Positions 1 to 64,000 of a DNA stretch of 64,000 nucleotides are shown in pieces. Source of the DNA: an uncultured Flavobacteriaceae bacterium (GTDB taxonomy: Bacteria; Bacteroidota; Bacteroidia; Flavobacteriales; Flavobacteriaceae); NCBI GenBank assembly GCA_913062575.1, contig CAJXVT010000001.1, positions 1-64,000 on the forward strand, in the 5' to 3' direction. Both the position numbers and the translations under genes were made by a program. The notes beneath the pieces were generated by a model. The model ran no database searches, had not been told where the DNA came from, and worked only from the letters and a program-made list of their open reading frames with translations. Position 1 is the first letter of the stretch. Every line of letters starts with the position of its first letter.

Positions 1-1551
1 TCAAAAACCATGGTTGATTATTTAGAACAAAAAGAATCAATTAAACCGTTTTATAATAATTTTTCTGATATAGAAGGATTTAAAAAGCAGCTAAAAGAAA
101 AAGCTACTTCTTTTAGCTTAGAAACAAGAAAAGTATTGGTTGCTGCTTTAAACAATCAATATAAGAATGTTGCTATTTCTGAAGAAACGCAAGCTAATAT
201 TGATCATTTAGCCAACGAAAAAACATTTACGGTAACCACTGGTCATCAATTAAACCTGTTTACAGGTCCTTTATATTTTTTATATAAAATAATCTCTGTG
301 ATTAATTTGGCAGAAGAATTGAAGGTGGAATTCCCAGCCAATGATTTTGTACCTGTATATTGGATGGCAACAGAAGATCATGATTTTGATGAAATCAATT
401 ACTTCAACTTTGAAAACAAAAAAGTACAATGGAATAGAACTGATGGAGGAGCTGTTGGACATTTTGATACTGACGGATTACAAACCGTATTTGAGCAGTT
501 TTCAAAACAATTAGGAACTACAAGGAATGCAACGTTTTTAAAAAACTTATTTGAAGAAGGGTATTTAAAACACAACACTTTAGCAGAAGCAACACGATAT
601 ATTGCAAATCAGCTTTTTGCAGAATACGGGCTCGTAATTGTTGATGGAGATGATAAAAACTTAAAACAATTGTTTACGCCGTTTGTAGCAAAAGAATTGA
701 CAGAACAAGTTTCATATAATGCTGTTTCAAAAACAATAACAAACTTAGAAAAAGACTATAAAATTCAGGTAAACCCAAGAGAAATCAACCAGTTTTATTT
801 GAGTGAAAATTCAAGAGAGCGTATCATTAAAGAAGGAGATAGATATGTTGTAAACAATACTTCAATATCATGGAGCACAAGTGAGATACTTAAAGAAGTC
901 AATGACTTCCCTGAAAATTTCAGTCCGAATGTGATTATGAGACCTTTGTATCAAGAAGTAATTCTTCCAAATTTAGCATATACTGGTGGAGGTGGAGAAA
1001 TAGCGTATTGGTTAGAGTTGAAAGACTATTTTAATGAAGTGAATATTCCTTTTCCAATATTATTATTACGTAATTCAGTTCAAGTAGTTTCTACTAAACA
1101 GCAAAAGAAACTAGATGGATTGAAAGTTTCTACTGAAGAGTTATTCTTGAATACCAATGACTTATTGAAGAAAAAAATCAATGAAAACTCTGGTATTGAA
1201 TTTAATTTTTTAGATGCAAAAACATTGTTAGAACAACAATTTTTAGCATTAAGAAGAGTGGCAAATGAAACTGATGTTTCGTTTGTAGGAGCTATAGATG
1301 CACAAGAGAAAAAACAATTAAACGGACTAGCTAATCTAGAAAAGCGTTTGTTAAGAGCAGAAAAAAGAAAGCAAAAAGACTTGGTTATTCGTATTTCTGA
1401 AATTAAAAATCAATTATTTCCAAACCAAAGTTTAGAAGAACGTCAACGTAATTTCTCTGAATATTATTTAGAATATGGAGACAGTTTTATAAAATCCTTA
1501 AAGGATTCACTAAAACCTTTGGAGTTAGAGTTTACAATTCTAGAGTTATAA
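1..1551 (+). CDS. bshC: Bacillithiol biosynthesis cysteine-adding enzyme BshC (5' end cut by window)
   Basis: BshC is the putative last enzyme of bacillithiol synthesis, adding cysteine to glucosaminyl-malate in the cytoplasm. The reading frame is open to base 1: codons S-K-T precede the first visible ATG at 10, and family members begin some 15 residues earlier, so the true start lies outside the window. Family signatures seen are the TTGHQLNLFTGPLYF block (about residue 77 of the visible ATG frame), the WMATEDHDFDEI block (about 121) and a charged, probably coiled-coil C-terminal segment (about 430-480). A bacillithiol-transferase-like gene lies at 54229-54762. A bidirectional terminator follows. 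The call is firm; the exact reaction rests on family knowledge. Confidence 0.93.
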   Translation, partial: SKTMVDYLEQKESIKPFYNNFSDIEGFKKQLKEKATSFSLETRKVLVAALNNQYKNVAISEETQANIDHLANEKTFTVTTGHQLNLFTGPLYFLYKIISVINLAEELKVEFPANDFVPVYWMATEDHDFDEINYFNFENKKVQWNRTDGGAVGHFDTDGLQTVFEQFSKQLGTTRNATFLKNLFEEGYLKHNTLAEATRYIANQLFAEYGLVIVDGDDKNLKQLFTPFVAKELTEQVSYNAVSKTITNLEKDYKIQVNPREINQFYLSENSRERIIKEGDRYVVNNTSISWSTSEILKEVNDFPENFSPNVIMRPLYQEVILPNLAYTGGGGEIAYWLELKDYFNEVNIPFPILLLRNSVQVVSTKQQKKLDGLKVSTEELFLNTNDLLKKKINENSGIEFNFLDAKTLLEQQFLALRRVANETDVSFVGAIDAQEKKQLNGLANLEKRLLRAEKRKQKDLVIRISEIKNQLFPNQSLEERQRNFSEYYLEYGDSFIKSLKDSLKPLELEFTILEL

Positions 1552-1560
1552 AATTAAAAA

Positions 1561-1587
1561 AGAGCTACGTACTGTAGCTCTTTTTTA
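1561..1587. terminator. Bidirectional intrinsic terminator, bshC / amidohydrolase
   Basis: The 8-bp perfect stem AGAGCTAC/GTAGCTCT (1561-1568 and 1574-1581) has a 5-base loop. It is flanked by A-rich sequence on the left and T6 on the right, and it lies between two convergent genes. Confidence 0.85.
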
Positions 1588-3342
1588 TTGCACTTTATTT
1601 CCGTTTATAAATGTTTGCTCAATTTTAATTTGATCTAATTCAGAAGTCAATATTTTAAATGGGTTTTTATCTACAATAATAAAATCTGCATATTTCCCTT
1701 TTTCTAAAGAACCAATTTTGTCTTCCATATGTAATTGCCAAGCAGCATTTATAGTCATTGCTTTTAATCCGTTTAAAAGTGAAATCTTCTGATTCAGCCC
1801 CAAAGTATCTCCTTCTTTTGTTTGCCTTAACATAGCAGTTTGAATTAAATGAAAGGGCTTGCTCTCAAACATGGGTTGATCTGCATGCATAGAATATTTT
1901 AATCCTAATTGTTGTGCAAATCCAATAGGTAAAATTTGTTGAGAACGCTCTTTTCCTAGAATATCATTAGACAATGCTTTTCCGTAAAAATACAAGTGAT
2001 TGGTGTGGAAACTAGGAGTAATGTTCAAACGCTTCATTGCTAATAAACTTTCTTTAGTTAGTAATAAGCAATGCTCAATTCGATGTCTGAAAGAAGAAAT
2101 ATTGGTTGTTGAATTAATGCTGTCAAAAGCTTTTAATAGATGTTGACTAGAAATATCTCCTTGCGAATGAAATGCAATTTGCCAACCTTTTTTCTGATAA
2201 GTATTGATAAAAGTATAGATATCAGATTCTTTGATTAATGGTTTTCCTCTAGATCCTTCTTTAATGTGTAATCCGTTTTTTGTCAAGTCAGAAACTAAAT
2301 AAGGTGCATTCATAAACATTGAACCAGTATAAGGAGACCCATCATACCAATGTTTTATACCAACAATATTATAGAAATCATTGATTGTTTTTTTCTCAGG
2401 TAATAAAAAATCTCTGTCGTGTCTGATATAGATAAAATGTCTAGGGAGTTGACTTCTTTTTGGTAGCATTCCTATTGCAGCTAACAACTGGTTTAAAAAC
2501 GTAGGTTTTTTATCAGATAAATGTTGGTACAAACGCAACGGCTTTGCATCATTAATTGTTAAGCCAGCAGAAACAACAGTGGTATTTCCGTTATTTGCAT
2601 ATGTTTTTAAGGTTCTTGTAGTTGCATCAATTAAATAATTTGATGTCAATACTTCTTCTTTTAAAACATTTAAAATTGGCATAAAAGCTTCTTGTTCTGC
2701 AATCAATCCAGTTAGATTACCATTGCTGTCTTTTTCGTAATAGCTATTTGGTGAAGGATTTTTAGTTTCTTTTGTTATTCCAGCTTTTTCAAATGTTTTT
2801 GAATTGGCCCAATACGTATGCATACTTTGTGATATTAATAATACAGGATTGTTTGGAGCAATTTCATCCAAAAAAGAAATGTTTGGAGAAATTAAATCTT
2901 CGACTAAAAGAGGGTCAATTCCTTTGCAAATAATCCATTCGCCTTCTTTTTTTGTTTGTATTTGTTCTTTTAAATATGTCCAAACTTCGTTGTTAGAAGC
3001 ATGCTTGAATCCAGATAAATCAATCATGTTATGAAAAAAAGAAGACAGCGCAACATGAGAATGGCTATCAATAAAACCAGGTAAGACTGTTTTGTTTTCT
3101 AAGTCGACAATCTTTGTATTCGCAGTTTTATGTTTTTCAATTTCTTTTAGGGTTCCAATAGCTTCAATAATTCCATCTTTTACAAACATTGCTTCTGCAG
3201 TTGGTTGTAAGGAATCTAGTGTGATAATATTGCCATTGATGTAAATTGTAGCTTCTGCTTTTTTGAAATCTGATTTAATAGCGTAAAAAATAATATAGAT
3301 GCAAGCAGAAAGAATGATAAGAAAATATAGTTTGCGTTTCAT
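1585..3342 (-). CDS. YtcJ-like amidohydrolase, membrane-anchored
   Basis: This is an amidohydrolase-3 (metallo-dependent hydrolase) family enzyme of 585 residues. The N-terminus (about residues 5-22) is one hydrophobic helix without a lipobox, so it is probably an uncleaved anchor or signal sequence that places the enzyme outside the cytoplasmic membrane. The metal-binding HSH (H94/H96) follows a PGFID segment. Later ligand candidates are the AFHSQGD, RHRIEHC and SMHADQP segments, and the C-terminus has the usual GSLEKGKYADF motif. YtcJ relatives act on N-substituted amides or related small molecules, but the substrate cannot be read from sequence. It appears to be a single gene with its own -7 box (3363-3370). 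Confidence 0.85.
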   Translation of the reverse strand: MKRKLYFLIILSACIYIIFYAIKSDFKKAEATIYINGNIITLDSLQPTAEAMFVKDGIIEAIGTLKEIEKHKTANTKIVDLENKTVLPGFIDSHSHVALSSFFHNMIDLSGFKHASNNEVWTYLKEQIQTKKEGEWIICKGIDPLLVEDLISPNISFLDEIAPNNPVLLISQSMHTYWANSKTFEKAGITKETKNPSPNSYYEKDSNGNLTGLIAEQEAFMPILNVLKEEVLTSNYLIDATTRTLKTYANNGNTTVVSAGLTINDAKPLRLYQHLSDKKPTFLNQLLAAIGMLPKRSQLPRHFIYIRHDRDFLLPEKKTINDFYNIVGIKHWYDGSPYTGSMFMNAPYLVSDLTKNGLHIKEGSRGKPLIKESDIYTFINTYQKKGWQIAFHSQGDISSQHLLKAFDSINSTTNISSFRHRIEHCLLLTKESLLAMKRLNITPSFHTNHLYFYGKALSNDILGKERSQQILPIGFAQQLGLKYSMHADQPMFESKPFHLIQTAMLRQTKEGDTLGLNQKISLLNGLKAMTINAAWQLHMEDKIGSLEKGKYADFIIVDKNPFKILTSELDQIKIEQTFINGNKVQ

Positions 3343-3362
3343 AGAAATTGAATAGTTGTACT

Positions 3363-3370
3363 CAAATATA
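3363..3370 (-). promoter_or_regulatory. -7 promoter box (TATATTTG) for the amidohydrolase gene
   Basis: On the minus strand this reads TATATTTG, a match to the Bacteroidota -7 consensus TAnnTTTG, 20 bases upstream of the ATG at 3342. I see no good -33 TTG. Confidence 0.55.
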
Positions 3371-3429
3371 ATAAAGATTTGCGTTAAAATAAAAGCGTTT
3401 CACAATTCGCTAGCTCTTTTTTATTGTAC

Positions 3430-3437
3430 TATTTTTG
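3430..3437 (+). promoter_or_regulatory. -7 promoter box (TATTTTTG) for rlmF
   Basis: TATTTTTG matches TAnnTTTG and ends only 4 bases before the ATG at 3442. The transcript is therefore likely to have almost no leader. This also argues against a start at 3424, which would lie upstream of the box. Confidence 0.55.
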
Positions 3438-3441
3438 CAGA

Positions 3442-4311
3442 ATGACAGCAATCAGTAAGAAATTTCACGAGAACAATATTCATAATAAAGATTACAATTT
3501 TTCTGAACTTATAGCCGCGAATCCAGCATTGAAAACATTTGTTTTTGAAAATGATTATGGAAATACTACCGTGGATTTTTCTGACCCTAAAGCAGTAAAA
3601 GAAATCAATAGATCTTTATTGATGGCCTATTATAATGTGAAACTTTGGGAGTTTCCAGATGAGAATCTATGTCCACCAATTCCTGGTAGAGTAGATTACA
3701 TACATCATGTAAATGATTTGTTAGTTGCTTCAGGTATTACAGCAAACATTAGTGTTTTAGATATTGGCACTGGAGCAACATGTATTTATCCATTATTAGG
3801 TAATGCTGCGTATGGTTGGACTTTTGTTGGTGTAGATATCGATTTAGATTCTTTAGATGCAGCACAAGATATCATTGATGATAATGAGTTAGATACGAGT
3901 ATTAAATTACGACAACAGTTTGATGAAAATAATATTTTGACTGGAGTTATTGAAAAAGAAGATGCTTTTACAGTAGCAGTTTGTAACCCGCCATTCTATA
4001 AATCTGCAGAAGAGGCACAAGGAGCAAACAGAAGAAAGACTCGGAATTTAGGAACGAATGCCGTTCGGAATTTCGCGGGGAATAATAACGAGTTATGGTA
4101 TGTTGGTGGAGAGAAAGCCTTTTTACACAATTACTTATATCAAAGTTCTTTGTTTAAAGAGCAATGTACTTGGTTTACTTCTTTAGTTTCTAAAAAAGAA
4201 AATGTAGAGAGTTTACAGAAGTCGGCTAAGAAATTAGGCGTACAAGAATTCAAAGTAATTCCGATGCAACAAGGAAATAAAGTAACAAGAATTGTAGCCT
4301 GGAAATATTAA
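3442..4311 (+). CDS. rlmF: 23S rRNA (adenine-1618-N6)-methyltransferase RlmF
   Basis: RlmF is a SAM-dependent enzyme that methylates A1618 of 23S rRNA (METTL16/YbiN family). From the ATG at 3442 the protein is 289 residues, close to family length. The N-terminus (FHENNIHNKDYNF) is characteristic of the family. A SAM-binding LDIGTGATCIYPLL motif follows, and the catalytic NPPF motif lies in the segment AVCNPPFYKS. I chose 3442 over the longer frame because the -7 box sits at 3430-3437 and homologs begin near this residue. It converges on the beta-galactosidase gene. Confidence 0.92.
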   Translation: MTAISKKFHENNIHNKDYNFSELIAANPALKTFVFENDYGNTTVDFSDPKAVKEINRSLLMAYYNVKLWEFPDENLCPPIPGRVDYIHHVNDLLVASGITANISVLDIGTGATCIYPLLGNAAYGWTFVGVDIDLDSLDAAQDIIDDNELDTSIKLRQQFDENNILTGVIEKEDAFTVAVCNPPFYKSAEEAQGANRRKTRNLGTNAVRNFAGNNNELWYVGGEKAFLHNYLYQSSLFKEQCTWFTSLVSKKENVESLQKSAKKLGVQEFKVIPMQQGNKVTRIVAWKY

Positions 4312-4361
4312 ACAATTACCAGTTACCAAAGTTCAATATTTTCTGATAACTGATAATTGTT
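4311..4361. terminator. Long inverted repeat between rlmF and beta-galactosidase genes
   Basis: A 15-bp arm at 4311-4325 pairs with 4347-4361 with one mismatch. The right half contains repeated CTGATAA units, and a related hairpin lies at 38775-38802. It probably ends transcription from both sides, although there is no long T-run. Confidence 0.5.
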
Positions 4362-4376
4362 TACTGATAACGGTTT

Positions 4377-7658
<3,282 letters not shown>

Positions 7659-7669
7659 TTATTGAATTT

Positions 7670-7677
7670 CAAATATA
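7670..7677 (-). promoter_or_regulatory. -7 promoter box (TATATTTG) for the GH2 gene
   Basis: On the minus strand this is TATATTTG, 17 bases before the ATG at 7652. It directly follows the T-run of a terminator hairpin (7682-7705). Confidence 0.55.
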
Positions 7678-7681
7678 AAAA

Positions 7682-7705
7682 AATCGAAGATAGCAGTCTT
7701 CGATT
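7682..7705 (-). terminator. Intrinsic terminator upstream of the GH2 gene
   Basis: The stem AATCGAAGA/TCTTCGATT (9 bp) with a 6-base loop is followed on the minus strand by T7. It lies more than 200 bases downstream of the nearest minus-strand stop at 7914. It ends either a long 3' untranslated region or a separate short transcript. Confidence 0.75.
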
Positions 7706-7913
7706 ATTTTATCTCTTTTTGATAAGAGGTCTTCTTTTTCTCAACAATCATCCCATCTCAACTAAAAAATTGTGTAAATAATTTTTCATAGTTAGAATTT
7801 AATGTTAATGTTTTGTTAACATCAAAAGTAGTGCCAAAACTTTCTCAATAAATTACTCTCAAAAGTTTAAGTTAAATTGTGAGATGTAAATTACTGTTTT
7901 ATAGATGTTTGAT

Positions 7914-8417
7914 TTAAATTAGGGAGTCTTTTTTCAATTGTTGAATCAATTTATTTAAGCTCTTGTTTATTGATGATTCTAAACCAACTTGCCCGTAAAC
8001 CTCTAATTCTCCTTTCCAAATAACAGTATTTGAAGTATATTCTAAAATACTAATTTTAAAACGTATTGATTCAATAATAGTTGGAGTTCTATAGCTAATT
8101 CCAGTTTGCTTAATAATCATTAACTGATTGGGATTGTAAGATTTAATCTTATTTAGAAACTCTTGATCAGTTTCTAGAGAAAGAGAATTCTTAGACGCAT
8201 ACCTTCCATCAATTTTGCTATTTTTAAAAGCTGTCATTAATTTATTTGATAATTTATTTGTAAATTTTGTTGCTTTTGCTTCTGACTGTATTAATACGAA
8301 TACGTTACTTAATTTTTGATTAGAGTTATCTGCTTTATTGCTTATTACTTTTATTGAAGTACAACTGTAGGTTATTGCTATTACTAACAAATAAACAAAT
8401 AGGAATCTTTGTTTCAT
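7914..8417 (-). CDS. Hypothetical lipoprotein, 167 residues
   Basis: I do not recognise the family. The N-terminus is a lipoprotein signal (hydrophobic residues 5-17 and lipobox ITYSC with Cys 19), so the mature protein should be membrane-attached and face the periplasm. The body is a mixed alpha/beta domain with the pattern of a small solute- or stress-related lipoprotein, and near its end is a segment reading WKGELEVYGQVG. It stands alone between a phosphoesterase gene upstream and an unusual 250-base spacer downstream. Confidence 0.7.
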   Translation of the reverse strand: MKQRFLFVYLLVIAITYSCTSIKVISNKADNSNQKLSNVFVLIQSEAKATKFTNKLSNKLMTAFKNSKIDGRYASKNSLSLETDQEFLNKIKSYNPNQLMIIKQTGISYRTPTIIESIRFKISILEYTSNTVIWKGELEVYGQVGLESSINKSLNKLIQQLKKDSLI

Positions 8418-8463
8418 GAAATAGATTTTTAATTGAATCTTTTCATTTCAAAATTGATGCCAA

Positions 8464-8488
8464 AAAACCTTGCGAATTGCAAGGTTTT
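8464..8488. terminator. Intrinsic terminator after the phosphoesterase gene
   Basis: A 10-bp stem AAAACCTTGC/GCAAGGTTTT has a GAATT loop. On the minus strand it is followed by a T-run. Confidence 0.8.
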
Positions 8489-8514
8489 AATTTTATAAAA
8501 ATAGATTCGTTTTA

Positions 8515-10092
8515 TTAACGAAGCTTAATTTTTTTTAAAGCGATCTTCAATGTTTTTGAAAGATCAACAACAGTTTTTGATTCTATTAATTTTGGCAACC
8601 CTAATTTATCTGTTTCTTCTTTACTGAGACCTTCTCTTTCAATCAAACGATTTAATAAACTATGTGCCATACGTAAATGTATATCATTTGGAGGAGTTGT
8701 AGCTTCAATTCCTTTTATCGTCTTTGGGCTTGTATTTGTCTCTATTATTGGGATGTCTTGACGTACAGGATTTCCTTGAAATACATTTTCAAAAGTAGGA
8801 GCATTGGCTGTTCTAGCACCTAATCCCCAAGATTCCTTAGGAATGTCTAGCATTGTAAGAATTGTTGCTATAACAGAAGTATGGTCGTATGGTACCGCTC
8901 CTTCAGCGCGAAACACTGTAGATTTTTGTACACGGGGTGATACTAAAATTAAAGGAACACGAACTCCAAATCGTTTGAAATCAAATTGACATTCATTTAT
9001 TTCAGGTTCAGGTGTCCCGTCACTCTCCCAAGGTTGTTTTGCACAAGGAGTTGGTCCTACATGGTCATAAGTACCTCCATGTTCATCAAAATTGATGATA
9101 AACAAAGTATTATCCCACGCTTCTTTGTTAGAGGTTAGACTATCATAAATCTTTTTAACAAATGTTTCTCCAGGAACCAGATTTGTTGGTGGATGATAAT
9201 CGCTTCCGTTCACTCCATAATCTTTGTCGTTAATTGGAAAATCTAAGCCCCATTCAGGTTCTAAAAAACAAACTTTTGGTAAAGTGCCAGCTTCTGCTCT
9301 TTCAAAAAAAGTATCTATTTTATCAAAGTGTTTGTCAAATGATTTATCTTGTAACTGGCTCATTAAATCGCGTGTATAGGCATAACCTTCAAGTCCCAAT
9401 AAATCTTCCCACCAAGTCCCTTTACTGTAATAATGCATCCAATCTGAAGGTTGGTCTAGTTTATGCTCACTTAGTACATTCCACATCGTTTTCTGGTTAA
9501 ATTGTTTTCCAACTGGTTGACTAAGGTGTGGAGGAATGTAACTAAAATCTCTATTATTAACAAAGGCTTCGAGTTTTCCTTGATCATTAATTCCTAAAGA
9601 ATTTCCTGATGCTGCAAATGCGCGATTACAATTAGTTTGTGTTGGAACTGAACAAAAATAATGGTCTGAAACTCCAAAGTTTTTGGCTAGACCATTAAGC
9701 ACAGGCAATTCTCCCGGAGTATAGGTTTGCATAATTTGATGAACTTGATCATTATAGGTTGCAAAGTCATTATAGAAACCACCCATTGTAGGTTTTTTTC
9801 CACAAGGTTGATTATCACTTGTACCAAACAGTTGAGCATTTACGTGATTGTATTCTTCATGTGGATCATGAATGGGTACATTCATATTATCAACTCCTTT
9901 GACTACATAATGTTTCTGCCCTTTATTGTCTAAATTGAAGTAGGTTTTTTCTTTAAGCCCGTTATAACTTGGTATATCTTGCTTTGGGATATTAACTAAC
10001 GGTTGTTCTTCATCGTATAACCAACCTAATAATTGATCTAAAGAGCGATTCTCTAGCATTAAATAGACGATGTGTTTAATTTCACTTTTCAT
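8515..10092 (-). CDS. Phosphoesterase of the phospholipase C / acid phosphatase family
   Basis: This 525-residue protein belongs to the bacterial phosphoesterase family that includes non-haemolytic phospholipase C and acid phosphatase AcpA. The metal- and nucleophile-bearing start is clear: LMLENRSLDQLLGWL, then a HDPHEEYNHV segment, and later NFDEHGGTYDHVGP and the VPYDHTSV motif near residue 405. No signal peptide or TAT motif is visible, since the sequence begins directly with MKSEIKHIVYLML. That is unusual for a family whose members are mostly exported. The substrate could be a phospholipid or another phosphodiester or phosphomonoester. It forms its own unit with terminators on both sides. 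Confidence 0.85.
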   Translation of the reverse strand: MKSEIKHIVYLMLENRSLDQLLGWLYDEEQPLVNIPKQDIPSYNGLKEKTYFNLDNKGQKHYVVKGVDNMNVPIHDPHEEYNHVNAQLFGTSDNQPCGKKPTMGGFYNDFATYNDQVHQIMQTYTPGELPVLNGLAKNFGVSDHYFCSVPTQTNCNRAFAASGNSLGINDQGKLEAFVNNRDFSYIPPHLSQPVGKQFNQKTMWNVLSEHKLDQPSDWMHYYSKGTWWEDLLGLEGYAYTRDLMSQLQDKSFDKHFDKIDTFFERAEAGTLPKVCFLEPEWGLDFPINDKDYGVNGSDYHPPTNLVPGETFVKKIYDSLTSNKEAWDNTLFIINFDEHGGTYDHVGPTPCAKQPWESDGTPEPEINECQFDFKRFGVRVPLILVSPRVQKSTVFRAEGAVPYDHTSVIATILTMLDIPKESWGLGARTANAPTFENVFQGNPVRQDIPIIETNTSPKTIKGIEATTPPNDIHLRMAHSLLNRLIEREGLSKEETDKLGLPKLIESKTVVDLSKTLKIALKKIKLR

Positions 10093-10126
10093 AATGTAAT
10101 AAATATTTATTGATAATAATTTCTTA

Positions 10127-10134
10127 GAAAGTTA
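10127..10134 (-). promoter_or_regulatory. Possible -7 box (TAACTTTC) for the phosphoesterase gene
   Basis: The minus-strand TAACTTTC differs from TAnnTTTG in the last base. It lies about 35 bases before the ATG at 10092, with a TTG 15 bases further upstream. Confidence 0.35.
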
Positions 10135-10193
10135 TGAATAATATTGGTTCAATCTTCAGACTTTTTCAAAAACAGGTATTTCTACCTTTTAAA

Positions 10194-10262
10194 AATTAAC
10201 TCAGAAAAACCTCACATCTGACTGAATTCATTTCAGTACTGCGAGGTTTTTCTGAGTTAATT
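10194..10262. terminator. 20-bp perfect inverted repeat, terminator of the sulfatase operon
   Basis: Arms 10194-10213 and 10243-10262 are perfect complements over 20 bases. The loop holds a second small hairpin (CTGAA/TTCAG). On the minus strand the right-hand end runs into TTTTT. It separates the sulfatase operon from the phosphoesterase gene. Confidence 0.75.
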
Positions 10263-10286
10263 AATGAAGAAAAAGAATTGTAACTG

Positions 10287-11825
10287 CTAGCTAACGGGTA
10301 CTGGGATTTCCTTTTCTTTTGGAATGGTAACCGCTCTGAGTTTTTTTATTTCCAATTCATGCAGCTCTTTTTCTAATTGCGCTCTGGTTTCTGCATAGGC
10401 AGGGTCATAGGCTAAATTGGTGATTTCTTGCGGATCATTAATCAGGTCATATAGTTCATATTGGTTGTAATACGTACCTAAAGTATCAAAGTAAATATCA
10501 TACTTCCATTTTTCTGTTCTTATACAACGAATACGATTTGCAGCATTTACCAATGACCAACTATTGTTAGAACCTGCTTTGGTATCATCATAGGTAAACA
10601 GAATGCTTTTTTGTACTGGTGTGTTATCTTCTAATATTGGTAGTAAACTTGTGCCAGCTAGACCCGTAGGCGGGTTTTCTATGTTTGCAATGTCTATAAA
10701 TGTTGGGAAAATATCTGCCAAAGTTGCCAAAGAGAACGAATTTTTCTGCTTTTGATCCTTAAACAATATCGGGTTTGAGATTACCAGCGGTACTCTGATA
10801 GCTTCTTCATAAGCAACATATGTTTTTTGACGAAGACCACCATGTGCCAATCCCATTTCTCCATGATCTGATGTAAACGTTACAATTGCAGTATCTGCTA
10901 ACCTTTTACCAGCGGTATCTTTGGCATACAGCTCATGAATAAATGTGCCTATTTCTCTGTCTACTTCTTTTATTAAGTTTGCATAAAAATTAATGTAGTT
11001 TAACTTTTTTTCATCCGTTGGTAGTGGGCCTAATCCAGCATTCATGGCAAGGAGTACTTGCTCTTGAGCCATTGGTTTTTTAGTACGTAGTAAGTCTTCA
11101 TTAATCGTGTCTGGTAATCCAACCTCTCTGCTAGACCAACTTCCTTCATGGTATCCAGAAGTTCCAGCTGTTTTAGGATATGCCAATACATCATGTGGGT
11201 TTACTAATGAAAGAACTAAACAATAGGGTTGGTGTATTCCTTTTGCTCTTTTGGCTTTTACTTCTTTCAAAAATTTAATGGCTTGTGCGGTATATTTAGC
11301 ATCGTGATTGGCATAACCACCACCAAAATTTAAAGGATCAACATCTTCTCCGGCATCTGGTGCTACCCAACCCATAGCTGCAAAAAGAGATATGTCTTCT
11401 GAGTTAAGTTGATCGTAATTGGTGGTGCCTCCATTGGCGGCAACTCCTTTACTCATATGCCATTTTCCACGATATTGTACATCGTAACCATCGCTCCAAA
11501 GCGTGTTCATAATGGTGGGTATAGAAGTGTCTAATGTTACTTCTGACGGTGATAAAGGACCGCCTTCTGTTAAAGTTTGTGTAACACCATGTTTGGCAGG
11601 ATACAATCCTGTAAATAAAGTAGTTCTACTTGGAGAACACATACAGGTATTACAAAATGCTCGATCAAAACTAAAGCCATTCTTTTTTAGAAAAGTAAGT
11701 GTTGGTAGGTTTTTTTCTTCCCATCCAGGTGGAAAATGTTGTGTTGCACGTTGCTCGTCGGTAACGATTAAAATCATGTCTGGTTTATGTCCAATTTGCG
11801 ATAATTTTTCTTTCATGTTTTTCAT
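10287..11825 (-). CDS. Sulfatase (type I, CxPSR), no signal peptide
   Basis: This is a formylglycine-dependent sulfatase of 512 residues. The modification motif is CSPSR with the conversion Cys at about residue 63, followed by TTLFTG. The metal-binding start VTDEQR is near residue 22 and the second metal segment TSDHGEMGLAHG lies about two-thirds along. No signal peptide is evident, although most Bacteroidota sulfatases are exported. The preceding lipoprotein gene ends 5 bases upstream, so the two are co-transcribed. The substrate (a sulfated glycan, an aryl sulfate or, as this superfamily allows, a phosphonate) cannot be read. A second start, M4, is possible. Confidence 0.87.
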   Translation of the reverse strand: MKNMKEKLSQIGHKPDMILIVTDEQRATQHFPPGWEEKNLPTLTFLKKNGFSFDRAFCNTCMCSPSRTTLFTGLYPAKHGVTQTLTEGGPLSPSEVTLDTSIPTIMNTLWSDGYDVQYRGKWHMSKGVAANGGTTNYDQLNSEDISLFAAMGWVAPDAGEDVDPLNFGGGYANHDAKYTAQAIKFLKEVKAKRAKGIHQPYCLVLSLVNPHDVLAYPKTAGTSGYHEGSWSSREVGLPDTINEDLLRTKKPMAQEQVLLAMNAGLGPLPTDEKKLNYINFYANLIKEVDREIGTFIHELYAKDTAGKRLADTAIVTFTSDHGEMGLAHGGLRQKTYVAYEEAIRVPLVISNPILFKDQKQKNSFSLATLADIFPTFIDIANIENPPTGLAGTSLLPILEDNTPVQKSILFTYDDTKAGSNNSWSLVNAANRIRCIRTEKWKYDIYFDTLGTYYNQYELYDLINDPQEITNLAYDPAYAETRAQLEKELHELEIKKLRAVTIPKEKEIPVPVS

Positions 11826-11830
11826 GTTTT

Positions 11831-12919
11831 CTATTTTTTTAATGTTGCGTTAAATGATGCTGTTGTTTTTGTATTGGTAATCGTGTCTTTTGACACATAG
11901 ATCCCTAAAATATTATTCTTATATGCTGTATTAGCCGTGGTAATCATAGATGCTGGATATGAAATGTTGTTCCAAACAGCTTCTGTAAAAGAGCCATCAG
12001 AATTTCGATGTACACTTACTTGTGATGCACCTAGTTCTAAACCATCTGCCGTAACCCAGTCAACAGGCATGTTGTATCCATTGTCAATTGCACTCGTAAT
12101 TCCTTCAAAATGAGTGATGATAGTACTGGTAGGATCGTTATTATAATTGAAAGCTTTGAAGTGGGTAAATTGTTTTGTTGATGCATTGTAATCAACTAAA
12201 AATCCTTGACTCAATTCTCCACGTACGTGTGTGCTAAATCCCCCAGATAGTGTATAATTGTTATTTCCATTATACCAGATTCCATAGAGTGAAGTACTGT
12301 AGGAGTTGGCTACCATATAGGTGAAACTGGTGTGGGTTTTTAGATCATAAATAAATGAAAATCCACTGGTAGGTTTGTGTTTAAGGTCATAATTACCAAC
12401 AGCCAAATCTCCCATGGTGCTATGCATGAACACATCATATACGTCACCTTTATCTACGTCACTTGGTCTAATGGTGATCCATTTTCCATTTCCATTAATC
12501 GATCCTTCATACAGAAAACCTAAGTTTCTATTTCCTGTGGATACTCGTTTATAAGCGCCGACCACACGAATGTTTCCTTTGGTAGCATTGTTTGGTCCAT
12601 AGCAAGATGTTAGTGTTACATCGTTAAATTTTGTGGAGCTGTAATCTAGTTGGTACCAGGTTCCTGAATTACCAGAATTACTTAATGGCCCCTTGTAAAT
12701 GACACCATGTGTGATGCTATCATTTTTGACTGTAAAAGTACCAGCGATATATACATCTTTAGAATCGAGTACACCTCTAATGCCTTGTATACCCGTAATA
12801 TTAGCATTTGGATCGTTAAATGACATGTACTTGACATGTTCATTAGTACCTTCTTTTTGTTCTTGTTTACAAGCTATGATGCTTATTAGTAATGAGGAAA
12901 TCAAAATTATTTTTTTCAT
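11831..12919 (-). CDS. Hypothetical lipoprotein co-transcribed with the sulfatase
   Basis: The family is not recognised. The 362-residue protein has a clear lipoprotein signal (hydrophobic residues 3-15, lipobox SIIAC with Cys 17) and a Gly/Asn/Ser/Tyr-rich body with recurring strand-turn patterns (GIRGVLDSKDVYIAGTF, then several GxxW/Y turns). These suggest a beta-propeller-like or other all-beta repeat fold. It is the first gene of a two-gene operon with the sulfatase, with a consensus -7 box 34 bases upstream. It may bind the sulfatase substrate at the cell surface, but that is only a guess from position. Confidence 0.75.
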   Translation of the reverse strand: MKKIILISSLLISIIACKQEQKEGTNEHVKYMSFNDPNANITGIQGIRGVLDSKDVYIAGTFTVKNDSITHGVIYKGPLSNSGNSGTWYQLDYSSTKFNDVTLTSCYGPNNATKGNIRVVGAYKRVSTGNRNLGFLYEGSINGNGKWITIRPSDVDKGDVYDVFMHSTMGDLAVGNYDLKHKPTSGFSFIYDLKTHTSFTYMVANSYSTSLYGIWYNGNNNYTLSGGFSTHVRGELSQGFLVDYNASTKQFTHFKAFNYNNDPTSTIITHFEGITSAIDNGYNMPVDWVTADGLELGASQVSVHRNSDGSFTEAVWNNISYPASMITTANTAYKNNILGIYVSKDTITNTKTTASFNATLKK

Positions 12920-12953
12920 AATAGTTTTTTTTAAATTCTGTGGTTAAAAAGGG

Positions 12954-12961
12954 CAAATTTA
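12954..12961 (-). promoter_or_regulatory. -7 promoter box (TAAATTTG) for the lipoprotein-sulfatase operon
   Basis: The minus-strand TAAATTTG matches TAnnTTTG exactly, 34 bases upstream of the ATG at 12919. Confidence 0.6.
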
Positions 12962-13069
12962 GTGGTGAAGTCTTGTCGTTTAAATTATGAACAAGTATTC
13001 TGTAGATACTAAAGCCCTATTTTATTCGGTAGTTTTTCTATCGCTGTTTTATAGCAAGTTATGAAAAAT

Positions 13070-13122
13070 AAACACCTGAAAACTAACCGTTTATGAAAAC
13101 AGGTATAAATACTCAGGTGTTT
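13070..13122. repeat. 10-bp inverted repeat in the spacer after lpd
   Basis: AAACACCTGA (13070-13079) pairs perfectly with TCAGGTGTTT (13113-13122). It lies in the 296-base spacer between lpd and the lipoprotein operon, which also holds two hairpins. Its role is unknown; it may be a backup terminator. Confidence 0.5.
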
Positions 13123-13143
13123 TCTAGTACAGTTTAGATATAA

Positions 13144-13170
13144 AAAAACCTCGCAATTTGCGAGGTTTTT
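13144..13170. terminator. Intrinsic terminator of lpd
   Basis: The stem AAAAACCTCGCAA/TTGCGAGGTTTTT is a perfect 13-bp inverted repeat with T-runs in both directions. The core CCTCGCAATTTGCGAGG is identical to the terminator at 43188-43218. A second hairpin (13184-13193 with 13199-13208, 10 bp) lies between it and the lpd stop. Confidence 0.85.
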
Positions 13171-13215
13171 AAGGTGTGTTATGAGATTCTGAAACAGGTT
13201 CAGAATCTGGTTTTA

Positions 13216-14604
13216 TTATAAGTGAATCACTTCATCATAAGCATCTGCAACAGCTTCCATAACTGCTTCACTCATTGTTGGGTGAGGGTGAATTGTTTTC
13301 AGTACTTCATGCCCTGTTGTTTCTAACTTACGTCCTAAAACAGCTTCAGCAATCATATCTGTAACTCCAGCTCCAATCATATGACAACCTAACCATTCGC
13401 CATATTTTGCATCAAAAATTACTTTTACAAATCCATCTGGTGTTCCAGCAGCTTTTGCTTTACCAGAGGCAGAGAAAGGGAATTTACCAACTTTTAATTC
13501 GTAACCCGCTTCTTTTGCTTGTACTTCTGTCATACCAACAGATGCAATTTCTGGAGTAGCGTATGTACAACCAGGAATATTTCCATAGTCAATAGCTTCT
13601 GTATGTAATCCTGCAATTTTCTCAACACAAGTAATTCCTTCAGCAGAAGCAACGTGTGCTAAAGCTGGTCCAGGAACTACATCACCAATAGCATAATAAC
13701 CTGGTAAGTTAGTTTGGTAGAAATCGTTGACTAAGATTTTATCTCTATCAGTAATAATTCCAACATCTTCCAATCCGATGTTTTCAATATTTGTTTTAAT
13801 TCCAACTGCAGATAAAACGATATCTGCTTCTAAAATTTGTTCTCCTTTTTTTGTTTTTACAGTCGCTTTTACACCAGCACCAGAAGTATCTACAGACTCA
13901 ACAGATGAGTTCGTCATTACTTTAATTCCGGCTTTTTTGATAGAACGCTCAAATTGTTTTGAAACATCTTTATCTTCTAAAGGCACTACGTTAGGTAAAA
14001 ATTCTACAATAGTAACATCAGTTCCCATTGAGTTGTAGAAATGTGCAAACTCAACTCCAATTGCACCAGAACCTACAACAATCATAGATTTAGGTTGTGT
14101 TGGTAATGTCATTGCTTCTCTATAGCCAATTACTTTTTTACCATCTTGTGGTAAGTTTGGTAAAACTCTAGAACGTGCACCAGTTGCAATAATAATATGA
14201 TCAGCACTATACTCAGTTACTTTTCCATCTTCTGCAGTTACATCTACTTTTTTACCAGTTTTAATTTTCCCAAAACCATTAATAATATCGATTTTGTTTT
14301 TCTTCATTAAAAAGGCAACACCTTTACTCATTCCTTCTGCAACATTACGACTACGTTTTATAACAGCATCAAAATCTTTATCGATTGCTTCTGCTTTTAA
14401 ACCATATTCATCTACATGCTTTAAATACTCATATACTTGTGCAGATTTTAACAATGCTTTTGTAGGAATACAACCCCAATTTAAACAGATTCCACCTAAG
14501 TTTTCTTTTTCTACTACACCAACTTTAAAGCCCAATTGAGAAGCTCTAATTGCTGTAACATAACCTCCAGGTCCACTTCCAATAATTAGTACGTCGTATT
14601 TCAT
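13216..14604 (-). CDS. lpd: Dihydrolipoyl dehydrogenase
   Basis: This FAD-dependent E3 subunit of 2-oxoacid dehydrogenase complexes and the glycine cleavage system reoxidises dihydrolipoamide with NAD+ in the cytoplasm. It has the N-terminal FAD motif GSGPGG, the redox disulfide C40/C45 in GGICLNWGCIPTK, a second NAD-binding GSGAIGVEF, the GDV segment of the FAD site, and the catalytic HPHPTMSE (His 441) near the C-terminus. Its 462 residues are standard. The leader between the -7 box (14687-14694) and the ATG is about 80 bases and contains a copy of an interspersed repeat (14631-14660). lipA, which makes the cofactor of the same complexes, is at 24877. Confidence 0.96.
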   Translation of the reverse strand: MKYDVLIIGSGPGGYVTAIRASQLGFKVGVVEKENLGGICLNWGCIPTKALLKSAQVYEYLKHVDEYGLKAEAIDKDFDAVIKRSRNVAEGMSKGVAFLMKKNKIDIINGFGKIKTGKKVDVTAEDGKVTEYSADHIIIATGARSRVLPNLPQDGKKVIGYREAMTLPTQPKSMIVVGSGAIGVEFAHFYNSMGTDVTIVEFLPNVVPLEDKDVSKQFERSIKKAGIKVMTNSSVESVDTSGAGVKATVKTKKGEQILEADIVLSAVGIKTNIENIGLEDVGIITDRDKILVNDFYQTNLPGYYAIGDVVPGPALAHVASAEGITCVEKIAGLHTEAIDYGNIPGCTYATPEIASVGMTEVQAKEAGYELKVGKFPFSASGKAKAAGTPDGFVKVIFDAKYGEWLGCHMIGAGVTDMIAEAVLGRKLETTGHEVLKTIHPHPTMSEAVMEAVADAYDEVIHL

Positions 14605-14630
14605 TGTATATGTTTTTATGATTTTATGTT

Positions 14631-14660
14631 GAAACTTCTCGACTTAACTCGAAGTGACAT
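14631..14660. repeat. Interspersed repeat, copy 1 (lpd leader)
   Basis: The 30-base element GAAACTTCTCGACT..ACTCGAAGTGACAT is related to copies at 36865-36893 and 54151-54202. It resembles short palindromic repeats common between flavobacterial genes and lies in the lpd 5' leader. Confidence 0.6.
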
Positions 14661-14686
14661 TTTGTTATTTTATTTTTTGTTGGATA

Positions 14687-14694
14687 CAAATTTA
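14687..14694 (-). promoter_or_regulatory. -7 promoter box (TAAATTTG) for lpd
   Basis: The minus-strand TAAATTTG is an exact TAnnTTTG match 82 bases before the lpd ATG. Confidence 0.5.
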
Positions 14695-14754
14695 AGCATT
14701 AGAATCGAGTTTGCTTCTCAATGTAACTAATAAATAATTTTGTGTATTGAAAAC

Positions 14755-15357
14755 TTATGAAGGATTCAGTACAACATCTTTTATGAATCTTTTTTTACAG
14801 TAAATTGATATCACATAATTAACCAGTAAATGCACCATAGCAATAGATACTATGGTATGTGGTGAAACACCCCAGAATTTATATGGGAAATAATAGGTCC
14901 AAACTCCAAAGTAGATGGTAATTATTTCTCCCACTGTTGGAAAAACAAGAACGATAGCAAAGATGTACATTAATTTTTTACTTCTAGTTGGTTTTGATAA
15001 GCTCTTAAAAATTTTAGTTTCCAAATTGTACATAAATGTAAAGGCTAACATCCAAACAAAAAACAAATATTTTGGTAATTGCGTATTGATATCATGGTAT
15101 TCCCAATACCCGAATTTAGTTCCATAATACTCAATTACTGTTCCAAGTGTTCCGGTAACTAACATGCCAATAACTGGAATCACTACATTTTGTTTGTCAA
15201 CTCGATATTTATTAATACGATACGCAATTCTTAGTCCTAAAATAATAGTTACCAAAGTTTGTTCCTTGTATAAAAGGCCAATTACAATCGCGGCTATAAT
15301 TACTTTTAGTAAATAAACAAGGGTATGCTTCATAGCAATTTTAAAATCTGAATTCAT
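14755..15357 (-). CDS. Multi-pass membrane protein, unknown function
   Basis: The family is not recognised. The protein has about 200 residues and five to six predicted transmembrane helices with short polar links, including a conserved-looking IEYYGTKFGYWEY segment and a VWTYYFPYKFWG segment. The start at 15357 (MNSDFK) lies 4 bases after the argS stop, whereas the longer frame from 15381 would overlap argS. I therefore prefer 15357, with co-transcription behind argS. Confidence 0.72.
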   Translation of the reverse strand: MNSDFKIAMKHTLVYLLKVIIAAIVIGLLYKEQTLVTIILGLRIAYRINKYRVDKQNVVIPVIGMLVTGTLGTVIEYYGTKFGYWEYHDINTQLPKYLFFVWMLAFTFMYNLETKIFKSLSKPTRSKKLMYIFAIVLVFPTVGEIITIYFGVWTYYFPYKFWGVSPHTIVSIAMVHLLVNYVISIYCKKRFIKDVVLNPS

Positions 15358-15361
15358 AGGG

Positions 15362-17137
15362 TTACATTTTTTTTGGTACATTAATTCCTAATAAAGAGAA
15401 TGCTGATTTAATAATATCGCTCACTTTTTTAGATAGTTGTACACGTAATACTTTTTTATCTTGATTTTCTTCTCCTAAAATGGATACGTTTTGGTAAAAA
15501 GAATTGAATTCTTTTACTAAATCGTAGGTGTAATTAGCAATCAATGCAGGCGAATGATTTTTTGCTGCAAGCTGAATTACTTCAGGGTAATTTTCTATAA
15601 TTTTTATTAATTCTTTTTCTTTTTCGTGTAATTCAATTCCTTTTACAGCTTTTGAATAGTCAAAAGTAGCTTTTCTTAAAATTGACTGAATTCTAGCGTA
15701 TGTATATTGAATAAAAGGCCCAGTGTTTCCTTGAAAATCTACAGACTCTTTTGGGTCAAATAAGATTCGTTTTTTAGGGTCTACTTTTAAAATGTAATAT
15801 TTCAACGCTCCTAAACCAATGGTTTTGTACAAGCTTTCTTTTTCTGCATCAGAATAACCATCAAGCTTTCCTAAATCTTGTGATAGAGCTCTAGCAGTAT
15901 CTGTCATTTCTAACATTAACTCATCTGCATCAACCACAGTACCTTCTCTAGATTTCATTTTCCCAGAAGGTAAATCTACCATACCATAACTTAAATGAAA
16001 CAATTCATCAGCCCATGAATAGCCTAATTTTTTTAAGATTAAAAACAATACTTTAAAGTGGTAATCTTGCTCATTTCCAACAGTATATACCATTCCGTTT
16101 ACATCTGGATAATCTTTAGAACGTTGAATTGCAGTACCAATATCTTGAGTCATATAAACCGCAGTTCCGTCAGAACGCAACACGATTTTCTCGTCCAAGC
16201 CATCATCGGTTAGATCAATCCAAACAGAGCCGTCTTCTTTTTTAAAGAATACACCATTTTTTAACCCTTCTTCTATATTGTCTTTTCCTAATAAATAAGT
16301 GTTGCTTTCATAATAATAAGAATCGAAATTAACGCCTAAGTTTTTATAGGTGGCATCAAAACCAGCATACACCCATGAGTTCATCATTTTCCATAACGCT
16401 ACTACTTCCTCATCTCCAGCTTCCCATTTTAATAACATTTGCTGAGCAGCAATAATTAAAGGTGCTTGTTTTTTAGCTTCTTCTTCTGTAGCTCCTTTTG
16501 CAACTAGTTCACTAATTTCTTTTTTATATTCTTGGTCGAACTTTACATAGTAATTTCCGACTAATTTATCACCCTTCAATCCTGTAGATTCTGGAGTTTC
16601 TCCAGCTCCATATCTTTGCCAAGCCAACATCGACTTGCAAATATGAATTCCACGATCGTTAATGATTTGTGTTTTATATACTTTCTTCCCTGATGCTTTA
16701 ATGATTTCTGCAACCGAGTATCCTAATAAATTATTACGGACATGTCCTAAATGCAGAGGTTTATTTGTATTTGGTGAAGAATATTCCACCAATACAGCAT
16801 TTTCTTCAGATGGAGTTACAAAACCGTAAGTATCATTTTTAGCAATAGAACTAAACGAATTTAAATACAATCCATCTTCAATTACCAGGTTCAAAAAACC
16901 TTTTACTACATTAAAACGTAATACTTCTTGTACGTTTTCTACAATGTAATTTCCTAAGTCGTTTCCAATCTGAACAGGGTTTCCTTTTTTATAGCGTAAC
17001 ATAGGGAAAACCACCACTGTAATATCACCTTCAAACTCTTTACGAGTTGATTGAAACTCTACAGAAGGAATTTCAGTTTCGTATAAAGAAGAAAATCCTT
17101 TTTTTACAGCGCTTTCTATTAGGGTTTGTATACTCAT
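15362..17137 (-). CDS. argS: Arginyl-tRNA synthetase
   Basis: This class I enzyme charges tRNA-Arg in the cytoplasm. From the ATG at 17137 (MSIQTLIESAV) it has 591 residues. It has an N-terminal Add-1 domain, the HIGH-like motif in SSPNTNKPLHLGHVRNN, a KMSKS-like segment SGKMKSREGTVV, and a C-terminal DALR anticodon-binding domain. An in-frame ATG at 17161 exists, but the -7 box (17159-17166) overlaps it, so 17137 is the better start. Confidence 0.95.
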   Translation of the reverse strand: MSIQTLIESAVKKGFSSLYETEIPSVEFQSTRKEFEGDITVVVFPMLRYKKGNPVQIGNDLGNYIVENVQEVLRFNVVKGFLNLVIEDGLYLNSFSSIAKNDTYGFVTPSEENAVLVEYSSPNTNKPLHLGHVRNNLLGYSVAEIIKASGKKVYKTQIINDRGIHICKSMLAWQRYGAGETPESTGLKGDKLVGNYYVKFDQEYKKEISELVAKGATEEEAKKQAPLIIAAQQMLLKWEAGDEEVVALWKMMNSWVYAGFDATYKNLGVNFDSYYYESNTYLLGKDNIEEGLKNGVFFKKEDGSVWIDLTDDGLDEKIVLRSDGTAVYMTQDIGTAIQRSKDYPDVNGMVYTVGNEQDYHFKVLFLILKKLGYSWADELFHLSYGMVDLPSGKMKSREGTVVDADELMLEMTDTARALSQDLGKLDGYSDAEKESLYKTIGLGALKYYILKVDPKKRILFDPKESVDFQGNTGPFIQYTYARIQSILRKATFDYSKAVKGIELHEKEKELIKIIENYPEVIQLAAKNHSPALIANYTYDLVKEFNSFYQNVSILGEENQDKKVLRVQLSKKVSDIIKSAFSLLGINVPKKM

Positions 17138-17158
17138 AGGTAGTTTAAAATTGAAGTG

Positions 17159-17166
17159 CAAAATTA
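17159..17166 (-). promoter_or_regulatory. -7 promoter box (TAATTTTG) for argS
   Basis: The minus-strand TAATTTTG matches TAnnTTTG. It lies 21 bases before the chosen argS start and overlaps the alternative one. Confidence 0.55.
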
Positions 17167-17237
17167 CATAATTTATTTGATTTTTTGCGGCAAATTTTTG
17201 GCTGTAAATTTAAACTGATTCTTGTTTAGAATAATGC

Positions 17238-17245
17238 TAAATTTG
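17238..17245 (+). promoter_or_regulatory. -7 promoter box (TAAATTTG) for the YkgJ-family gene
   Basis: An exact TAnnTTTG match, 7 bases before the ATG at 17253. It lies about 70 bases from the divergent argS box. Confidence 0.55.
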
Positions 17246-17252
17246 CAGTCTT

Positions 17253-17786
17253 ATGAAAGACATGAAAACGAGATTGGAAGAGTTGCCTAAATTGGCAGAA
17301 GAAACAAAAAAAGAGACCAAAAAATATTTCTCTAATTTAAAAAGGAGAACACCTAAGAATTTAGATTATGTAATGCAAGAATTACACGATGCTGAGTTTA
17401 AGAAAACGGACTGCTTAGCTTGTGGAAACTGTTGTAAAACTACAAGCCCAATTTTTACAGAGAAAGACGTTGAACGTATAGCGAAGCATTTAAGAATGAA
17501 AGTAGCTAAGTTTGAAAGTCAATACTTAGAACGTGATGATGATGATTTTATGGTATTGAAATCTGCGCCATGTAACTTTTTTGACGAATCAGATAACTCC
17601 TGTTTTATCTATGATGTTCGCCCAAAAGCATGTTCAGAGTATCCGCACACCAATCGTAAGAAATTTATTCAAATTACAGAATTAACTTTGGCTAACACAG
17701 AAGTTTGTCCAGCAGCCCATAGTATTGTAGAAGAATTAAAAAAGAAACTCCCTTTAGTGTCGAAAATTAAAAAAAGAAGGAGTTAA
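17253..17786 (+). CDS. YkgJ family cysteine-cluster protein
   Basis: This 177-residue cytoplasmic protein carries the YkgJ/zinc-or-iron-chelating cysteine cluster: CLACGNCCKTTSP near residue 50, then CNFFDESDNSCFIYDVRP and ACSEYPH further on. The family is thought to bind Zn or an Fe-S cluster; its function is not established. The N-terminal 40 residues are charged and helical. It is divergent from argS and convergent with a small gene only 5 bases away. A larger paralog of the same family lies at 46117-46983. Confidence 0.85.
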   Translation: MKDMKTRLEELPKLAEETKKETKKYFSNLKRRTPKNLDYVMQELHDAEFKKTDCLACGNCCKTTSPIFTEKDVERIAKHLRMKVAKFESQYLERDDDDFMVLKSAPCNFFDESDNSCFIYDVRPKACSEYPHTNRKKFIQITELTLANTEVCPAAHSIVEELKKKLPLVSKIKKRRS

Positions 17787-17791
17787 TTTTA

Positions 17792-18019
17792 TTAAGAGCT
17801 GGTAGGTTTACCTTTTAAGCGTTTTTCAACTTTTTGTTTTATCAACGTTAATCTCTTCATAATATCCATAATTGCAGGATCTTTTTCCTCTTTATAGATC
17901 TCATTTAAGCCCAAGATTAATTCTTTTGCTTCTCTTGAAATGATTATTCTTTCATTTGTTGTTAACGCTTTTAAACTTGTTTCTTCAAATTTTAAAGCTC
18001 TTTCTACCAACGTGCTCAT
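17792..18019 (-). CDS. Small helical hypothetical protein, 75 residues
   Basis: The family is not recognised. The sequence is polar and almost entirely helix-favouring, with regular leucine/isoleucine spacing (KALTTNERIIISREAKELI), and ends in a basic tail. There is no signal peptide. Sensible amino-acid use and a tight fit between neighbours support a real gene. It is followed upstream by a 250-base AT-rich spacer in which I see nothing else. Confidence 0.6.
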   Translation of the reverse strand: MSTLVERALKFEETSLKALTTNERIIISREAKELILGLNEIYKEEKDPAIMDIMKRLTLIKQKVEKRLKGKPTSS

Positions 18020-18269
18020 TATTTTTAAAAATTTATATCGTTATTGATTACTCCTTTAACTTCTTAACAATTTATAGTTGAGGTCTTTGGATCTTCAAGT
18101 TTCGTTTTTAATTATCAAGGAAACTGCTTAGACCTACTTTTAATGTAAGTTAGTAAACATACAAAATGTTTTATAAAGTTAATAAAAAAAAATAAATTAA
18201 ATTTCATATCAAATTTAAAGAGTGAAAAATGTTATTTAATTTTCTTATTTTTAGGAAAAATATTTCTCC

Positions 18270-19097
18270 TTGGAAACAATTATTAACTATTTCGATACCA
18301 TTCCATCTTTACATAGAAGTTTGATTCTTGTAGGTGGAATTACTTTTTTTTGGCTTTTAGAAGGAGCTTTACCACTTTTTAAATTCAATTATAAAAAATG
18401 GAAACATGCTTTTCCAAACTTGTTTTTTACAGCTACAACGATCATAATTAACTTTACGTTGGCTTTTTTATTATTAAATAGTGCTGATTATGTACAAGCA
18501 AATGATTTCGGGATTATCAATTGGTTGCCAGAAATGCCCTTGTGGTTGTATGCGATTTTAGGTGTGATTTTGTTGGATTTCTTTGGGGCTTATTTAGCGC
18601 ATTTTGTAGAACATAAAGTAAAACCACTGTGGATGATTCATTTAGTACATCACACAGATCATAAAGTAGATACAACTACAGCAAACAGGCATCATCCTTT
18701 TGAAAGTATGATCCGTTTTTCGTTTACACTATTTGGAGTGTTTGTTGTTGGAGCGCCAATTGCAATTATTATGATTTATCAATCTATGTCGTTGATATTT
18801 ACCCAATTTACGCATGCAAATATTAAAATGAATAAGCAAGTCGATAAAGCGTTGAGTTATATAATTGTATCACCAGATATGCATAAGATTCACCATCATC
18901 ACATGTTGCCATATACAGATTCTAATTATGGAAATATTTTTTCTATTTGGGATCGAATTTTCGGTACCTTTTCATATATGGAACGTGAAACTATTGTGTA
19001 TGGTGTAGATACGTTTCCAAATGAAACTACAAATTCGTCTTTAGTTGAATTGTTAAAACAACCTTTTCAAGGCTATCGAAAGCCTACGAATATGTAA
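18270..19097 (+). CDS. Sterol desaturase / fatty acid hydroxylase superfamily membrane protein
   Basis: This is an integral-membrane di-iron enzyme of the fatty-acid hydroxylase superfamily. The histidine boxes are present: HFVEHK, HLVHHTDH and RHHPFE in the middle and HKIHHHH near residue 210, set between about four transmembrane helices. The ORF has no ATG; a TTG at 18270 follows an in-frame stop at 18252 and is the only sensible start (TTG-E-T-I-I-N-Y). Possible roles are hydroxylation or desaturation of a lipid tail, a carotenoid or an ether lipid; sequence alone does not choose. It is a single gene, convergent with the serine hydrolase. Confidence 0.85.
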   Translation: METIINYFDTIPSLHRSLILVGGITFFWLLEGALPLFKFNYKKWKHAFPNLFFTATTIIINFTLAFLLLNSADYVQANDFGIINWLPEMPLWLYAILGVILLDFFGAYLAHFVEHKVKPLWMIHLVHHTDHKVDTTTANRHHPFESMIRFSFTLFGVFVVGAPIAIIMIYQSMSLIFTQFTHANIKMNKQVDKALSYIIVSPDMHKIHHHHMLPYTDSNYGNIFSIWDRIFGTFSYMERETIVYGVDTFPNETTNSSLVELLKQPFQGYRKPTNM

Positions 19098-19100
19098 TTA

Positions 19101-20174
19101 TTACTCAATAAAAACACCTTCTAATTCACCAACTATTTTTCTGATGTTTACACCAGATAGATTGGTTAAAATAGCAATAACCAGTTCTTTTTCTGGGTAG
19201 ATTAATAAAAAGGCTGTTGCGCCCATTCCGCCACCAGAATGCGCATAGCGTATTGTGTTGTTTTTTAGCTTTATTACACCGATTCCGATTCCATAACCAG
19301 TTTTTCTTCCTGTTGTCGTTTGTAGAGATGTTACCATTTCTGCAATTACTTCTTTTGACACCATTTTCGGATTGATAATTTCATTTCCAAACAAAATTAA
19401 ATCTTCTGAAGTAGCTACAAAACCGCCACCAGCTGCTTTAAATTCATTACTTACTTTTGGAGCAATAATTACTTTTCCGTTTTGCTTTACATAGAATTGC
19501 GTTCTATTTGGCATCTTCTTATCAGAAAAATCTAAAGAAGTATGTTGCATTTTTAATGGAGAAAAAATAGCGCTTGACATATAGTCTATATAATCTTTTC
19601 CTGAAGCATTTTGTACAACTACACTTAATAAGTTCCATCCATAAGTACTGTACTTGAATTTTGTTCCTGGATTAAATAGTAAAGAGTCGTTTTTAAATAT
19701 ATTTAACCCTTCAGTAATCGACATTTTGGTATTCATTAAAAACTCATTGCCATTATAATGTCTGATTCCAGCAATATGACCTGCAATTTGTTTTACCGTA
19801 AAATCGTATTTCTTCTTTGGGAAATCTGTAACATAATCATACAAACTACTATTAAAATTTAATTTACTGTTGTCAACTAGTTTAGCCATTGCTAAAGCAG
19901 TCAATGTTTTTGAAATACTTGCAACTCTAAACTGCGTTGTATTAGCAACTACTTTTTTTTCTGTTTTCACATCTGCATAACCAAAACCTTCAGACCAAAT
20001 AAGTTTTCCTTTATGGGAAACAGAAATTGACATTCCTGGAATTTGTTGATCTTTTAAGAATTTTGCTGCTAGTGCAGTTGCCTTATCTATTTTCTTTTGA
20101 TGTTGATTTTGGGCAGTTGTACACGAACTAATCATAAGTGCTAGTCCAAAAAATAAAATACTTGCTTTTTTCAT
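19101..20174 (-). CDS. Beta-lactamase-family serine hydrolase, lipoprotein
   Basis: This class C beta-lactamase/PBP-like hydrolase (357 residues) has a lipoprotein signal (lipobox ISSC, Cys 18). The nucleophile motif is S-I-S-K in RVASISKTLTALAM, a Tyr motif is in KYSTYGWNLL, and a HSGGGMGA segment takes the place of the KTG box. It starts 1 base after the upstream NamZ-like gene, so both are one operon. In Bacillus subtilis, namZ is grouped with a serine hydrolase of this superfamily (amiE/ybbE) for cell-wall recycling. A role on muropeptides is therefore likely here, as inference from context. Confidence 0.85.
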   Translation of the reverse strand: MKKASILFFGLALMISSCTTAQNQHQKKIDKATALAAKFLKDQQIPGMSISVSHKGKLIWSEGFGYADVKTEKKVVANTTQFRVASISKTLTALAMAKLVDNSKLNFNSSLYDYVTDFPKKKYDFTVKQIAGHIAGIRHYNGNEFLMNTKMSITEGLNIFKNDSLLFNPGTKFKYSTYGWNLLSVVVQNASGKDYIDYMSSAIFSPLKMQHTSLDFSDKKMPNRTQFYVKQNGKVIIAPKVSNEFKAAGGGFVATSEDLILFGNEIINPKMVSKEVIAEMVTSLQTTTGRKTGYGIGIGVIKLKNNTIRYAHSGGGMGATAFLLIYPEKELVIAILTNLSGVNIRKIVGELEGVFIE

Positions 20175-20175
20175 G

Positions 20176-21375
20176 TTAGTTATAGATTAAATAGTTCTTT
20201 CTTGTTTTTTTAAAGGTATTCAACTCTTTTTTCCAAGATTTTCTAATCTCTTTTTCTGGGGTTCCTTGCTCAATTTGTTGCTGTAATTTTTCTGTCCCAG
20301 CTAATTTTGTGAAAAATGCATTAAAGAATTTTTTTGAAGTGTTTTGTTTGTTGGCTTTAATCAACCAAGCTAAATTTAATTGACTTAAATCTTTATGTGC
20401 TGTTAAGTCTTCTCCAAAGCACTCTTTGTTTTTATGCTTTGGATATTTTGCTCCTTCATTAGATTGTGGAATAAAACTAAATTGGCTCTTTGCTAAAAAA
20501 GGAGAACCATAGATTTGAAATTGTGTTTCTGTTCCACGTCCTGCAGAAACGTTGGTTCCTTCAAAAAAGCACAAACTAGGATAGAGGTTGATGCTTTTAT
20601 CATTTGGTAAATTTGGGGATGGTTTTATTGGTAAAATATACCTTGAATGATGTGTGTAATTTTGTAATGGGATTACGGTTAAGTCACATTGTATTCCGTT
20701 TTTTAACCATTTTTCGCCATTAATCATTTGTCCATATTCACTAATCGTCATTCCATAAACTACAGGGACAGGGTGCATTCCAACAAAACTTTTATGTTCC
20801 ATTTCTAAAACAGGCCCATCAATATAATGCCCGTTTGGGTTTGGTCTGTCTAAAATAATCAGTGGAATTCCAGCTTCAGCTGCAGCTTCCATTACATAAT
20901 GCAAAGAAGAAATGTAGGTGTAAAAACGAGCACCCACATCTTGGATGTCAAAAACAAGTACATCAATTCCTTCTAATTGTGTTGCAGAAGGTTTTTTGTT
21001 TTTACCGTATAAAGAAATAATTGGCAGACCTGTTTTGGTGTCAATTCCATCTTTAACAACTTCACCAGCATCTGCTTTTCCTCTAAAACCGTGTTCTGGA
21101 GCAAATACTTTTTTGATATTGATATCTAAAGAAATCAAACTATCCACCAAATGCACAAATTCTCTTTTCTTTTTTCTCTTTTCTCCTTTTTCTATAACTG
21201 AAGTTTGATTGGCAATAATAGCAACATTTTTACCTTTTAATAAGTGTACATATAAATTTGTTTGAGCGGCACCAACTTTAATTTCAGTTGATTTTTGTGC
21301 ACAAGAAGTCAAAGTGAAACTTATGCTTAATAATAAGATTAAATATGTACTTTTGAAACGAACTAATGGAATCAT
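20176..21375 (-). CDS. namZ: DUF1343 family exo-beta-N-acetylmuramidase (NamZ-like), lipoprotein
   Basis: NamZ enzymes (DUF1343, GH171) release MurNAc from the non-reducing end of peptidoglycan fragments. The 399-residue protein has a lipoprotein signal (lipobox LTSC, about Cys 25). Family blocks seen are FAPEHGFRGKADAG, VFDIQDVGARFYTYISS, ILDRPNPNG, and PNLPNDKSINLYPSLCFFEGTNVSAGRGTE. It is the first gene of an operon with a serine hydrolase. Its ATG lies only 4 bases from the start of the divergent permease gene, so its promoter must lie inside that gene; I see no clear -7 box there. Confidence 0.9.
   Translation of the reverse strand: MIPLVRFKSTYLILLLSISFTLTSCAQKSTEIKVGAAQTNLYVHLLKGKNVAIIANQTSVIEKGEKRKKKREFVHLVDSLISLDINIKKVFAPEHGFRGKADAGEVVKDGIDTKTGLPIISLYGKNKKPSATQLEGIDVLVFDIQDVGARFYTYISSLHYVMEAAAEAGIPLIILDRPNPNGHYIDGPVLEMEHKSFVGMHPVPVVYGMTISEYGQMINGEKWLKNGIQCDLTVIPLQNYTHHSRYILPIKPSPNLPNDKSINLYPSLCFFEGTNVSAGRGTETQFQIYGSPFLAKSQFSFIPQSNEGAKYPKHKNKECFGEDLTAHKDLSQLNLAWLIKANKQNTSKKFFNAFFTKLAGTEKLQQQIEQGTPEKEIRKSWKKELNTFKKTRKNYLIYN
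21348..21355 (+). promoter_or_regulatory. -7 promoter box (TACTTTTG) for the permease gene, inside namZ
   Basis: TACTTTTG matches TAnnTTTG, 24 bases before the TTG at 21380. It lies within the signal-peptide codons of the divergent namZ. Confidence 0.5.
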
Positions 21376-21379
21376 ACAA

Positions 21380-22612
21380 TTGAATTACGAGTTATTTATT
21401 GCGAAACGAATTATTGCTGGTAAAGAGTATAAAAATAGTATTTCATCTCCAATAATAAAAATTGCAATTACAGCAATCGCGTTGGGGATAATTATTATGA
21501 TGATTTCCGTAGCTACAGGATCTGGTTTCCAACAAAAAATAAGAGACAAAATATCTGGTTTTAAAGGCCATGTTCAGATTACAAACTACGACGATAATAA
21601 CTCTGAAGTTTCTATTACTTCAATTGATAAAAACCAAGATTTCTACCCAGATTTTAAAGATGTTTCAGGCATTAAAAATGTTCAAATATTTGCTAATAAA
21701 GGCGGGATGATACGGACAGAAACTGACTTTGAAGGAATTATTTTTAAAGGTGTTTCTACCGATTATGATTGGTCTTTCTTTGAAGAATACTTAGTGGAAG
21801 GGAGATTGCCAAATTTCAATCAGTCAAGAGTAAGAGATGTTTTATTGTCTAAAACTTTGGTTGATAAGCTGCAATTGAAATTAAACGAAACTATTGAAGT
21901 CCATTTTTTTAAATCAAATAAGAAACTACCAAGTCGCTATAAATTAATTATTGTTGGAATCTACGATTCTGGTTTTAATCAATTCGATAAGAATATGGTT
22001 ATTGGAGATATTCGAGAAGTTCAGAGATTAAATAACTGGAATGAAAATCAAATTGGAGGTTTTGAAGTATTGTTAGATAATTTTGATGACATCAACCAAA
22101 AAGGAAACGAAATATATGCAAATATTGGCTCCACATTAAATAGTATTACAATTGTAGATAATTATTCCATAATTTTTGAATGGATAGAGTTATTTGATAA
22201 TAATGTGTGGTTTATTATCGGAATCATGATTTTAGTGGCAAGTATTAATATGATTACTGCTTTATTGGTGTTAATTCTTGAACGTGTTCAAATGGTGGGA
22301 GTTTTAAAAGCATTGGGAAGTGACAATTGGAGTGTGCGTAAAATCTTCTTGTACAATGCTGGGTATTTAATTTTAAAAGGATTGTTCTGGGGAAATGTTA
22401 TAGGAATAGGGTTACTTTTATTACAGCAAAAATTTGAACTGATTACCCTTGATCCAGCATCCTATCATGTTTCTACAATACCTGTTGATATTGATGTTTT
22501 GTCAATTTTATTTTTAAATATTGGTACTTTAATTTTGTGTTTTTTAATGTTGATTATTCCTTCGTATATCATCACAAAAATCAATCCTTCAAAATCCATT
22601 CAATTTTCTTAA
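21380..22612 (+). CDS. FtsX-domain ABC transporter permease (LolC/E or MacB-like)
   Basis: This inner-membrane permease has one N-terminal helix (about residues 20-45 from the TTG), a large periplasmic domain, then three C-terminal helices with an FtsX-type segment (VQMVGVLKALGSDNWSVRKIF). That is the layout of LolC/LolE and MacB. Homologs begin MNYELFIAKRIIAGK, which places the start at the TTG at 21380. The in-frame ATG at 21314 would lie upstream of the -7 box and deep in namZ. The ATPase partner is not in the window. A cystathionine beta-synthase gene follows 22 bases later. Confidence 0.85.
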   Translation: MNYELFIAKRIIAGKEYKNSISSPIIKIAITAIALGIIIMMISVATGSGFQQKIRDKISGFKGHVQITNYDDNNSEVSITSIDKNQDFYPDFKDVSGIKNVQIFANKGGMIRTETDFEGIIFKGVSTDYDWSFFEEYLVEGRLPNFNQSRVRDVLLSKTLVDKLQLKLNETIEVHFFKSNKKLPSRYKLIIVGIYDSGFNQFDKNMVIGDIREVQRLNNWNENQIGGFEVLLDNFDDINQKGNEIYANIGSTLNSITIVDNYSIIFEWIELFDNNVWFIIGIMILVASINMITALLVLILERVQMVGVLKALGSDNWSVRKIFLYNAGYLILKGLFWGNVIGIGLLLLQQKFELITLDPASYHVSTIPVDIDVLSILFLNIGTLILCFLMLIIPSYIITKINPSKSIQFS

Positions 22613-22617
22613 ATTTG
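22610..22617 (+). promoter_or_regulatory. -7 promoter box (TAAATTTG) overlapping the permease stop codon
   Basis: TAAATTTG starts on the TAA stop of the permease gene and ends 17 bases before the ATG of the next gene. That gene may be transcribed from its own start as well as by read-through. Confidence 0.5.
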
Positions 22618-22634
22618 CAATCTAAATTTAAGAA

Positions 22635-23993
22635 ATGAAATACGCTAAAAATATATTAGAAACGATTGGTAACACACCTTTAGTTCAGTTAAACTCTGTT
22701 ACAAAAGAAGTAGATGCTTTGGTCTTAGCTAAGGTAGAGACATTTAATCCTGGGAATTCTGTAAAGGATAGAATGGCTTTGAAAATGATTGAAGATGCAG
22801 AAGCTGATGGGAGATTAAAGCCAGGAGGAACTATTATTGAAGGAACTTCTGGAAATACAGGAATGGGATTGGCTTTAGCTGCCATAGTTAAAGGCTACAA
22901 ATGTATTTTTGTGATTTCTGATAAGCAATCTAAAGAGAAAATGGATATTTTACGTGCTGTTGGAGCAGAAGTAGTTGTGTGTCCAACTAATGTAGAGCCA
23001 GAAGATCCACGATCGTATTATTCGGTTTCTAAACGTTTAGGAGCAGAAACGCCAAACTCTTGGTATGTAAATCAATATGATAACCCAAGTAATGCTTTAG
23101 CGCATTACGAGCAAACAGCTCCAGAAATCTGGGAGCAAACAGACGGAAAAATCACACACCTTGTAGTTGGAGTTGGAACTGGAGGGACAATTTCTGGGAT
23201 TGGAAGATATTTAAAAGAGAAAAATCCAAATATCAAAATTTGGGGAGTTGACACGTATGGTTCTGTATTTAAAAAATACCATGAAACTGGGGTGTTTGAT
23301 GAGAATGAAATCTATCCATATATTACTGAAGGAATTGGAGAAGATATTTTACCTAAGAATGTAGATTTTAGCTTGATAGATGGATTTACAAAGGTAACTG
23401 ATAAAGATGCTGCAGTTTATACACGAATGATTGCTAAAGAAGAAGGGATTTTTGTTGGGAATTCTGCTGGGTCTGCTATTAAAGGATTGTTGCAATTAAA
23501 AGAGCACTTTACAAAAGATGATGTGGTTGTGGTGGTGTTTCACGATCATGGAAGTAGATATGTTGGTAAAATGTTTAATGATGAATGGATGCGTGAAAGA
23601 GGTTTCTTAGATGAAGAAATTACAACAGCTGCAGATTTGATTAAAGGTCATGTAGACTTGTCTTTAGTAACAGTAAAAACTGAAGAATTAGTTTCTCATG
23701 CAATTGAAAGAATGCGTGAATATAAAATTTCTCAAATTCCGGTTGAAGACGTAAATGGTTTTGTTGGTTCAGTTGATGAGACCGCTTTGTTAAGAAGTTA
23801 TTTAGCGGATAGAGATATTGCAGACAAACCAATTAGAGAAGTTATGGGAGCAATATACCCAGTTGTTAAAAAAGACACTTCAATAACAATTGTATCAAAA
23901 TTGATTACAAAAGAAAATCAAGCGGTATTGGTAGATTTAGAAGATGGGAAATTTAGTATTATTACTAAACATGATGTTATTAATGCTATCTAA
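22635..23993 (+). CDS. Cystathionine beta-synthase (PLP enzyme with CBS pair)
   Basis: This fold-type II PLP enzyme of 452 residues contains the cysteine-synthase core (about 1-320) with the PLP lysine K44 in NPGNSVKDRM and the GTSGNTG phosphate loop, then two CBS domains (about 335-450). The core-plus-CBS layout indicates cystathionine beta-synthase (homocysteine plus serine) rather than plain O-acetylserine sulfhydrylase, though some such proteins make cysteine directly. It acts in the cytoplasm. The CBS pair may bind an adenosyl ligand. A strong terminator follows. Confidence 0.9.
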   Translation: MKYAKNILETIGNTPLVQLNSVTKEVDALVLAKVETFNPGNSVKDRMALKMIEDAEADGRLKPGGTIIEGTSGNTGMGLALAAIVKGYKCIFVISDKQSKEKMDILRAVGAEVVVCPTNVEPEDPRSYYSVSKRLGAETPNSWYVNQYDNPSNALAHYEQTAPEIWEQTDGKITHLVVGVGTGGTISGIGRYLKEKNPNIKIWGVDTYGSVFKKYHETGVFDENEIYPYITEGIGEDILPKNVDFSLIDGFTKVTDKDAAVYTRMIAKEEGIFVGNSAGSAIKGLLQLKEHFTKDDVVVVVFHDHGSRYVGKMFNDEWMRERGFLDEEITTAADLIKGHVDLSLVTVKTEELVSHAIERMREYKISQIPVEDVNGFVGSVDETALLRSYLADRDIADKPIREVMGAIYPVVKKDTSITIVSKLITKENQAVLVDLEDGKFSIITKHDVINAI

Positions 23994-24011
23994 TTAGTTA
24001 TTATAAAAACA

Positions 24012-24043
24012 AAAAAGAGCAGCCCAATTGAGCTGCTCTTTTT
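24012..24043. terminator. Bidirectional terminator after the cystathionine beta-synthase gene
   Basis: The 12-bp stem AAAAAGAGCAGC/GCTGCTCTTTTT with an 8-base loop and further T-rich sequence sits between convergent genes. Confidence 0.88.
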
Positions 24044-24048
24044 TGTTT

Positions 24049-24546
24049 TTAACATCCACACCAAATTTCTATAATACTTTTGTTAGGTTGTTGCTTTATT
24101 GTGTAATAGCATCCAACACCATCATCTTTGGGGATGTATTTATTGTCTTTCCAAGTATTTGGAATGTCATTTAAATCTGCCTTGTAAATATTTTCTATCC
24201 ATTTTTTAAGCTTTTCTAAACTGGTTTTAGGGAAAGTAATAGATTCTGTTAAAGGCGAAGCTTCTCCACAGCTATTTGTGGTGAAAACAATTCCGAATTG
24301 ATACTTTTTTGTGTAGCCACATTCCATATTATCAAAATCAGGATCCAATTTAATGTCTAATTTATCAGAAGTAGCTTTGTAATTGTTGTTAAGGTAAAGT
24401 TCTATTAACTTCATGTTCTTAGTTCCATTTTTCTCAACGTTTGTCCGTAACTTTTTTACATTGGGGTGCTTTAAGTTAAATTGTTGTTGACTGAAAATTG
24501 AGAAGCTAAAAGAGAAGAGAAGTAAAAGAGTGAATTTTGTTTTCAT
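24049..24546 (-). CDS. Small secreted hypothetical protein
   Basis: The family is not recognised. The 165-residue protein has a cleavable signal peptide (residues 1-19, ending SIFSQQ) and so is periplasmic or secreted. It has six cysteines in the mature part, including a terminal CGC, which suggests disulfides. A candidate -7 box TATATTTA lies at 24551-24558, inside the T-rich tail of the terminator at 24568-24593. Confidence 0.75.
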   Translation of the reverse strand: MKTKFTLLLLFSFSFSIFSQQQFNLKHPNVKKLRTNVEKNGTKNMKLIELYLNNNYKATSDKLDIKLDPDFDNMECGYTKKYQFGIVFTTNSCGEASPLTESITFPKTSLEKLKKWIENIYKADLNDIPNTWKDNKYIPKDDGVGCYYTIKQQPNKSIIEIWCGC

Positions 24547-24567
24547 GCATTAAATATACAAAAAACA

Positions 24568-24593
24568 AAAACCACTTCGCTAGAAGTGGTTTT
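24568..24593 (-). terminator. Strong terminator closing the sigma-54-like unit
   Basis: The 11-bp stem AAAACCACTTC/GAAGTGGTTTT with a 4-base loop is followed on the minus strand by a T-rich tail including T6. It starts 1 base after the stop codon of the 19-codon ORF. Confidence 0.82.
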
Positions 24594-24594
24594 A

Positions 24595-24654
24595 TTAATC
24601 AACTAATTCAAATAATTTACACAATGAAAACAAGTCTCTCACATTTGCTTTCAT
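24595..24654 (-). CDS. Candidate 19-residue micropeptide (or small RNA) behind a sigma-54 promoter
   Basis: On the minus strand an ATG at 24654 opens the ORF MKANVRDLFSLCKLFELVD, which stops at 24595. The peptide is amphipathic with one Cys and no signal. The ATG falls at the start point expected for the sigma-54-like promoter at 24664-24680, and the terminator stem starts one base after the stop, so the transcript would be about 90 nt and nearly leaderless. The unit fills most of the 330-base gap between lipA and the small secreted protein gene; the remaining 24690-24825 is AT-rich with no further signal. It may instead be a regulatory RNA with a chance ORF. No family is known to me. Confidence 0.5.
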   Translation of the reverse strand: MKANVRDLFSLCKLFELVD

Positions 24655-24663
24655 TTTAGTATT

Positions 24664-24680
24664 TGCAAATGGCGTGCCAA
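24664..24680 (-). promoter_or_regulatory. Sigma-54 (-24/-12) promoter
   Basis: The minus strand reads TTGGCACG-CCAT-TTGCA. It matches the sigma-54 consensus YTGGCACGrNNNTTGCW at every fixed base except the single purine position, with the correct GG-to-GC spacing of 12. The predicted start is at about 24653-24654. Chance occurrence of the 12 core bases in an AT-rich 64-kb window is small. Confidence 0.7.
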
Positions 24681-24825
24681 AATGTGTTTTTCTTTGAAAA
24701 AAAGTTAAAAACTTATGATTTTTACATTTAATTAACATTTTACTATGATTTGAAAGTAGATATCGCAATTGTAATTTAATTTTAGTATCAACTTCACATT
24801 AAAAAGATAAAAACTTTGTAAAATA

Positions 24826-24858
24826 AAAAAGCTCATAATTTTTAATTATGAGCTTTTT
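24826..24858. terminator. Terminator of lipA
   Basis: A perfect 15-bp stem AAAAAGCTCATAATT/AATTATGAGCTTTTT with a 3-base loop lies 18 bases downstream of the lipA stop on the minus strand. Confidence 0.88.
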
Positions 24859-24876
24859 ATATAAATTACATATTCT

Positions 24877-25746
24877 TTATTTAGCGTGCTTATGTGCTTT
24901 GTAAGAAGAACGGACTAACGGGCCACTTTCTACATACATAAAGCCCATTTCTAAGCCTAAAGTTTCGTATTTTTTGAATTGCTCAGGAGTAATAAATTCA
25001 TGTACAGGTAAGTGCTTTTTTGAAGGCTGTAAATACTGACCAATGGTGATAATGTCTAAACCAACATTGCGTAAGTCTTTCATAGTTTGAATAACTTCTT
25101 CTTCTTTTTCACCTAATCCTAACATGATACCAGATTTGGTACGCATTCCGTTTTCTTTTAAGTATTTTAAAACACCTAAACTTCTATCGTATTTAGCTTG
25201 AATTCTAACTTCTCTAGTTAATCTTCTTACTGTTTCCACATTATGAGAAACTACTTCTGGAGCCACTTTTATAATTCTATCAATCTGTTTTTCGTTTCCT
25301 TGAAAATCAGGAATCAAAGTTTCTAATGTTGTAGTCGGGTTTGCTCTACGAACTGCATTTACTGTTTCTGCCCAAATAATAGAACCTCCATCTTTTAAGT
25401 CGTCTCTATCAACAGATGTTAATACAGCGTGTTTAATGCTCATTAGCTTTATAGAGCGCGCTACTTTTTCTGGTTCATCCCATTCAACAGTTTCAGGTCT
25501 TCCAGTTTTTACACCACAGAATCCACAAGAACGTGTACAGATATTTCCAAGTATCATAAAAGTTGCTGTTCCTTCTCCCCAACATTCTCCCATATTAGGG
25601 CAACTTCCACTAGCACAAATTGTATTTAATTTGTATTTGTCTACCAATCCACGTAATTCTGTGTATTTTTTACCTACAGGTAATTTTACACGCAACCATC
25701 TTGGTTTTTTTACTTTTTCTGGTAGGGTAACTGATTCGTTTGACAT
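24877..25746 (-). CDS. lipA: Lipoyl synthase
   Basis: This radical-SAM enzyme inserts two sulfurs into octanoyl-lipoyl domains in the cytoplasm. The auxiliary cluster cysteines are C44, C49 and C55 in [13 protein letters not shown], and the radical-SAM cysteines are C70, C74 and C77 in [10 protein letters not shown]. The C-terminal [10 protein letters not shown] motif supplies the Ser ligand. Its 289 residues are typical. It stands alone with a -7 box at 25764-25771 and the terminator at 24826-24858. It serves the same complexes as lpd at 13216. Confidence 0.96.
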
Positions 25747-25763
25747 TCTATAAAATTGAATTG

Positions 25764-25771
25764 CAAAGTTA
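25764..25771 (-). promoter_or_regulatory. -7 promoter box (TAACTTTG) for lipA
   Basis: The minus-strand TAACTTTG is an exact TAnnTTTG match, 17 bases before the lipA ATG. Confidence 0.6.
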
Positions 25772-25961
25772 CAAAGAAAACTCGTATAAATTGATTAAAA
25801 ACCTAGCACTAAATTTGATTATAAAAATAATTTATTGCTTGCCTAATGCTTTTAAATCAAATTATATAGATACTCTTATAAACATGATTAAAGTAGCGGT
25901 TTATGCTTGATAAAAATAGCGATTCTAGTTTAAAGTTAAGACAATGTAGGGGGAGTTTTTA

Positions 25962-26525
25962 TTACGATTTCTTAATAATCTCAGCTAACAATTTTCTTGC
26001 GCGTAATATCTTAACTTTTACGTTATTCATTGGTTCTCCAATTTTATCAGAGATTTCTTTATAACTTAATTCCTGAAAATATCGAAGGTTAATTATTTCT
26101 TGATATTTTGGTTTTAATTGCTTGATGTCTTTCAATAATTTCGCAAGATTTTGCTCAGTAATAATTTTATCTTCTGGGGTAGGGCTAGCGTCTGCAACAT
26201 GATAGATTTCGTTGTCTTTTTCTTTGTATGGCTCTGCTTTTATAGATGATTTTTTCTTTCGTAAATTATCAATATGAATATTTTTTGAAATGGTAATTAG
26301 CCAAGTTTTAAATTTATATTTCTTATTGTAGGTGTCGAGTTTATCAAAAGCTTTTGAAAAAGTTTGAATAGTAATGTCTTCTGCATCATTATCGTTCTGA
26401 AGCTTTTTTAATTGATAATTGTGTACGCTATTCCAGAAATTATCCAGTAAAATGTTGAAAGCTAGTTGATTGCCATCTTTTGCTCTTTGGATGGTTTGTA
26501 ATAATTCGTCTCCTTTTATTTCCAA
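25962..26525 (-). CDS. ECF-type RNA polymerase sigma factor
   Basis: This sigma-70 family protein of the extracytoplasmic-function group has 187 residues. Region 2 spans about residues 20-95, with the DNDAEDITIQTFSKAF helix and a TWLITISKN segment. Region 4 spans about 130-180, with the helix-turn-helix LSYKEISDKIGEPMNNVKVK. No anti-sigma gene is adjacent. The start codon overlaps the end of the glycosyltransferase gene by 10 bases, so the two are translated from one message. Regulon unknown. Confidence 0.9.
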   Translation of the reverse strand: MEIKGDELLQTIQRAKDGNQLAFNILLDNFWNSVHNYQLKKLQNDNDAEDITIQTFSKAFDKLDTYNKKYKFKTWLITISKNIHIDNLRKKKSSIKAEPYKEKDNEIYHVADASPTPEDKIITEQNLAKLLKDIKQLKPKYQEIINLRYFQELSYKEISDKIGEPMNNVKVKILRARKLLAEIIKKS

Positions 26526-27622
26526 TGCGTAGGTTTTGAAAAAGTATTAGAGATAAAGATACTAAATTGAAACAAAAGAAGGAAAACCTCTAAAAAAGGC
26601 AAGAAGAATACCAATTGTTTTTCTTCGAGTTTTTTAGCTGAAATTCCAAATACAATAAAGAAAGTAATAAAATAAATTGCTACAACCAGCGTAATCATTT
26701 TCCAACTAAAGAGAAAATATAACAACGTTGCTAATAGGTAAAACATGAATTTTGAGATAAAAAATATCCCTAAAAAAAACTTGTGTTTAAATTTGTAATA
26801 AGAAGAAGTAGACACATGCCTTCTTTTTTGTCGAAACAACGCTTTTAAAGTTAATGGCGGATTTGAAATTGTAAAACTATCTGGATTGATCGTAAAAGTA
26901 GTATTACTTTTTGTTGCTGCTTCTTGAATAAATAAATCATCATCGCCAGATCTTACTTGGATATGACTTATAAATCCGTTGGTTTTAAAAAACTCACTTT
27001 TTGTATAGGCTAAATTCCTTCCAACACCCATATATGGCGAGCCAAGTTTTGCATAGGTAAAATACTGTAATGCTGTAAGAAGTGTTTCAAACCGGACTAA
27101 AAAATTCACAAAAGATTTTTTAGTATTGTATTTTCCATAACCTAAAATAATGGATTTATCTTCTGAAAAATTAGAAGTCATTTCTTGAATCCAGGAAGGT
27201 GACTTTGGATAACAATCTGCATCTGTAAATAATAAATGCTCATTTTTTGCTGCTTTAATTCCTAAGGTTAATGCGTACTTTTTATTTCCCCAAAAAGCTT
27301 CAATATTTTTTACATCAACAATTTTTATGCTGGTGTTTTTTTCTTTGAATGATTGCATTACTTCTAAAGTTGTATCCGTAGAAGCATCATTAATTAAAAT
27401 AATTTCGAAATCTGGATATTCTTGATTAAGTATAGATGGTAAAAATTTTGTCAAATTCTGAGCTTCATTTTTAGCACAAATGATTACAGAAATTGGTTTG
27501 GTAGTGGCTGTTTTTTTAAGCTCTTTGCTAAAAAGAAAAGAAGAAAAACATAAGAAATAAATGAGTTGAATACTGGTGACAGCTACTAAGATGTAGAATA
27601 GAACAGTAGGAATCATTATCAA
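26516..27622 (-). CDS. Membrane-bound glycosyltransferase family 2 protein
   Basis: This GT2 enzyme of 368 residues has one N-terminal helix (about 5-30), a GT-A catalytic domain (about 43-250) and two to three C-terminal helices (about 285-355). The nucleotide-sugar segments are SVIICAKNEAQNL and the NDASTDTT motif, the DxD-like motif is TDADCYP, and a QKRRHVSTSS motif matches the (Q/R)xxRW region of processive members. It probably adds a sugar to a lipid or cell-envelope polymer. It lies between the small Cys protein and the sigma factor in a three-gene operon. An alternative start is M3. Confidence 0.85.
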   Translation of the reverse strand: MIMIPTVLFYILVAVTSIQLIYFLCFSSFLFSKELKKTATTKPISVIICAKNEAQNLTKFLPSILNQEYPDFEIILINDASTDTTLEVMQSFKEKNTSIKIVDVKNIEAFWGNKKYALTLGIKAAKNEHLLFTDADCYPKSPSWIQEMTSNFSEDKSIILGYGKYNTKKSFVNFLVRFETLLTALQYFTYAKLGSPYMGVGRNLAYTKSEFFKTNGFISHIQVRSGDDDLFIQEAATKSNTTFTINPDSFTISNPPLTLKALFRQKRRHVSTSSYYKFKHKFFLGIFFISKFMFYLLATLLYFLFSWKMITLVVAIYFITFFIVFGISAKKLEEKQLVFFLPFLEVFLLLFQFSIFISNTFSKPTHWK

Positions 27623-27630
27623 GAAATCAA

Positions 27631-27834
27631 TTAGTTATGTTGAGTGTCTGAACAGGTATCAAACTGATCTGGAGTCTTACCACAAAACCCACAAGATTCT
27701 CCGCTCTCGTTTAACATTGGGTTTTGACTTGCACAAGTACCCGCAAATTCACCATCTTTTTTTGCCCAAATTTTTATTGCAATTCCAGCAAAAGCTAATC
27801 CTAATAAACCTATGGTAAGTAATACAAGTTTCAT
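27631..27834 (-). CDS. Small membrane protein with a cysteine cluster (NqrM-like)
   Basis: This 67-residue protein has one N-terminal helix (MKLVLLTIGLLGLAFAG) followed by a soluble tail with GTCASQNP, CGFCGK and DTC cysteines. The layout resembles NqrM (DUF539), the protein that delivers iron to the Na+-translocating NADH:quinone reductase, but I cannot confirm membership by reading. The start at 27834 is preferred because a consensus -7 box lies at 27854-27861; the frame is open to 27972, but that extension is unlikely coding. It is the first gene of the operon with the glycosyltransferase 8 bases downstream. Confidence 0.75.
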   Translation of the reverse strand: MKLVLLTIGLLGLAFAGIAIKIWAKKDGEFAGTCASQNPMLNESGESCGFCGKTPDQFDTCSDTQHN

Positions 27835-27853
27835 TAAATATAATTTGATTTGG

Positions 27854-27861
27854 CAAAGATA
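27854..27861 (-). promoter_or_regulatory. -7 promoter box (TATCTTTG) for the Cys protein-GT2-sigma operon
   Basis: The minus-strand TATCTTTG is an exact TAnnTTTG match, 19 bases before the ATG at 27834. It fixes that start. Confidence 0.6.
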
Positions 27862-28005
27862 CTTATTTATAAAAAAAAAGAACCAAAAAAACACGTTAAA
27901 GTATTGATTATATTTACATAAAAAACGAACACTAAAGTTAAAATAATCAAACTCTAAAGTAGGGTATATCAAAAGATAGCTGTTATATATACAAAACCAA
28001 TAATC

Positions 28006-28776
28006 ATGAAGAAATATTCAAATTTAAAAACCGTTTCAATATCATTAGCTCTAGTATTCAGTATGTTGTCTTGTAGTTCGTCATCAGAAGATGAAACTAC
28101 AGATCCAACTGTAACACAATACGACATTACACCAATTTTGTCTAAGTTTAACGGAACGGGTTTAACAGTTTCTACAAGTGGAAATACAGTAACGTTTACG
28201 ACACAGAATTTACCAGATCATAAAAGTCCCTATTGGCCAACTAATAACGCATTGTATGAAGCATATAATGGGACTAATGCAAGTTTTAATTTAAACCCTA
28301 ATAGAATAAGTTCTCAAAACATATCAATTTCAGTTCCATTAAATCCAAAAGAAGCTAGCAATAAACAAGCAACTGCGTTAGGACCTATTGGTATCTCTGT
28401 AAATGGAGTTGTTTTTTACAATCAATACGCAGGGCCAAATAATCAAGCATTAACAAATGAAATTAATTCTTTTGATCAATATTTAGGACATCCACAGCAG
28501 TTTGGACAATACCATTATCATGTAGAACCAACCTATTTAACTGGGCAGTTTGGTGATAGTGCTTTTTTAGGATTGCTAGCAGATGGTTTTCCGGTGTATG
28601 GGCCTGTTGAAAATGGAAGTACGATTACAAATTCAGATTTAGATGATTATCATGGTCACACAGGTGTAACTGCAGATTTTCCAAACGGAATTTATCATTA
28701 TCATATCACACCAAATGAAGATCCATATATTAATGGGAACGGGTATTTCGGAACACCAGGAAATATAACATTATAG
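28006..28776 (+). CDS. YHYH domain lipoprotein
   Basis: This 256-residue lipoprotein (lipobox MLSC, Cys 23, followed by a Ser/Glu/Asp-rich linker) has the two hallmark YHYH motifs, in QYHYHVEPTYL and GIYHYHITPNEDPY, plus HGHTG. The histidine clusters suggest metal binding, though the family's function is not established. It is the first gene of a tight three-gene operon with a MORN-repeat lipoprotein (3-base gap) and an SCO1-type copper protein (14-base overlap). Confidence 0.87.
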   Translation: MKKYSNLKTVSISLALVFSMLSCSSSSEDETTDPTVTQYDITPILSKFNGTGLTVSTSGNTVTFTTQNLPDHKSPYWPTNNALYEAYNGTNASFNLNPNRISSQNISISVPLNPKEASNKQATALGPIGISVNGVVFYNQYAGPNNQALTNEINSFDQYLGHPQQFGQYHYHVEPTYLTGQFGDSAFLGLLADGFPVYGPVENGSTITNSDLDDYHGHTGVTADFPNGIYHYHITPNEDPYINGNGYFGTPGNITL

Positions 28777-28779
28777 ACA

Positions 28780-29340
28780 GTGAAAAAAATAAGTATCATA
28801 GTGTTATGTCTTTGTCTGTTTTCTTGTAAATCAAAAGAAAAAGCAAGTTTGATTTTGTTTGAAGAAAATAAACAGCTGCAAATTAGTAATGGAATATTGT
28901 ATTATAACGATGCGCCATTTAACGGATTGATTACATCTTTCGATGAAATAAATCAAACAAAAAATAAAACGAATTATCTACATGGAATGAAAGATGGTGA
29001 GCAAAGAAAATTATTTATGAATGATTCGGTAGCAGAAATTCGTTTTTATAAAGAAGGAATAAAAGTTGGTATTCATAAATCTTGGTGGGAAAATGGTCAA
29101 CAAAAATTTGAATATCCATTTAATAAAAAAGGAGCTTATGATGGTGCTATTAAAGAGTGGTATAGAAATGGGCAGTTAGTTAAAGCGTTTAATTATGTAA
29201 ACGGAAAAGAAGACGGCTCTCAAAAAATGTGGCTTTCTAATGGAAATATTAGAGCAAATTACACCGTAATTAATGACGAAAGATTTGGTTTGATAGGGTT
29301 AAAAAAATGTTATTCAGTAAAAATAAATGATGAAAAATAA
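28780..29340 (+). CDS. MORN-repeat (YwqK-like) lipoprotein
   Basis: This 186-residue lipoprotein (lipobox FSC, Cys 16) carries tandem repeats of the MORN/YwqK type: GMKDGEQRKLF, SWWENGQQKFEYPF, EWYRNGQLVKAFNYVNGKEDG and KMWLSNGNIRANY. It starts at GTG 28780, three bases after the YHYH gene stop, and overlaps the SCO1 gene by 14 bases. Its function is unknown. Such repeats often act as scaffolds or protein-binding surfaces, and the operon suggests a link with copper handling. Confidence 0.82.
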   Translation: MKKISIIVLCLCLFSCKSKEKASLILFEENKQLQISNGILYYNDAPFNGLITSFDEINQTKNKTNYLHGMKDGEQRKLFMNDSVAEIRFYKEGIKVGIHKSWWENGQQKFEYPFNKKGAYDGAIKEWYRNGQLVKAFNYVNGKEDGSQKMWLSNGNIRANYTVINDERFGLIGLKKCYSVKINDEK

Positions 29341-29980
29341 AATATACTTATTACTTGCGCTAATTACGATTTTTGCTTGTAAGACAGAGCCTAAGGTAAA
29401 TAAAGAAACTACGCTGCCATTTTTTAATTCGGCAGAATTTACGCCAGAATGGATTTCAGAAACTTCAATTTCTTATAGAAATATACATACCATTCCTGAT
29501 TTTGAGTTTATCAATCAAAATGGAGAGAAAGTAACAGAAAGCACCTATAAAGATAAAATCTATGTAGCTGATTTTTTCTTTACAACTTGTCCTGGAATCT
29601 GTCCGAGGTTAGCTAAAAATATGGGGAAATTGCAAGAAGCTTTTAAAGATGATGAAGAGGTGTTATTGTTGTCTCATTCTGTAACACCAGAGCAAGATTC
29701 TGTGCCAGTATTAAAAGCGTATGCAAAAGAGAACAATGTAGATTCTAAAAAATGGAATCTAGTTACAGGAAACAAAAACGAGATTTATGATATAGCAAGA
29801 AAATCATATTTTGCTGATGAGGATTTTGTAAAAACACAAGATGAAAGTGCATTTATTCATACAGAAAATTTTATTTTAATTGATAAGAAGGGGAGAATTA
29901 GAGGAGTTTATAACGGGACGTTGGCTATAGAAACTGAACGTATTTTAAGACATATACAGCTGCTTAAAAAAGAAGATTAG
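29327..29980 (+). CDS. SCO1/SenC family copper chaperone, lipoprotein
   Basis: This thioredoxin-fold protein of 217 residues belongs to the family that delivers copper to cytochrome oxidase or acts as a membrane thiol-redox protein. It has a lipoprotein signal (lipobox IFAC, Cys 18), the copper ligands C88 and C92 in TTCPGICPRL, and a likely His ligand in AFIHTENFILID. The end overlaps the convergent murB stop by 4 bases. Its place behind the YHYH and MORN genes links all three. Confidence 0.92.
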   Translation: MMKNKIYLLLALITIFACKTEPKVNKETTLPFFNSAEFTPEWISETSISYRNIHTIPDFEFINQNGEKVTESTYKDKIYVADFFFTTCPGICPRLAKNMGKLQEAFKDDEEVLLLSHSVTPEQDSVPVLKAYAKENNVDSKKWNLVTGNKNEIYDIARKSYFADEDFVKTQDESAFIHTENFILIDKKGRIRGVYNGTLAIETERILRHIQLLKKED

Positions 29981-30984
29981 ATAATATTTACTTCAATTTC
30001 TAATTGAATATTAAATTTTTCAAAAACTGCTTGTTGAATTTTTTTTGCAAGTAAAAAAATTTCTTTTCCCGATGCATTACCATAATTGACTAAGACTAAT
30101 GCTTGCTTTTCATGAACACCAGCATCGCCATAACGTTTCCCTTTGAACCCACATTGTTCTACTAGCCATCCAGCAGGTATTTTTGTTTCAGTGTTAGAAA
30201 TAGTGTAATTAGGAATTGTAGGATATATAGATTGCAGTTCTAAAAACTGACTTGAAGTAATCACAGGGTTTTTAAAGAAGCTTCCGCTATTTCCAATTTC
30301 TTTAGGATCTGGAAGCTTTGATTGACGTATAGAAATAACTGCGTCAGAAACATCTTTAATAGTTGGACTCGAAATGTTTTTTTCTTGCAAAGCAGTTTCT
30401 ATTGCTCCGTAAGAAGTGTTTAATTGATGCTGATTTTTTGTTAATTGAAAACTAACAGAAGTAAGAATGTATTTTCCTTTGGCTTCGTTTTTAAAAATTG
30501 AATTTCTGTACCCAAAATCACATTCGGCATTTGAGAATGTTTCTAGTTTCGTTGATTCAACATGTAAAGCTTCAACTTTAGTAATGGTGTCTTTAACTTC
30601 AACTCCATAAGCGCCAATATTTTGTATTGGGCAAGTGCCAACATTACCGGGAATCAACGATAAATTTTCTAAGCCTCCATAGTTTTGAGAAATACACCAC
30701 AAAACAAACTCGTGCCAATTCTCTCCACTATTTACAGTTAAATACACAAAACCTTCATCTTCTTTGTCAATAGAAATGCCTTTGATATTTATTAAAGCAA
30801 CAAGAGTATCAATATTTTTTGTCAGTAACATATTGCTTCCTCCACTAATTAAAAACAGGTCTTTTTCTTTATTTACTAATTGTTGTAATCCGTAAAAAGA
30901 ATCAATAGAAACAAAACGTTTGGCGTAGCATTCTACACCAAACGTGTTGTATTCTTTTAAAGATATGTTTTCTTGAATAGTCAA
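29977..30984 (-). CDS. murB: UDP-N-acetylenolpyruvoylglucosamine reductase
   Basis: This FAD enzyme forms UDP-MurNAc from UDP-GlcNAc-enolpyruvate in the cytoplasm. Seen are the FAD-binding SGGSNML segment, LIPGNVGTCPIQNIGAYG, YRNSIFK, and the late catalytic region SGSFFKNP plus PAGWLVEQCGFKG. The length of 335 fits the type I family. It starts at the base after the aminotransferase stop, so the two are co-transcribed. Confidence 0.95.
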   Translation of the reverse strand: MTIQENISLKEYNTFGVECYAKRFVSIDSFYGLQQLVNKEKDLFLISGGSNMLLTKNIDTLVALINIKGISIDKEDEGFVYLTVNSGENWHEFVLWCISQNYGGLENLSLIPGNVGTCPIQNIGAYGVEVKDTITKVEALHVESTKLETFSNAECDFGYRNSIFKNEAKGKYILTSVSFQLTKNQHQLNTSYGAIETALQEKNISSPTIKDVSDAVISIRQSKLPDPKEIGNSGSFFKNPVITSSQFLELQSIYPTIPNYTISNTETKIPAGWLVEQCGFKGKRYGDAGVHEKQALVLVNYGNASGKEIFLLAKKIQQAVFEKFNIQLEIEVNII

Positions 30985-32175
30985 TTAACTATTGTATTGT
31001 TTTAAAGCTGCTGCTAAAACATCTACAGATTTTTTCAAATCTGTTTTGTTTAAAACATATGCAATTCTTACTTGATTTTTTCCTTCACCGGGAGTTGAAT
31101 AAAATCCACTTGCAGGAGCAACCATTACTGTTTCTCCGTTTAAATCAAATTTTTCTAACATCCATTGCGCAAAATCATCTGAATCTGCAACAGGCAATTC
31201 TACAACGCAATAAAAAGCTCCTTTAGGACTTGCTACTTTAACACCATCAACCTTTTGCAATTCAGAAATTAAGGTATTTCTTCTTTCTACATATTCTTCA
31301 ATCACATCGTCAAAATAACTTTGTGGTGTGTCTAAAGCTGCTTCACTAGCTATTAAAGCATATGTTGGTGGACTCAATCTTGCTTGAGCAAATTTAATTG
31401 CTGTAGCAATAAAGGCTTCGTTTCTAGAAACAATACATCCAATTCTTGCTCCACACATGCTATAGCGCTTAGAAACAGAATCAATCATAATTGCATGTTG
31501 ATCTAATCCTTCTTCGCTCATAATTGAGTGATGTTTCAATCCATCATACACAAACTCACGATATACTTCATCGGCAATTAAAAACAAATCGTGTTTTAAA
31601 ACTAGTTGTTTTAATTTTTCAATCTCTTCTTTTGAATATAAATATCCTGTAGGATTACCAGGGTTGCAAATTAAAATTGCTTTTGTTTTATCTGTAATCA
31701 GTTTTTCGAAATCTTCAATTTTGGGTAATGCAAAATTATCATCGATTCCAGAAATTACTGGAACAACCTTTACACCAGAAGCGGTAGAGAAACCATTGTA
31801 GTTTGCATAAAAAGGTTCTGGAATAATAACTTCATCACCTGGATCTGTAATACTACCAATTGTAAATAATAATGCTTCTGAACCACCTGTAGTAGCAACG
31901 ATATTAGTTGCAGAAACATCAATGTTGTTATTGCCATAATAATTTGCTAGCTTAGTTCTATATTCTTCAGACCCTTCAGATCTAGCGTAAGAAAGTACTT
32001 CAATAGTATTGTTCTTAATAGCATCTAGAGCAACTTGTGGAGTTTTAATATCTGGCTGACCAATATTTAAGTGATACACTTTAGTACCTCTTTTTTTAGC
32101 GGCTTCAGCATAGGGAACCAACTTGCGAATTGGAGATTCTGGCATTAAGTTTCCTTTCTTAGAAATTAAAGGCAT
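30985..32175 (-). CDS. Aspartate-type aminotransferase (PLP fold I)
   Basis: This 396-residue class I aminotransferase has the N-terminal LNIGQPDIKTP, CNPGNPTGYLY, DEVYREFVYDG, the PLP lysine K236 in DSVSKRYSMCGARIG, and a C-terminal FYSTPGEGKNQVRIAY with the substrate Arg. The set suggests an aspartate or broad-specificity aminotransferase; the exact donor is not readable. It is upstream of and directly abutting murB. Confidence 0.88.
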   Translation of the reverse strand: MPLISKKGNLMPESPIRKLVPYAEAAKKRGTKVYHLNIGQPDIKTPQVALDAIKNNTIEVLSYARSEGSEEYRTKLANYYGNNNIDVSATNIVATTGGSEALLFTIGSITDPGDEVIIPEPFYANYNGFSTASGVKVVPVISGIDDNFALPKIEDFEKLITDKTKAILICNPGNPTGYLYSKEEIEKLKQLVLKHDLFLIADEVYREFVYDGLKHHSIMSEEGLDQHAIMIDSVSKRYSMCGARIGCIVSRNEAFIATAIKFAQARLSPPTYALIASEAALDTPQSYFDDVIEEYVERRNTLISELQKVDGVKVASPKGAFYCVVELPVADSDDFAQWMLEKFDLNGETVMVAPASGFYSTPGEGKNQVRIAYVLNKTDLKKSVDVLAAALKQYNS

Positions 32176-32350
32176 AATTTTTGATTTTAGTTGTTTAACA
32201 AGTAAGGCAAATTTCTGAATTTATTTTTGAAATATGCAGCGGAATTTCATTTCTTTTTTTGAATACCTAAAAGGTTAAAGATTTCCTAAAAAGAATAAAG
32301 CAAACAGCCTAATATTGTATATTGCATATTCATTAAAAAACACTTCACAA

Positions 32351-33718
32351 TTGATAAAAAAACAACTCTTTTTGACCGTGTTATTAGTAGTTTTTTCTAC
32401 GTTGGTTCAATCTCAATCTCAATCTCAATCTCAATCCAAATTTAAATTTTTTGGGTCAAATGATAAAGAAACGACGATTAGGTTTAAAATGATCAATAAT
32501 TTAATTGTGATTCCAGTGAATGTAAATGGTAAATCACTGTCTTTTATACTTGATACAGGTGTGGATAAAACAATTCTGTTTAATTTATCTCAAAATGATA
32601 GCATTGGGTTAAACAATGTTAAAAAAATAAATCTTCAAGGACTTGGTGACGGAGAACCGATAGAGGCATTATTGTCTAAAAACAATAACATGGCGATTAA
32701 AAATTTTATAAGTTCTACAGAAGATGTTTATGTTATTTTAAAAGATAGATTTGATGTTTCTGGAAGAATGGGAGTTACAGTTCATGGTATAATAGGACAT
32801 AAAATTTTTAAAGATGCAATTGTATATATAAACTATGCTTTTAATAGAATAACACTATATAACCCTAAATATTATAAGTATAAAAAGTGTAGAAAATGTG
32901 AAGAGTTTCCGCTACAGTTTTATAGAAATAAACCCTATATAAACGCCAAGGTTAGACTGGATACTATAGGAAATAAGTTTACAGATGTGAAAATGTTAAT
33001 TGATACAGGAGGATCGGAAGCTATTTGGTTATTTGAAAATACTAAAAAAGAGATTAAAACACCAATAAATTTTTTCAAAGATATTTTAGGAGAAGGGTTA
33101 AGTGGTACTATTTATGGTAACAGAAGTAGAATTAAAGGCATTAAATTAGGTCGGTTTTATATTAAAAACCCAACGGTATCTTTTTTAGATTCTTCATCAA
33201 CTTACTTTGCAAGACAGTTTAAAGCTAGAAATGGAAGCATTGGAGGTAATATCTTAAAGCGATTTAAAGTTTGGGTAGACTATAGAAATAAAAAGATCAT
33301 TCTAAAAAAGAGTGGTTCTTTTATTGGAGGATTTGAATATAATATGAGTGGGCTGGATGTTGTTTATGATGGTAAAATTCTTGTAAAAGAATTAGTTGCA
33401 GCTACATTTAAAGACGCTTTTTCTGATGGTAATTCAGAAACTCTTCAGAATAATACTGTATCAATTGTATCTAATTATAGATATAGATTTAAGCCGTCAT
33501 ATCGAATTAAACATGTTTTAAAGAATTCTACAGCAGAGGCAGCAGGTGTTCTAGATAATGATGTAATTACAAGAATAAATGGAGTAGGAGTACATCAATA
33601 TACGTTGAAACAGTTGCTAGGTAAGTTTCAAATAGGTCATAATAAAAAGGTGAGAATACACATTAAAAGGGATGGTGTGGAAATGAAGTTTGAATTTAGG
33701 TTAGAAAAGAAAATTTAA
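32351..33718 (+). CDS. Secreted aspartyl protease-like protein with C-terminal PDZ domain
   Basis: The protein has two retropepsin-type halves with intact motifs, FILDTGVDKTIL and MLIDTGGSEAIW, and a PDZ domain at the C-terminus (about the last 75 residues; AGVLDNDVITRING). A signal peptide ends VQSQ and is followed by an SQ repeat encoded by a hexamer microsatellite (32408-32437). There is no ATG; TTG at 32351 gives a normal signal peptide, and TTG at 32315 is a longer alternative that would overlap a weak -7-like box. It is probably periplasmic; its target is unknown. Confidence 0.82.
   Translation: MIKKQLFLTVLLVVFSTLVQSQSQSQSQSKFKFFGSNDKETTIRFKMINNLIVIPVNVNGKSLSFILDTGVDKTILFNLSQNDSIGLNNVKKINLQGLGDGEPIEALLSKNNNMAIKNFISSTEDVYVILKDRFDVSGRMGVTVHGIIGHKIFKDAIVYINYAFNRITLYNPKYYKYKKCRKCEEFPLQFYRNKPYINAKVRLDTIGNKFTDVKMLIDTGGSEAIWLFENTKKEIKTPINFFKDILGEGLSGTIYGNRSRIKGIKLGRFYIKNPTVSFLDSSSTYFARQFKARNGSIGGNILKRFKVWVDYRNKKIILKKSGSFIGGFEYNMSGLDVVYDGKILVKELVAATFKDAFSDGNSETLQNNTVSIVSNYRYRFKPSYRIKHVLKNSTAEAAGVLDNDVITRINGVGVHQYTLKQLLGKFQIGHNKKVRIHIKRDGVEMKFEFRLEKKI
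32408..32437 (+). repeat. CAATCT hexamer microsatellite in coding sequence
   Basis: Four perfect CAATCT units and one CAATCC encode an SQ repeat directly after the signal peptide of the aspartyl protease-like protein. A 6-base unit keeps the frame whatever the copy number. Confidence 0.9.
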
Positions 33719-33743
33719 TCATTTTCGAAACTATTTTTTAAAA

Positions 33744-34139
33744 TCAAGATTTATTTTTTTTGACAACAAAACCTTTAATTCGAATTCTTTTTACACTTTG
33801 TTTAGCATTAGAAAAGATTGTAATCATTTTAGAAAATCCTCCAATTTTAGAGGTGTCATAAGAAACGGTGATTTGGCCTTTCTGCCCAGGCATTATTGGA
33901 GCCTCAGGTTTTTTGGGGACTGCACAATCACAAGAAGTTTTAATGTCTTTTATAATTAATGGACTTTGTCCAATATTAGTAAATTCAAAAACTCTATTGC
34001 CATTAGAATTCTTTTCTACTTTACCATAATTAATCAATTCTTTCACAAATTTAAATTCGGGTTTTACCGAACTTTTATTCTGTCCAAAACTAAAGCTGAT
34101 TGAAGCAATCAAAAAAAGGAAAAGAATATATTTCTTCAT
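33744..34139 (-). CDS. Secreted DUF1573 domain protein
   Basis: This 131-residue protein has a signal peptide (residues 1-19, ending SFGQ) and a DUF1573 beta-sandwich (EFTNIGQSPLIIKDIKTSCDCAVP), an ASPM/SPD-2/Hydin-like domain common in Bacteroidota. It is periplasmic, with function unknown. It is divergent from valS, and the two promoters share the 60 bases between the start codons. Confidence 0.85.
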   Translation of the reverse strand: MKKYILFLFLIASISFSFGQNKSSVKPEFKFVKELINYGKVEKNSNGNRVFEFTNIGQSPLIIKDIKTSCDCAVPKKPEAPIMPGQKGQITVSYDTSKIGGFSKMITIFSNAKQSVKRIRIKGFVVKKNKS

Positions 34140-34165
34140 GATGAATTTGTTTTAGGTAAAAGTAG

Positions 34166-34173
34166 TATTTTTG
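34166..34173 (+). promoter_or_regulatory. -7 promoter box (TATTTTTG) for valS
   Basis: An exact TAnnTTTG match with a TTG 16 bases upstream (34147-34149). It shows that the start at 34204 is correct rather than the in-frame TTG at 34171 that overlaps the box. Confidence 0.6.
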
Positions 34174-34203
34174 CTGATTATATCTCAAAAATTAAGCCAA
34201 ATA

Positions 34204-36840
34204 ATGGATATCCCATCAAAATATATTGCAACAAGTGTAGAGAACAAATGGTACGACTACTGGATGAAGAACAATTATTTTCATTCAACACCAGATGAAA
34301 GAGAGCCATATACAATTGTAATTCCTCCGCCAAATGTTACGGGAGTTTTACATATGGGACACATGTTAAACAATACAATTCAAGATGTATTGATTAGACA
34401 TGCCCGTTTACAGGGTAAAAATGCGTGTTGGGTTCCTGGAACAGATCATGCATCTATTGCTACAGAGGCAAAAGTTGTTGCGAAGTTAAAAGAACAAGGA
34501 ATTGATAAAAATGATTTAACTCGAGAAGAGTTTTTGGCACATGCTTGGGAATGGAAACATGAATATGGAGGGATTATTCTAGAGCAATTAAAAAAGCTAG
34601 GATGTTCTTGTGATTGGGATAGAACTTCGTTTACAATGGATCCAGAAATGTCTGAGGCTGTAATTAAGGTTTTTGTTGATTTGTATAACAAAGGATTGAT
34701 TTATCGTGGATACAGAATGGTAAATTGGGATCCTGAAGCAAAAACAACCTTGTCTGATGAAGAAGTAATTCATATCGAAAAGCAAGGGAATTTATATTAT
34801 TTAGAATACAAAATTGAAGGATCGGATGAGACTTTAACTATTGCAACCACAAGACCAGAAACTATTTTTGGAGATACTGCAATTTGTATCAATCCAAATG
34901 ATGAACGTTTTACACATTTAAAAGGAAAGAAAGCAATTGTTCCTTTGTGTAATCGTGTAATTCCAATTATTGAAGACGAATATGTTGATATTGAGTTTGG
35001 AACTGGTTGTTTAAAAGTAACGCCAGCACACGACGAAAATGACAAGGTTTTAGGAGATAAACACAAATTAGAAGTAATTGATATTTTTCATGACGATGCA
35101 TCCTTAAATTCTTTTGGATTACATTATGAAGGAAAAGATAGATTTGTTGCTCGTAAAGAGATTGTAAAAGAACTAGAAGAGAAGGGGATTTTAATAAAGA
35201 CAGAATCTCATTTAAATAAAGTTGGTACCTCTGAAAGAACCAAAGCAATCATAGAACCAAGATTATCTGATCAATGGTTTTTAAAAATGGAAGATTTAGC
35301 AAAACCTGCTATCGAAGCTGTTTTAGGTGAAGATGCAGAGATTAATTTATATCCAAAGAAATTTGAAAATACGTATCGCCATTGGATGGAAAACATTCGT
35401 GACTGGAATATTTCTCGTCAATTAATGTGGGGACAACAAATTCCAGCTTATTTCTATGGAGATGGGAAAGAAGATTTTGTAGTTGCAGATACTGCTGAAA
35501 AAGCATTAGAATTAGCAAAAGAAAAATCAGGAAACACGTCGTTAACGATGTCTGATTTAAGACAAGAGTCTGATGTAGTTGATACATGGTTTTCGGCTTG
35601 GTTATGGCCAATGAATGTTTTTGACGGTATCCGTAACCCCGAAAATGAAGAAATAAATTATTATTATCCAACAAACGATTTAGTAACTGGTCCAGACATT
35701 TTATTTTTCTGGGTTGCGCGTATGATTGTTGCTGGATATGAACTTAAAGACAAAAAACCTTTTAACAATGTGTATTTAACAGGTTTGGTACGTGACAAGC
35801 AGCGTAGAAAAATGTCTAAGTCTTTAGGGAATTCACCTGATGCGTTAAAGTTGATCGAAGAATATGGAGCAGATGGAGTACGAGTAGGGTTGTTATTAAG
35901 CTCTGCTGCAGGAAATGATTTAATGTTTGATGAATCTTTATGTCAACAAGGAAAAGGTTTTGCAAATAAAATTTGGAATGCATTCCGTTTAGTAAATGGA
36001 TGGAAGATTGACGAATCTGCAACACAAACAGATGTTGCAAAAATTGCTATTGATTGGTATGAAGCAAAATTTCAAACTGTATTAGCAGAAATTGAAGATC
36101 ACTTTTCTAAATATAGATTGTCTGATGCATTGATGGCAATTTATAAATTAGTTTGGGATGATTTTGCCTCTTGGTTCCTAGAAATGGTAAAACCAGAATT
36201 TGGAATGCCAATGGACAGAAAAACATATGATGCAGTAATTGCAGCATTTGAAAATAACTTAAAGTTATTACATCCATTTATGCCTTTCTTAACAGAAGAG
36301 ATTTGGCAATTTATGTCAGAAAGAACACCAGAAGAAGCATTAATTGTTTCAAAGTGGCCAGAATCGACTACTATAAATACGCAAATAATTGCTGATTTTT
36401 CTACCATTGCAGATGTTGTATCTGGAATTAGAACCATAAGAAAAGAAAAGAATATTTCTTTTAAAGAAGGGATTGAGTTGTTTGTTGTAAATAATGATAA
36501 TTCAACAACAGGTTTAGATGCTGTAATTAAAAAGCTAACAAATACAACTACAATTAACTATGTTTCAGAAAAAGTAGAAGGCGCTTCATTTAGAGTGAAA
36601 TCGAATGAATATTTTGTGCCTGTTTCTGTAGAAGATATCGATGTTGAAGCAGAAACAGAAAAGCTGAATACAGAATTAAAAAGAGCAGAAGGGTTCCTAT
36701 TCGGAATTGCAAAGAAGTTATCTAACGAACGTTTTGTAAACAATGCACCAGAAAAAGTATTGGAATTAGAACGTAAAAAAGAAGCAGATACCTTAGCGAA
36801 AATTGAAACGATTAAAAACAGTTTGGCTAGTTTAAAATAA
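34204..36840 (+). CDS. valS: Valyl-tRNA synthetase
   Basis: This class I synthetase of 878 residues from ATG 34204 charges tRNA-Val. It contains HIGH as [15 protein letters not shown], the editing domain (about residues 200-340, including [12 protein letters not shown] and TPAHDEND), KMSKS in [13 protein letters not shown], an anticodon-binding domain and a C-terminal coiled coil (about 810-878). A terminator shared with the convergent membrane protein gene follows. Confidence 0.97.
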
Positions 36841-36864
36841 AACTCTTTAATTTTGAGTGAGATG

Positions 36865-36893
36865 GAAATTTCTTGACTGTACTCGAAATGACA
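36865..36893. repeat. Interspersed repeat, copy 2 (after valS)
   Basis: GAAATTTCTTGACT..ACTCGAAATGACA aligns with the element at 14631-14660 with few changes. It lies between the valS stop and the terminator. Confidence 0.6.
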
Positions 36894-36900
36894 AGTATAA

Positions 36901-36924
36901 AAAAGCTCCCAATTGGGGGCTTTT
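36901..36924. terminator. Terminator between valS and a convergent gene
   Basis: The stem AAAAGCTCCC/GGGGGCTTTT (10 bp with one wobble pair) and AATT loop are flanked by A- and T-rich runs. Confidence 0.82.
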
Positions 36925-36929
36925 CTTAT

Positions 36930-37376
36930 TTATGCATAATTTTCAATTTTGTAATTCTTCCAATATTGCATTAATACAAAAGAGCAAATTACAGAAGATG
37001 CGATGCCTTCAATAGCAATTGCAAAGACAATTAATGGCAATGTTAAGTTTGAGCTCCAAAGAAATGAGTTTTCTAATACAGTTATAAAACCAGGATCTAT
37101 AAGACTTATATAGGTAATTAAACTTATTATAACCATTCCTACAGCAATAACAGATGTTGATACTCCTATAAAAAGATTAGAAATATAAAACGTGTCTTTG
37201 TTTTTTTTGATATTACTTTTAATCGCGTTGTTAATTCCCCAAGCAACAAAAAGGAAATTTAAAAAACGTAATTCTGAAACATTTTCTAAGCCTAAAAGTT
37301 TCATGGCAAAGAAATAAATAACAATCCCAAGGACTATTTTTAGTGCATTTTTGATGATAATTTGATTGATACCCAT
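36930..37376 (-). CDS. Four-helix membrane protein, unknown
   Basis: The family is not recognised. The protein has 148 residues with four hydrophobic helices (about 10-30, 38-55, 70-95, 108-135) and a basic loop NNAIKSNIKKNKD. The composition is that of a real small integral membrane protein. It is a single gene. Confidence 0.7.
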   Translation of the reverse strand: MGINQIIIKNALKIVLGIVIYFFAMKLLGLENVSELRFLNFLFVAWGINNAIKSNIKKNKDTFYISNLFIGVSTSVIAVGMVIISLITYISLIDPGFITVLENSFLWSSNLTLPLIVFAIAIEGIASSVICSFVLMQYWKNYKIENYA

Positions 37377-37472
37377 AGTGTAATTTTTTAAAACAAGGTA
37401 TTGGGATGTCTCTAATTTACAAAATAATTAGGTAAAAATCAGCTTTTTACAAGTGAATTTTGGAAAATAATA

Positions 37473-38723
37473 TTATTTTCTAATGGCTTTTCTAAACCCG
37501 ATAGTGGCTAATAATCCAATAATAGGAATGATAGTAAACAGTGAATATAAATTCTGATATTCCACAAATGTTGGATCTTTTCCTAGCATATAGCCCACAA
37601 ATAAAGACATAAAAATATCTGGTGTAAACCCAACCACAGAGATAATTCCTACAAGTGTTCCTGTTAATTGAATGGGCGTTTTTGTCTCTTCAATAATTGC
37701 AAAATATAAACCTCTTAAAGAATAGGTCCCTAATGCCATAAATACAAAAAAGGTAAATGATAAAAATAATGGTTGGTCATAAAAGAATCCTAAGCCTAAT
37801 ACGGATGAAGCAATAATTAAAATTGTAAAACATGGAACTATTAGTTTTGAAGGAACGTACTTATCTGCAATCCAACCAACAGTTACTGCGGCGATAGGTC
37901 TTAAGTATTGAATGAATACTGCAAAATATGTTGATTCTTCTAATGAATACCCCCAAACATCACGTGCATAAGTTCCATAAGTTCCCGTTAATTTATAGGC
38001 ACAATAAGCACAAAAAATAATTAGGGAATGGTAGATGACTTTTCGTTGTTTCATTAACACGAATGCTTGTTTAAAATCGAACTGAAACTCCTTTGAATCT
38101 GATTTCTCAACCTTTTCTTTTGGTAAGAAAAACCAAACCAATACAGCTACTAAAAAGACAATCCCTGTAATGGTTCCTATAATATATTGTAACGTTTGTA
38201 CTTTGTCATCAAATGTAATGTCAAATGCGTCCGCAGGGAAAAAGAAACTTAGAATGGCTGCGCCAGACAACGCTATTGTTGCGGCAAAAAAACCTCTTCC
38301 CCCATCTAGTAACCCAAACGATAACCCTTGATTGTTTGAGTTTCCCCATTGACGAGTTGCTTTAATTAAAGCAGCCCAAAACAAGAAAATAGTTGAAACT
38401 CCCCAAAAAGCATATAATAATTTTAAAGTAAAAATAGACGGAATCATGGTCATCCAGAACCCACCAATTCCGGTTAGAATTAATGAAAGGCACAACAGTT
38501 TTCTAGCTTCCCATTTGTCAGCAATAAATCCACCAAAGAAATAGGAGATTACAGCTGTAATTCCATACAAAGCTTGGGCTTCTCCAATCTGAGCATCAGA
38601 GATTAAAAAAGCTTCTCTAATTACGGGTTTAAAAACGCGCATTAAAATAAAAGGTAGTAAGAAAATAGCTTCGCCGGCAATAACAAGGGCAAACATTGAG
38701 GTGAATTTGTTTTGTTTGAACAC
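37473..38723 (-). CDS. Major facilitator superfamily transporter
   Basis: This permease has about 12 helices and 417 residues from a GTG at 38723; ATG at 38696 or 38771 are alternatives, and homologs start near KFTSMFALVIAGE. The MFS signature between helices 2 and 3 appears as GGFIADKWEARKLL and is repeated as GWIADKYVPSKLI. It follows the FAD/Fe-S dehydrogenase gene, separated by a hairpin (38775-38802) and about 80 bases. Co-transcription suggests import of a substrate of the neighbouring pathway, but its specificity is not readable. Confidence 0.85.
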   Translation of the reverse strand: MFKQNKFTSMFALVIAGEAIFLLPFILMRVFKPVIREAFLISDAQIGEAQALYGITAVISYFFGGFIADKWEARKLLCLSLILTGIGGFWMTMIPSIFTLKLLYAFWGVSTIFLFWAALIKATRQWGNSNNQGLSFGLLDGGRGFFAATIALSGAAILSFFFPADAFDITFDDKVQTLQYIIGTITGIVFLVAVLVWFFLPKEKVEKSDSKEFQFDFKQAFVLMKQRKVIYHSLIIFCAYCAYKLTGTYGTYARDVWGYSLEESTYFAVFIQYLRPIAAVTVGWIADKYVPSKLIVPCFTILIIASSVLGLGFFYDQPLFLSFTFFVFMALGTYSLRGLYFAIIEETKTPIQLTGTLVGIISVVGFTPDIFMSLFVGYMLGKDPTFVEYQNLYSLFTIIPIIGLLATIGFRKAIRK

Positions 38724-38774
38724 AATAGAATGATTAGTTCTTAAATGTACAAAACAAATAACAATGTTCAATTA

Positions 38775-38802
38775 ACAATTATCATTATTAACTGATAATT
38801 GT
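38775..38802. repeat. 10-bp inverted repeat between dehydrogenase and MFS genes
   Basis: ACAATTATCA (38775-38784) pairs with TGATAATTGT (38793-38802). The string AACTGATAATTGT also occurs in the repeat at 4347-4361. It may attenuate transcription into the MFS gene. Confidence 0.5.
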
Positions 38803-38803
38803 A

Positions 38804-41737
38804 TTATTGTTTTAGTGCTTCCTTTAATATGGTGATTGGGTGTTTTGCTAGTCGTTTTGTTCCGTCAAAAATTTGATGTCTACAACTAGTTCCCGCTGCT
38901 ACAATTTCTGTATCTGTTGAGCAGTTTCTTACTTTAGGAAACAAGGTGTCTTCACCAACTTGCATACTCAACTCGTAATGTTCTTTTTCATAACCAAAAC
39001 TCCCAGCCATTCCACAACAACCTGTATTTAATATGGTTACTGAATAGTTTGTAGGGATATTTAAAATATTAAAACTCGCAGCTGTACTAGACAATGCTTT
39101 TTGATGACAGTGTCCATGAATTTTCAGAGTCAAAGACTCTTTGGTAAACAAATCTTTGTCAATGTTTCCTGCTTCAAATTCGGTATTTAAAAACTCTTCT
39201 ATGGTGAAGGCGTTTTTTGCGATTTTTTCTGCAGATGTTTTGTCATCTGCTAAACGAATATATTCGTCTCTAAAAGTTAAAATAGCAGAAGGTTCAATTC
39301 CGATTAATGGTGTTTCTGAGGTAATTACCTCTTTAAAAAACGCTACATTTTCATTGCAATGATGTTTGGCTTCTTTTAAGAAGCCTTTAGAAATATATGT
39401 TCTTCCACTTTCTAAATGATGGATAGGAATAACTGAATAATTTAATTTTCCTAGCAATTTTATTGCGTCATGACCAAGTTCAGTATCTAGGTAGTTAGTG
39501 AATTCATCAATATATAGGTATACAGTTTTTGTTGGGTTTTTAATGTTAATTTCGCCATCATCTAGCCAGTCATAAAATTTAATATATGAAGATAAACTTT
39601 CTTTAACTTTTGGTAGGTTCCTTTTTTGATGTACGCCAGTTATCATTTTTATGATACTTGATGTAATTCTATTTTGAGAAATTGCATTATAAAAATTGGG
39701 GACTCTAGATGCAATTTTATTGAAATCTGTTGATTTTGCAAAAAGTTTAGATCTAAAAGAGTAGCCATTTGTTTCTTGATATTGATATAGAAACTCTGCT
39801 TTTAATGCGGCTACATCTACATTACTTGGACATTCTGATGCACAGGCTTTACAACTTAAACAAAGATCAAATACTTCTTTTAACTCTTTATGGTTGAATT
39901 TATTTTGCTCTTCAGAATTGGTTAAAAACTCACGAAGTGTGTTTGCTCTAGCTCTTGTGGTGTCTTTTTCGTTTTTTGAAGCTCTATAACTCGGACACAT
40001 GGTTCCGCCAACAGATGCAGGTTTTCTACAATCTCCAGAACCATTACATTTCTCTGCTAATTTTAAAATTCCTTCGCTTTCAGAAAAATCTTGAATGGTT
40101 TTTATTACAGGTTCTATTCTATCAATCTCATAACGTAAACTTTTATCCATCGGAAAAGCATCTGTAATTTTCCCTTTGTTAAAGATGTTATTTGGATCAA
40201 AGGCTTTTTTAATACGTCTTAATAATTGGTAATTCTCTTCTCCAATCATTAATGGAATAAATTCTGCGCGTACAATTCCGTCTCCATGTTCTCCACTAAA
40301 TGATCCTTTGTATTTCTTAACCAATTCGGCAGTTTCTGTAGTAATCTTTCTAAAAAGAACGACGTCTTCTGATTTTTTTAAGTTTAATATGGGGCGTAAA
40401 TGGATTTCTCCAGCTCCAGCATGTGCATAATACACAGCTTCTTGCTGGTACTTGTCCATGATTAAGGTGAATTCCTCGATAAAATCTGGTAAGTCGTTTA
40501 AATCAACTGCGGTGTCTTCTATACAGGCAACCGCTTTATGATCTCCAACCATATTCCCCAATAAACCCAAACCGGCTTTACGCAAGGCAAATATTTTATT
40601 GATATCAGCTCCATATATCTTTGGATGGTGATATCCCATCTTCTTTCTTTCTAAATCTGCAATTAAATTATCGGCTAAGACTTCAGCTTCTTCAATGGTA
40701 TCTGCAGCAACTTCTAACATTAACACAGCTCCTGGATCGCCTTGTAAAAAGAACCTGTTTTTTGCTTGTTCTCGGTTGCTTTTGGTGCAATCTAAAATCA
40801 CTTTATCCATCAATTCACAGGTGTATAACTTGTGATTCATGGTAATAACAGTCGCTTTTAAACTCTCATTCACATTGTTAAAATGAGACGTAACCATAAT
40901 GCTTTCTTTTGGTTGTATATCATCTAATTGAATGGTAATCTGAGTAGAAAAAGCCAAGGTTCCTTCACTACCAGATAAGAATTTAGCGACATTGATTGTT
41001 GGTTCAGTTCCTCCAAAAATATCTGAGGTTAAAAACTCATCAATTGCATAGCCAGTATTTCTTCTATGGATTGTTTCCTTTGGGAATTCTTTTTTAATTT
41101 CTTCTTGTGCTGAGTCAAAAATCAACTCATCGTAAATAGATTTATAGATGTTACCTTCTAAGGTGTCTTCTTCGAGTTTTTGTAGAAATTCTTCAGATGT
41201 AATTTCTGAAAACGTAGCTAAGCTTCCATCGCTTAAAATAGTATCAATAGAAACTACTTTGTCCCTGGTAACTCCATAGCGAATAGAGGTGCTCCCAGAA
41301 GAGTTATTCCCCACCATTCCGCCAATCATACAACGGTTAGACGTTGAGGTGTTTGGTCCAAAAAACAGACCATGTGGTTTTATAAAGAGGTTCAATTCAT
41401 CTCTAATAACACCAGGTTGTAATGTAACTGTCTTGTTCTTAAGATCTAACGAGATAATCTCTGTGAAATGCTTAGAAACATCTACTACAATTCCATCTCC
41501 TACACATTGACCGGCCAAAGAAGTTCCGGCTGCTCTCGGAATTAACGTGGTATTATTCTCTGTAGCAAAAGCAATTAATTGCTGAATGTCAGCTACATTT
41601 TTTGGATAGGCAACTGCTAACGGAATTTTACGATACACTGAAGCATCTGTTGCGTAAATGGTTTTGTGTAAGCTGTCAAAGTGAAACTCACCAAGGAGTG
41701 TGTTTCCAAAAGATTCTAATTGTTTCTGGTCAATCAT
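38804..41737 (-). CDS. FAD-linked oxidase/Fe-S protein, probable D-2-hydroxyglutarate dehydrogenase (YdiJ-like)
   Basis: This 977-residue protein has an FAD-binding PCMH domain (about 35-210; GTSLAGQCVGDG and MVGNNSSGSTSIRYG), an FAD-oxidase C-terminal domain (about 240-525; HAGAGEIHLRP and GSFSGEHGDG), a ferredoxin-like section with CNGSGDCRK and CLSCKACASECP (about 560-650), and CCG-type cysteines near the end (NTGCCGMAGSF). This fusion is YdiJ-like, and YdiJ enzymes oxidise D-2-hydroxyglutarate. It starts 6 bases after the Lrp-type regulator, and the divergent gene resembles HglS, which makes D-2-hydroxyglutarate. D-lactate or glycolate are alternatives. Confidence 0.87.
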   Translation of the reverse strand: MIDQKQLESFGNTLLGEFHFDSLHKTIYATDASVYRKIPLAVAYPKNVADIQQLIAFATENNTTLIPRAAGTSLAGQCVGDGIVVDVSKHFTEIISLDLKNKTVTLQPGVIRDELNLFIKPHGLFFGPNTSTSNRCMIGGMVGNNSSGSTSIRYGVTRDKVVSIDTILSDGSLATFSEITSEEFLQKLEEDTLEGNIYKSIYDELIFDSAQEEIKKEFPKETIHRRNTGYAIDEFLTSDIFGGTEPTINVAKFLSGSEGTLAFSTQITIQLDDIQPKESIMVTSHFNNVNESLKATVITMNHKLYTCELMDKVILDCTKSNREQAKNRFFLQGDPGAVLMLEVAADTIEEAEVLADNLIADLERKKMGYHHPKIYGADINKIFALRKAGLGLLGNMVGDHKAVACIEDTAVDLNDLPDFIEEFTLIMDKYQQEAVYYAHAGAGEIHLRPILNLKKSEDVVLFRKITTETAELVKKYKGSFSGEHGDGIVRAEFIPLMIGEENYQLLRRIKKAFDPNNIFNKGKITDAFPMDKSLRYEIDRIEPVIKTIQDFSESEGILKLAEKCNGSGDCRKPASVGGTMCPSYRASKNEKDTTRARANTLREFLTNSEEQNKFNHKELKEVFDLCLSCKACASECPSNVDVAALKAEFLYQYQETNGYSFRSKLFAKSTDFNKIASRVPNFYNAISQNRITSSIIKMITGVHQKRNLPKVKESLSSYIKFYDWLDDGEINIKNPTKTVYLYIDEFTNYLDTELGHDAIKLLGKLNYSVIPIHHLESGRTYISKGFLKEAKHHCNENVAFFKEVITSETPLIGIEPSAILTFRDEYIRLADDKTSAEKIAKNAFTIEEFLNTEFEAGNIDKDLFTKESLTLKIHGHCHQKALSSTAASFNILNIPTNYSVTILNTGCCGMAGSFGYEKEHYELSMQVGEDTLFPKVRNCSTDTEIVAAGTSCRHQIFDGTKRLAKHPITILKEALKQ

Positions 41738-41743
41738 TGTGTG

Positions 41744-42202
41744 CTATTGAATAGGAATATTTCTTTTAAAACCAGTATCGAAACAAATAAAAGTATCAGT
41801 ACCAGCAACTCCGTTTATCAAATGAACTTGTTCGTATAAAATTGTACGTAAATGTTCATTGTCTCGTGCAAATATCAGAATAAAAATGGCATAATTACCA
41901 GAAACATAATTACATTCTACAATCTCTTCAATTTTCTCCATTTCTTCCATTACGCTTTTAGCAAAACGTGCTTCTCGCAATCGAATTCCTGTATACGATT
42001 TAGTTTTAAAACCCAACATTTTTTCATCCAACACAAACTCAGCATTTTTAATAACGCCTGCTTCGGTTAACTTTTTAATCCGTTGATGGACTAATGAGTT
42101 CGAAATTTTGAGTTCTTCTGCTATTTTCGAGTAAGCTTTACGTGCATCTTTACGTAAGATTTGTAAGATTTGTTTGTCTGTATAATCAAATTGACTTTCC
42201 AT
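41744..42202 (-). CDS. Lrp/AsnC family transcriptional regulator
   Basis: This 152-residue regulator has an N-terminal winged helix-turn-helix (TDKQILQILRKDARKAYSKIAEELKISNSLVHQRIKKL) and a C-terminal RAM effector domain (about 70-145; VSGNYAIFILIFA). Members sense amino acids. It heads the operon with the dehydrogenase and MFS genes and is divergent from the DUF1338 gene, so the 151-base spacer 42203-42353 is the likely operator region. Confidence 0.92.
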   Translation of the reverse strand: MESQFDYTDKQILQILRKDARKAYSKIAEELKISNSLVHQRIKKLTEAGVIKNAEFVLDEKMLGFKTKSYTGIRLREARFAKSVMEEMEKIEEIVECNYVSGNYAIFILIFARDNEHLRTILYEQVHLINGVAGTDTFICFDTGFKRNIPIQ

Positions 42203-42329
42203 AAGAATACCTAGAATTAATTACTGTCAAATACTTGTGAATAAGATAAATTAAAATCAAAATGACTTAAAATAACTTATGTGGATGTAAATTTAGCTAT
42301 TATATGTCAATTTGTAAAGTAAATCGATT

Positions 42330-42337
42330 TATTTTTG
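42330..42337 (+). promoter_or_regulatory. -7 promoter box (TATTTTTG) for the DUF1338 gene
   Basis: An exact TAnnTTTG match 16 bases before the ATG, with TTTG at 42311-42314. The spacer is shared with the divergent lrp gene. Confidence 0.6.
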
Positions 42338-42353
42338 TGTCGTAAATTAAACA

Positions 42354-43169
42354 ATGATGACAACTACAGAGATTTTTGACAACTTATGGAACGAGTACAC
42401 AGATAGAACTCCTTCTGCACAAAAAATAAAAAACCTATTTGAAGAAAAAGGAAACACGATTTTTAACGATCATGTTGCCTTTAGGACTTTTGATGATACT
42501 CGAGTAAATATTGAAGTATTGGCAGCTCCATTTATTGCTGCTGGTTATGTAGAGTGTGGTGAGTATACTTTTGAGAAAAAGAAATTGTATGCAAAGCATT
42601 TTGAGCATGCTACAGATAAAAATGCACCAAGAGTATTTATCAGTCAGTTAAAAACAACCGAATTTTCGTATGAATTACAAGGAGCTGTAAAAAAGATGAT
42701 TGATAGTATTCCTTCAGAAGAATTGACTTCGGGGAATTTAGTTTTTAATGGACGTTTGTGGGAGCAACCATCTTTTGAGGTGTACCAAAAATTACAAGCC
42801 GAAACAGAATATGCAGCTTGGTTGTATGTAAACGGTTTTTGTGCCAACCACTTTACAGTAGATGTAAACAAATTAAATACGTTTGATTCTTTGCAAGATG
42901 TAAATGAGTTCTTAAAAGACAACGATTTTAAAATGAATACTTCTGGTGGAGAGATTAAAGGAACACCAGCAGAATTGTTAGAGCAATCTAGTGTATTAGC
43001 AGATAAAGTGCCAGTTGCATTTACAGAAACTACTAAAAAAATTACTTCTTGTTATTATGAGTTTGCCTATAGATACGCTATGACAAACGGAGACTTATAC
43101 TCTGGTTTTATTGCTGGTTCTGCAGATAAAATTTTTGAAAGTACAGATATGAAATTGCAAGAAGCTTAG
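42354..43169 (+). CDS. DUF1338 protein, probable 2-oxoadipate dioxygenase/decarboxylase (HglS-like)
   Basis: HglS (DUF1338) is a non-haem iron enzyme converting 2-oxoadipate to D-2-hydroxyglutarate in lysine catabolism. The 271-residue protein shows DHVAFRTF with H40 and R44, the same H-x3-R spacing I recall for the iron and substrate residues of Pseudomonas HglS. It also has CANHFTVDVN (candidate second His) and CYYEFAYRY (candidate Glu). It is shorter than the proteobacterial enzyme. The divergent operon holds a D-2-hydroxyglutarate dehydrogenase-like gene and an Lrp-type regulator, in agreement with that pathway. M2 at 42357 is an alternative start. Confidence 0.85.
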   Translation: MMTTTEIFDNLWNEYTDRTPSAQKIKNLFEEKGNTIFNDHVAFRTFDDTRVNIEVLAAPFIAAGYVECGEYTFEKKKLYAKHFEHATDKNAPRVFISQLKTTEFSYELQGAVKKMIDSIPSEELTSGNLVFNGRLWEQPSFEVYQKLQAETEYAAWLYVNGFCANHFTVDVNKLNTFDSLQDVNEFLKDNDFKMNTSGGEIKGTPAELLEQSSVLADKVPVAFTETTKKITSCYYEFAYRYAMTNGDLYSGFIAGSADKIFESTDMKLQEA

Positions 43170-43218
43170 ACTTACTCGAATTATATAAAAAAAGCCTCGC
43201 AATTTGCGAGGCTTTTTT
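43170..43218. terminator. Terminator with conserved leader, copy 1
   Basis: The perfect 15-bp stem (43188-43202 with 43204-43218) has core GCCTCGCAA/TTGCGAGGC and T-runs. Together with 18 bases to its left it aligns with 46043-46091 over 49 bases, and two of the stem changes are compensated. Confidence 0.88.
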
Positions 43219-43265
43219 ATGGTTATATACTAGTAATTAATAATACACCATGCTATGTGCAGTTT

Positions 43266-44147
43266 TTAGATGTTTATTTCAACAACTAATTGCTTACTAA
43301 GTATTCCTTTTCCTCCAGCCATTAAATTCGTTATCTCTCCTTTTTCTATCTGCAAATTGGTTATAATTAAGCTTGGAGAAGGTTCTTGCATGTATTTACC
43401 TTGTTGAATGTGAAAACTGTTTTTCTTAATTTTTAAAATGTCAAATAAATAACATCCAAGTGGTCCTGCCGCCATTCCTGTTCCTGACTCTTCTAATATT
43501 CCATAACGTGGGCCAAACATTCTTGAAGTAGCATCATATTCTGTATCAGTAGAAAATACATAGTAGCCAATTAAATCGAATGCATCACTAATTTTACTGA
43601 TTAAGTCAAAATTTGGAGTAATATTCTTTAAGATTTCTTTGTTTTTAACAGGAACAAGTATGAAAGAATTTCCCGTATTTACCAATTGAATTGGTGCGTT
43701 GGCTAAAAGATCATCTTTCTTTAACCCTAATGATTGTAGAATTTCATTTTCTTTGTGACTTACGTCAATATATTTGGGGGCTAATTGTTCCATAAATGCT
43801 AGATCACCAATTATTTCTATTTCTCTTTTCCCATCAATGGTTTCTTTTGAAGAATTATCACTCTTTAGAACCCCAATTTGTTTTAAGTAAGAAAATGTAG
43901 CTACTGTGGCATGCCCACAATGTGCAATTTGTTTATTTGGAGTAAAGAAATCTAATTTAAAATCTTCCGTTTTAGATTTTGAAACAAAAGCGGTTTCAGA
44001 CAAACCTACTTTTTTAGAAATTTCAAGTTTGTTTTTATCAGATAACTCATCTGCGTTTAAAACTACACCTGCAGGATTACCACCTTTTCCGTTTTCTGCA
44101 AAAGCGTTAAGAATTTGTATTGTAACTGTTTTTTTTGAACTATCCAT
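43266..44147 (-). CDS. PhzF family isomerase
   Basis: This 293-residue cytoplasmic protein is of the PhzF/diaminopimelate-epimerase fold. N-terminal signatures are NAFAENGKGGNPAGVVL and GLSETAFVSK (the catalytic Glu is E51), followed by FFTPNKQIAHCGHAT; the second half has ESGTGMAAGPLGCYLF. Despite the name there is no phenazine gene nearby; the natural substrate is unknown. It is transcribed behind the SigZ-like sigma factor gene (54-base gap). Confidence 0.9.
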   Translation of the reverse strand: MDSSKKTVTIQILNAFAENGKGGNPAGVVLNADELSDKNKLEISKKVGLSETAFVSKSKTEDFKLDFFTPNKQIAHCGHATVATFSYLKQIGVLKSDNSSKETIDGKREIEIIGDLAFMEQLAPKYIDVSHKENEILQSLGLKKDDLLANAPIQLVNTGNSFILVPVKNKEILKNITPNFDLISKISDAFDLIGYYVFSTDTEYDATSRMFGPRYGILEESGTGMAAGPLGCYLFDILKIKKNSFHIQQGKYMQEPSPSLIITNLQIEKGEITNLMAGGKGILSKQLVVEINI

Positions 44148-44201
44148 TTTATGTTTTTTATGTTATGTAAGATGGACGAAAGAAGTTAGAAAAAGACGTA
44201 A

Positions 44202-44738
44202 TTAATTTTCATCATTTTCAAAATCTAGTAATTTACCTGTATTATCTGACTCTACATTAGGGCAATTTAAAATATTTTCTTTTAAAATTTCTTTAGCTTT
44301 TTGAACTCGTGATTTGGTTCCCGAATAGGAGATTTTTAGATATTCTGCTAGTTCTTTTTGTGAATAATTTTTAAAAGAGGTTAAAATAATTGCTTCTTTA
44401 TGTTGTGAAGAAAGGTTTTCTATTTTTTGATTGATACAGTTGGTTAGATTTGAATACTCAAAATTATTGGTGTCTTTTTCTGGAATATCTATACCCGTAA
44501 TTGAAATGCTTTTATCTTTTACTTTTCGAAAATAATCTATAATGCTATTTCTTGTAATCTGGTAAATCCAAGAAGTGAGTTTAGAAATATGTTTTAGCTG
44601 ATGAATTTTAGTTTGAACCTTTAAGAAAACCTCTTGATGAATATCTTTTGACGTTTGTTCATCTTTTACTTTTCCTAAAATAAACTTATAAAGCTCTTCA
44701 TTTAAGTCAACCCAGATAATGTTAATTTCTCTATTCAC
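44202..44738 (-). CDS. SigZ-type RNA polymerase sigma factor
   Basis: This ECF-like sigma factor has 178 residues from a GTG at 44738. Region 2 has KDIHQEVFLKVQTKI and LTSWIYQITRNSIIDYFRK, and region 4 has YSQKELAEYLKISYSGTKSRVQKAKEIL. The extra C-terminal tail with Cys and GKLLDFE resembles Bacillus SigZ. The frame is open to a TTG at 44804, but that lies at the promoter block (44795-44850), so the GTG is preferred with a leader of about 65 bases. It precedes phzF. The block upstream is shared with two other operons, which raises the possibility of autoregulation. Confidence 0.85.
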   Translation of the reverse strand: MNREINIIWVDLNEELYKFILGKVKDEQTSKDIHQEVFLKVQTKIHQLKHISKLTSWIYQITRNSIIDYFRKVKDKSISITGIDIPEKDTNNFEYSNLTNCINQKIENLSSQHKEAIILTSFKNYSQKELAEYLKISYSGTKSRVQKAKEILKENILNCPNVESDNTGKLLDFENDEN

Positions 44739-44794
44739 AATTTTGTTTTTTAACGTGTTTGTGTATCTATTTTTGTGGTTAAACTGCAATATGC

Positions 44795-44850
44795 TTTTTA
44801 CCAATCCCGAAAGATAATTAATTCGTGTGAATTTACATTTTAAAAATACT
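44795..44850 (-). promoter_or_regulatory. Shared promoter block, copy A (sigZ-phzF)
   Basis: On the minus strand it contains CGAATTAATTATCTTTCGGGATTGG, with TATCTTTC as a -7-like box. It agrees with 45965-46020 at 47 of 56 positions. Confidence 0.6.
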
Positions 44851-44857
44851 GTAGCAA

Positions 44858-45220
44858 TTAATTAGCTTTTTCATCATTCTCTTTGGATCTATCTTCTTTT
44901 TCGTCTAACATTTCTAAATAAAGATCCTCAACATGTTCTCTAGCCCAAGCGGTTCTTCTTAAAAAACCCAAGCTAGATTTCATAGTCGGATTGTATATAA
45001 AACAGCGAATATTGACACGATCTCCCAGATACTCCCAACCATAATACGCTACCAAACGTTCTAAAACCTGTACAAGTTTAACTCCGTGAAACGGATTGTT
45101 TAGCTGTTCTTCTGTAGCTTGCTTTCGTATGCGTTTTGTAGGTTTTTTTTTATTAGAAAGTTCTTCAGATTGCTTTTGTGTGTCTGTAGGTTTGTTGTTG
45201 TCAATGTTATTTGTGTTCAT
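44858..45220 (-). CDS. VF530 family (DUF2132) protein
   Basis: This 120-residue protein begins with a Lys-rich, disordered N-terminus (about 1-45). A VF530 domain follows: NPFHGVKLVQVLERLV, YYGWEYLGDRVNIRCF, NPTMKSSLGFLRRTAWAREHVEDLY. The family is a small helical, possibly DNA-binding fold. The start at 45220 (MNTNNID) is used because the longer frame from 45274 overlaps the upstream gene. It forms an operon with that gene. Confidence 0.87.
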   Translation of the reverse strand: MNTNNIDNNKPTDTQKQSEELSNKKKPTKRIRKQATEEQLNNPFHGVKLVQVLERLVAYYGWEYLGDRVNIRCFIYNPTMKSSLGFLRRTAWAREHVEDLYLEMLDEKEDRSKENDEKAN

Positions 45221-45246
45221 TGTTGTTGTGTCTATTGAATACAGTT

Positions 45247-45951
45247 TTAAGAGATGGTTTTTTCGGAAACCCAACCCGTAAGATCTTCAATGAAATATTG
45301 CAAAATTTTATCATAGCTATCTTCTGTATCTTCCATATCGAAGGTTTTCCAATCTAACCAAAACTCTGATAATAAAGTGTACAGTTCTTTATCTAACTCT
45401 TGAAAAGCGATGAAGTGTTTATGGTACTTAAATGCCGGATTATTACAAGACTTCATTGCGAAGAATGTACCAATAAAAAAATCTACAGCTTCTCTATCAT
45501 AAATGCCTTTGTTCTTATACCTTTTAAAGAGAACGTCTAACATTTTCTTATTCATCTTAGGTTCATTAAAATCACTTGTTAAAAGTCGATTTTCATAACC
45601 CATTTTTAAAAATAGTGGACGCTTTAATTCAAGTTCTAGACAATACGCTACATGCTCTTTTAAACCATCAGAAAAAAGAGTATTAATTTCCTCAGATTTT
45701 TCCAAAACAGGATAGAAATCTTCTTCGATTTTTACGTTTTTTGATTTTAAGTAAAGGTGAATTAATTGATGGGTAAATGAAGTTGCACTAAGGTCATTTT
45801 CATTAATGCTGATGGTTGCACTATTGTCTGAAACGGTTGAACTATAACCCTCTTCTGTACTTGCTATTAATTCAATTTTATATACGTTACTTAATTCATT
45901 CCATAAATCGATGTTCTTGTCATCAATTAACAGCGTAAGATGTGCTTTCAT
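45247..45951 (-). CDS. Hypothetical protein with a metallopeptidase-like HxxxH segment
   Basis: The family is not recognised. The protein has 234 residues, no signal peptide and no membrane helix. The segment SFTHQLIHLYLKSKN resembles the active helix of zinc peptidases (HExxH) but has Q where Glu is needed, so an inactive relative is possible. It is first in an operon with the VF530 gene and is preceded by the shared promoter block (45965-46020). Confidence 0.72.
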   Translation of the reverse strand: MKAHLTLLIDDKNIDLWNELSNVYKIELIASTEEGYSSTVSDNSATISINENDLSATSFTHQLIHLYLKSKNVKIEEDFYPVLEKSEEINTLFSDGLKEHVAYCLELELKRPLFLKMGYENRLLTSDFNEPKMNKKMLDVLFKRYKNKGIYDREAVDFFIGTFFAMKSCNNPAFKYHKHFIAFQELDKELYTLLSEFWLDWKTFDMEDTEDSYDKILQYFIEDLTGWVSEKTIS

Positions 45952-45964
45952 GTATTTAAACTAT

Positions 45965-46020
45965 TTTTTACCAATGCGGAAAGATAATTAATTCGCGTTA
46001 ATTTCTGTTTTAGAATTACT
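45965..46020 (-). promoter_or_regulatory. Shared promoter block, copy B (hypothetical-VF530)
   Basis: The minus strand contains AACGCGAATTAATTATCTTTCCGCATTGG, with -7-like TATCTTTC about 30 bases before the ATG at 45951. It is homologous to copy A (44795-44850) and to copy C (47466-47500). Confidence 0.6.
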
Positions 46021-46042
46021 AAAGAAATCACAAAAAGCATAA

Positions 46043-46091
46043 ACTTACTTGAACTATATAAATAAAGCCTCACAACTTGTGAGGCTTTATT
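46043..46091. terminator. Terminator with conserved leader, copy 2
   Basis: The perfect 15-bp stem AATAAAGCCTCACAA/TTGTGAGGCTTTATT (46061-46075 with 46077-46091) aligns with 43170-43218. It ends the GNAT-YkgJ operon. Confidence 0.85.
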
Positions 46092-46116
46092 GGTGTTTAT
46101 TAAGTTAGGTGAAATA

Positions 46117-46983
46117 TTATTCCAAGGCACCATGGCTTTTTGCAGTTTCTATCCAATGTTCGGCAATTCCTTTGGTGTCTGCACCTAAGCCTTTTGCCAA
46201 GTGCAATGCTACTGCAATCATTAAAACAGAAGCTTCATGCAGTTCTTCAAATGTTTGTATGGCTCCAAATTTTTCTTGTGCTTTTTCTAGTAGATATTCA
46301 TTGTGTTTTTGAGCAAAAACAACAGGGTTTTGGGTTGTGTCAGTAATTGTAGGAATCATTAAGTAATCTATCCATTCTTGGCCAATTCTTACTGCCAATA
46401 CTTCTGGTGCTTCGTTTCCAATTATTCTCCAAGCCGCCAATGTTTTGGTATCTCCAGATTCAGACAATCCAGACTCTAGTAATAAGGCAAACCCAACATC
46501 TGCAATGTTTTGCATAATAATTAAATACTCGTCTTGTGCTTTTTCAAATTCACCAGCTTCTTGCGCTTTAATATAGTCGCCAACACTCATTTTTGGTAAT
46601 TCTAATACTTCAGCACAGTCGTTTAAACACGGAAATTGATCTCCTTGGTACATATACTCTGAATTGTTAAATTGTATTTGTCGTCCTAATGGATACAAAC
46701 GGCAGGCTAACGGTCGCCCTAAATGAACACTACAACCAGCATTGTCTACATATTGACTACAGGCTTGTTGGCCTTTGTTATCTTGTTTGCCATCAAAGCG
46801 TAATTTAATTCCGCCAAACTCACAATAGAAATCTCTAAACTCTCTTACTGTAACTTTCTTTTCTTTACTAAAACATAAGATTTCCCAAGGGTTTAGCCAA
46901 ACTGCTTTACCAAAACAGCAGGTTCCAGATCTAGAGCAGGTTAGTGGTAAAATGTCTTCTTTAGTAAGTTTGGTTGTTTGCAT
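46117..46983 (-). CDS. YkgJ family cysteine-cluster protein, long form
   Basis: This 288-residue cytoplasmic protein has the YkgJ cysteine cluster: CSRSGTCCFGK near residue 16, then FYCEFGG, CSQYVDNAGCSVHLGRPLACRLYPLGRQ, and FPCLNDC. The cysteines number more than eight, consistent with Zn or Fe-S binding. The second half (about 150-288) is helical and of unknown role. It is 16 bases behind the GNAT gene in one operon. A smaller paralog lies at 17253. Confidence 0.85.
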   Translation of the reverse strand: MQTTKLTKEDILPLTCSRSGTCCFGKAVWLNPWEILCFSKEKKVTVREFRDFYCEFGGIKLRFDGKQDNKGQQACSQYVDNAGCSVHLGRPLACRLYPLGRQIQFNNSEYMYQGDQFPCLNDCAEVLELPKMSVGDYIKAQEAGEFEKAQDEYLIIMQNIADVGFALLLESGLSESGDTKTLAAWRIIGNEAPEVLAVRIGQEWIDYLMIPTITDTTQNPVVFAQKHNEYLLEKAQEKFGAIQTFEELHEASVLMIAVALHLAKGLGADTKGIAEHWIETAKSHGALE

Positions 46984-46999
46984 TTTTATAGGGAGTTGT

Positions 47000-47443
47000 T
47001 TATTTTTTTAATTCCATATGTAAGGTAGGATACGGTTTTCCAGAAGCATCCAATTCAGAACGGCTGATGGTTTCAAATCCGCAATAGTTGTAAAACCCAA
47101 CTGCCTGTTCATTCTGTTCATTTACATCAACTTTTGTTACATCTAAAGTGTCAATGGCGTACTTTAATAATGCTTTGCCAATTTTTTTACCTCTATATTC
47201 TGGGTGAATAAAAAGCATTTCTAAATTTTGATCAGCAACACCCAAAAAACCAATAATCTTTTTTTTATCAGTTCGTATGCAGCGTAATTCAACAGCATCT
47301 AGGTAGGTGTTTAAAATAAGTGGTTTAAAATATTGAATATCCTCTTCTTTTAAAAAGTGATGTGTAGCTCTCACTGAAGACTCCCACACATCTAGAATAG
47401 CTGTGTATTCTGTTTTATTAACTGTATCTATTTCTAAGTTCAT
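47000..47443 (-). CDS. GNAT family N-acetyltransferase
   Basis: This 147-residue acetyltransferase has the acetyl-CoA motif LEMLFIHPEYRGKKIGKALLKYAID and the C-terminal NEQNEQAVGFYNYCGFETISRSE strand-helix. Homologs act on proteins or small amines; the substrate is unknown. It is the first gene of the operon with the long YkgJ protein, behind shared promoter block C (47466-47500). Confidence 0.88.
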   Translation of the reverse strand: MNLEIDTVNKTEYTAILDVWESSVRATHHFLKEEDIQYFKPLILNTYLDAVELRCIRTDKKKIIGFLGVADQNLEMLFIHPEYRGKKIGKALLKYAIDTLDVTKVDVNEQNEQAVGFYNYCGFETISRSELDASGKPYPTLHMELKK

Positions 47444-47465
47444 TATCTAAATTACTGTGGAAGCG

Positions 47466-47500
47466 GAAAGGTACTTAATTAGGGTGAATTAATGTGATGT
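47466..47500 (-). promoter_or_regulatory. Shared promoter block, copy C (GNAT-YkgJ)
   Basis: The minus strand contains TTCACCCTAATTAAGTACCTTTCCGC, with TACCTTTC at the -7 position. It is clearly related to copies A and B but more diverged. A decayed terminator stem lies beside it at 47533-47549. Confidence 0.45.
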
Positions 47501-47565
47501 AAATTCTGTAGTAATTAGTTATAGAATAAAATCCCCGCAATTTGTGAGGCTATTGCTGTAGGGTT

Positions 47566-48096
47566 TTATAAGTTTTCCTTTAAAAATTTGACAAATTTGG
47601 CACCTGTTTTTTGTTCAATTTCTTTTATGATGATTTTTTTGATTTTAAAGTCAGCATCTAATAAAACAGTCGTTGGTCGTTCCATAATTCCATACTGTCT
47701 AAATAATTCTCTACTCATTTGAACAAATTCAAAAGTGTAGTTTTTTTTGTCTTTATATTTTTTTGTTAACTCTAAATCTTGGTCGTTAATCATTATAAAT
47801 ATAGTCTCCTCTTTAATAGTTGCATAGGCTTCTTCCATTATTGGTAGTTCTGTTAAACAAGGAGCGCACCAAGTAGCCCAAAAATTTACAACTACCTTTT
47901 TTGATTTTGATAATTCTTTGAGCGTTACTGTTTCACCATTTAATTTTTTTACTTCGAGTTTAGAAAAGTCAATTTCACTAATTTGACTTTCTTGGTAGGA
48001 GTTGATTAGTGGTTTTGAAAGCACATTAAAAGCAATAAATAGCACACCCAATACTGCTCCCCAAAAATAAGGAGATCTATAGTTGATTTTTTTCAT
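47566..48096 (-). CDS. TlpA-like membrane thiol-disulfide oxidoreductase
   Basis: This thioredoxin-fold protein has 176 residues from ATG 48096 (MKKINYRSPYFWGA), one N-terminal helix (about 10-28) and the active site WATWCAPC. It faces the periplasm and reduces or oxidises envelope thiols, as in cytochrome c maturation. The longer frame from 48141 has no support. A 38-codon ORF encoding a membrane peptide ends 19 bases upstream. A shorter TlpA-type lipoprotein is at 61818. Confidence 0.9.
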   Translation of the reverse strand: MKKINYRSPYFWGAVLGVLFIAFNVLSKPLINSYQESQISEIDFSKLEVKKLNGETVTLKELSKSKKVVVNFWATWCAPCLTELPIMEEAYATIKEETIFIMINDQDLELTKKYKDKKNYTFEFVQMSRELFRQYGIMERPTTVLLDADFKIKKIIIKEIEQKTGAKFVKFLKENL

Positions 48097-48115
48097 GATT
48101 ACTGTTTTTTGAAGT

Positions 48116-48232
48116 TTAAAATAAATTAATGGCTTGGTCAAAATTGAATAATGAGAACAACATCATTCCAATTAAAGCAATAGTTAAAAAGGTGATGATA
48201 CATTTAATTGAGAATTGTAGGGCTTTTTTCAT
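48116..48232 (-). CDS. Candidate small membrane peptide, 38 residues
   Basis: The minus-strand ORF opens MKKALQFSIKCIITFL and continues as one hydrophobic helix with a short polar end. The start has a lysine pair as in signal anchors. It ends 19 bases before the TlpA-like gene, so it may be its operon partner. A near-consensus -7 box (CATATTTG) lies upstream. It is too short to judge further. Confidence 0.5.
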   Translation of the reverse strand: MKKALQFSIKCIITFLTIALIGMMLFSLFNFDQAINLF

Positions 48233-48348
48233 CTGTATATTTTAAGTGTTTTAAAGCACGGCAAATATGTGTGAAATCATTGTGTATTGAAAAAAAGGAA
48301 GGGTGTAAAAAAGGGTGTAACTTTGTTAATTATCAGTGTATTAGTTGG

Positions 48349-48780
48349 TTACTTCAATTGTTTCTTTTTAAGAACATTGTATTTTTGTATAATCTCCTTG
48401 CGATTCTTTACATTTTCTTTCTTGTAAATATTGTTGATGTGAGATTTTATAGTAGACAACTCTACAAATAATGCATTGGCTATTTCAATATTCTTTTTTC
48501 GTTGGATAATTAACAGAACAATTTCTTTTTCTCTATCTGTTAAATTAGTTTCAAACTCAGCAATAGTTTCTGTAGATTCTTTGGTTCTACCAAGTATAAT
48601 TCCGAAAAGTAAAATAAGAAGTAAAAATGCGACAATCAGTATTGAATTGATGGAGTTTATTTGCACAGATTTAGCATAGTCTGGAGCATAAAAAAGAGCG
48701 AACATAAAAATACAGATACATAGAATTATAGCTACTACAAGTAGTATTCCTTTTTTAGGTATTTGTTTTAGTAGCTTCAT
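48349..48780 (-). CDS. Membrane-anchored LuxR-type HTH regulator
   Basis: This 143-residue protein has two N-terminal transmembrane helices (about 12-32 and 45-64), then a short linker and a LuxR-type DNA-binding domain (about 80-138: LTDREKEIVLLIIQRKKNIEIANALFVELSTIKSHINNIY). A membrane-tethered HTH with almost no sensor domain is uncommon and seems typical of Bacteroidota. The target may be the TlpA unit downstream (116-base gap) or itself. Confidence 0.85.
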   Translation of the reverse strand: MKLLKQIPKKGILLVVAIILCICIFMFALFYAPDYAKSVQINSINSILIVAFLLLILLFGIILGRTKESTETIAEFETNLTDREKEIVLLIIQRKKNIEIANALFVELSTIKSHINNIYKKENVKNRKEIIQKYNVLKKKQLK

Positions 48781-48923
48781 TTATTTTACTATAGTAGTTA
48801 ACTTATTCACTTAAATGTTGAGCTGTCATTTTTTAATACCATTTATAGATAGAAATCTATTTTCCATATTCAGCTATAGCCTCTTTTTTCTCAAACACAA
48901 AAATGTTGAAAAAAAGGGATTGT

Positions 48924-49448
48924 TTAATTGTACTTTTTTGGTATTTGGTTGTTAGTTCTCTCGCGATCAAACATCCAAGAAAGAATCCACCATCTAGTTC
49001 CGTCATTATATAATTGAATGCTATTGATGCCCCTTTCTGTAACTGGACCTTCTTTTTCATTTTTTGTGATATAGGTGCTCCAAACATGCGTAATATTCCC
49101 GAATTTTTGAGTCTTTCGGCTAATTTCATATTCCCAAAATCCATCTTTAGGAACGCCAAAACTTTTATGATATTCTGATAAGTTCTGGGTAATGATATAA
49201 GGTTTATTGTTTTTATTCATTCCTGTAACAGCTATAAAAGCACCAGGATGATGTAAAGATAAATCTCTTTCCCAATTTCTTACTTGCCCTGCAGGACCAG
49301 AAATAACATCGTAGTAGGCTTTAATAATACCATCAAGGGTTTCGATATCTGCTTTTAATGGGAACTTATTTTTAGTAGAATTCTGTGCATTGGTTATTGA
49401 GCACAAAAAAAGAAATAACGCCAATGACGTTAAGAGTTTATTGTTCAT
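48924..49448 (-). CDS. Secreted NTF2/SnoaL-like protein
   Basis: This 174-residue protein has a signal peptide (residues 1-21, ending TNAQ) and an NTF2-like domain: IIKAYYDVISGPAGQ, ERDLSLHHPGAFIAV, GNITHVWSTYITKN, and RWWILSWMFDRE. The fold is a cone-shaped pocket used for small-molecule binding or isomerisation, but the function here is not known. A perfect palindrome lies upstream (49495-49508). Confidence 0.82.
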   Translation of the reverse strand: MNNKLLTSLALFLFLCSITNAQNSTKNKFPLKADIETLDGIIKAYYDVISGPAGQVRNWERDLSLHHPGAFIAVTGMNKNNKPYIITQNLSEYHKSFGVPKDGFWEYEISRKTQKFGNITHVWSTYITKNEKEGPVTERGINSIQLYNDGTRWWILSWMFDRERTNNQIPKKYN

Positions 49449-49494
49449 GATGTTTTTTTTAGCCTTTTAAGTTAGTGTTAATTATATTCTTTTT

Positions 49495-49508
49495 ACGCAG
49501 TACTGCGT
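49495..49508. promoter_or_regulatory. 14-bp perfect palindrome, candidate operator
   Basis: ACGCAGTACTGCGT is self-complementary and GC-rich for this genome. It lies between the stop of a membrane protein gene (49513) and the start of the NTF2-like gene (49448). It may be an operator or the core of a short hairpin. Confidence 0.4.
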
Positions 49509-49512
49509 TCCA

Positions 49513-49842
49513 TTATTTATCGTCAAATATATTTTCACTCCATTTTCTAAGTTCATAATATTTAGATTTTGGTTCTCCCGTCCAGCCATGTATTCCTTTT
49601 TTTGGCAGCCAAACCAAATGTATATATAAAGCAGGTATCGTCATCAATCCAAAAACGATCAATGCTGTTTTTTGTCCAAAAAATACTGAAACACCAACAA
49701 CGATTGCCAAGCCAAAAACATATTTTAAAAATTTCCGTAACCTAGGTGTTCGCTCTTCAAAATGCCCTAAGCAAATATAGCCTAAACACATAGTGCTGCT
49801 TAAAACAGCAATTTCAAACCAAATAGTATTTGTGTCCCACAT
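49513..49842 (-). CDS. Small membrane protein, unknown
   Basis: The family is not recognised. The 109-residue protein has three hydrophobic stretches (about 8-25, 38-55, 60-80), then a soluble C-terminal tail GIHGWTGEPKSKYYELRKW. The order of hydrophobic and charged parts is convincing for a real gene. It is followed by the NTF2-like gene on the same strand; the 258-base spacer upstream toward the carboxypeptidase gene is AT-rich with no recognisable signal. Confidence 0.65.
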   Translation of the reverse strand: MWDTNTIWFEIAVLSSTMCLGYICLGHFEERTPRLRKFLKYVFGLAIVVGVSVFFGQKTALIVFGLMTIPALYIHLVWLPKKGIHGWTGEPKSKYYELRKWSENIFDDK

Positions 49843-50100
49843 AATTATACATGTCTTAAGTTTACAATCTATTAAATTTATAGATGCAAGAAAAATGAAA
49901 TCAATTTGTAAAACAGTAATTGTTTTTTAAAAAGTTGGTATTCATTTTCTTAGCATTGTAAAGTTAACAAAAAGTGTGATACCTTAAATTTTAGTTTTCA
50001 ACATTTTGTTAAAGAAAAGTTAAATAGGTCACAGTCAAAATCTGTGCAATGATTGTTTTGTTTACCTTAGACACTTAAACTATAATCAAACTAATTTCTA

Positions 50101-52596
50101 ATGAAAAAACTTGTATTTCTTTTTTTGTTGATTTCCTATTCGGTTTCAGCACAACAAGTAGATTTATCGTACTATTTACCCAAAGATGTATCGTACAATA
50201 AAAATATACCTACTCCAAAATCTGTTATTGGACACGAAGTAGGTGAGTGGCATGTTACGCATGATAAGCTTGCAGAGTATATGAAAGCTTTGGCAGCATC
50301 TTCTAATAGAATTTCTATAGAAAACAGAGGAACCACTGCAGAAGGTAGACCAATGTTATTATTAACAATCACATCGCCAGCTAATCACCAAAAGATTGAT
50401 GCGATTAGAAAACGTCATATTGCAGCAACGAATGATGCTTCTTTAGATGTTTCTAACGACCCTATTGTTGTATACCAAGGGTTTTCTATTCATGGTAATG
50501 AGCCAAGTGGTGCAAATGCTGGATTGGCTGCAGCTTATTATTTAGCAGCTGCTCAAGGAAGTAAAGTAGACGATTTATTACAAAACACTATTGTGTTGTT
50601 TGATCCTTCTTTTAATCCTGATGGATTGCAACGATTTGCATATTGGGCAAATACGAATAAGGCATCGAATATAAATCCAGATCCGAATGATAGAGAATAT
50701 CATGAAGTTTGGCCTGGAGGAAGAACCAATCATTATTGGTTTGATATGAATAGAGATTGGTTGCCAGTACAGTTGCCAGAATCTAGAGCAAGAATTGCTT
50801 CTTTTCATAAATGGTTGCCAAACATCTTAACAGATCATCACGAAATGGGATCGAATTCTTCGTTCTTTTTTCAACCAGGAATTCCCTCTAGAACAAACCC
50901 ATTAACACCTCAGTTAAATCAAGATTTAACTAAAGAGATTGCAACTTATCATGCAAAAGCATTGGATAAAATTGGTTCGATGTATTATTCTGAAGAAAGC
51001 TTTGATGATTTTTATTACGGAAAAGGATCAACGTTTCCAGATGTAAATGGAAGTATAGGAATTTTATTTGAGCAAGGATCTTCTCGTGGTCATGCACAAG
51101 AAACAGTAAATGGTGTGTTAACATTCCCTTTTACAATTCGCAATCAATTTACAGCAGCACTTTCTACCTTAGAAGCAGCGAGAAGCATGCGTGTTAAGAT
51201 TAAAAAATACCAACAGAGTTTTTATAAAAATGCAAAGAAAGAATCGGCTAAAACAAAAGCCATTGTTTTTGGTGATGAAAAAGATGCTGCGAAGACTTAT
51301 CATCTAGCAGAAATTTTAAAGAGACATAATATCAAATTCAACGAAGTAAAAACTGATTTTACATCAAAAGGGAAAAGATATAAGAAAGGATACAGTTATG
51401 TAATTCCTATGCATCAAAAGAACAGTCGTTTGGTAAAAGCAATGTTCCAAAAAAGAACCACGTTTCAAGACAGCTTGTTCTATGATATTTCTGCATGGAC
51501 ATTTCCATTGGCTTTCAATTTAGATTATGAAGAAGGGATTTCTACCAATAAAATAGGTAAAGAAGTAACAAACTTGGCATTGCCAAATGGACGTGTTTCT
51601 TATAAAAGTGACTACGGATATTTAATGCCATGGAATGAATATTATGCGCCAAAAGCCTTGAATGCAATCTTAGCAAAAGGAATTAGAGCAAAGGTTTCTA
51701 TGAAGCAATTTAAAAACGACGGAATCTCGTATGACTACGGAACTATTTTTGTGCCAGTACAAAATCAGAAATTGAATTCTAGAGACTTATTCACATTCTT
51801 AGAAAAAGTAGCTAAAGAAAGTTACTTACAAATCAATGGAACAAAAACAGGATTGAATGATGGTTCAGATTTAGGATCTAACAACTTTAGAAATGTTGCC
51901 CCTAAAAAAGTAGCTATTTTAGTTGGAGGACGATTTTCTAGTTATGATGCTGGTGAGATCTGGCATTTATTTGATACGCGTTATAATATGAAGATAACTA
52001 AATTAGACGTGTCTTATGCAAGTAGAGTAGACTTAAGTAAGTATTCTACCATTATAGCAAACGGAGGTTCTGTAGACAAAGCATTAGAGTCTAAATTAAA
52101 AACGTGGGTTAAGAACGGTGGAACCTTAATCGGTAATCGCTCTGCAACAAGATGGTTGTCTTCTAAGAAATTTATAAACTTAGAATTTAATAAAACAAAA
52201 GCACTTACTGCTCCTGTTACTTTTGAGAACAGAAGCTTGCAATCTGGAGCACAGGTTATTGGTGGTGCAATTTTTAATACAAAGTTAGACTTATCCCATC
52301 CTATTACTTTTGGATATAAGAACGATCATTTAGCGATGTTTAGAAACACGACTATTTTTGTGAAACCGAATAAGAGAAGTTATAACAATCCGATCCAGTA
52401 TACAAGCAACCCGTTATTAGCAGGGTATATTTCTGAAGAGAATTTAGAGCAGTTAAAAAATACGGTTCCTTTTCAAGTTCAAAGAAACGGTAGAGGTAAG
52501 GTTGTTGTATTTACAGACAATACCAATTTTAGAGCATTTTGGTATGGAACCAACAAGCTATTGATGAATGCTATTTTCTTTAGTGGAGCAATGTAA
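50101..52596 (+). CDS. Secreted M14 family zinc carboxypeptidase
   Basis: This 831-residue peptidase has a signal peptide (residues 1-18, ending VSAQQ). The zinc ligands are H131 and E134 in GFSIHGNEPSGANAG, and the third His lies in LTDHHEMGSNSS (about 245). The M14 domain spans about 45-360; the rest (about 375-831) includes a Rossmann/flavodoxin-like segment (VAILVGGRFSSYDAGEIWHLFDT) of unclear function. It is probably periplasmic or surface-exposed. The terminator at 52621-52644 follows. Confidence 0.92.
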   Translation: MKKLVFLFLLISYSVSAQQVDLSYYLPKDVSYNKNIPTPKSVIGHEVGEWHVTHDKLAEYMKALAASSNRISIENRGTTAEGRPMLLLTITSPANHQKIDAIRKRHIAATNDASLDVSNDPIVVYQGFSIHGNEPSGANAGLAAAYYLAAAQGSKVDDLLQNTIVLFDPSFNPDGLQRFAYWANTNKASNINPDPNDREYHEVWPGGRTNHYWFDMNRDWLPVQLPESRARIASFHKWLPNILTDHHEMGSNSSFFFQPGIPSRTNPLTPQLNQDLTKEIATYHAKALDKIGSMYYSEESFDDFYYGKGSTFPDVNGSIGILFEQGSSRGHAQETVNGVLTFPFTIRNQFTAALSTLEAARSMRVKIKKYQQSFYKNAKKESAKTKAIVFGDEKDAAKTYHLAEILKRHNIKFNEVKTDFTSKGKRYKKGYSYVIPMHQKNSRLVKAMFQKRTTFQDSLFYDISAWTFPLAFNLDYEEGISTNKIGKEVTNLALPNGRVSYKSDYGYLMPWNEYYAPKALNAILAKGIRAKVSMKQFKNDGISYDYGTIFVPVQNQKLNSRDLFTFLEKVAKESYLQINGTKTGLNDGSDLGSNNFRNVAPKKVAILVGGRFSSYDAGEIWHLFDTRYNMKITKLDVSYASRVDLSKYSTIIANGGSVDKALESKLKTWVKNGGTLIGNRSATRWLSSKKFINLEFNKTKALTAPVTFENRSLQSGAQVIGGAIFNTKLDLSHPITFGYKNDHLAMFRNTTIFVKPNKRSYNNPIQYTSNPLLAGYISEENLEQLKNTVPFQVQRNGRGKVVVFTDNTNFRAFWYGTNKLLMNAIFFSGAM

Positions 52597-52620
52597 TAAC
52601 AATACAATTTTATAAATATA

Positions 52621-52650
52621 AGGTTCTTGAATTTTCAAGGACCTTTTTTT
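52621..52650 (+). terminator. Terminator of the M14 gene
   Basis: The stem AGGTTCTTGAA/TTCAAGGACCT (11 bp, one wobble pair) runs directly into a T-run. Confidence 0.85.
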
Positions 52651-52668
52651 TGTAACAAAATATAAAAG

Positions 52669-52863
52669 ATGTCGTCATATAGATATCAACCTTTAAAAAA
52701 TACTATGAGTTTATTACGAGTTTTATTAGCTATTTTCTTTCCGCCACTTTCAGTTCTTGGAAAAGGATGTGGTTCTTTTGTAATCGTTTTTTTATTGACG
52801 CTTTGCGGATGGGTTCCTGGAGTAATTGCAGCATTGGTAATTTTGAATAATCCTGATAATTAG
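52669..52863 (+). CDS. Pmp3/YqaE family small membrane protein
   Basis: This 64-residue proteolipid has two helices. The first carries LLRVLLAIFFPPLSV, the second CGWVPGVIAALVIL, both hallmarks of UPF0057/Pmp3, which affects membrane potential under stress in other organisms. M13 at 52705 is an alternative start that would fit the usual family length better; the first 12 residues are polar. Confidence 0.88.
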   Translation: MSSYRYQPLKNTMSLLRVLLAIFFPPLSVLGKGCGSFVIVFLLTLCGWVPGVIAALVILNNPDN

Positions 52864-52892
52864 GATGGCCTAATATTTGTCTTATTTTAAAA

Positions 52893-53279
52893 ATGAAATT
52901 ATTATTTATTACATTTTTTGTTCTTTCATATTCAATTAATAGCTTTTCTCAAGTAGAGGAGAAGCATCTTATTGGTAACTGGTATCACATAAAAACGGAT
53001 AGAGTTTCTAAGGAGATAACTTTAGAAAAAACAAAAAAAGATTATGGAATAAGTCTAAGTTTAAGAAATGATAATAGTATAAGAGAACATTATTCAGCTC
53101 CATGTGGTAATGATATGCAGTTTTTTAGAAGTGCAAATAAAGGAGTTGGGAAATGGAGTTACAATTCAAAAACACATATTTTAACATCTTCAATTCCTCT
53201 TTTATACGCTAGTAAAAAATTTAAGCTAATAAGTTATAAAGATAATAGAATTGTACTAAGTTCATTACCTATAAAGTAA
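52893..53279 (+). CDS. Secreted lipocalin-like hypothetical protein
   Basis: This 128-residue protein has a signal peptide (1-19, ending SFSQ) and a body of about eight short beta-strands starting with a GNWY motif, as in lipocalin-like proteins (GxW). The final strands (KFKLISYKDNRIVLSSL) fit that fold. Its function is unknown. A near-consensus -7 box lies around 52871-52879. It is convergent with csaA, with a 7-base gap. Confidence 0.7.
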   Translation: MKLLFITFFVLSYSINSFSQVEEKHLIGNWYHIKTDRVSKEITLEKTKKDYGISLSLRNDNSIREHYSAPCGNDMQFFRSANKGVGKWSYNSKTHILTSSIPLLYASKKFKLISYKDNRIVLSSLPIK

Positions 53280-53286
53280 GTGTCAT

Positions 53287-53625
53287 TTAAGATATCTGTT
53301 CTCCGTTTTTAATTTCTTTAGAAGCTTTTAATAAGACTACATGTCCATCTTTATTGTAAATACCTAACACCAAACATTCGCTCATAAAATTAGCTATTTG
53401 TCGAGGTTTGAAATTTACAATAGCATTCACTTGACGATTTAATAAGTCTTCTTTGCTATACAAATCTGTAATTTGTGCACTCGATTTTTTAATGCCCAAT
53501 TCTCCAAAATCAATCACTAATTGATAGGCTGGTTTTCGCGCTTTCGGAAAATCATTTACTTCTATAATTGTTCCGACTCTTAAATCTACTTTTACAAAGT
53601 CTTCAAATGTAATCTCTTCTGCCAT
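53287..53625 (-). CDS. csaA: CsaA-like tRNA-binding/chaperone protein
   Basis: This 112-residue OB-fold protein carries a tRNA-binding domain (TRBD): KVDLRVGTIIEVNDFPKARKPAYQL, LVIDFGELGIKKSSAQIT, VNFKPRQIANFMSECLVLG. CsaA has chaperone and secretion-linked activities in Bacillus. The ATG at 53625 overlaps the stop of the upstream Mpo1-like gene as TAATG, with GGGAG just upstream, so translation is coupled. The longer frame from 53652 is rejected. Confidence 0.9.
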   Translation of the reverse strand: MAEEITFEDFVKVDLRVGTIIEVNDFPKARKPAYQLVIDFGELGIKKSSAQITDLYSKEDLLNRQVNAIVNFKPRQIANFMSECLVLGIYNKDGHVVLLKASKEIKNGEQIS

Positions 53626-54083
53626 TATCTCCCTAATTTTTTTAGTACCCAAAGCGGACCAATTAATAAAAATTGCAAGTCTTTGATAAACGATGGTTTT
53701 TTACCTTCTACCTTATGTCCGTAGAACTGACCAATCCAAGCAATAACAAATATTGCTAGAGAAATTAAGGCTAAATTTCCAACTCCGCTTAACCAATAAT
53801 TTCCAACAATACTTAAAGCGGTTACCAAAAACATATTGATAAAATACCAAAATCCTAATCGCAGGTAAAAGAAGAGAATTAAAACAGTAACCATTGTTGC
53901 CCAGTTTTCAAGAAATGGATTGTATAGGCCAATTGTATTTTCTAAAAAAGTAGTAGGGATACTAAATAATAATCCAATTACGCTAAAGAAAATAGCTGGC
54001 ACACAGATGTAATGTATGGCTTTATTGGTTTTGTTTTGATGGCTTACAGCATATTCGTCAAACCATTGTTGAGCAGTTTTCAT
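53625..54083 (-). CDS. Mpo1-like (DUF962) membrane protein
   Basis: This 152-residue protein has three to four helices and the family signature FDEYAVSHQNKTNKAIHYICVP at the N-terminus and GWIGQFYGHK-like (here AWIGQFYGHKVEG) near the end; the conserved histidines are present. The yeast member Mpo1 is a di-oxygenase of 2-hydroxy fatty acids. It is co-transcribed with csaA. A 16-bp palindrome (54091-54106) lies before the start. Confidence 0.88.
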   Translation of the reverse strand: MKTAQQWFDEYAVSHQNKTNKAIHYICVPAIFFSVIGLLFSIPTTFLENTIGLYNPFLENWATMVTVLILFFYLRLGFWYFINMFLVTALSIVGNYWLSGVGNLALISLAIFVIAWIGQFYGHKVEGKKPSFIKDLQFLLIGPLWVLKKLGR

Positions 54084-54090
54084 AGGTATA

Positions 54091-54106
54091 ATTTAGAATT
54101 CTAAAT
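54091..54106. promoter_or_regulatory. 16-bp perfect palindrome before the Mpo1-like gene
   Basis: ATTTAGAATTCTAAAT is self-complementary and lies 8 bases upstream of the ATG at 54083. It is a candidate operator, although AT-rich palindromes are not rare here. Confidence 0.35.
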
Positions 54107-54150
54107 ATATGAAATGTAAATATACTAATTGTACATTTTGCTAAAACCTT

Positions 54151-54202
54151 GTCAATTCGAGTGAGTTTTACGATTGAAATGAATGAAACTTGTATGGAGA
54201 AT
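54151..54202. repeat. Interspersed repeat, copy 3 (longest)
   Basis: The 52-base element starts GTCAATTCGAGTGAG and ends ACTTGTATGGAGAA. It is the reverse orientation and fuller form of the elements at 14631 and 36865. It lies between the bacillithiol-transferase gene and the Mpo1-like gene. Confidence 0.65.
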
Positions 54203-54228
54203 CAGAGTTTTAGTTTTCTAGACTATTG

Positions 54229-54762
54229 TTATACCCAGTTATTGCGAATCAATAGATTCTCAATATGAGCATAATGATGATTGCAATGCCACGCATAAAT
54301 ACCAATATTTTTTTTTAGAGAAACAGCATCTCCACTTTCTGGATGGATAAAAACCTTTTCTAAATCGGTGTCAGAAAGACCTTTTAATAAATACACCCAT
54401 TTGGCATGCAATGCTTTTATAAAAAGTAATGAGAGTTCAATTGGAGCATTTTTGGTGTCAAACAACTCAGCCCAGCTGGCTTCGTAATAGGCTTTAATTG
54501 TTGGCTGATTTTCAGTGAGCGTCCATTTAAAACGAACATAACTGTTTACATGGCTATCTCCACAGTGGTGAATAGTTTGTCTAACCGTCCAACCACCATC
54601 TCTGTAAGGCGTATTTAATTGTTCTTCGGATAAGTTTTTAACAAGCTTTTCTAAGGTACTTGGAAAGTTTTCAATATCAGAAATCCATGTAGCAATCTGC
54701 TCACTCGTAATTTCTGTGGGGATATGTACTTGACCAATAGGGTATTTTAAATGCTCTAACAT
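54229..54762 (-). CDS. YfiT-type bacillithiol transferase (DinB superfamily)
   Basis: This 177-residue DinB four-helix protein is of the YfiT group. Its metal-binding residues are His in TIHHCGDSHVNSYVR and in AWHCNHHYAHIE, in agreement with a three-His site. The family transfers bacillithiol to electrophiles for detoxification. Possession of bshC in the same window supports that this organism makes bacillithiol. The ATG overlaps the stop of the TPR lipoprotein by one base (TAATG). Confidence 0.9.
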   Translation of the reverse strand: MLEHLKYPIGQVHIPTEITSEQIATWISDIENFPSTLEKLVKNLSEEQLNTPYRDGGWTVRQTIHHCGDSHVNSYVRFKWTLTENQPTIKAYYEASWAELFDTKNAPIELSLLFIKALHAKWVYLLKGLSDTDLEKVFIHPESGDAVSLKKNIGIYAWHCNHHYAHIENLLIRNNWV

Positions 54763-55439
54763 TAATCTAAAAATTGTTCATCAATAAATTGTTTCGCTCG
54801 GGTGTTTTTAGGATTCAATTCTAGCGATTTTTTAAAGCTAATCATGGCATTTACAGAGTCTTTACTTCTATAGTATGCTTCTCCTAAACTGTCAAAAGTA
54901 TTTGCACTCTTAGGATAAAGTATTGTGTTTAACTTAAAAATTTTGACTGCTTTTTTATATTCTTTTTTTCGCATTGCTCTATAGCCAAGGTTGTTTAAAT
55001 CTCCTTCTCGAATACTTCTACTATTAGGGTTGTTCTTCTTTATAGATAAATATCCTTCTATCGCTTTGTCAATTTGATCATTTTCATAATAGGCATTTGG
55101 TGTTTTTTGTCCTGCTAACATTTTAGGAAACTTAATGGTTGCGCCTTTATGTTCTCTCTTTTGTGCTAAGAGAATATGCACTTCTGGCTGCATCACAAAA
55201 ATGAATTTTTCATTCATTTCTTGAATATAAAAAGTGCTATCGTTAATCTTTAATGGTTTGATATTTTCTTTATCTCTCCATTGTACTAATAACTCGTTTT
55301 CAGTAAAAGAAATTCCAATTGTTTCTTTTGCATTGAATAAATAGTCACCACTAACAGAAGTCATAAATTCTGATGAGTTTTTAGTATTACTACATGAGGC
55401 TAAAAAGATAACTGAGAGAAGAAGTAGAATGCGTTTCAT
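54762..55439 (-). CDS. TPR-containing lipoprotein
   Basis: This 225-residue lipoprotein (lipobox LASC, Cys 16) has an unassigned region followed by TPR repeats (about 125-220; the last reads NTFDSLGEAYYRSKDSVNAMISFKKSLELNP). TPRs bind protein partners. It is translated together with the downstream bacillithiol-transferase-like gene (1-base overlap), but no functional link is known. Confidence 0.82.
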   Translation of the reverse strand: MKRILLLLSVIFLASCSNTKNSSEFMTSVSGDYLFNAKETIGISFTENELLVQWRDKENIKPLKINDSTFYIQEMNEKFIFVMQPEVHILLAQKREHKGATIKFPKMLAGQKTPNAYYENDQIDKAIEGYLSIKKNNPNSRSIREGDLNNLGYRAMRKKEYKKAVKIFKLNTILYPKSANTFDSLGEAYYRSKDSVNAMISFKKSLELNPKNTRAKQFIDEQFLD

Positions 55440-55588
55440 AAAAATTAGTTGAGTTTTAATTTTGTGTCTAACTAATTAGTTAGACGAATAAAAGGTGGTG
55501 ATAGTTACAAAAAAAACAAAGATAATTAAAATTACAGTAGGGTATTTAAAGAGTTACCTGTTATATAAACAAAGAAAAATAGATAGGA

Positions 55589-56902
55589 ATGAGTTTTAAA
55601 AGGTCTTTTATTATAATTGGAATATTGGCGTTAATATGTAGTTGCAGTTCTTCTAACATTGATGTAGATGATGCTGATATACTAATAGACCCAATATCTA
55701 GCACACCAAATATTTTATTAATAATTGCAGATGATATGGGGTTAGACGCCACGCCAAATTTTTCTGAAGGAACTATTAAGCCTAACATGCCAAATTTACA
55801 AGCGTTGATGAATACTGGAATTACGTTTAAAAATTTGTGGTCGTATCCAGTTTGTTCTCCTACAAGAGCATCAATTTTAACAGGAAAGTACGGAGGTAAG
55901 TCTGGAGTTTTAGAAGTTGGAAATGTTATTTCTACTTCAGAAACATCTATTCAGAATTTTATAGATGATAACACAAGCAATGCCTATGCAAGCGCGATTA
56001 TTGGAAAATGGCATTTGTCAAATTCAGCGTCAGATCCAACAACAATGGGAGTTGATTATTTTGCAGGTTTATTAACAGGAGGAGTGCAAACTTATACAAA
56101 TTGGAGATTAACAGAAAACAATTCAACTTTAACATCTACAGAATATACCACTACCAAGTTTACAGATTTAGCAATAGATTGGATAGATAAACAAACGAAA
56201 CCTTGGTTTGTATGGTTAGCTTATAATGCACCACATACACCTTTTCATTTGGCGCCAACAGACTTACATTCTCAAGGGAATTTACCTACAGATAGTGGAA
56301 GTATAGATGCAAATCCAACTCCATATTATATGTCTGCAATTGAAGCAATGGATACTGAAATGGGAAGATTGATAGATGGTTTAACTACTGAAGAGAAAGA
56401 AAATACAATTATTATTTTTATTGGCGATAATGGATCACCAAATCAGGTTGCTCAATATCCGTATAACAGATTTAAAGCAAAAAACTCATTATATCAAGGA
56501 GGTATAAATGTACCAATGGTCGTTTCTGGAGCTGGAGTTTCACGAATGAATGAAAATGAAGATGCATTGATTCATACTACAGATTTGTTCTCAACCATCG
56601 CATCCATTGCAGGTATTCCTACTTCTAATGTAGAAAACAGCACAAGCTTTTATCCTTTATTAACCAATGCAAACGCTTCTTCTAGAACCTATGTATATAC
56701 AGAAATTTCTGATAACGGAATTGGATATGCAATTAGAAATGCTACCTATAAACTAATTAAATACGATTCTGGTATTGAAGAATTTTACAATTTAGGCAGT
56801 GACGCTTATGAGAATTCTGATCTGATAGGTACAATGTTGTCAACAGAAGCTAGTAATGCAAAAGCAGCATTAGAAGCAGAAGCGATACGAATTAGAAATT
56901 AG
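55589..56902 (+). CDS. Arylsulfatase-like sulfatase lipoprotein
   Basis: This formylglycine-dependent sulfatase of 437 residues has the lipobox CSC (Cys 17/19), the metal-binding NILLIIADDMGLD, the conversion Cys C89 in CSPTRASILTGKYG, and FIGDNGSPNQV in the second half. It is exported, unlike the sulfatase at 10287. The substrate is unknown. It is a single gene, convergent with the M28 peptidase gene. Both sulfatases need a formylglycine-generating enzyme that is not in the window. Confidence 0.9.
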   Translation: MSFKRSFIIIGILALICSCSSSNIDVDDADILIDPISSTPNILLIIADDMGLDATPNFSEGTIKPNMPNLQALMNTGITFKNLWSYPVCSPTRASILTGKYGGKSGVLEVGNVISTSETSIQNFIDDNTSNAYASAIIGKWHLSNSASDPTTMGVDYFAGLLTGGVQTYTNWRLTENNSTLTSTEYTTTKFTDLAIDWIDKQTKPWFVWLAYNAPHTPFHLAPTDLHSQGNLPTDSGSIDANPTPYYMSAIEAMDTEMGRLIDGLTTEEKENTIIIFIGDNGSPNQVAQYPYNRFKAKNSLYQGGINVPMVVSGAGVSRMNENEDALIHTTDLFSTIASIAGIPTSNVENSTSFYPLLTNANASSRTYVYTEISDNGIGYAIRNATYKLIKYDSGIEEFYNLGSDAYENSDLIGTMLSTEASNAKAALEAEAIRIRN

Positions 56903-56914
56903 TTTATCCTTAAG

Positions 56915-57796
56915 CTATTTAGTAATCAACTCTTCAATTACATTAAAAACTAAATTTGTAGAAAAAGATAAGTACTCAAAATTCACGGTTTCATAAGTGT
57001 CAGTAACTCTGTGATAATGTGGAGTTGTATCTTTATTTCTGTATTCTTCAGTGATTCCCACAGCATTAAATCCTTCAGTTCTGAAGGCTCTATGGTCAGA
57101 ACCAGCTTCTGGTGTAACCAACGCTTTTATACCAAGTTTTTTAGCTTGTTTTTGATATACAGTTTTTAAATAAGGAGTTGGTATTTCAATCTCAATATTT
57201 CTGTCATTATCCATATCCCAACCCATTTGATCTACCGTATGAACAGAATGTACATTCATTTTTTTTTCTTTTATGAATTCCGTAAAAGCCTGACTACCAA
57301 CAAGCCCATGCTCTTCCTGATCAAAATAAACTACCATTACATTTTTTGTTCGAGTTTTTAAAGCAGCAATTTGTTTTGCCACTCCATAAACCAAAGCACA
57401 GCCTGTTGCATTGTCATTTGCGCCCGGGCAATCTTTAACAGAATCGAAATGCGCACCAATAATCACATATTCATTACTTTCTGTAGTTGAAGGAATTATT
57501 GTGTAAATATTTTTTCCTTCATAGTTTTTAGTGACCCCTTTTCTAAGGATATCAATCTTGTAGGAATGCTCTTTAAGTTTTAATCCTAAACCTTTAATCT
57601 GGTTCCCTAAAAAATCTCTTGCAATATTTCTGTTTTCAATACTGTATCTATCATGTAAAGGTTTGTGGTTATTGATTCCAGTCTTTCCCGTTAAGCCGGC
57701 AAGAATGGATTGTTGTTCTTTTTGAATTGTTTGTGACTGACAAACAGCAATTGCAAGGCTAAAAGTTAGAAGTAAACTTATTTTTAAGAGCTTCAT
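56915..57796 (-). CDS. M28 family zinc aminopeptidase, secreted
   Basis: This 293-residue peptidase has a signal peptide (1-21). Metal ligands are seen in VIIGAHFDS (His), GANDNATGCALVYGV (Asp), DQEEHGLVGS (Glu, with the catalytic Glu beside it), VDQMGWDMD (Asp) and AGSDHRAF (His). It probably trims N-terminal residues from peptides in the periplasm. It ends a run of three minus-strand genes with 11- and 15-base gaps. Confidence 0.92.
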   Translation of the reverse strand: MKLLKISLLLTFSLAIAVCQSQTIQKEQQSILAGLTGKTGINNHKPLHDRYSIENRNIARDFLGNQIKGLGLKLKEHSYKIDILRKGVTKNYEGKNIYTIIPSTTESNEYVIIGAHFDSVKDCPGANDNATGCALVYGVAKQIAALKTRTKNVMVVYFDQEEHGLVGSQAFTEFIKEKKMNVHSVHTVDQMGWDMDNDRNIEIEIPTPYLKTVYQKQAKKLGIKALVTPEAGSDHRAFRTEGFNAVGITEEYRNKDTTPHYHRVTDTYETVNFEYLSFSTNLVFNVIEELITK

Positions 57797-57811
57797 AGTA
57801 TAAATTTCTTT

Positions 57812-58261
57812 TTATTCAATTATTCTTTTTTCAAATATAGGGTTTGATTTTATTGCATCAATAAATTCTGGGTCAAAACTTTCAATAGTTACAAACTCAA
57901 AATTTACAAAAAAGAAGTGTTTTAATCCATTTTGTTTTAAAATTTGATTTCGATTTTTATCTGGCAAATGTTCAAGAATAAGGCTACTCGGAACTGGCTT
58001 TTCAAACTGATAAATGCGTAATTGCCTTGTATTCTGTTGCAATATTTTTTTGAGTCCATTTAAGTCTGTTTGAACATCCATTTCTAGTTGACGAACAGAT
58101 TGATTCTTAAATTCTAAACCGCGTTCGGTTTTTAAATCAATTGTATACCATTCACTTGACTCATTAAGTGAAAAACCATGAATAAAAATGATATCTATGT
58201 TGTGATCAAAAAGGCTCCAAATTTCTTCATTTGAATTCGCTTCTAATGTTATTTCTTTCAT
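57812..58261 (-). CDS. Hypothetical protein, 149 residues
   Basis: The family is not recognised. There is no signal peptide or helix; the sequence alternates strands and helices and ends with a polar helix. It lies 11 bases behind the DUF6090 gene and 15 bases before the M28 gene, so the three form an apparent operon. Nothing else points to a role. Confidence 0.6.
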   Translation of the reverse strand: MKEITLEANSNEEIWSLFDHNIDIIFIHGFSLNESSEWYTIDLKTERGLEFKNQSVRQLEMDVQTDLNGLKKILQQNTRQLRIYQFEKPVPSSLILEHLPDKNRNQILKQNGLKHFFFVNFEFVTIESFDPEFIDAIKSNPIFEKRIIE

Positions 58262-58272
58262 TATTATAGTTT

Positions 58273-58995
58273 CTAATTTGCAACTTCTTTATCAATTACA
58301 TCAATAATTTCCTGAACCTCTGTTTTTAAGTTAGATTGCATTCTTATAAAATTAGTATAGATATCTACAGTAATTATGAGAATCTGTTTGTACTCAGGGT
58401 TTTTAATGAATTCATTATAATTTTTAGGTATTGCTTTTGAAGTAAACTCAAATGAAGTGAATTCAGAAACCATCATCGGTTTAATATAATTGAAATAATG
58501 ATTTACCATATACGTGTCTTCAAATGTCTGATAAGCTTTAAATCTATTTGAATAAAGATCTGAAACTAAATTTCTCAATGAATCATTTGAAATTAAATCA
58601 ATTCCTTGTTGCTTGAGCGTTTCATATGTGGTTTGATTAATTGTAAATGTAATAAAAGGGTAAATCATTGAAAAATGATAGTTGAGAGAATCATTATATG
58701 TAAGATTATTTTCAATATGATGAATAATAATTTCATTCGCTTTTTTACTTATTTGAAAATTGGTAATATTTCCACTAATATCATTTAAGTTTTGATGTAA
58801 ATCTTTTCTTAACTCCAAGAGGGATTTTATTTCTTTAACCTTTGTTTTTTTATTCTCGTTCCAATTATTAATGCTTATTGCAATAAGAATTCCAATAACA
58901 ACAAGGATAATTTCTCCAATCGCATACAGTAAGTATTTATTGAATTTATTTTCAGTTAGAAGCCGTTGACGAATTTTTCTGTAGAATTTTATCAT
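58273..58995 (-). CDS. DUF6090 family membrane protein
   Basis: This 240-residue protein has the typical DUF6090 N-terminus: a basic stretch MIKFYRKIRQRLL, then ENKFNKYLLYAIGEIILVVIGILIAISINNWNE with one transmembrane helix, and a helical C-terminal domain. The family is abundant in Flavobacteriaceae with no established function. It is upstream of the two genes described above. The region before its start holds the terminator of the cyclophilin-FKBP gene. Confidence 0.85.
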   Translation of the reverse strand: MIKFYRKIRQRLLTENKFNKYLLYAIGEIILVVIGILIAISINNWNENKKTKVKEIKSLLELRKDLHQNLNDISGNITNFQISKKANEIIIHHIENNLTYNDSLNYHFSMIYPFITFTINQTTYETLKQQGIDLISNDSLRNLVSDLYSNRFKAYQTFEDTYMVNHYFNYIKPMMVSEFTSFEFTSKAIPKNYNEFIKNPEYKQILIITVDIYTNFIRMQSNLKTEVQEIIDVIDKEVAN

Positions 58996-59067
58996 GGGTT
59001 AAACAGTTAATCGAAAAGTAGTTGAGCCTTTATTACAAGATATTTTTTAACTAAAGTACAAAAAAAA

Positions 59068-59086
59068 GCCCTCGAATTTCGAGGGC
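59068..59086 (-). terminator. Terminator of the cyclophilin-FKBP gene
   Basis: The stem GCCCTCGAA/TTCGAGGGC (9 bp) with one loop base is followed on the minus strand by T7. Confidence 0.82.
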
Positions 59087-59118
59087 CCTTGTATATCTAA
59101 TAATAAAAGAGTGAAAAT

Positions 59119-60051
59119 CTATTTCACATCCATCAATTCTACATCAAAGATTAAAGTTGCATTTGGAGGAATTACTCCACCAGCACCAGCTTCTCCATAA
59201 GCTAAATGAGAAGGGATTACTAAACGAGCTTTAGTACCCACATTTAATAATTGAATTCCTTCATCCCAACCTGCAATTACTTGACCAACACCAATAGCAA
59301 AGTCAATTGGTTGTTTACGTTTGTAAGAAGAATCAAATACAGTTCCGTCTAATAATTGACCTTTATAATGTACAGAAACAGTTGCTCCTTTAGTAGCTTT
59401 CTTTCCGTTTCCTTCTTGTAAAATTTGGTAACGTAAACCACTTGCAGTTTCATCATAACCAGCAGCAACAGAATCTAATAATTCTTTTTGTTTTGCTAAT
59501 TCTTCTTCTTCACGTTTTGCTCTAGATCCTTCAAAAGTTCTAAAAGCTTCAATAGCATTAAATTTCTCTGCAGCATCACCAACGCGAACAATTTCTATAG
59601 AAGTTAATTCATCTCCTTGAGAAATAATATCAACAATATCTTGCCCTTCAACAACACTACCAAAAACAGTATGTTTGTTGTCTAACCAAGGAGTTGGTAC
59701 ATGTGTAATGTAAAACTGAGATCCGTTTGTTGCTGGTCCAGAATTAGCCATTGCTAATTTTCCTGGAGCATCATGTTTTAAATCTGGATGAAACTCATCA
59801 TCAAATTTATAACCAGGATCACCTGTTCCAGTTCCTTGTGGACAACCACCTTGAATCATAAAATCAGAAATGACTCTATGAAAAGACAATCCATCATAAT
59901 AGGGAGTTCCTTGTGGTTTTACTTTGTTTTCTAGGTTTCCTTCAGATAAAGCAACAAAGTTACCTACTGTTCCAGGAGTTTTTTCAAATTCTAAGTTTAC
60001 TAAGATTTCACCTCTATTGGTGTTGAATTTAGCGTAGATTCCGTTATTCAT
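59119..60051 (-). CDS. Cyclophilin-FKBP fusion peptidyl-prolyl isomerase
   Basis: This 310-residue dual-family immunophilin has two peptidyl-prolyl isomerase domains. The cyclophilin domain (about 5-160) shows [27 protein letters not shown] and [11 protein letters not shown] charged helical linker follows (about 165-200), then the FKBP domain (about 215-310) with [32 protein letters not shown] and AYGEAGAG. No signal peptide is seen, so it is probably cytoplasmic. The cyclophilin-first order has been described in Flavobacterium. It is downstream of prfC (48 bases). Confidence 0.93.
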
Positions 60052-60099
60052 AATTGTATTATTTATTCTTGTAATTTAATTTTTGTTTCCGATTATCGG

Positions 60100-61689
60100 C
60101 TATTTAAACTCACTGACAAAATGCAATTTCACTGTAGGAAATTTACTTTGTGTCATTTGTATGGTAAAAGCAGAATCTGCCAAAAAGACCAATTGTCCTT
60201 GCTTGTCTTTTGCTAAATACCGTTGTTTTATACGTTTGAATTCTTTGAATTCTTCATTCTTTTCATCTTCTGGTTCTACCCAGCAAGCTTTGTGTACTTG
60301 TAAGTTTTCATAAGTACATTTTGCTCCATATTCGTGTTCTAATCGATACTGAATTACTTCATATTGTAAGGCTCCAACTGTTCCAATAATTTTTCTTCCA
60401 TTCATGTCTAAAGTAAAAAGCTGTGCAACTCCTTCATCCATTAACTGGTCTAAACCTTTAAAAAGTTGTTTAGATTTCATCGGATCGGCATTATTTACAT
60501 AACGGAAATGTTCTGGAGAGAAACTCGGAATTCCTTTAAAATTTAAGATTTCTCCTTCTGTTAAGGTATCTCCAATTTTAAAATTACCAGTATCATGTAT
60601 CCCAACAATATCACCAGGAAATGATTCTTCTACAATTTCTTTTTTCTCAGCAAAAAAGGCATTTGGACTCGAGAATTTTACTTTTTTACCATTACGAACA
60701 TGCAGGTAAGGAGCATTTCTTCTAAAAACTCCAGATACAATTTTTATAAAAGCCAAACGATCCCTATGTTTTGGATCCATGTTGGCATGAATCTTAAAAA
60801 CAAAACCTGTTAATTTTTCTTCTTTAGAATCTACTAAGCGCTCTTCAGCTTTTTTAGGCTGTGGAGTAGGAGCAATCTCAATAAATGCATCCAATAATTC
60901 TTTTACTCCAAAGTTGTTTAAGGCAGAACCAAAAAATACAGGTTGAAGTGAACCATTTAAATATTCTTCTTGATTAAATTTTGGATATACTTCATCAATC
61001 AATTCTAATTCTTCACGTAATTCTTCTGCAGCTTTTTCTCCAACAATAATATCTAACTCAGGGTTTGAGAGATCATCAAATTCTAATCCTTCAGAAATAG
61101 ATGTTTTATTATCTCCAGAAAAAAGATTGATTTTCTTTTCCCAAATATTATAGATTCCTTTAAAATCGTATCCCATTCCAATAGGAAAACTCATTGGAGT
61201 AACACGCAATCCTAATTTTTGCTCTACTTCATCTAATAAATCGAACGCATCTTTTCCTTCACGATCTAATTTATTGATAAAAACCAACATCGGTATGTTA
61301 CGCATTCTACAAACTTCAACTAATTTCTCAGTTTGAGGTTCCACTCCTTTTGCAACATCAATTACAACAATAACACTATCTACAGCAGTTAATGTTCTAA
61401 AGGTGTCTTCAGCAAAATCTTTATGCCCAGGAGTATCTAGAATGTTTATTTTTTTGTCTTGGTAGATAAATGCTAATACAGAAGTAGCAACAGAAATTCC
61501 ACGTTGACGCTCAATTTCCATGAAATCAGAAGTAGCACCTTTCTTAATTTTATTGTTTTTAACGGCTCCAGCTTCTTTAATTGCTCCACCAAACAATAAT
61601 AATTTCTCAGTCAACGTAGTTTTTCCTGCATCGGGATGCGAAATGATTCCGAATGTTCTTCTACGTTGTATTTCTTCTAATAAACTCAT
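60100..61689 (-). CDS. prfC: Peptide chain release factor 3
   Basis: This GTPase of 529 residues recycles RF1/RF2 after termination. It has the P-loop SHPDAGKTTL, the switch segment with GATSDFMEIERQRGISV, the G3 DTPGHKDFAEDT, the G4 NKLD and RF3-type C-terminal domains. The length and these blocks distinguish it from EF-G. It has a consensus -7 box at 61707-61714 and may be co-transcribed with the immunophilin gene. Confidence 0.95.
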   Translation of the reverse strand: MSLLEEIQRRRTFGIISHPDAGKTTLTEKLLLFGGAIKEAGAVKNNKIKKGATSDFMEIERQRGISVATSVLAFIYQDKKINILDTPGHKDFAEDTFRTLTAVDSVIVVIDVAKGVEPQTEKLVEVCRMRNIPMLVFINKLDREGKDAFDLLDEVEQKLGLRVTPMSFPIGMGYDFKGIYNIWEKKINLFSGDNKTSISEGLEFDDLSNPELDIIVGEKAAEELREELELIDEVYPKFNQEEYLNGSLQPVFFGSALNNFGVKELLDAFIEIAPTPQPKKAEERLVDSKEEKLTGFVFKIHANMDPKHRDRLAFIKIVSGVFRRNAPYLHVRNGKKVKFSSPNAFFAEKKEIVEESFPGDIVGIHDTGNFKIGDTLTEGEILNFKGIPSFSPEHFRYVNNADPMKSKQLFKGLDQLMDEGVAQLFTLDMNGRKIIGTVGALQYEVIQYRLEHEYGAKCTYENLQVHKACWVEPEDEKNEEFKEFKRIKQRYLAKDKQGQLVFLADSAFTIQMTQSKFPTVKLHFVSEFK

Positions 61690-61706
61690 CTACAAAAATT
61701 GAGGTG

Positions 61707-61714
61707 CAAAGGTA
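61707..61714 (-). promoter_or_regulatory. -7 promoter box (TACCTTTG) for prfC
   Basis: The minus-strand TACCTTTG is an exact TAnnTTTG match, 17 bases before the prfC ATG. Confidence 0.6.
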
Positions 61715-61817
61715 CGGTTTATTCTATAGTTTTTTAAAACTCAAATAGATAAAATATGGTAAAGATTAAATGTTATAATCATTCGAGAATTAGATTTTTG
61801 TATGTAGATTTATAACC

Positions 61818-62306
61818 ATGAAAGAAGTAGCATTTGTTCTTGTTTTGGTATTGATTTTTAGTTGTAAAGAATCGAATAAAAGCAAAAACCAAAAGAAAGT
61901 TGAAACCATAGAGAGTATCTCTAATCTTGTAGATTTAAATGATGAGTCTGTAGATATGACTTCATTTAAAGGAAAGAAAGTGTTGGTAAATTTTTGGGCT
62001 ACTTGGTGTGCTCCTTGTAAAAAAGAAATGCCAGATTTATTGGAAGCCCAACATATATTAAAAAAAGACAACTATGTTTTTCTATTGGTTTCTGATGAGT
62101 CTCAAGAGAAAATAGTTGAATTTAAGAATAAAATGAAGTACGGTTTTACCTATTTAAAATCGACTAAAACAACATCTTCATTTGGAATTTATGCATTGCC
62201 AACCACTTTTATTTATAATGAAAAAGGAGTGAAAGTAGATGAGGTTATTGGTGCAGTAACATGGAATTCAAAAGAAATGATACACAAGTTAAAAAACATC
62301 AAATGA
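61818..62306 (+). CDS. TlpA-like thioredoxin lipoprotein
   Basis: This 162-residue protein has a lipoprotein signal (lipobox IFSC, Cys 16) and a thioredoxin fold with active site WATWCAPC near residue 60. It is tethered in the periplasm and would serve thiol redox or cytochrome c/copper-related maturation. Its stop overlaps the start of a beta-propeller lipoprotein as ATGA (62303-62306), which suggests that both work together. Confidence 0.9.
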   Translation: MKEVAFVLVLVLIFSCKESNKSKNQKKVETIESISNLVDLNDESVDMTSFKGKKVLVNFWATWCAPCKKEMPDLLEAQHILKKDNYVFLLVSDESQEKIVEFKNKMKYGFTYLKSTKTTSSFGIYALPTTFIYNEKGVKVDEVIGAVTWNSKEMIHKLKNIK

Positions 62307-63502
62307 AAAAAGTAATCCTAGTATTCTGTATTGTTAGTGTGTTTATTGGTTGCCAAAAAAAAGAATTGGTAATTACTGATATTCCGTTTGAATTTGGAAT
62401 TAACAACGCAGAACCAAATTTAGTAGCGCAAGACGGAAAGTTATCACTTTCATGGGTAAACTCTATCAGAGGAAAAGAAGCAACATTGTATTACAGTCAA
62501 TTAGAAAATGATGTATGGAATGCACAATCTAAAATTTCTTCTGGAAATGATTGGTTTGTGAACTGGGCAGATTTCCCAGCAAATGCAACTAACGGAGGTG
62601 TTTTGTTAACCAGTCATTTGCAAAAGTCGGCTACAGGAACATATACCTATGATGTAATTCTGAATCTCCGAAAATTGAACGGCGAAATTATTAAAGAAAA
62701 TTTTTTATTGAATACAGATGGAATGGAAGCAGAACATGGTTTTGTTAGTGTAATTCCTAATGAAAAAGATGGTTTTTTGATTACGTGGTTAGATGGCAGA
62801 AATACTGTAAAAGAAATGGAAAATAATCATCATAAAGCAATGACTATTAGAGCTGCTGAAATTTCTAGTGATGGAATAATCTTTAACGAAACTCAGTTAG
62901 ACGGTAGAACGTGTGATTGCTGCCAGACTTCAATTACAATGACTCAGAATGGACCAATGATTGTGTATAGGGATAGAAGTAATAAGGAAATTAGAGATAT
63001 TTATTTCTCTCAGAGAATCAATAATAAATGGACAGAACCGACAGTTGTTTATAATGATAATTGGAAAATTAATGGTTGTCCTGTAAATGGGCCAAAAGTA
63101 GTTTCAAATAGTAAAAACACAGCGGTTTCTTGGTTTACAGTAGCTGAAGGAAACCCTAAAGTTAAGATTTCATTTTTATCAGATACTACAACTTTCGATG
63201 CTCCAATTATCTTAAATGACGTGGATGCAATTGGAAGAGTAGATCTTGCTTTTATAAATAACAATGAAGTATTGGTGAGTTATATGGAATCTGATGAAGC
63301 GGACACCTATTTACGCTGTAAAAAAGTGCATAAGAACGGAACTGTTTCTGAAGCGATAACAATTTCTAAAATAAATTCAGGAAGAAGTACTGGTGTTCCT
63401 CAATTAGAAATTATGGACGGTTTTGCATATATGGTTTGGACCACTTCTATTGAAAAGAAAAACCAACTTAAAGCAGTGAAATTTAATCTAGATGGAATTT
63501 AG
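62303..63502 (+). CDS. Beta-propeller lipoprotein with CxCC motif
   Basis: This 399-residue lipoprotein (start at 62303, lipobox IGC, Cys 17) has repeated sialidase-like strand patterns (WTEPTVVYNDNW; AVSWFTVAEGNPKVKISFL; VDLAFINNNEVLVSYME) typical of a six-bladed propeller; the Asp-box SxDxGxTW is not evident. The unusual segment TCDCCQT near residue 210 and a later GCPVNGP give extra cysteines. Translation is coupled to the TlpA-like lipoprotein, which could act on them. The sialidase name would over-claim; catalytic residues are not recognised. Confidence 0.78.
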   Translation: MKKVILVFCIVSVFIGCQKKELVITDIPFEFGINNAEPNLVAQDGKLSLSWVNSIRGKEATLYYSQLENDVWNAQSKISSGNDWFVNWADFPANATNGGVLLTSHLQKSATGTYTYDVILNLRKLNGEIIKENFLLNTDGMEAEHGFVSVIPNEKDGFLITWLDGRNTVKEMENNHHKAMTIRAAEISSDGIIFNETQLDGRTCDCCQTSITMTQNGPMIVYRDRSNKEIRDIYFSQRINNKWTEPTVVYNDNWKINGCPVNGPKVVSNSKNTAVSWFTVAEGNPKVKISFLSDTTTFDAPIILNDVDAIGRVDLAFINNNEVLVSYMESDEADTYLRCKKVHKNGTVSEAITISKINSGRSTGVPQLEIMDGFAYMVWTTSIEKKNQLKAVKFNLDGI

Positions 63503-63553
63503 TCTAGTCTCTCTTCTGTCTTATCTTAATTTTCTACTAACCACTAACTAATT

Positions 63554-64000
63554 TTACTCAATAATTTCAACTTTCATAGGTACATCAACCACAGGCCATT
63601 CTTTAATATCTGTTTTTAAATTGGCTATCTTACGCATCGCTTCAAATCCAGAAATAACTTCTCCAAAAACAGTATGCTCATTGTTTAAATGATGGGCTCC
63701 ATTTTTACTTTGTACAATGTAAAATTCAAATGGACTTGAGAGTTTGTTTGGGTTGTTCTCCCAATGTCTTGCAGCTGCCAAAGCCCCGTATTTATGTTTT
63801 CTATGCGATCTAAATTCCGGTTTCATTAAATAGTTACCATATTTCTGACGTTGTCGCATGGTATAATCTTCATCAGAATTGCCTCCTTGAATTACAAAGT
63901 TCTTTGCAACTCTATAAAATACTGTAGTATCAAAATATTTAATTTTAGTTAGGAAAATAAAATTAGCTCTATGAATAGGAGTGTCGTTGTATAATCGTAA
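63554..64000 (-). CDS. Cyclophilin-type peptidyl-prolyl isomerase (5' end cut by window)
   Basis: The minus-strand frame is open to the end of the window, reading inward from base 64000: LYNDTPIHRANFIFLTKIKYF, then TTVFYRVAKNFVIQGGNSDE, an IVQ segment, NEHTVFGEVISGFEAMRKIA and an end at EIIE. These are the cyclophilin signatures (FHR-like FYRV, IQGG, HTVFGEV). The visible part is 149 residues and the start lies beyond the right end. The internal ATG at 63859 is not the start. Confidence 0.88.
   Translation of the reverse strand, partial: LRLYNDTPIHRANFIFLTKIKYFDTTVFYRVAKNFVIQGGNSDEDYTMRQRQKYGNYLMKPEFRSHRKHKYGALAAARHWENNPNKLSSPFEFYIVQSKNGAHHLNNEHTVFGEVISGFEAMRKIANLKTDIKEWPVVDVPMKVEIIE

Follow-up and report, generated by a model that had tools for sequence, protein, structure and literature searches.

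A 19-codon open reading frame (ORF) fitted between a sigma-54-type promoter and an intrinsic terminator raises the question of whether such a locus makes a peptide or a small RNA (sRNA), and on what its product might act. The window analysed here is a 64,000-nucleotide stretch from an uncultured Flavobacteriaceae bacterium, whose genome is assembled to 2.36 Mb in 87 contigs and is 68% complete. The features of the locus and its neighbours are as follows:

24664..24680, minus strand: sigma-54 promoter, with the -24 element TTGGCACG at 24680-24673, the spacer CCAT and the -12 element TTGCA at 24668-24664
24560..24655, minus strand: predicted sRNA of about 90 nt, from the promoter spacing, the terminator and a match to RNA model R1 (E 1.5e-11)
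24623..24655, minus strand: 5' hairpin, in which AATGAAAGCAA (24655-24645) pairs with TTGTTTTCATT (24633-24623)
24601..24633, minus strand: antisense core TTGTTTTCATTGTGTAAATTATTTGAATTAGTT, which can base-pair with the 5'UTR and start codon of susC if one A is bulged out
24560..24593, minus strand: intrinsic terminator, an 11-bp stem (24593-24583/24578-24568) and the T-rich tail TGTTTTTT (24567-24560)
24595..24654, minus strand: 19-codon ORF MKANVRDLFSLCKLFELVD, judged not to be a gene
24877..25746, minus strand: upstream neighbour, a radical SAM protein of lipoyl-synthase type (lipA; Pfam Radical_SAM above its cut-off, LIAS_N below its own)
22635..23993, plus strand: convergent downstream gene, a PLP enzyme with a CBS domain, cystathionine-beta-synthase type (Pfam PALP, CBS)

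Locus organization and promoter

The original prediction placed a sigma-54 -24/-12 box at 24680-24664, where it is indeed present with fitting spacing, and the 11-bp terminator stem with a T-rich tail, described as following directly on the ORF stop, is found there as well. The ORF was also borne out at 24654-24595, but its ATG, said to lie 12 bases after the -12 element, begins 9 bases past TTGCA (11 past the C of the -12 GC), so that the expected +1 of the predicted sRNA, near 24654-24653 according to the promoter spacing, falls on or inside the ATG. With up to one mismatch allowed, chance would give 0.07 occurrences of TGGCACG-N4-TTGCA in the window, where one was observed, with zero mismatches, while for the looser pattern TGGCACR-N4-TTGCW the locus provides the only site in the window's genome, where the reversed control pattern also gives one match.

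The ORF directly past the terminator (24049-24546, minus strand) encodes 165 aa with no Pfam match and stands beside only few sRNA copies (a cluster of five), and was therefore placed outside the unit. At the locus no Rfam family reached its gathering score, the best being BTnc231 with 23.1 against 80.4 bits, and the weak Rfam matches around the locus were rejected as low-complexity noise.

Conservation and distribution

Relatives were first found by blastn with the 141-nt region across the genus, which comprised 146 genomes (110 of good quality) and whose named members are Polaribacter and Tenacibaculum. The 20-mer GTGTAAATTATTTGAATTAG is exact in the loci of 18 of the 19 relatives found in this way (L003-L021). 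Scanning named genomes with the exact core pattern yielded 64 loci with 65 copies, the named ones of which belong to Polaribacter, Tenacibaculum, or Flavobacteriaceae and Bacteroidia without a genus name; since these loci were fetched by the pattern, the invariance of the core among them holds by construction.

The pooled set contained 84 copies, 71 of them distinct. Within 85 nt upstream, TGGY-N7-TTG is present in 68 of the 71 distinct copies (81 of all 84), compared with 16 of 649 control segments taken at these loci, and is missing in L039, L071 (where a contig end cuts the copy) and L090. This conservation is the decisive support for regarding the box as real, and it also bears out the original prediction's promoter among relatives. 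A lipA-type gene is located upstream in 61 of the distinct copies, immediately so in 60, and a PLP/CBS-type gene is among the next two downstream ORFs in 45; in some copies about 90 nt separate the end of the lipA-type gene from the core, which leaves little room for an upstream activator site. In T. holothuriorum, two tandem sRNA copies each have their own box (L056). Promoter, very short predicted transcript and immediate terminator, which had been proposed to belong together, are thus kept as a unit among relatives.

A covariance model (R1) built from the 65 copies finds 131 of the 146 genus genomes, including 103 of the 110 good ones. A positive genome has one to four matches and mostly one to three copies, some of the extra matches not being sRNAs (L333-L335). 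Among diverged copies of the genus that were fetched on purpose, 15 of 20 keep the box, and some diverged relatives, such as G019, G023 and G084, retain the box and have lost TTTTCATT, the segment of the core that covers the start codon. The model matches 56 of 299 genomes sampled across the family at E 0.01, two of which (G000 and G020) belong to the genus, and most matches outside it are weak. Leaving aside L252, 27 loci outside the genus were scored, and a sigma-54 box was found at five of them (L227, L228, L229, L232 and L237), where about 0.7 would be expected from the control rate of 16/649, and these box-bearing loci in other genera suggest a wider class. As well, three loci of other Flavobacteriaceae genera (L235, L241 and L253) carry GTTTTCATTTT..TTTTTGAGTTAGTTAGTT followed by a terminator, without a sigma-54 box, and are possible further antisense sRNAs.

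RNA structure and coding potential

The predicted transcript of the window folds at -23.0 kcal/mol (z -3.2), and 65 complete copies, folded singly, all form the terminator and reach a mean z of -4.7 for the whole transcript and -2.3 for the 5' segment. In the terminator the letters vary and the pairing is kept, 8 of the 17 predicted pairs having changed on both sides across 65 relatives. The 5' hairpin can form in 57 of 65 copies (at least three of the four TTTC bases paired), and its 5' arm resembles the susC start ATGAAAACAA. RNAalifold on the MAFFT alignment misses this hairpin because the alignment misplaces it, while the seven core pairs that it proposes never vary and are hence uninformative.

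The product of the locus is almost certainly a small RNA and not a peptide. A nearly leaderless 19-codon peptide gene under sigma-54 control would agree with an ATG at the expected +1, with an ORF ending just short of the terminator and with the ATG kept in five of the seven copies of the window's own clade, but in the other two the start has become ACG, and the stop is the same in three copies and lost or moved in four. Of the 71 distinct copies, 10 have an ATG in frame downstream of the -12 element and ahead of the core, about five of them in the homologous place; moreover, ATGAAA is located in a hairpin arm, and the letters that are conserved are accounted for by the complementarity to susC described below. 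We therefore consider the peptide highly improbable. The original prediction, which had left open a peptide or an RNA and had itself taken a conserved hairpin with a drifting ORF as favouring an sRNA, thus stands on the RNA side and fails on the peptide side.

Complementarity to susC starts

When reverse-complemented, the conserved core of about 30 nt (24633-24601) reads as the 5'UTR and start codon found in SusC mRNAs. When 32 secondary blastn sites were opened, 25 turned out to be starts of SusC-like genes (MKTKFNGILT... and variants), three belong to a second sRNA (L024, L026 and L028), one is an sRNA copy (L101), one lies at a P-II gene (L105), and two (L102 and L108) were left unassigned. 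In one genome, at L105 (G026:C35:9836-9878), the core matches where a gene for the nitrogen regulator P-II (GlnB), identified by Pfam, begins. Target sites were collected by a gapped search, an ungapped one having missed most of them. The target element AATTAATTCAAATAATTAyACAATGAAAACAA, with up to three mismatches, is present in 100 of the 146 genus genomes and 91 of the 110 good ones, and the reversed control in none. G017 and G020 each have their sites arranged as a tandem susC-susD-susC locus, which in G017 adjoins ribosomal protein genes.

Against the window's core, the 25 susC starts pair at a mean of -36.3 kcal/mol, compared with -11.7 (best -17.5) for 200 shuffled cores on the same starts and -12.1 (best -22.8) for 414 other ORF starts. 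Because these starts had been found through the core, the pairing was repeated on 30 SusC genes chosen for the similarity of their proteins to a single SusC of G020; 23 of these pair at -28 kcal/mol or better and 26 at -22.8 or better. In the complete genome G020, two genes pass the TIGR04056 cut-off, and their starts give -36.1 and -37.8 kcal/mol; among 13 further receptor-like loci examined, the strongest pairing is -19.5. Over 45 target sites, 95-100% of the 5'UTR letters in the pairing region are kept versus 70-78% just upstream, a contrast that is inflated, many of the sites having been retrieved with a pattern made of these very letters. Substitutions in the pairing region are G-U compatible in 87 cases against 8 in the 5'UTR (42 against 8 without one change common to all 45 sites) and in 21 against none in the coding part. 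Energies and conservation are inflated for both the 25 and the 45 sites, some of which had been located through their resemblance to the core or the element; the wobble bias is less affected by this selection, although transitions are common anyway. By computation, the core is an unstructured conserved stretch complementary to several mRNA starts, as would be expected of a trans-acting antisense RNA.

None of the starts examined in the window's own genome, which is 68% complete, pairs strongly (best about -18 kcal/mol), so the targets are those seen in relatives. None of the four SusC genes above the cut-off in this genome pairs better than -17.6, the value of one of them (C4), which begins MKTKFNGILTLFLA (MKTKFNGILT) yet has another 5'UTR, and the G020 SusC has no close ortholog in the assembly, where the best match is 33% identical. 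These poorly pairing SusC genes, the P-II start among the opened sites in G026, and diverged sRNA copies that pair poorly with the one SusC start compared would suit a different reading, in which the main targets are other mRNAs and SusC is a minor one. We think this unlikely, as SusC starts make up 25 of the 32 opened sites and most of the SusC genes selected by protein (23 of 30) pair strongly.

Occurrence of sRNA and target coincides imperfectly: the target element is present in 95 of 131 genomes with a model match versus 5 of 15 without (Fisher p 0.006, kinship ignored), and among high-quality genomes in 88 of 103 versus 3 of 7 (p 0.016, kinship likewise ignored). When sRNAs and targets were swapped between genomes (22 of 25 pairs usable), own pairs scored -32.0 against -30.65 (sd 0.46) for swapped ones (p 0.002), and the eight diverged pairs alone gave p 0.08; pair swapping thus yields a weak signal of sRNA-target co-evolution.

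The similarity might also reflect origin only, the locus being an antisense relic or inverted duplication derived from susC with no regulatory role. Its opposite strand does read like a susC 5'UTR and start, and the TTTTCATT part is lost in some relatives. We nevertheless find this very unlikely, because most of the genus retains the whole set of box, 5' hairpin, core and terminator at one locus while the flanks drift, and because the box is retained at more loci outside the genus (5 of 27) than the roughly 0.7 expected.

Proposed mechanism

From the promoter, the terminator, their conservation and the complementarity, all of which are read directly in the sequence, we infer transcription, dependence on sigma-54, repression and a controlling signal: the locus probably encodes a sigma-54-driven, trans-acting antisense sRNA of about 90 nt that blocks susC translation. 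In such a model, a sigma-54 activator would switch on the RNA, whose core would form a duplex of about 33 nt, interrupted by one bulged A, with the susC 5'UTR, the start codon and the first codons. The targets would be mRNAs of SusC-type TonB-dependent receptors, especially those of the tandem susC-susD locus, with products starting MKTKFNGILT. Once the start region is covered, ribosome binding would be blocked and the uptake of SusC/SusD substrates lowered, and the 5' hairpin, whose first arm mimics the susC start, may partly mask the core.

Alternatively, the sRNA could activate susC, or affect only RNA stability without a translation block. In other systems, an RNA bound upstream of a start can unfold the mRNA or protect it, and here the complementarity spans both the 5'UTR and the start. 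The start codon itself, however, lies within the pairing, and for FopS, whose pairing is located at the same place, repression is described (PMC11697453, considered in part); activation or a pure stability effect accordingly seems to us quite improbable beside the translational block proposed above.

Sigma-54 machinery and candidate regulon

The gene rpoN, whose absence would have spoken against a sigma-54 promoter, is present in the window's genome (E 9.4e-52). Sigma-54 activators are few, with four strong PF00158 matches in the window's genome (G000), two in G020 and two in G024. In the latter two genomes these are a response regulator, which in G020 adjoins an MscS-type channel gene, and a receiver-less protein next to lptE. 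The receiver-less activator by lptE is kept in G000, G020 and G024 (L148, L149 and L150), and is a candidate activator of the sRNA.

To our knowledge, little is known about the role of sigma-54 in Bacteroidota. The pattern TTGGCAC-N5-TTG has 10, 12, 13 and 9 sites in four genomes, against 1, 1, 2 and 1 for its reverse. One site in the window (7823-7837, minus strand) lies 185 bases before an ORF that we take to resemble a family 2 glycoside hydrolase. Another is found about 80 bases before a small exported protein, MKKALLLLLGIMSF..., in four genomes (L345, L350, L356 and L371), and this protein is a likely member of the sigma-54 regulon. By eye, the products of several other box-bearing genes look like lipoproteins or exported proteins. 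This would agree with the proposal that sigma-54 controls the bacterial exterior (PMC3162934, considered in part).

Second copies

Elsewhere in the genomes, second copies with a TAnnTTTG box are present (L323, L324, L326-L328 and L330), to which L331 and L332 are related. In L323, L324, L326, L327, L328 and L330, the -24 box has apparently become TAtttTTGCA, of housekeeping type, at an unchanged distance. In addition, a second sRNA with a near-identical antisense core, a TAnnTTTG-type promoter and an unrelated terminator occupies another locus in Tenacibaculum-like genomes (L024, L026, L028, L331 and L332), through which two inputs may converge on one target.

Comparison with known systems

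Members of the marine genera Polaribacter and Tenacibaculum use polysaccharides, for whose uptake SusC/SusD pairs serve as the doors. If our reading is right, the locus would be a conserved RNA switch on SusC/SusD uptake and a testable output for sigma-54 in Bacteroidota. RybB and MicA of Gammaproteobacteria are Hfq-dependent sigma-E sRNAs that turn off many outer-membrane protein mRNAs, and they resemble this sRNA in logic only. A broader scheme, in which marine Bacteroidota possess a sigma-54 envelope-type response, with one of the few enhancer-binding proteins inducing the sRNA and the sRNA repressing core SusC/SusD, as a counterpart of sigma-E with RybB and MicA that is independent of FopS, is offered tentatively, and we hold it to be less likely than the antisense mechanism itself and rather doubtful as a whole.

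GlmY acts as a decoy, and the Qrr RNAs of Vibrio are sigma-54-dependent sRNAs on quorum-sensing mRNAs. The sRNA gene glmY of E. coli has a sigma-54 promoter (PMC6075780, considered in part). The locus described here is similar in that an sRNA gene has a sigma-54 promoter (here predicted), and would hence depend on an enhancer-binding protein; unlike it, GlmY and Qrr are unrelated in sequence and, in the material considered, neither concerns SusC. In Flavobacteriaceae, Rfp18 of Flavobacterium psychrophilum acts on metalloprotease mRNAs (part of PMC9723704). Our sRNA shares with the Rfp sRNAs the family and conservation within a genus, but none of those is placed under sigma-54 or against susC in that part of the source (PMC9723704). 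Among openly accessible titles and abstracts, outside of which lie subscription journals and preprints, we found no sigma-54 sRNA against susC in Polaribacter or Tenacibaculum. A sigma-54 promoter on an sRNA is thus already known in other phyla, and its predicted combination with susC in marine Flavobacteriaceae appears, as far as those titles and abstracts go, to be new.

The closest parallels come from Bacteroides thetaiotaomicron. According to part of PMC11697453, GibS has two seeds, the targets BT_0771 and BT_3893 and a non-canonical promoter, PM2. It is likewise a Bacteroidota sRNA pairing with translation initiation regions (here computed), and differs, as far as that part of the source describes it, in its two seeds, its other targets and its PM2 promoter. 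FopS, described in the same source, pairs around the start codon of susC-like mRNAs and represses their translation, as shown for the susC BT_3983 in vitro and in cells, and has 14 copies, canonical sigma-ABfr promoters and a single-stranded 5' seed, and is bound by the RRM protein RbpB (PMC11697453, considered in part). Both FopS and our sRNA are short, with an antisense seed, a terminator and pairing around the susC start codon (here computed). Unlike FopS as portrayed there, our sRNA occurs mostly in one to three copies per genome instead of 14; it has a sigma-54 box at the lipA locus, and TAnnTTTG in some second copies, in place of sigma-ABfr promoters; and it carries a 5' hairpin before the core, with pairing over about 33 nt, where FopS has a single-stranded 5' seed. 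No sequence homology between the two is seen in what was compared, and no RbpB-type RRM_1 protein was found in G000 (incomplete) or G020, the control Bacteroides ihuae being positive. Since copy number, promoter and RRM partner differ, we do not file the sRNA under FopS. If our reading holds, antisense control of susC starts would have arisen in another Bacteroidota lineage with a different promoter and apparently without an RRM protein, and such a second lineage would make the susC start a recurrent control point.
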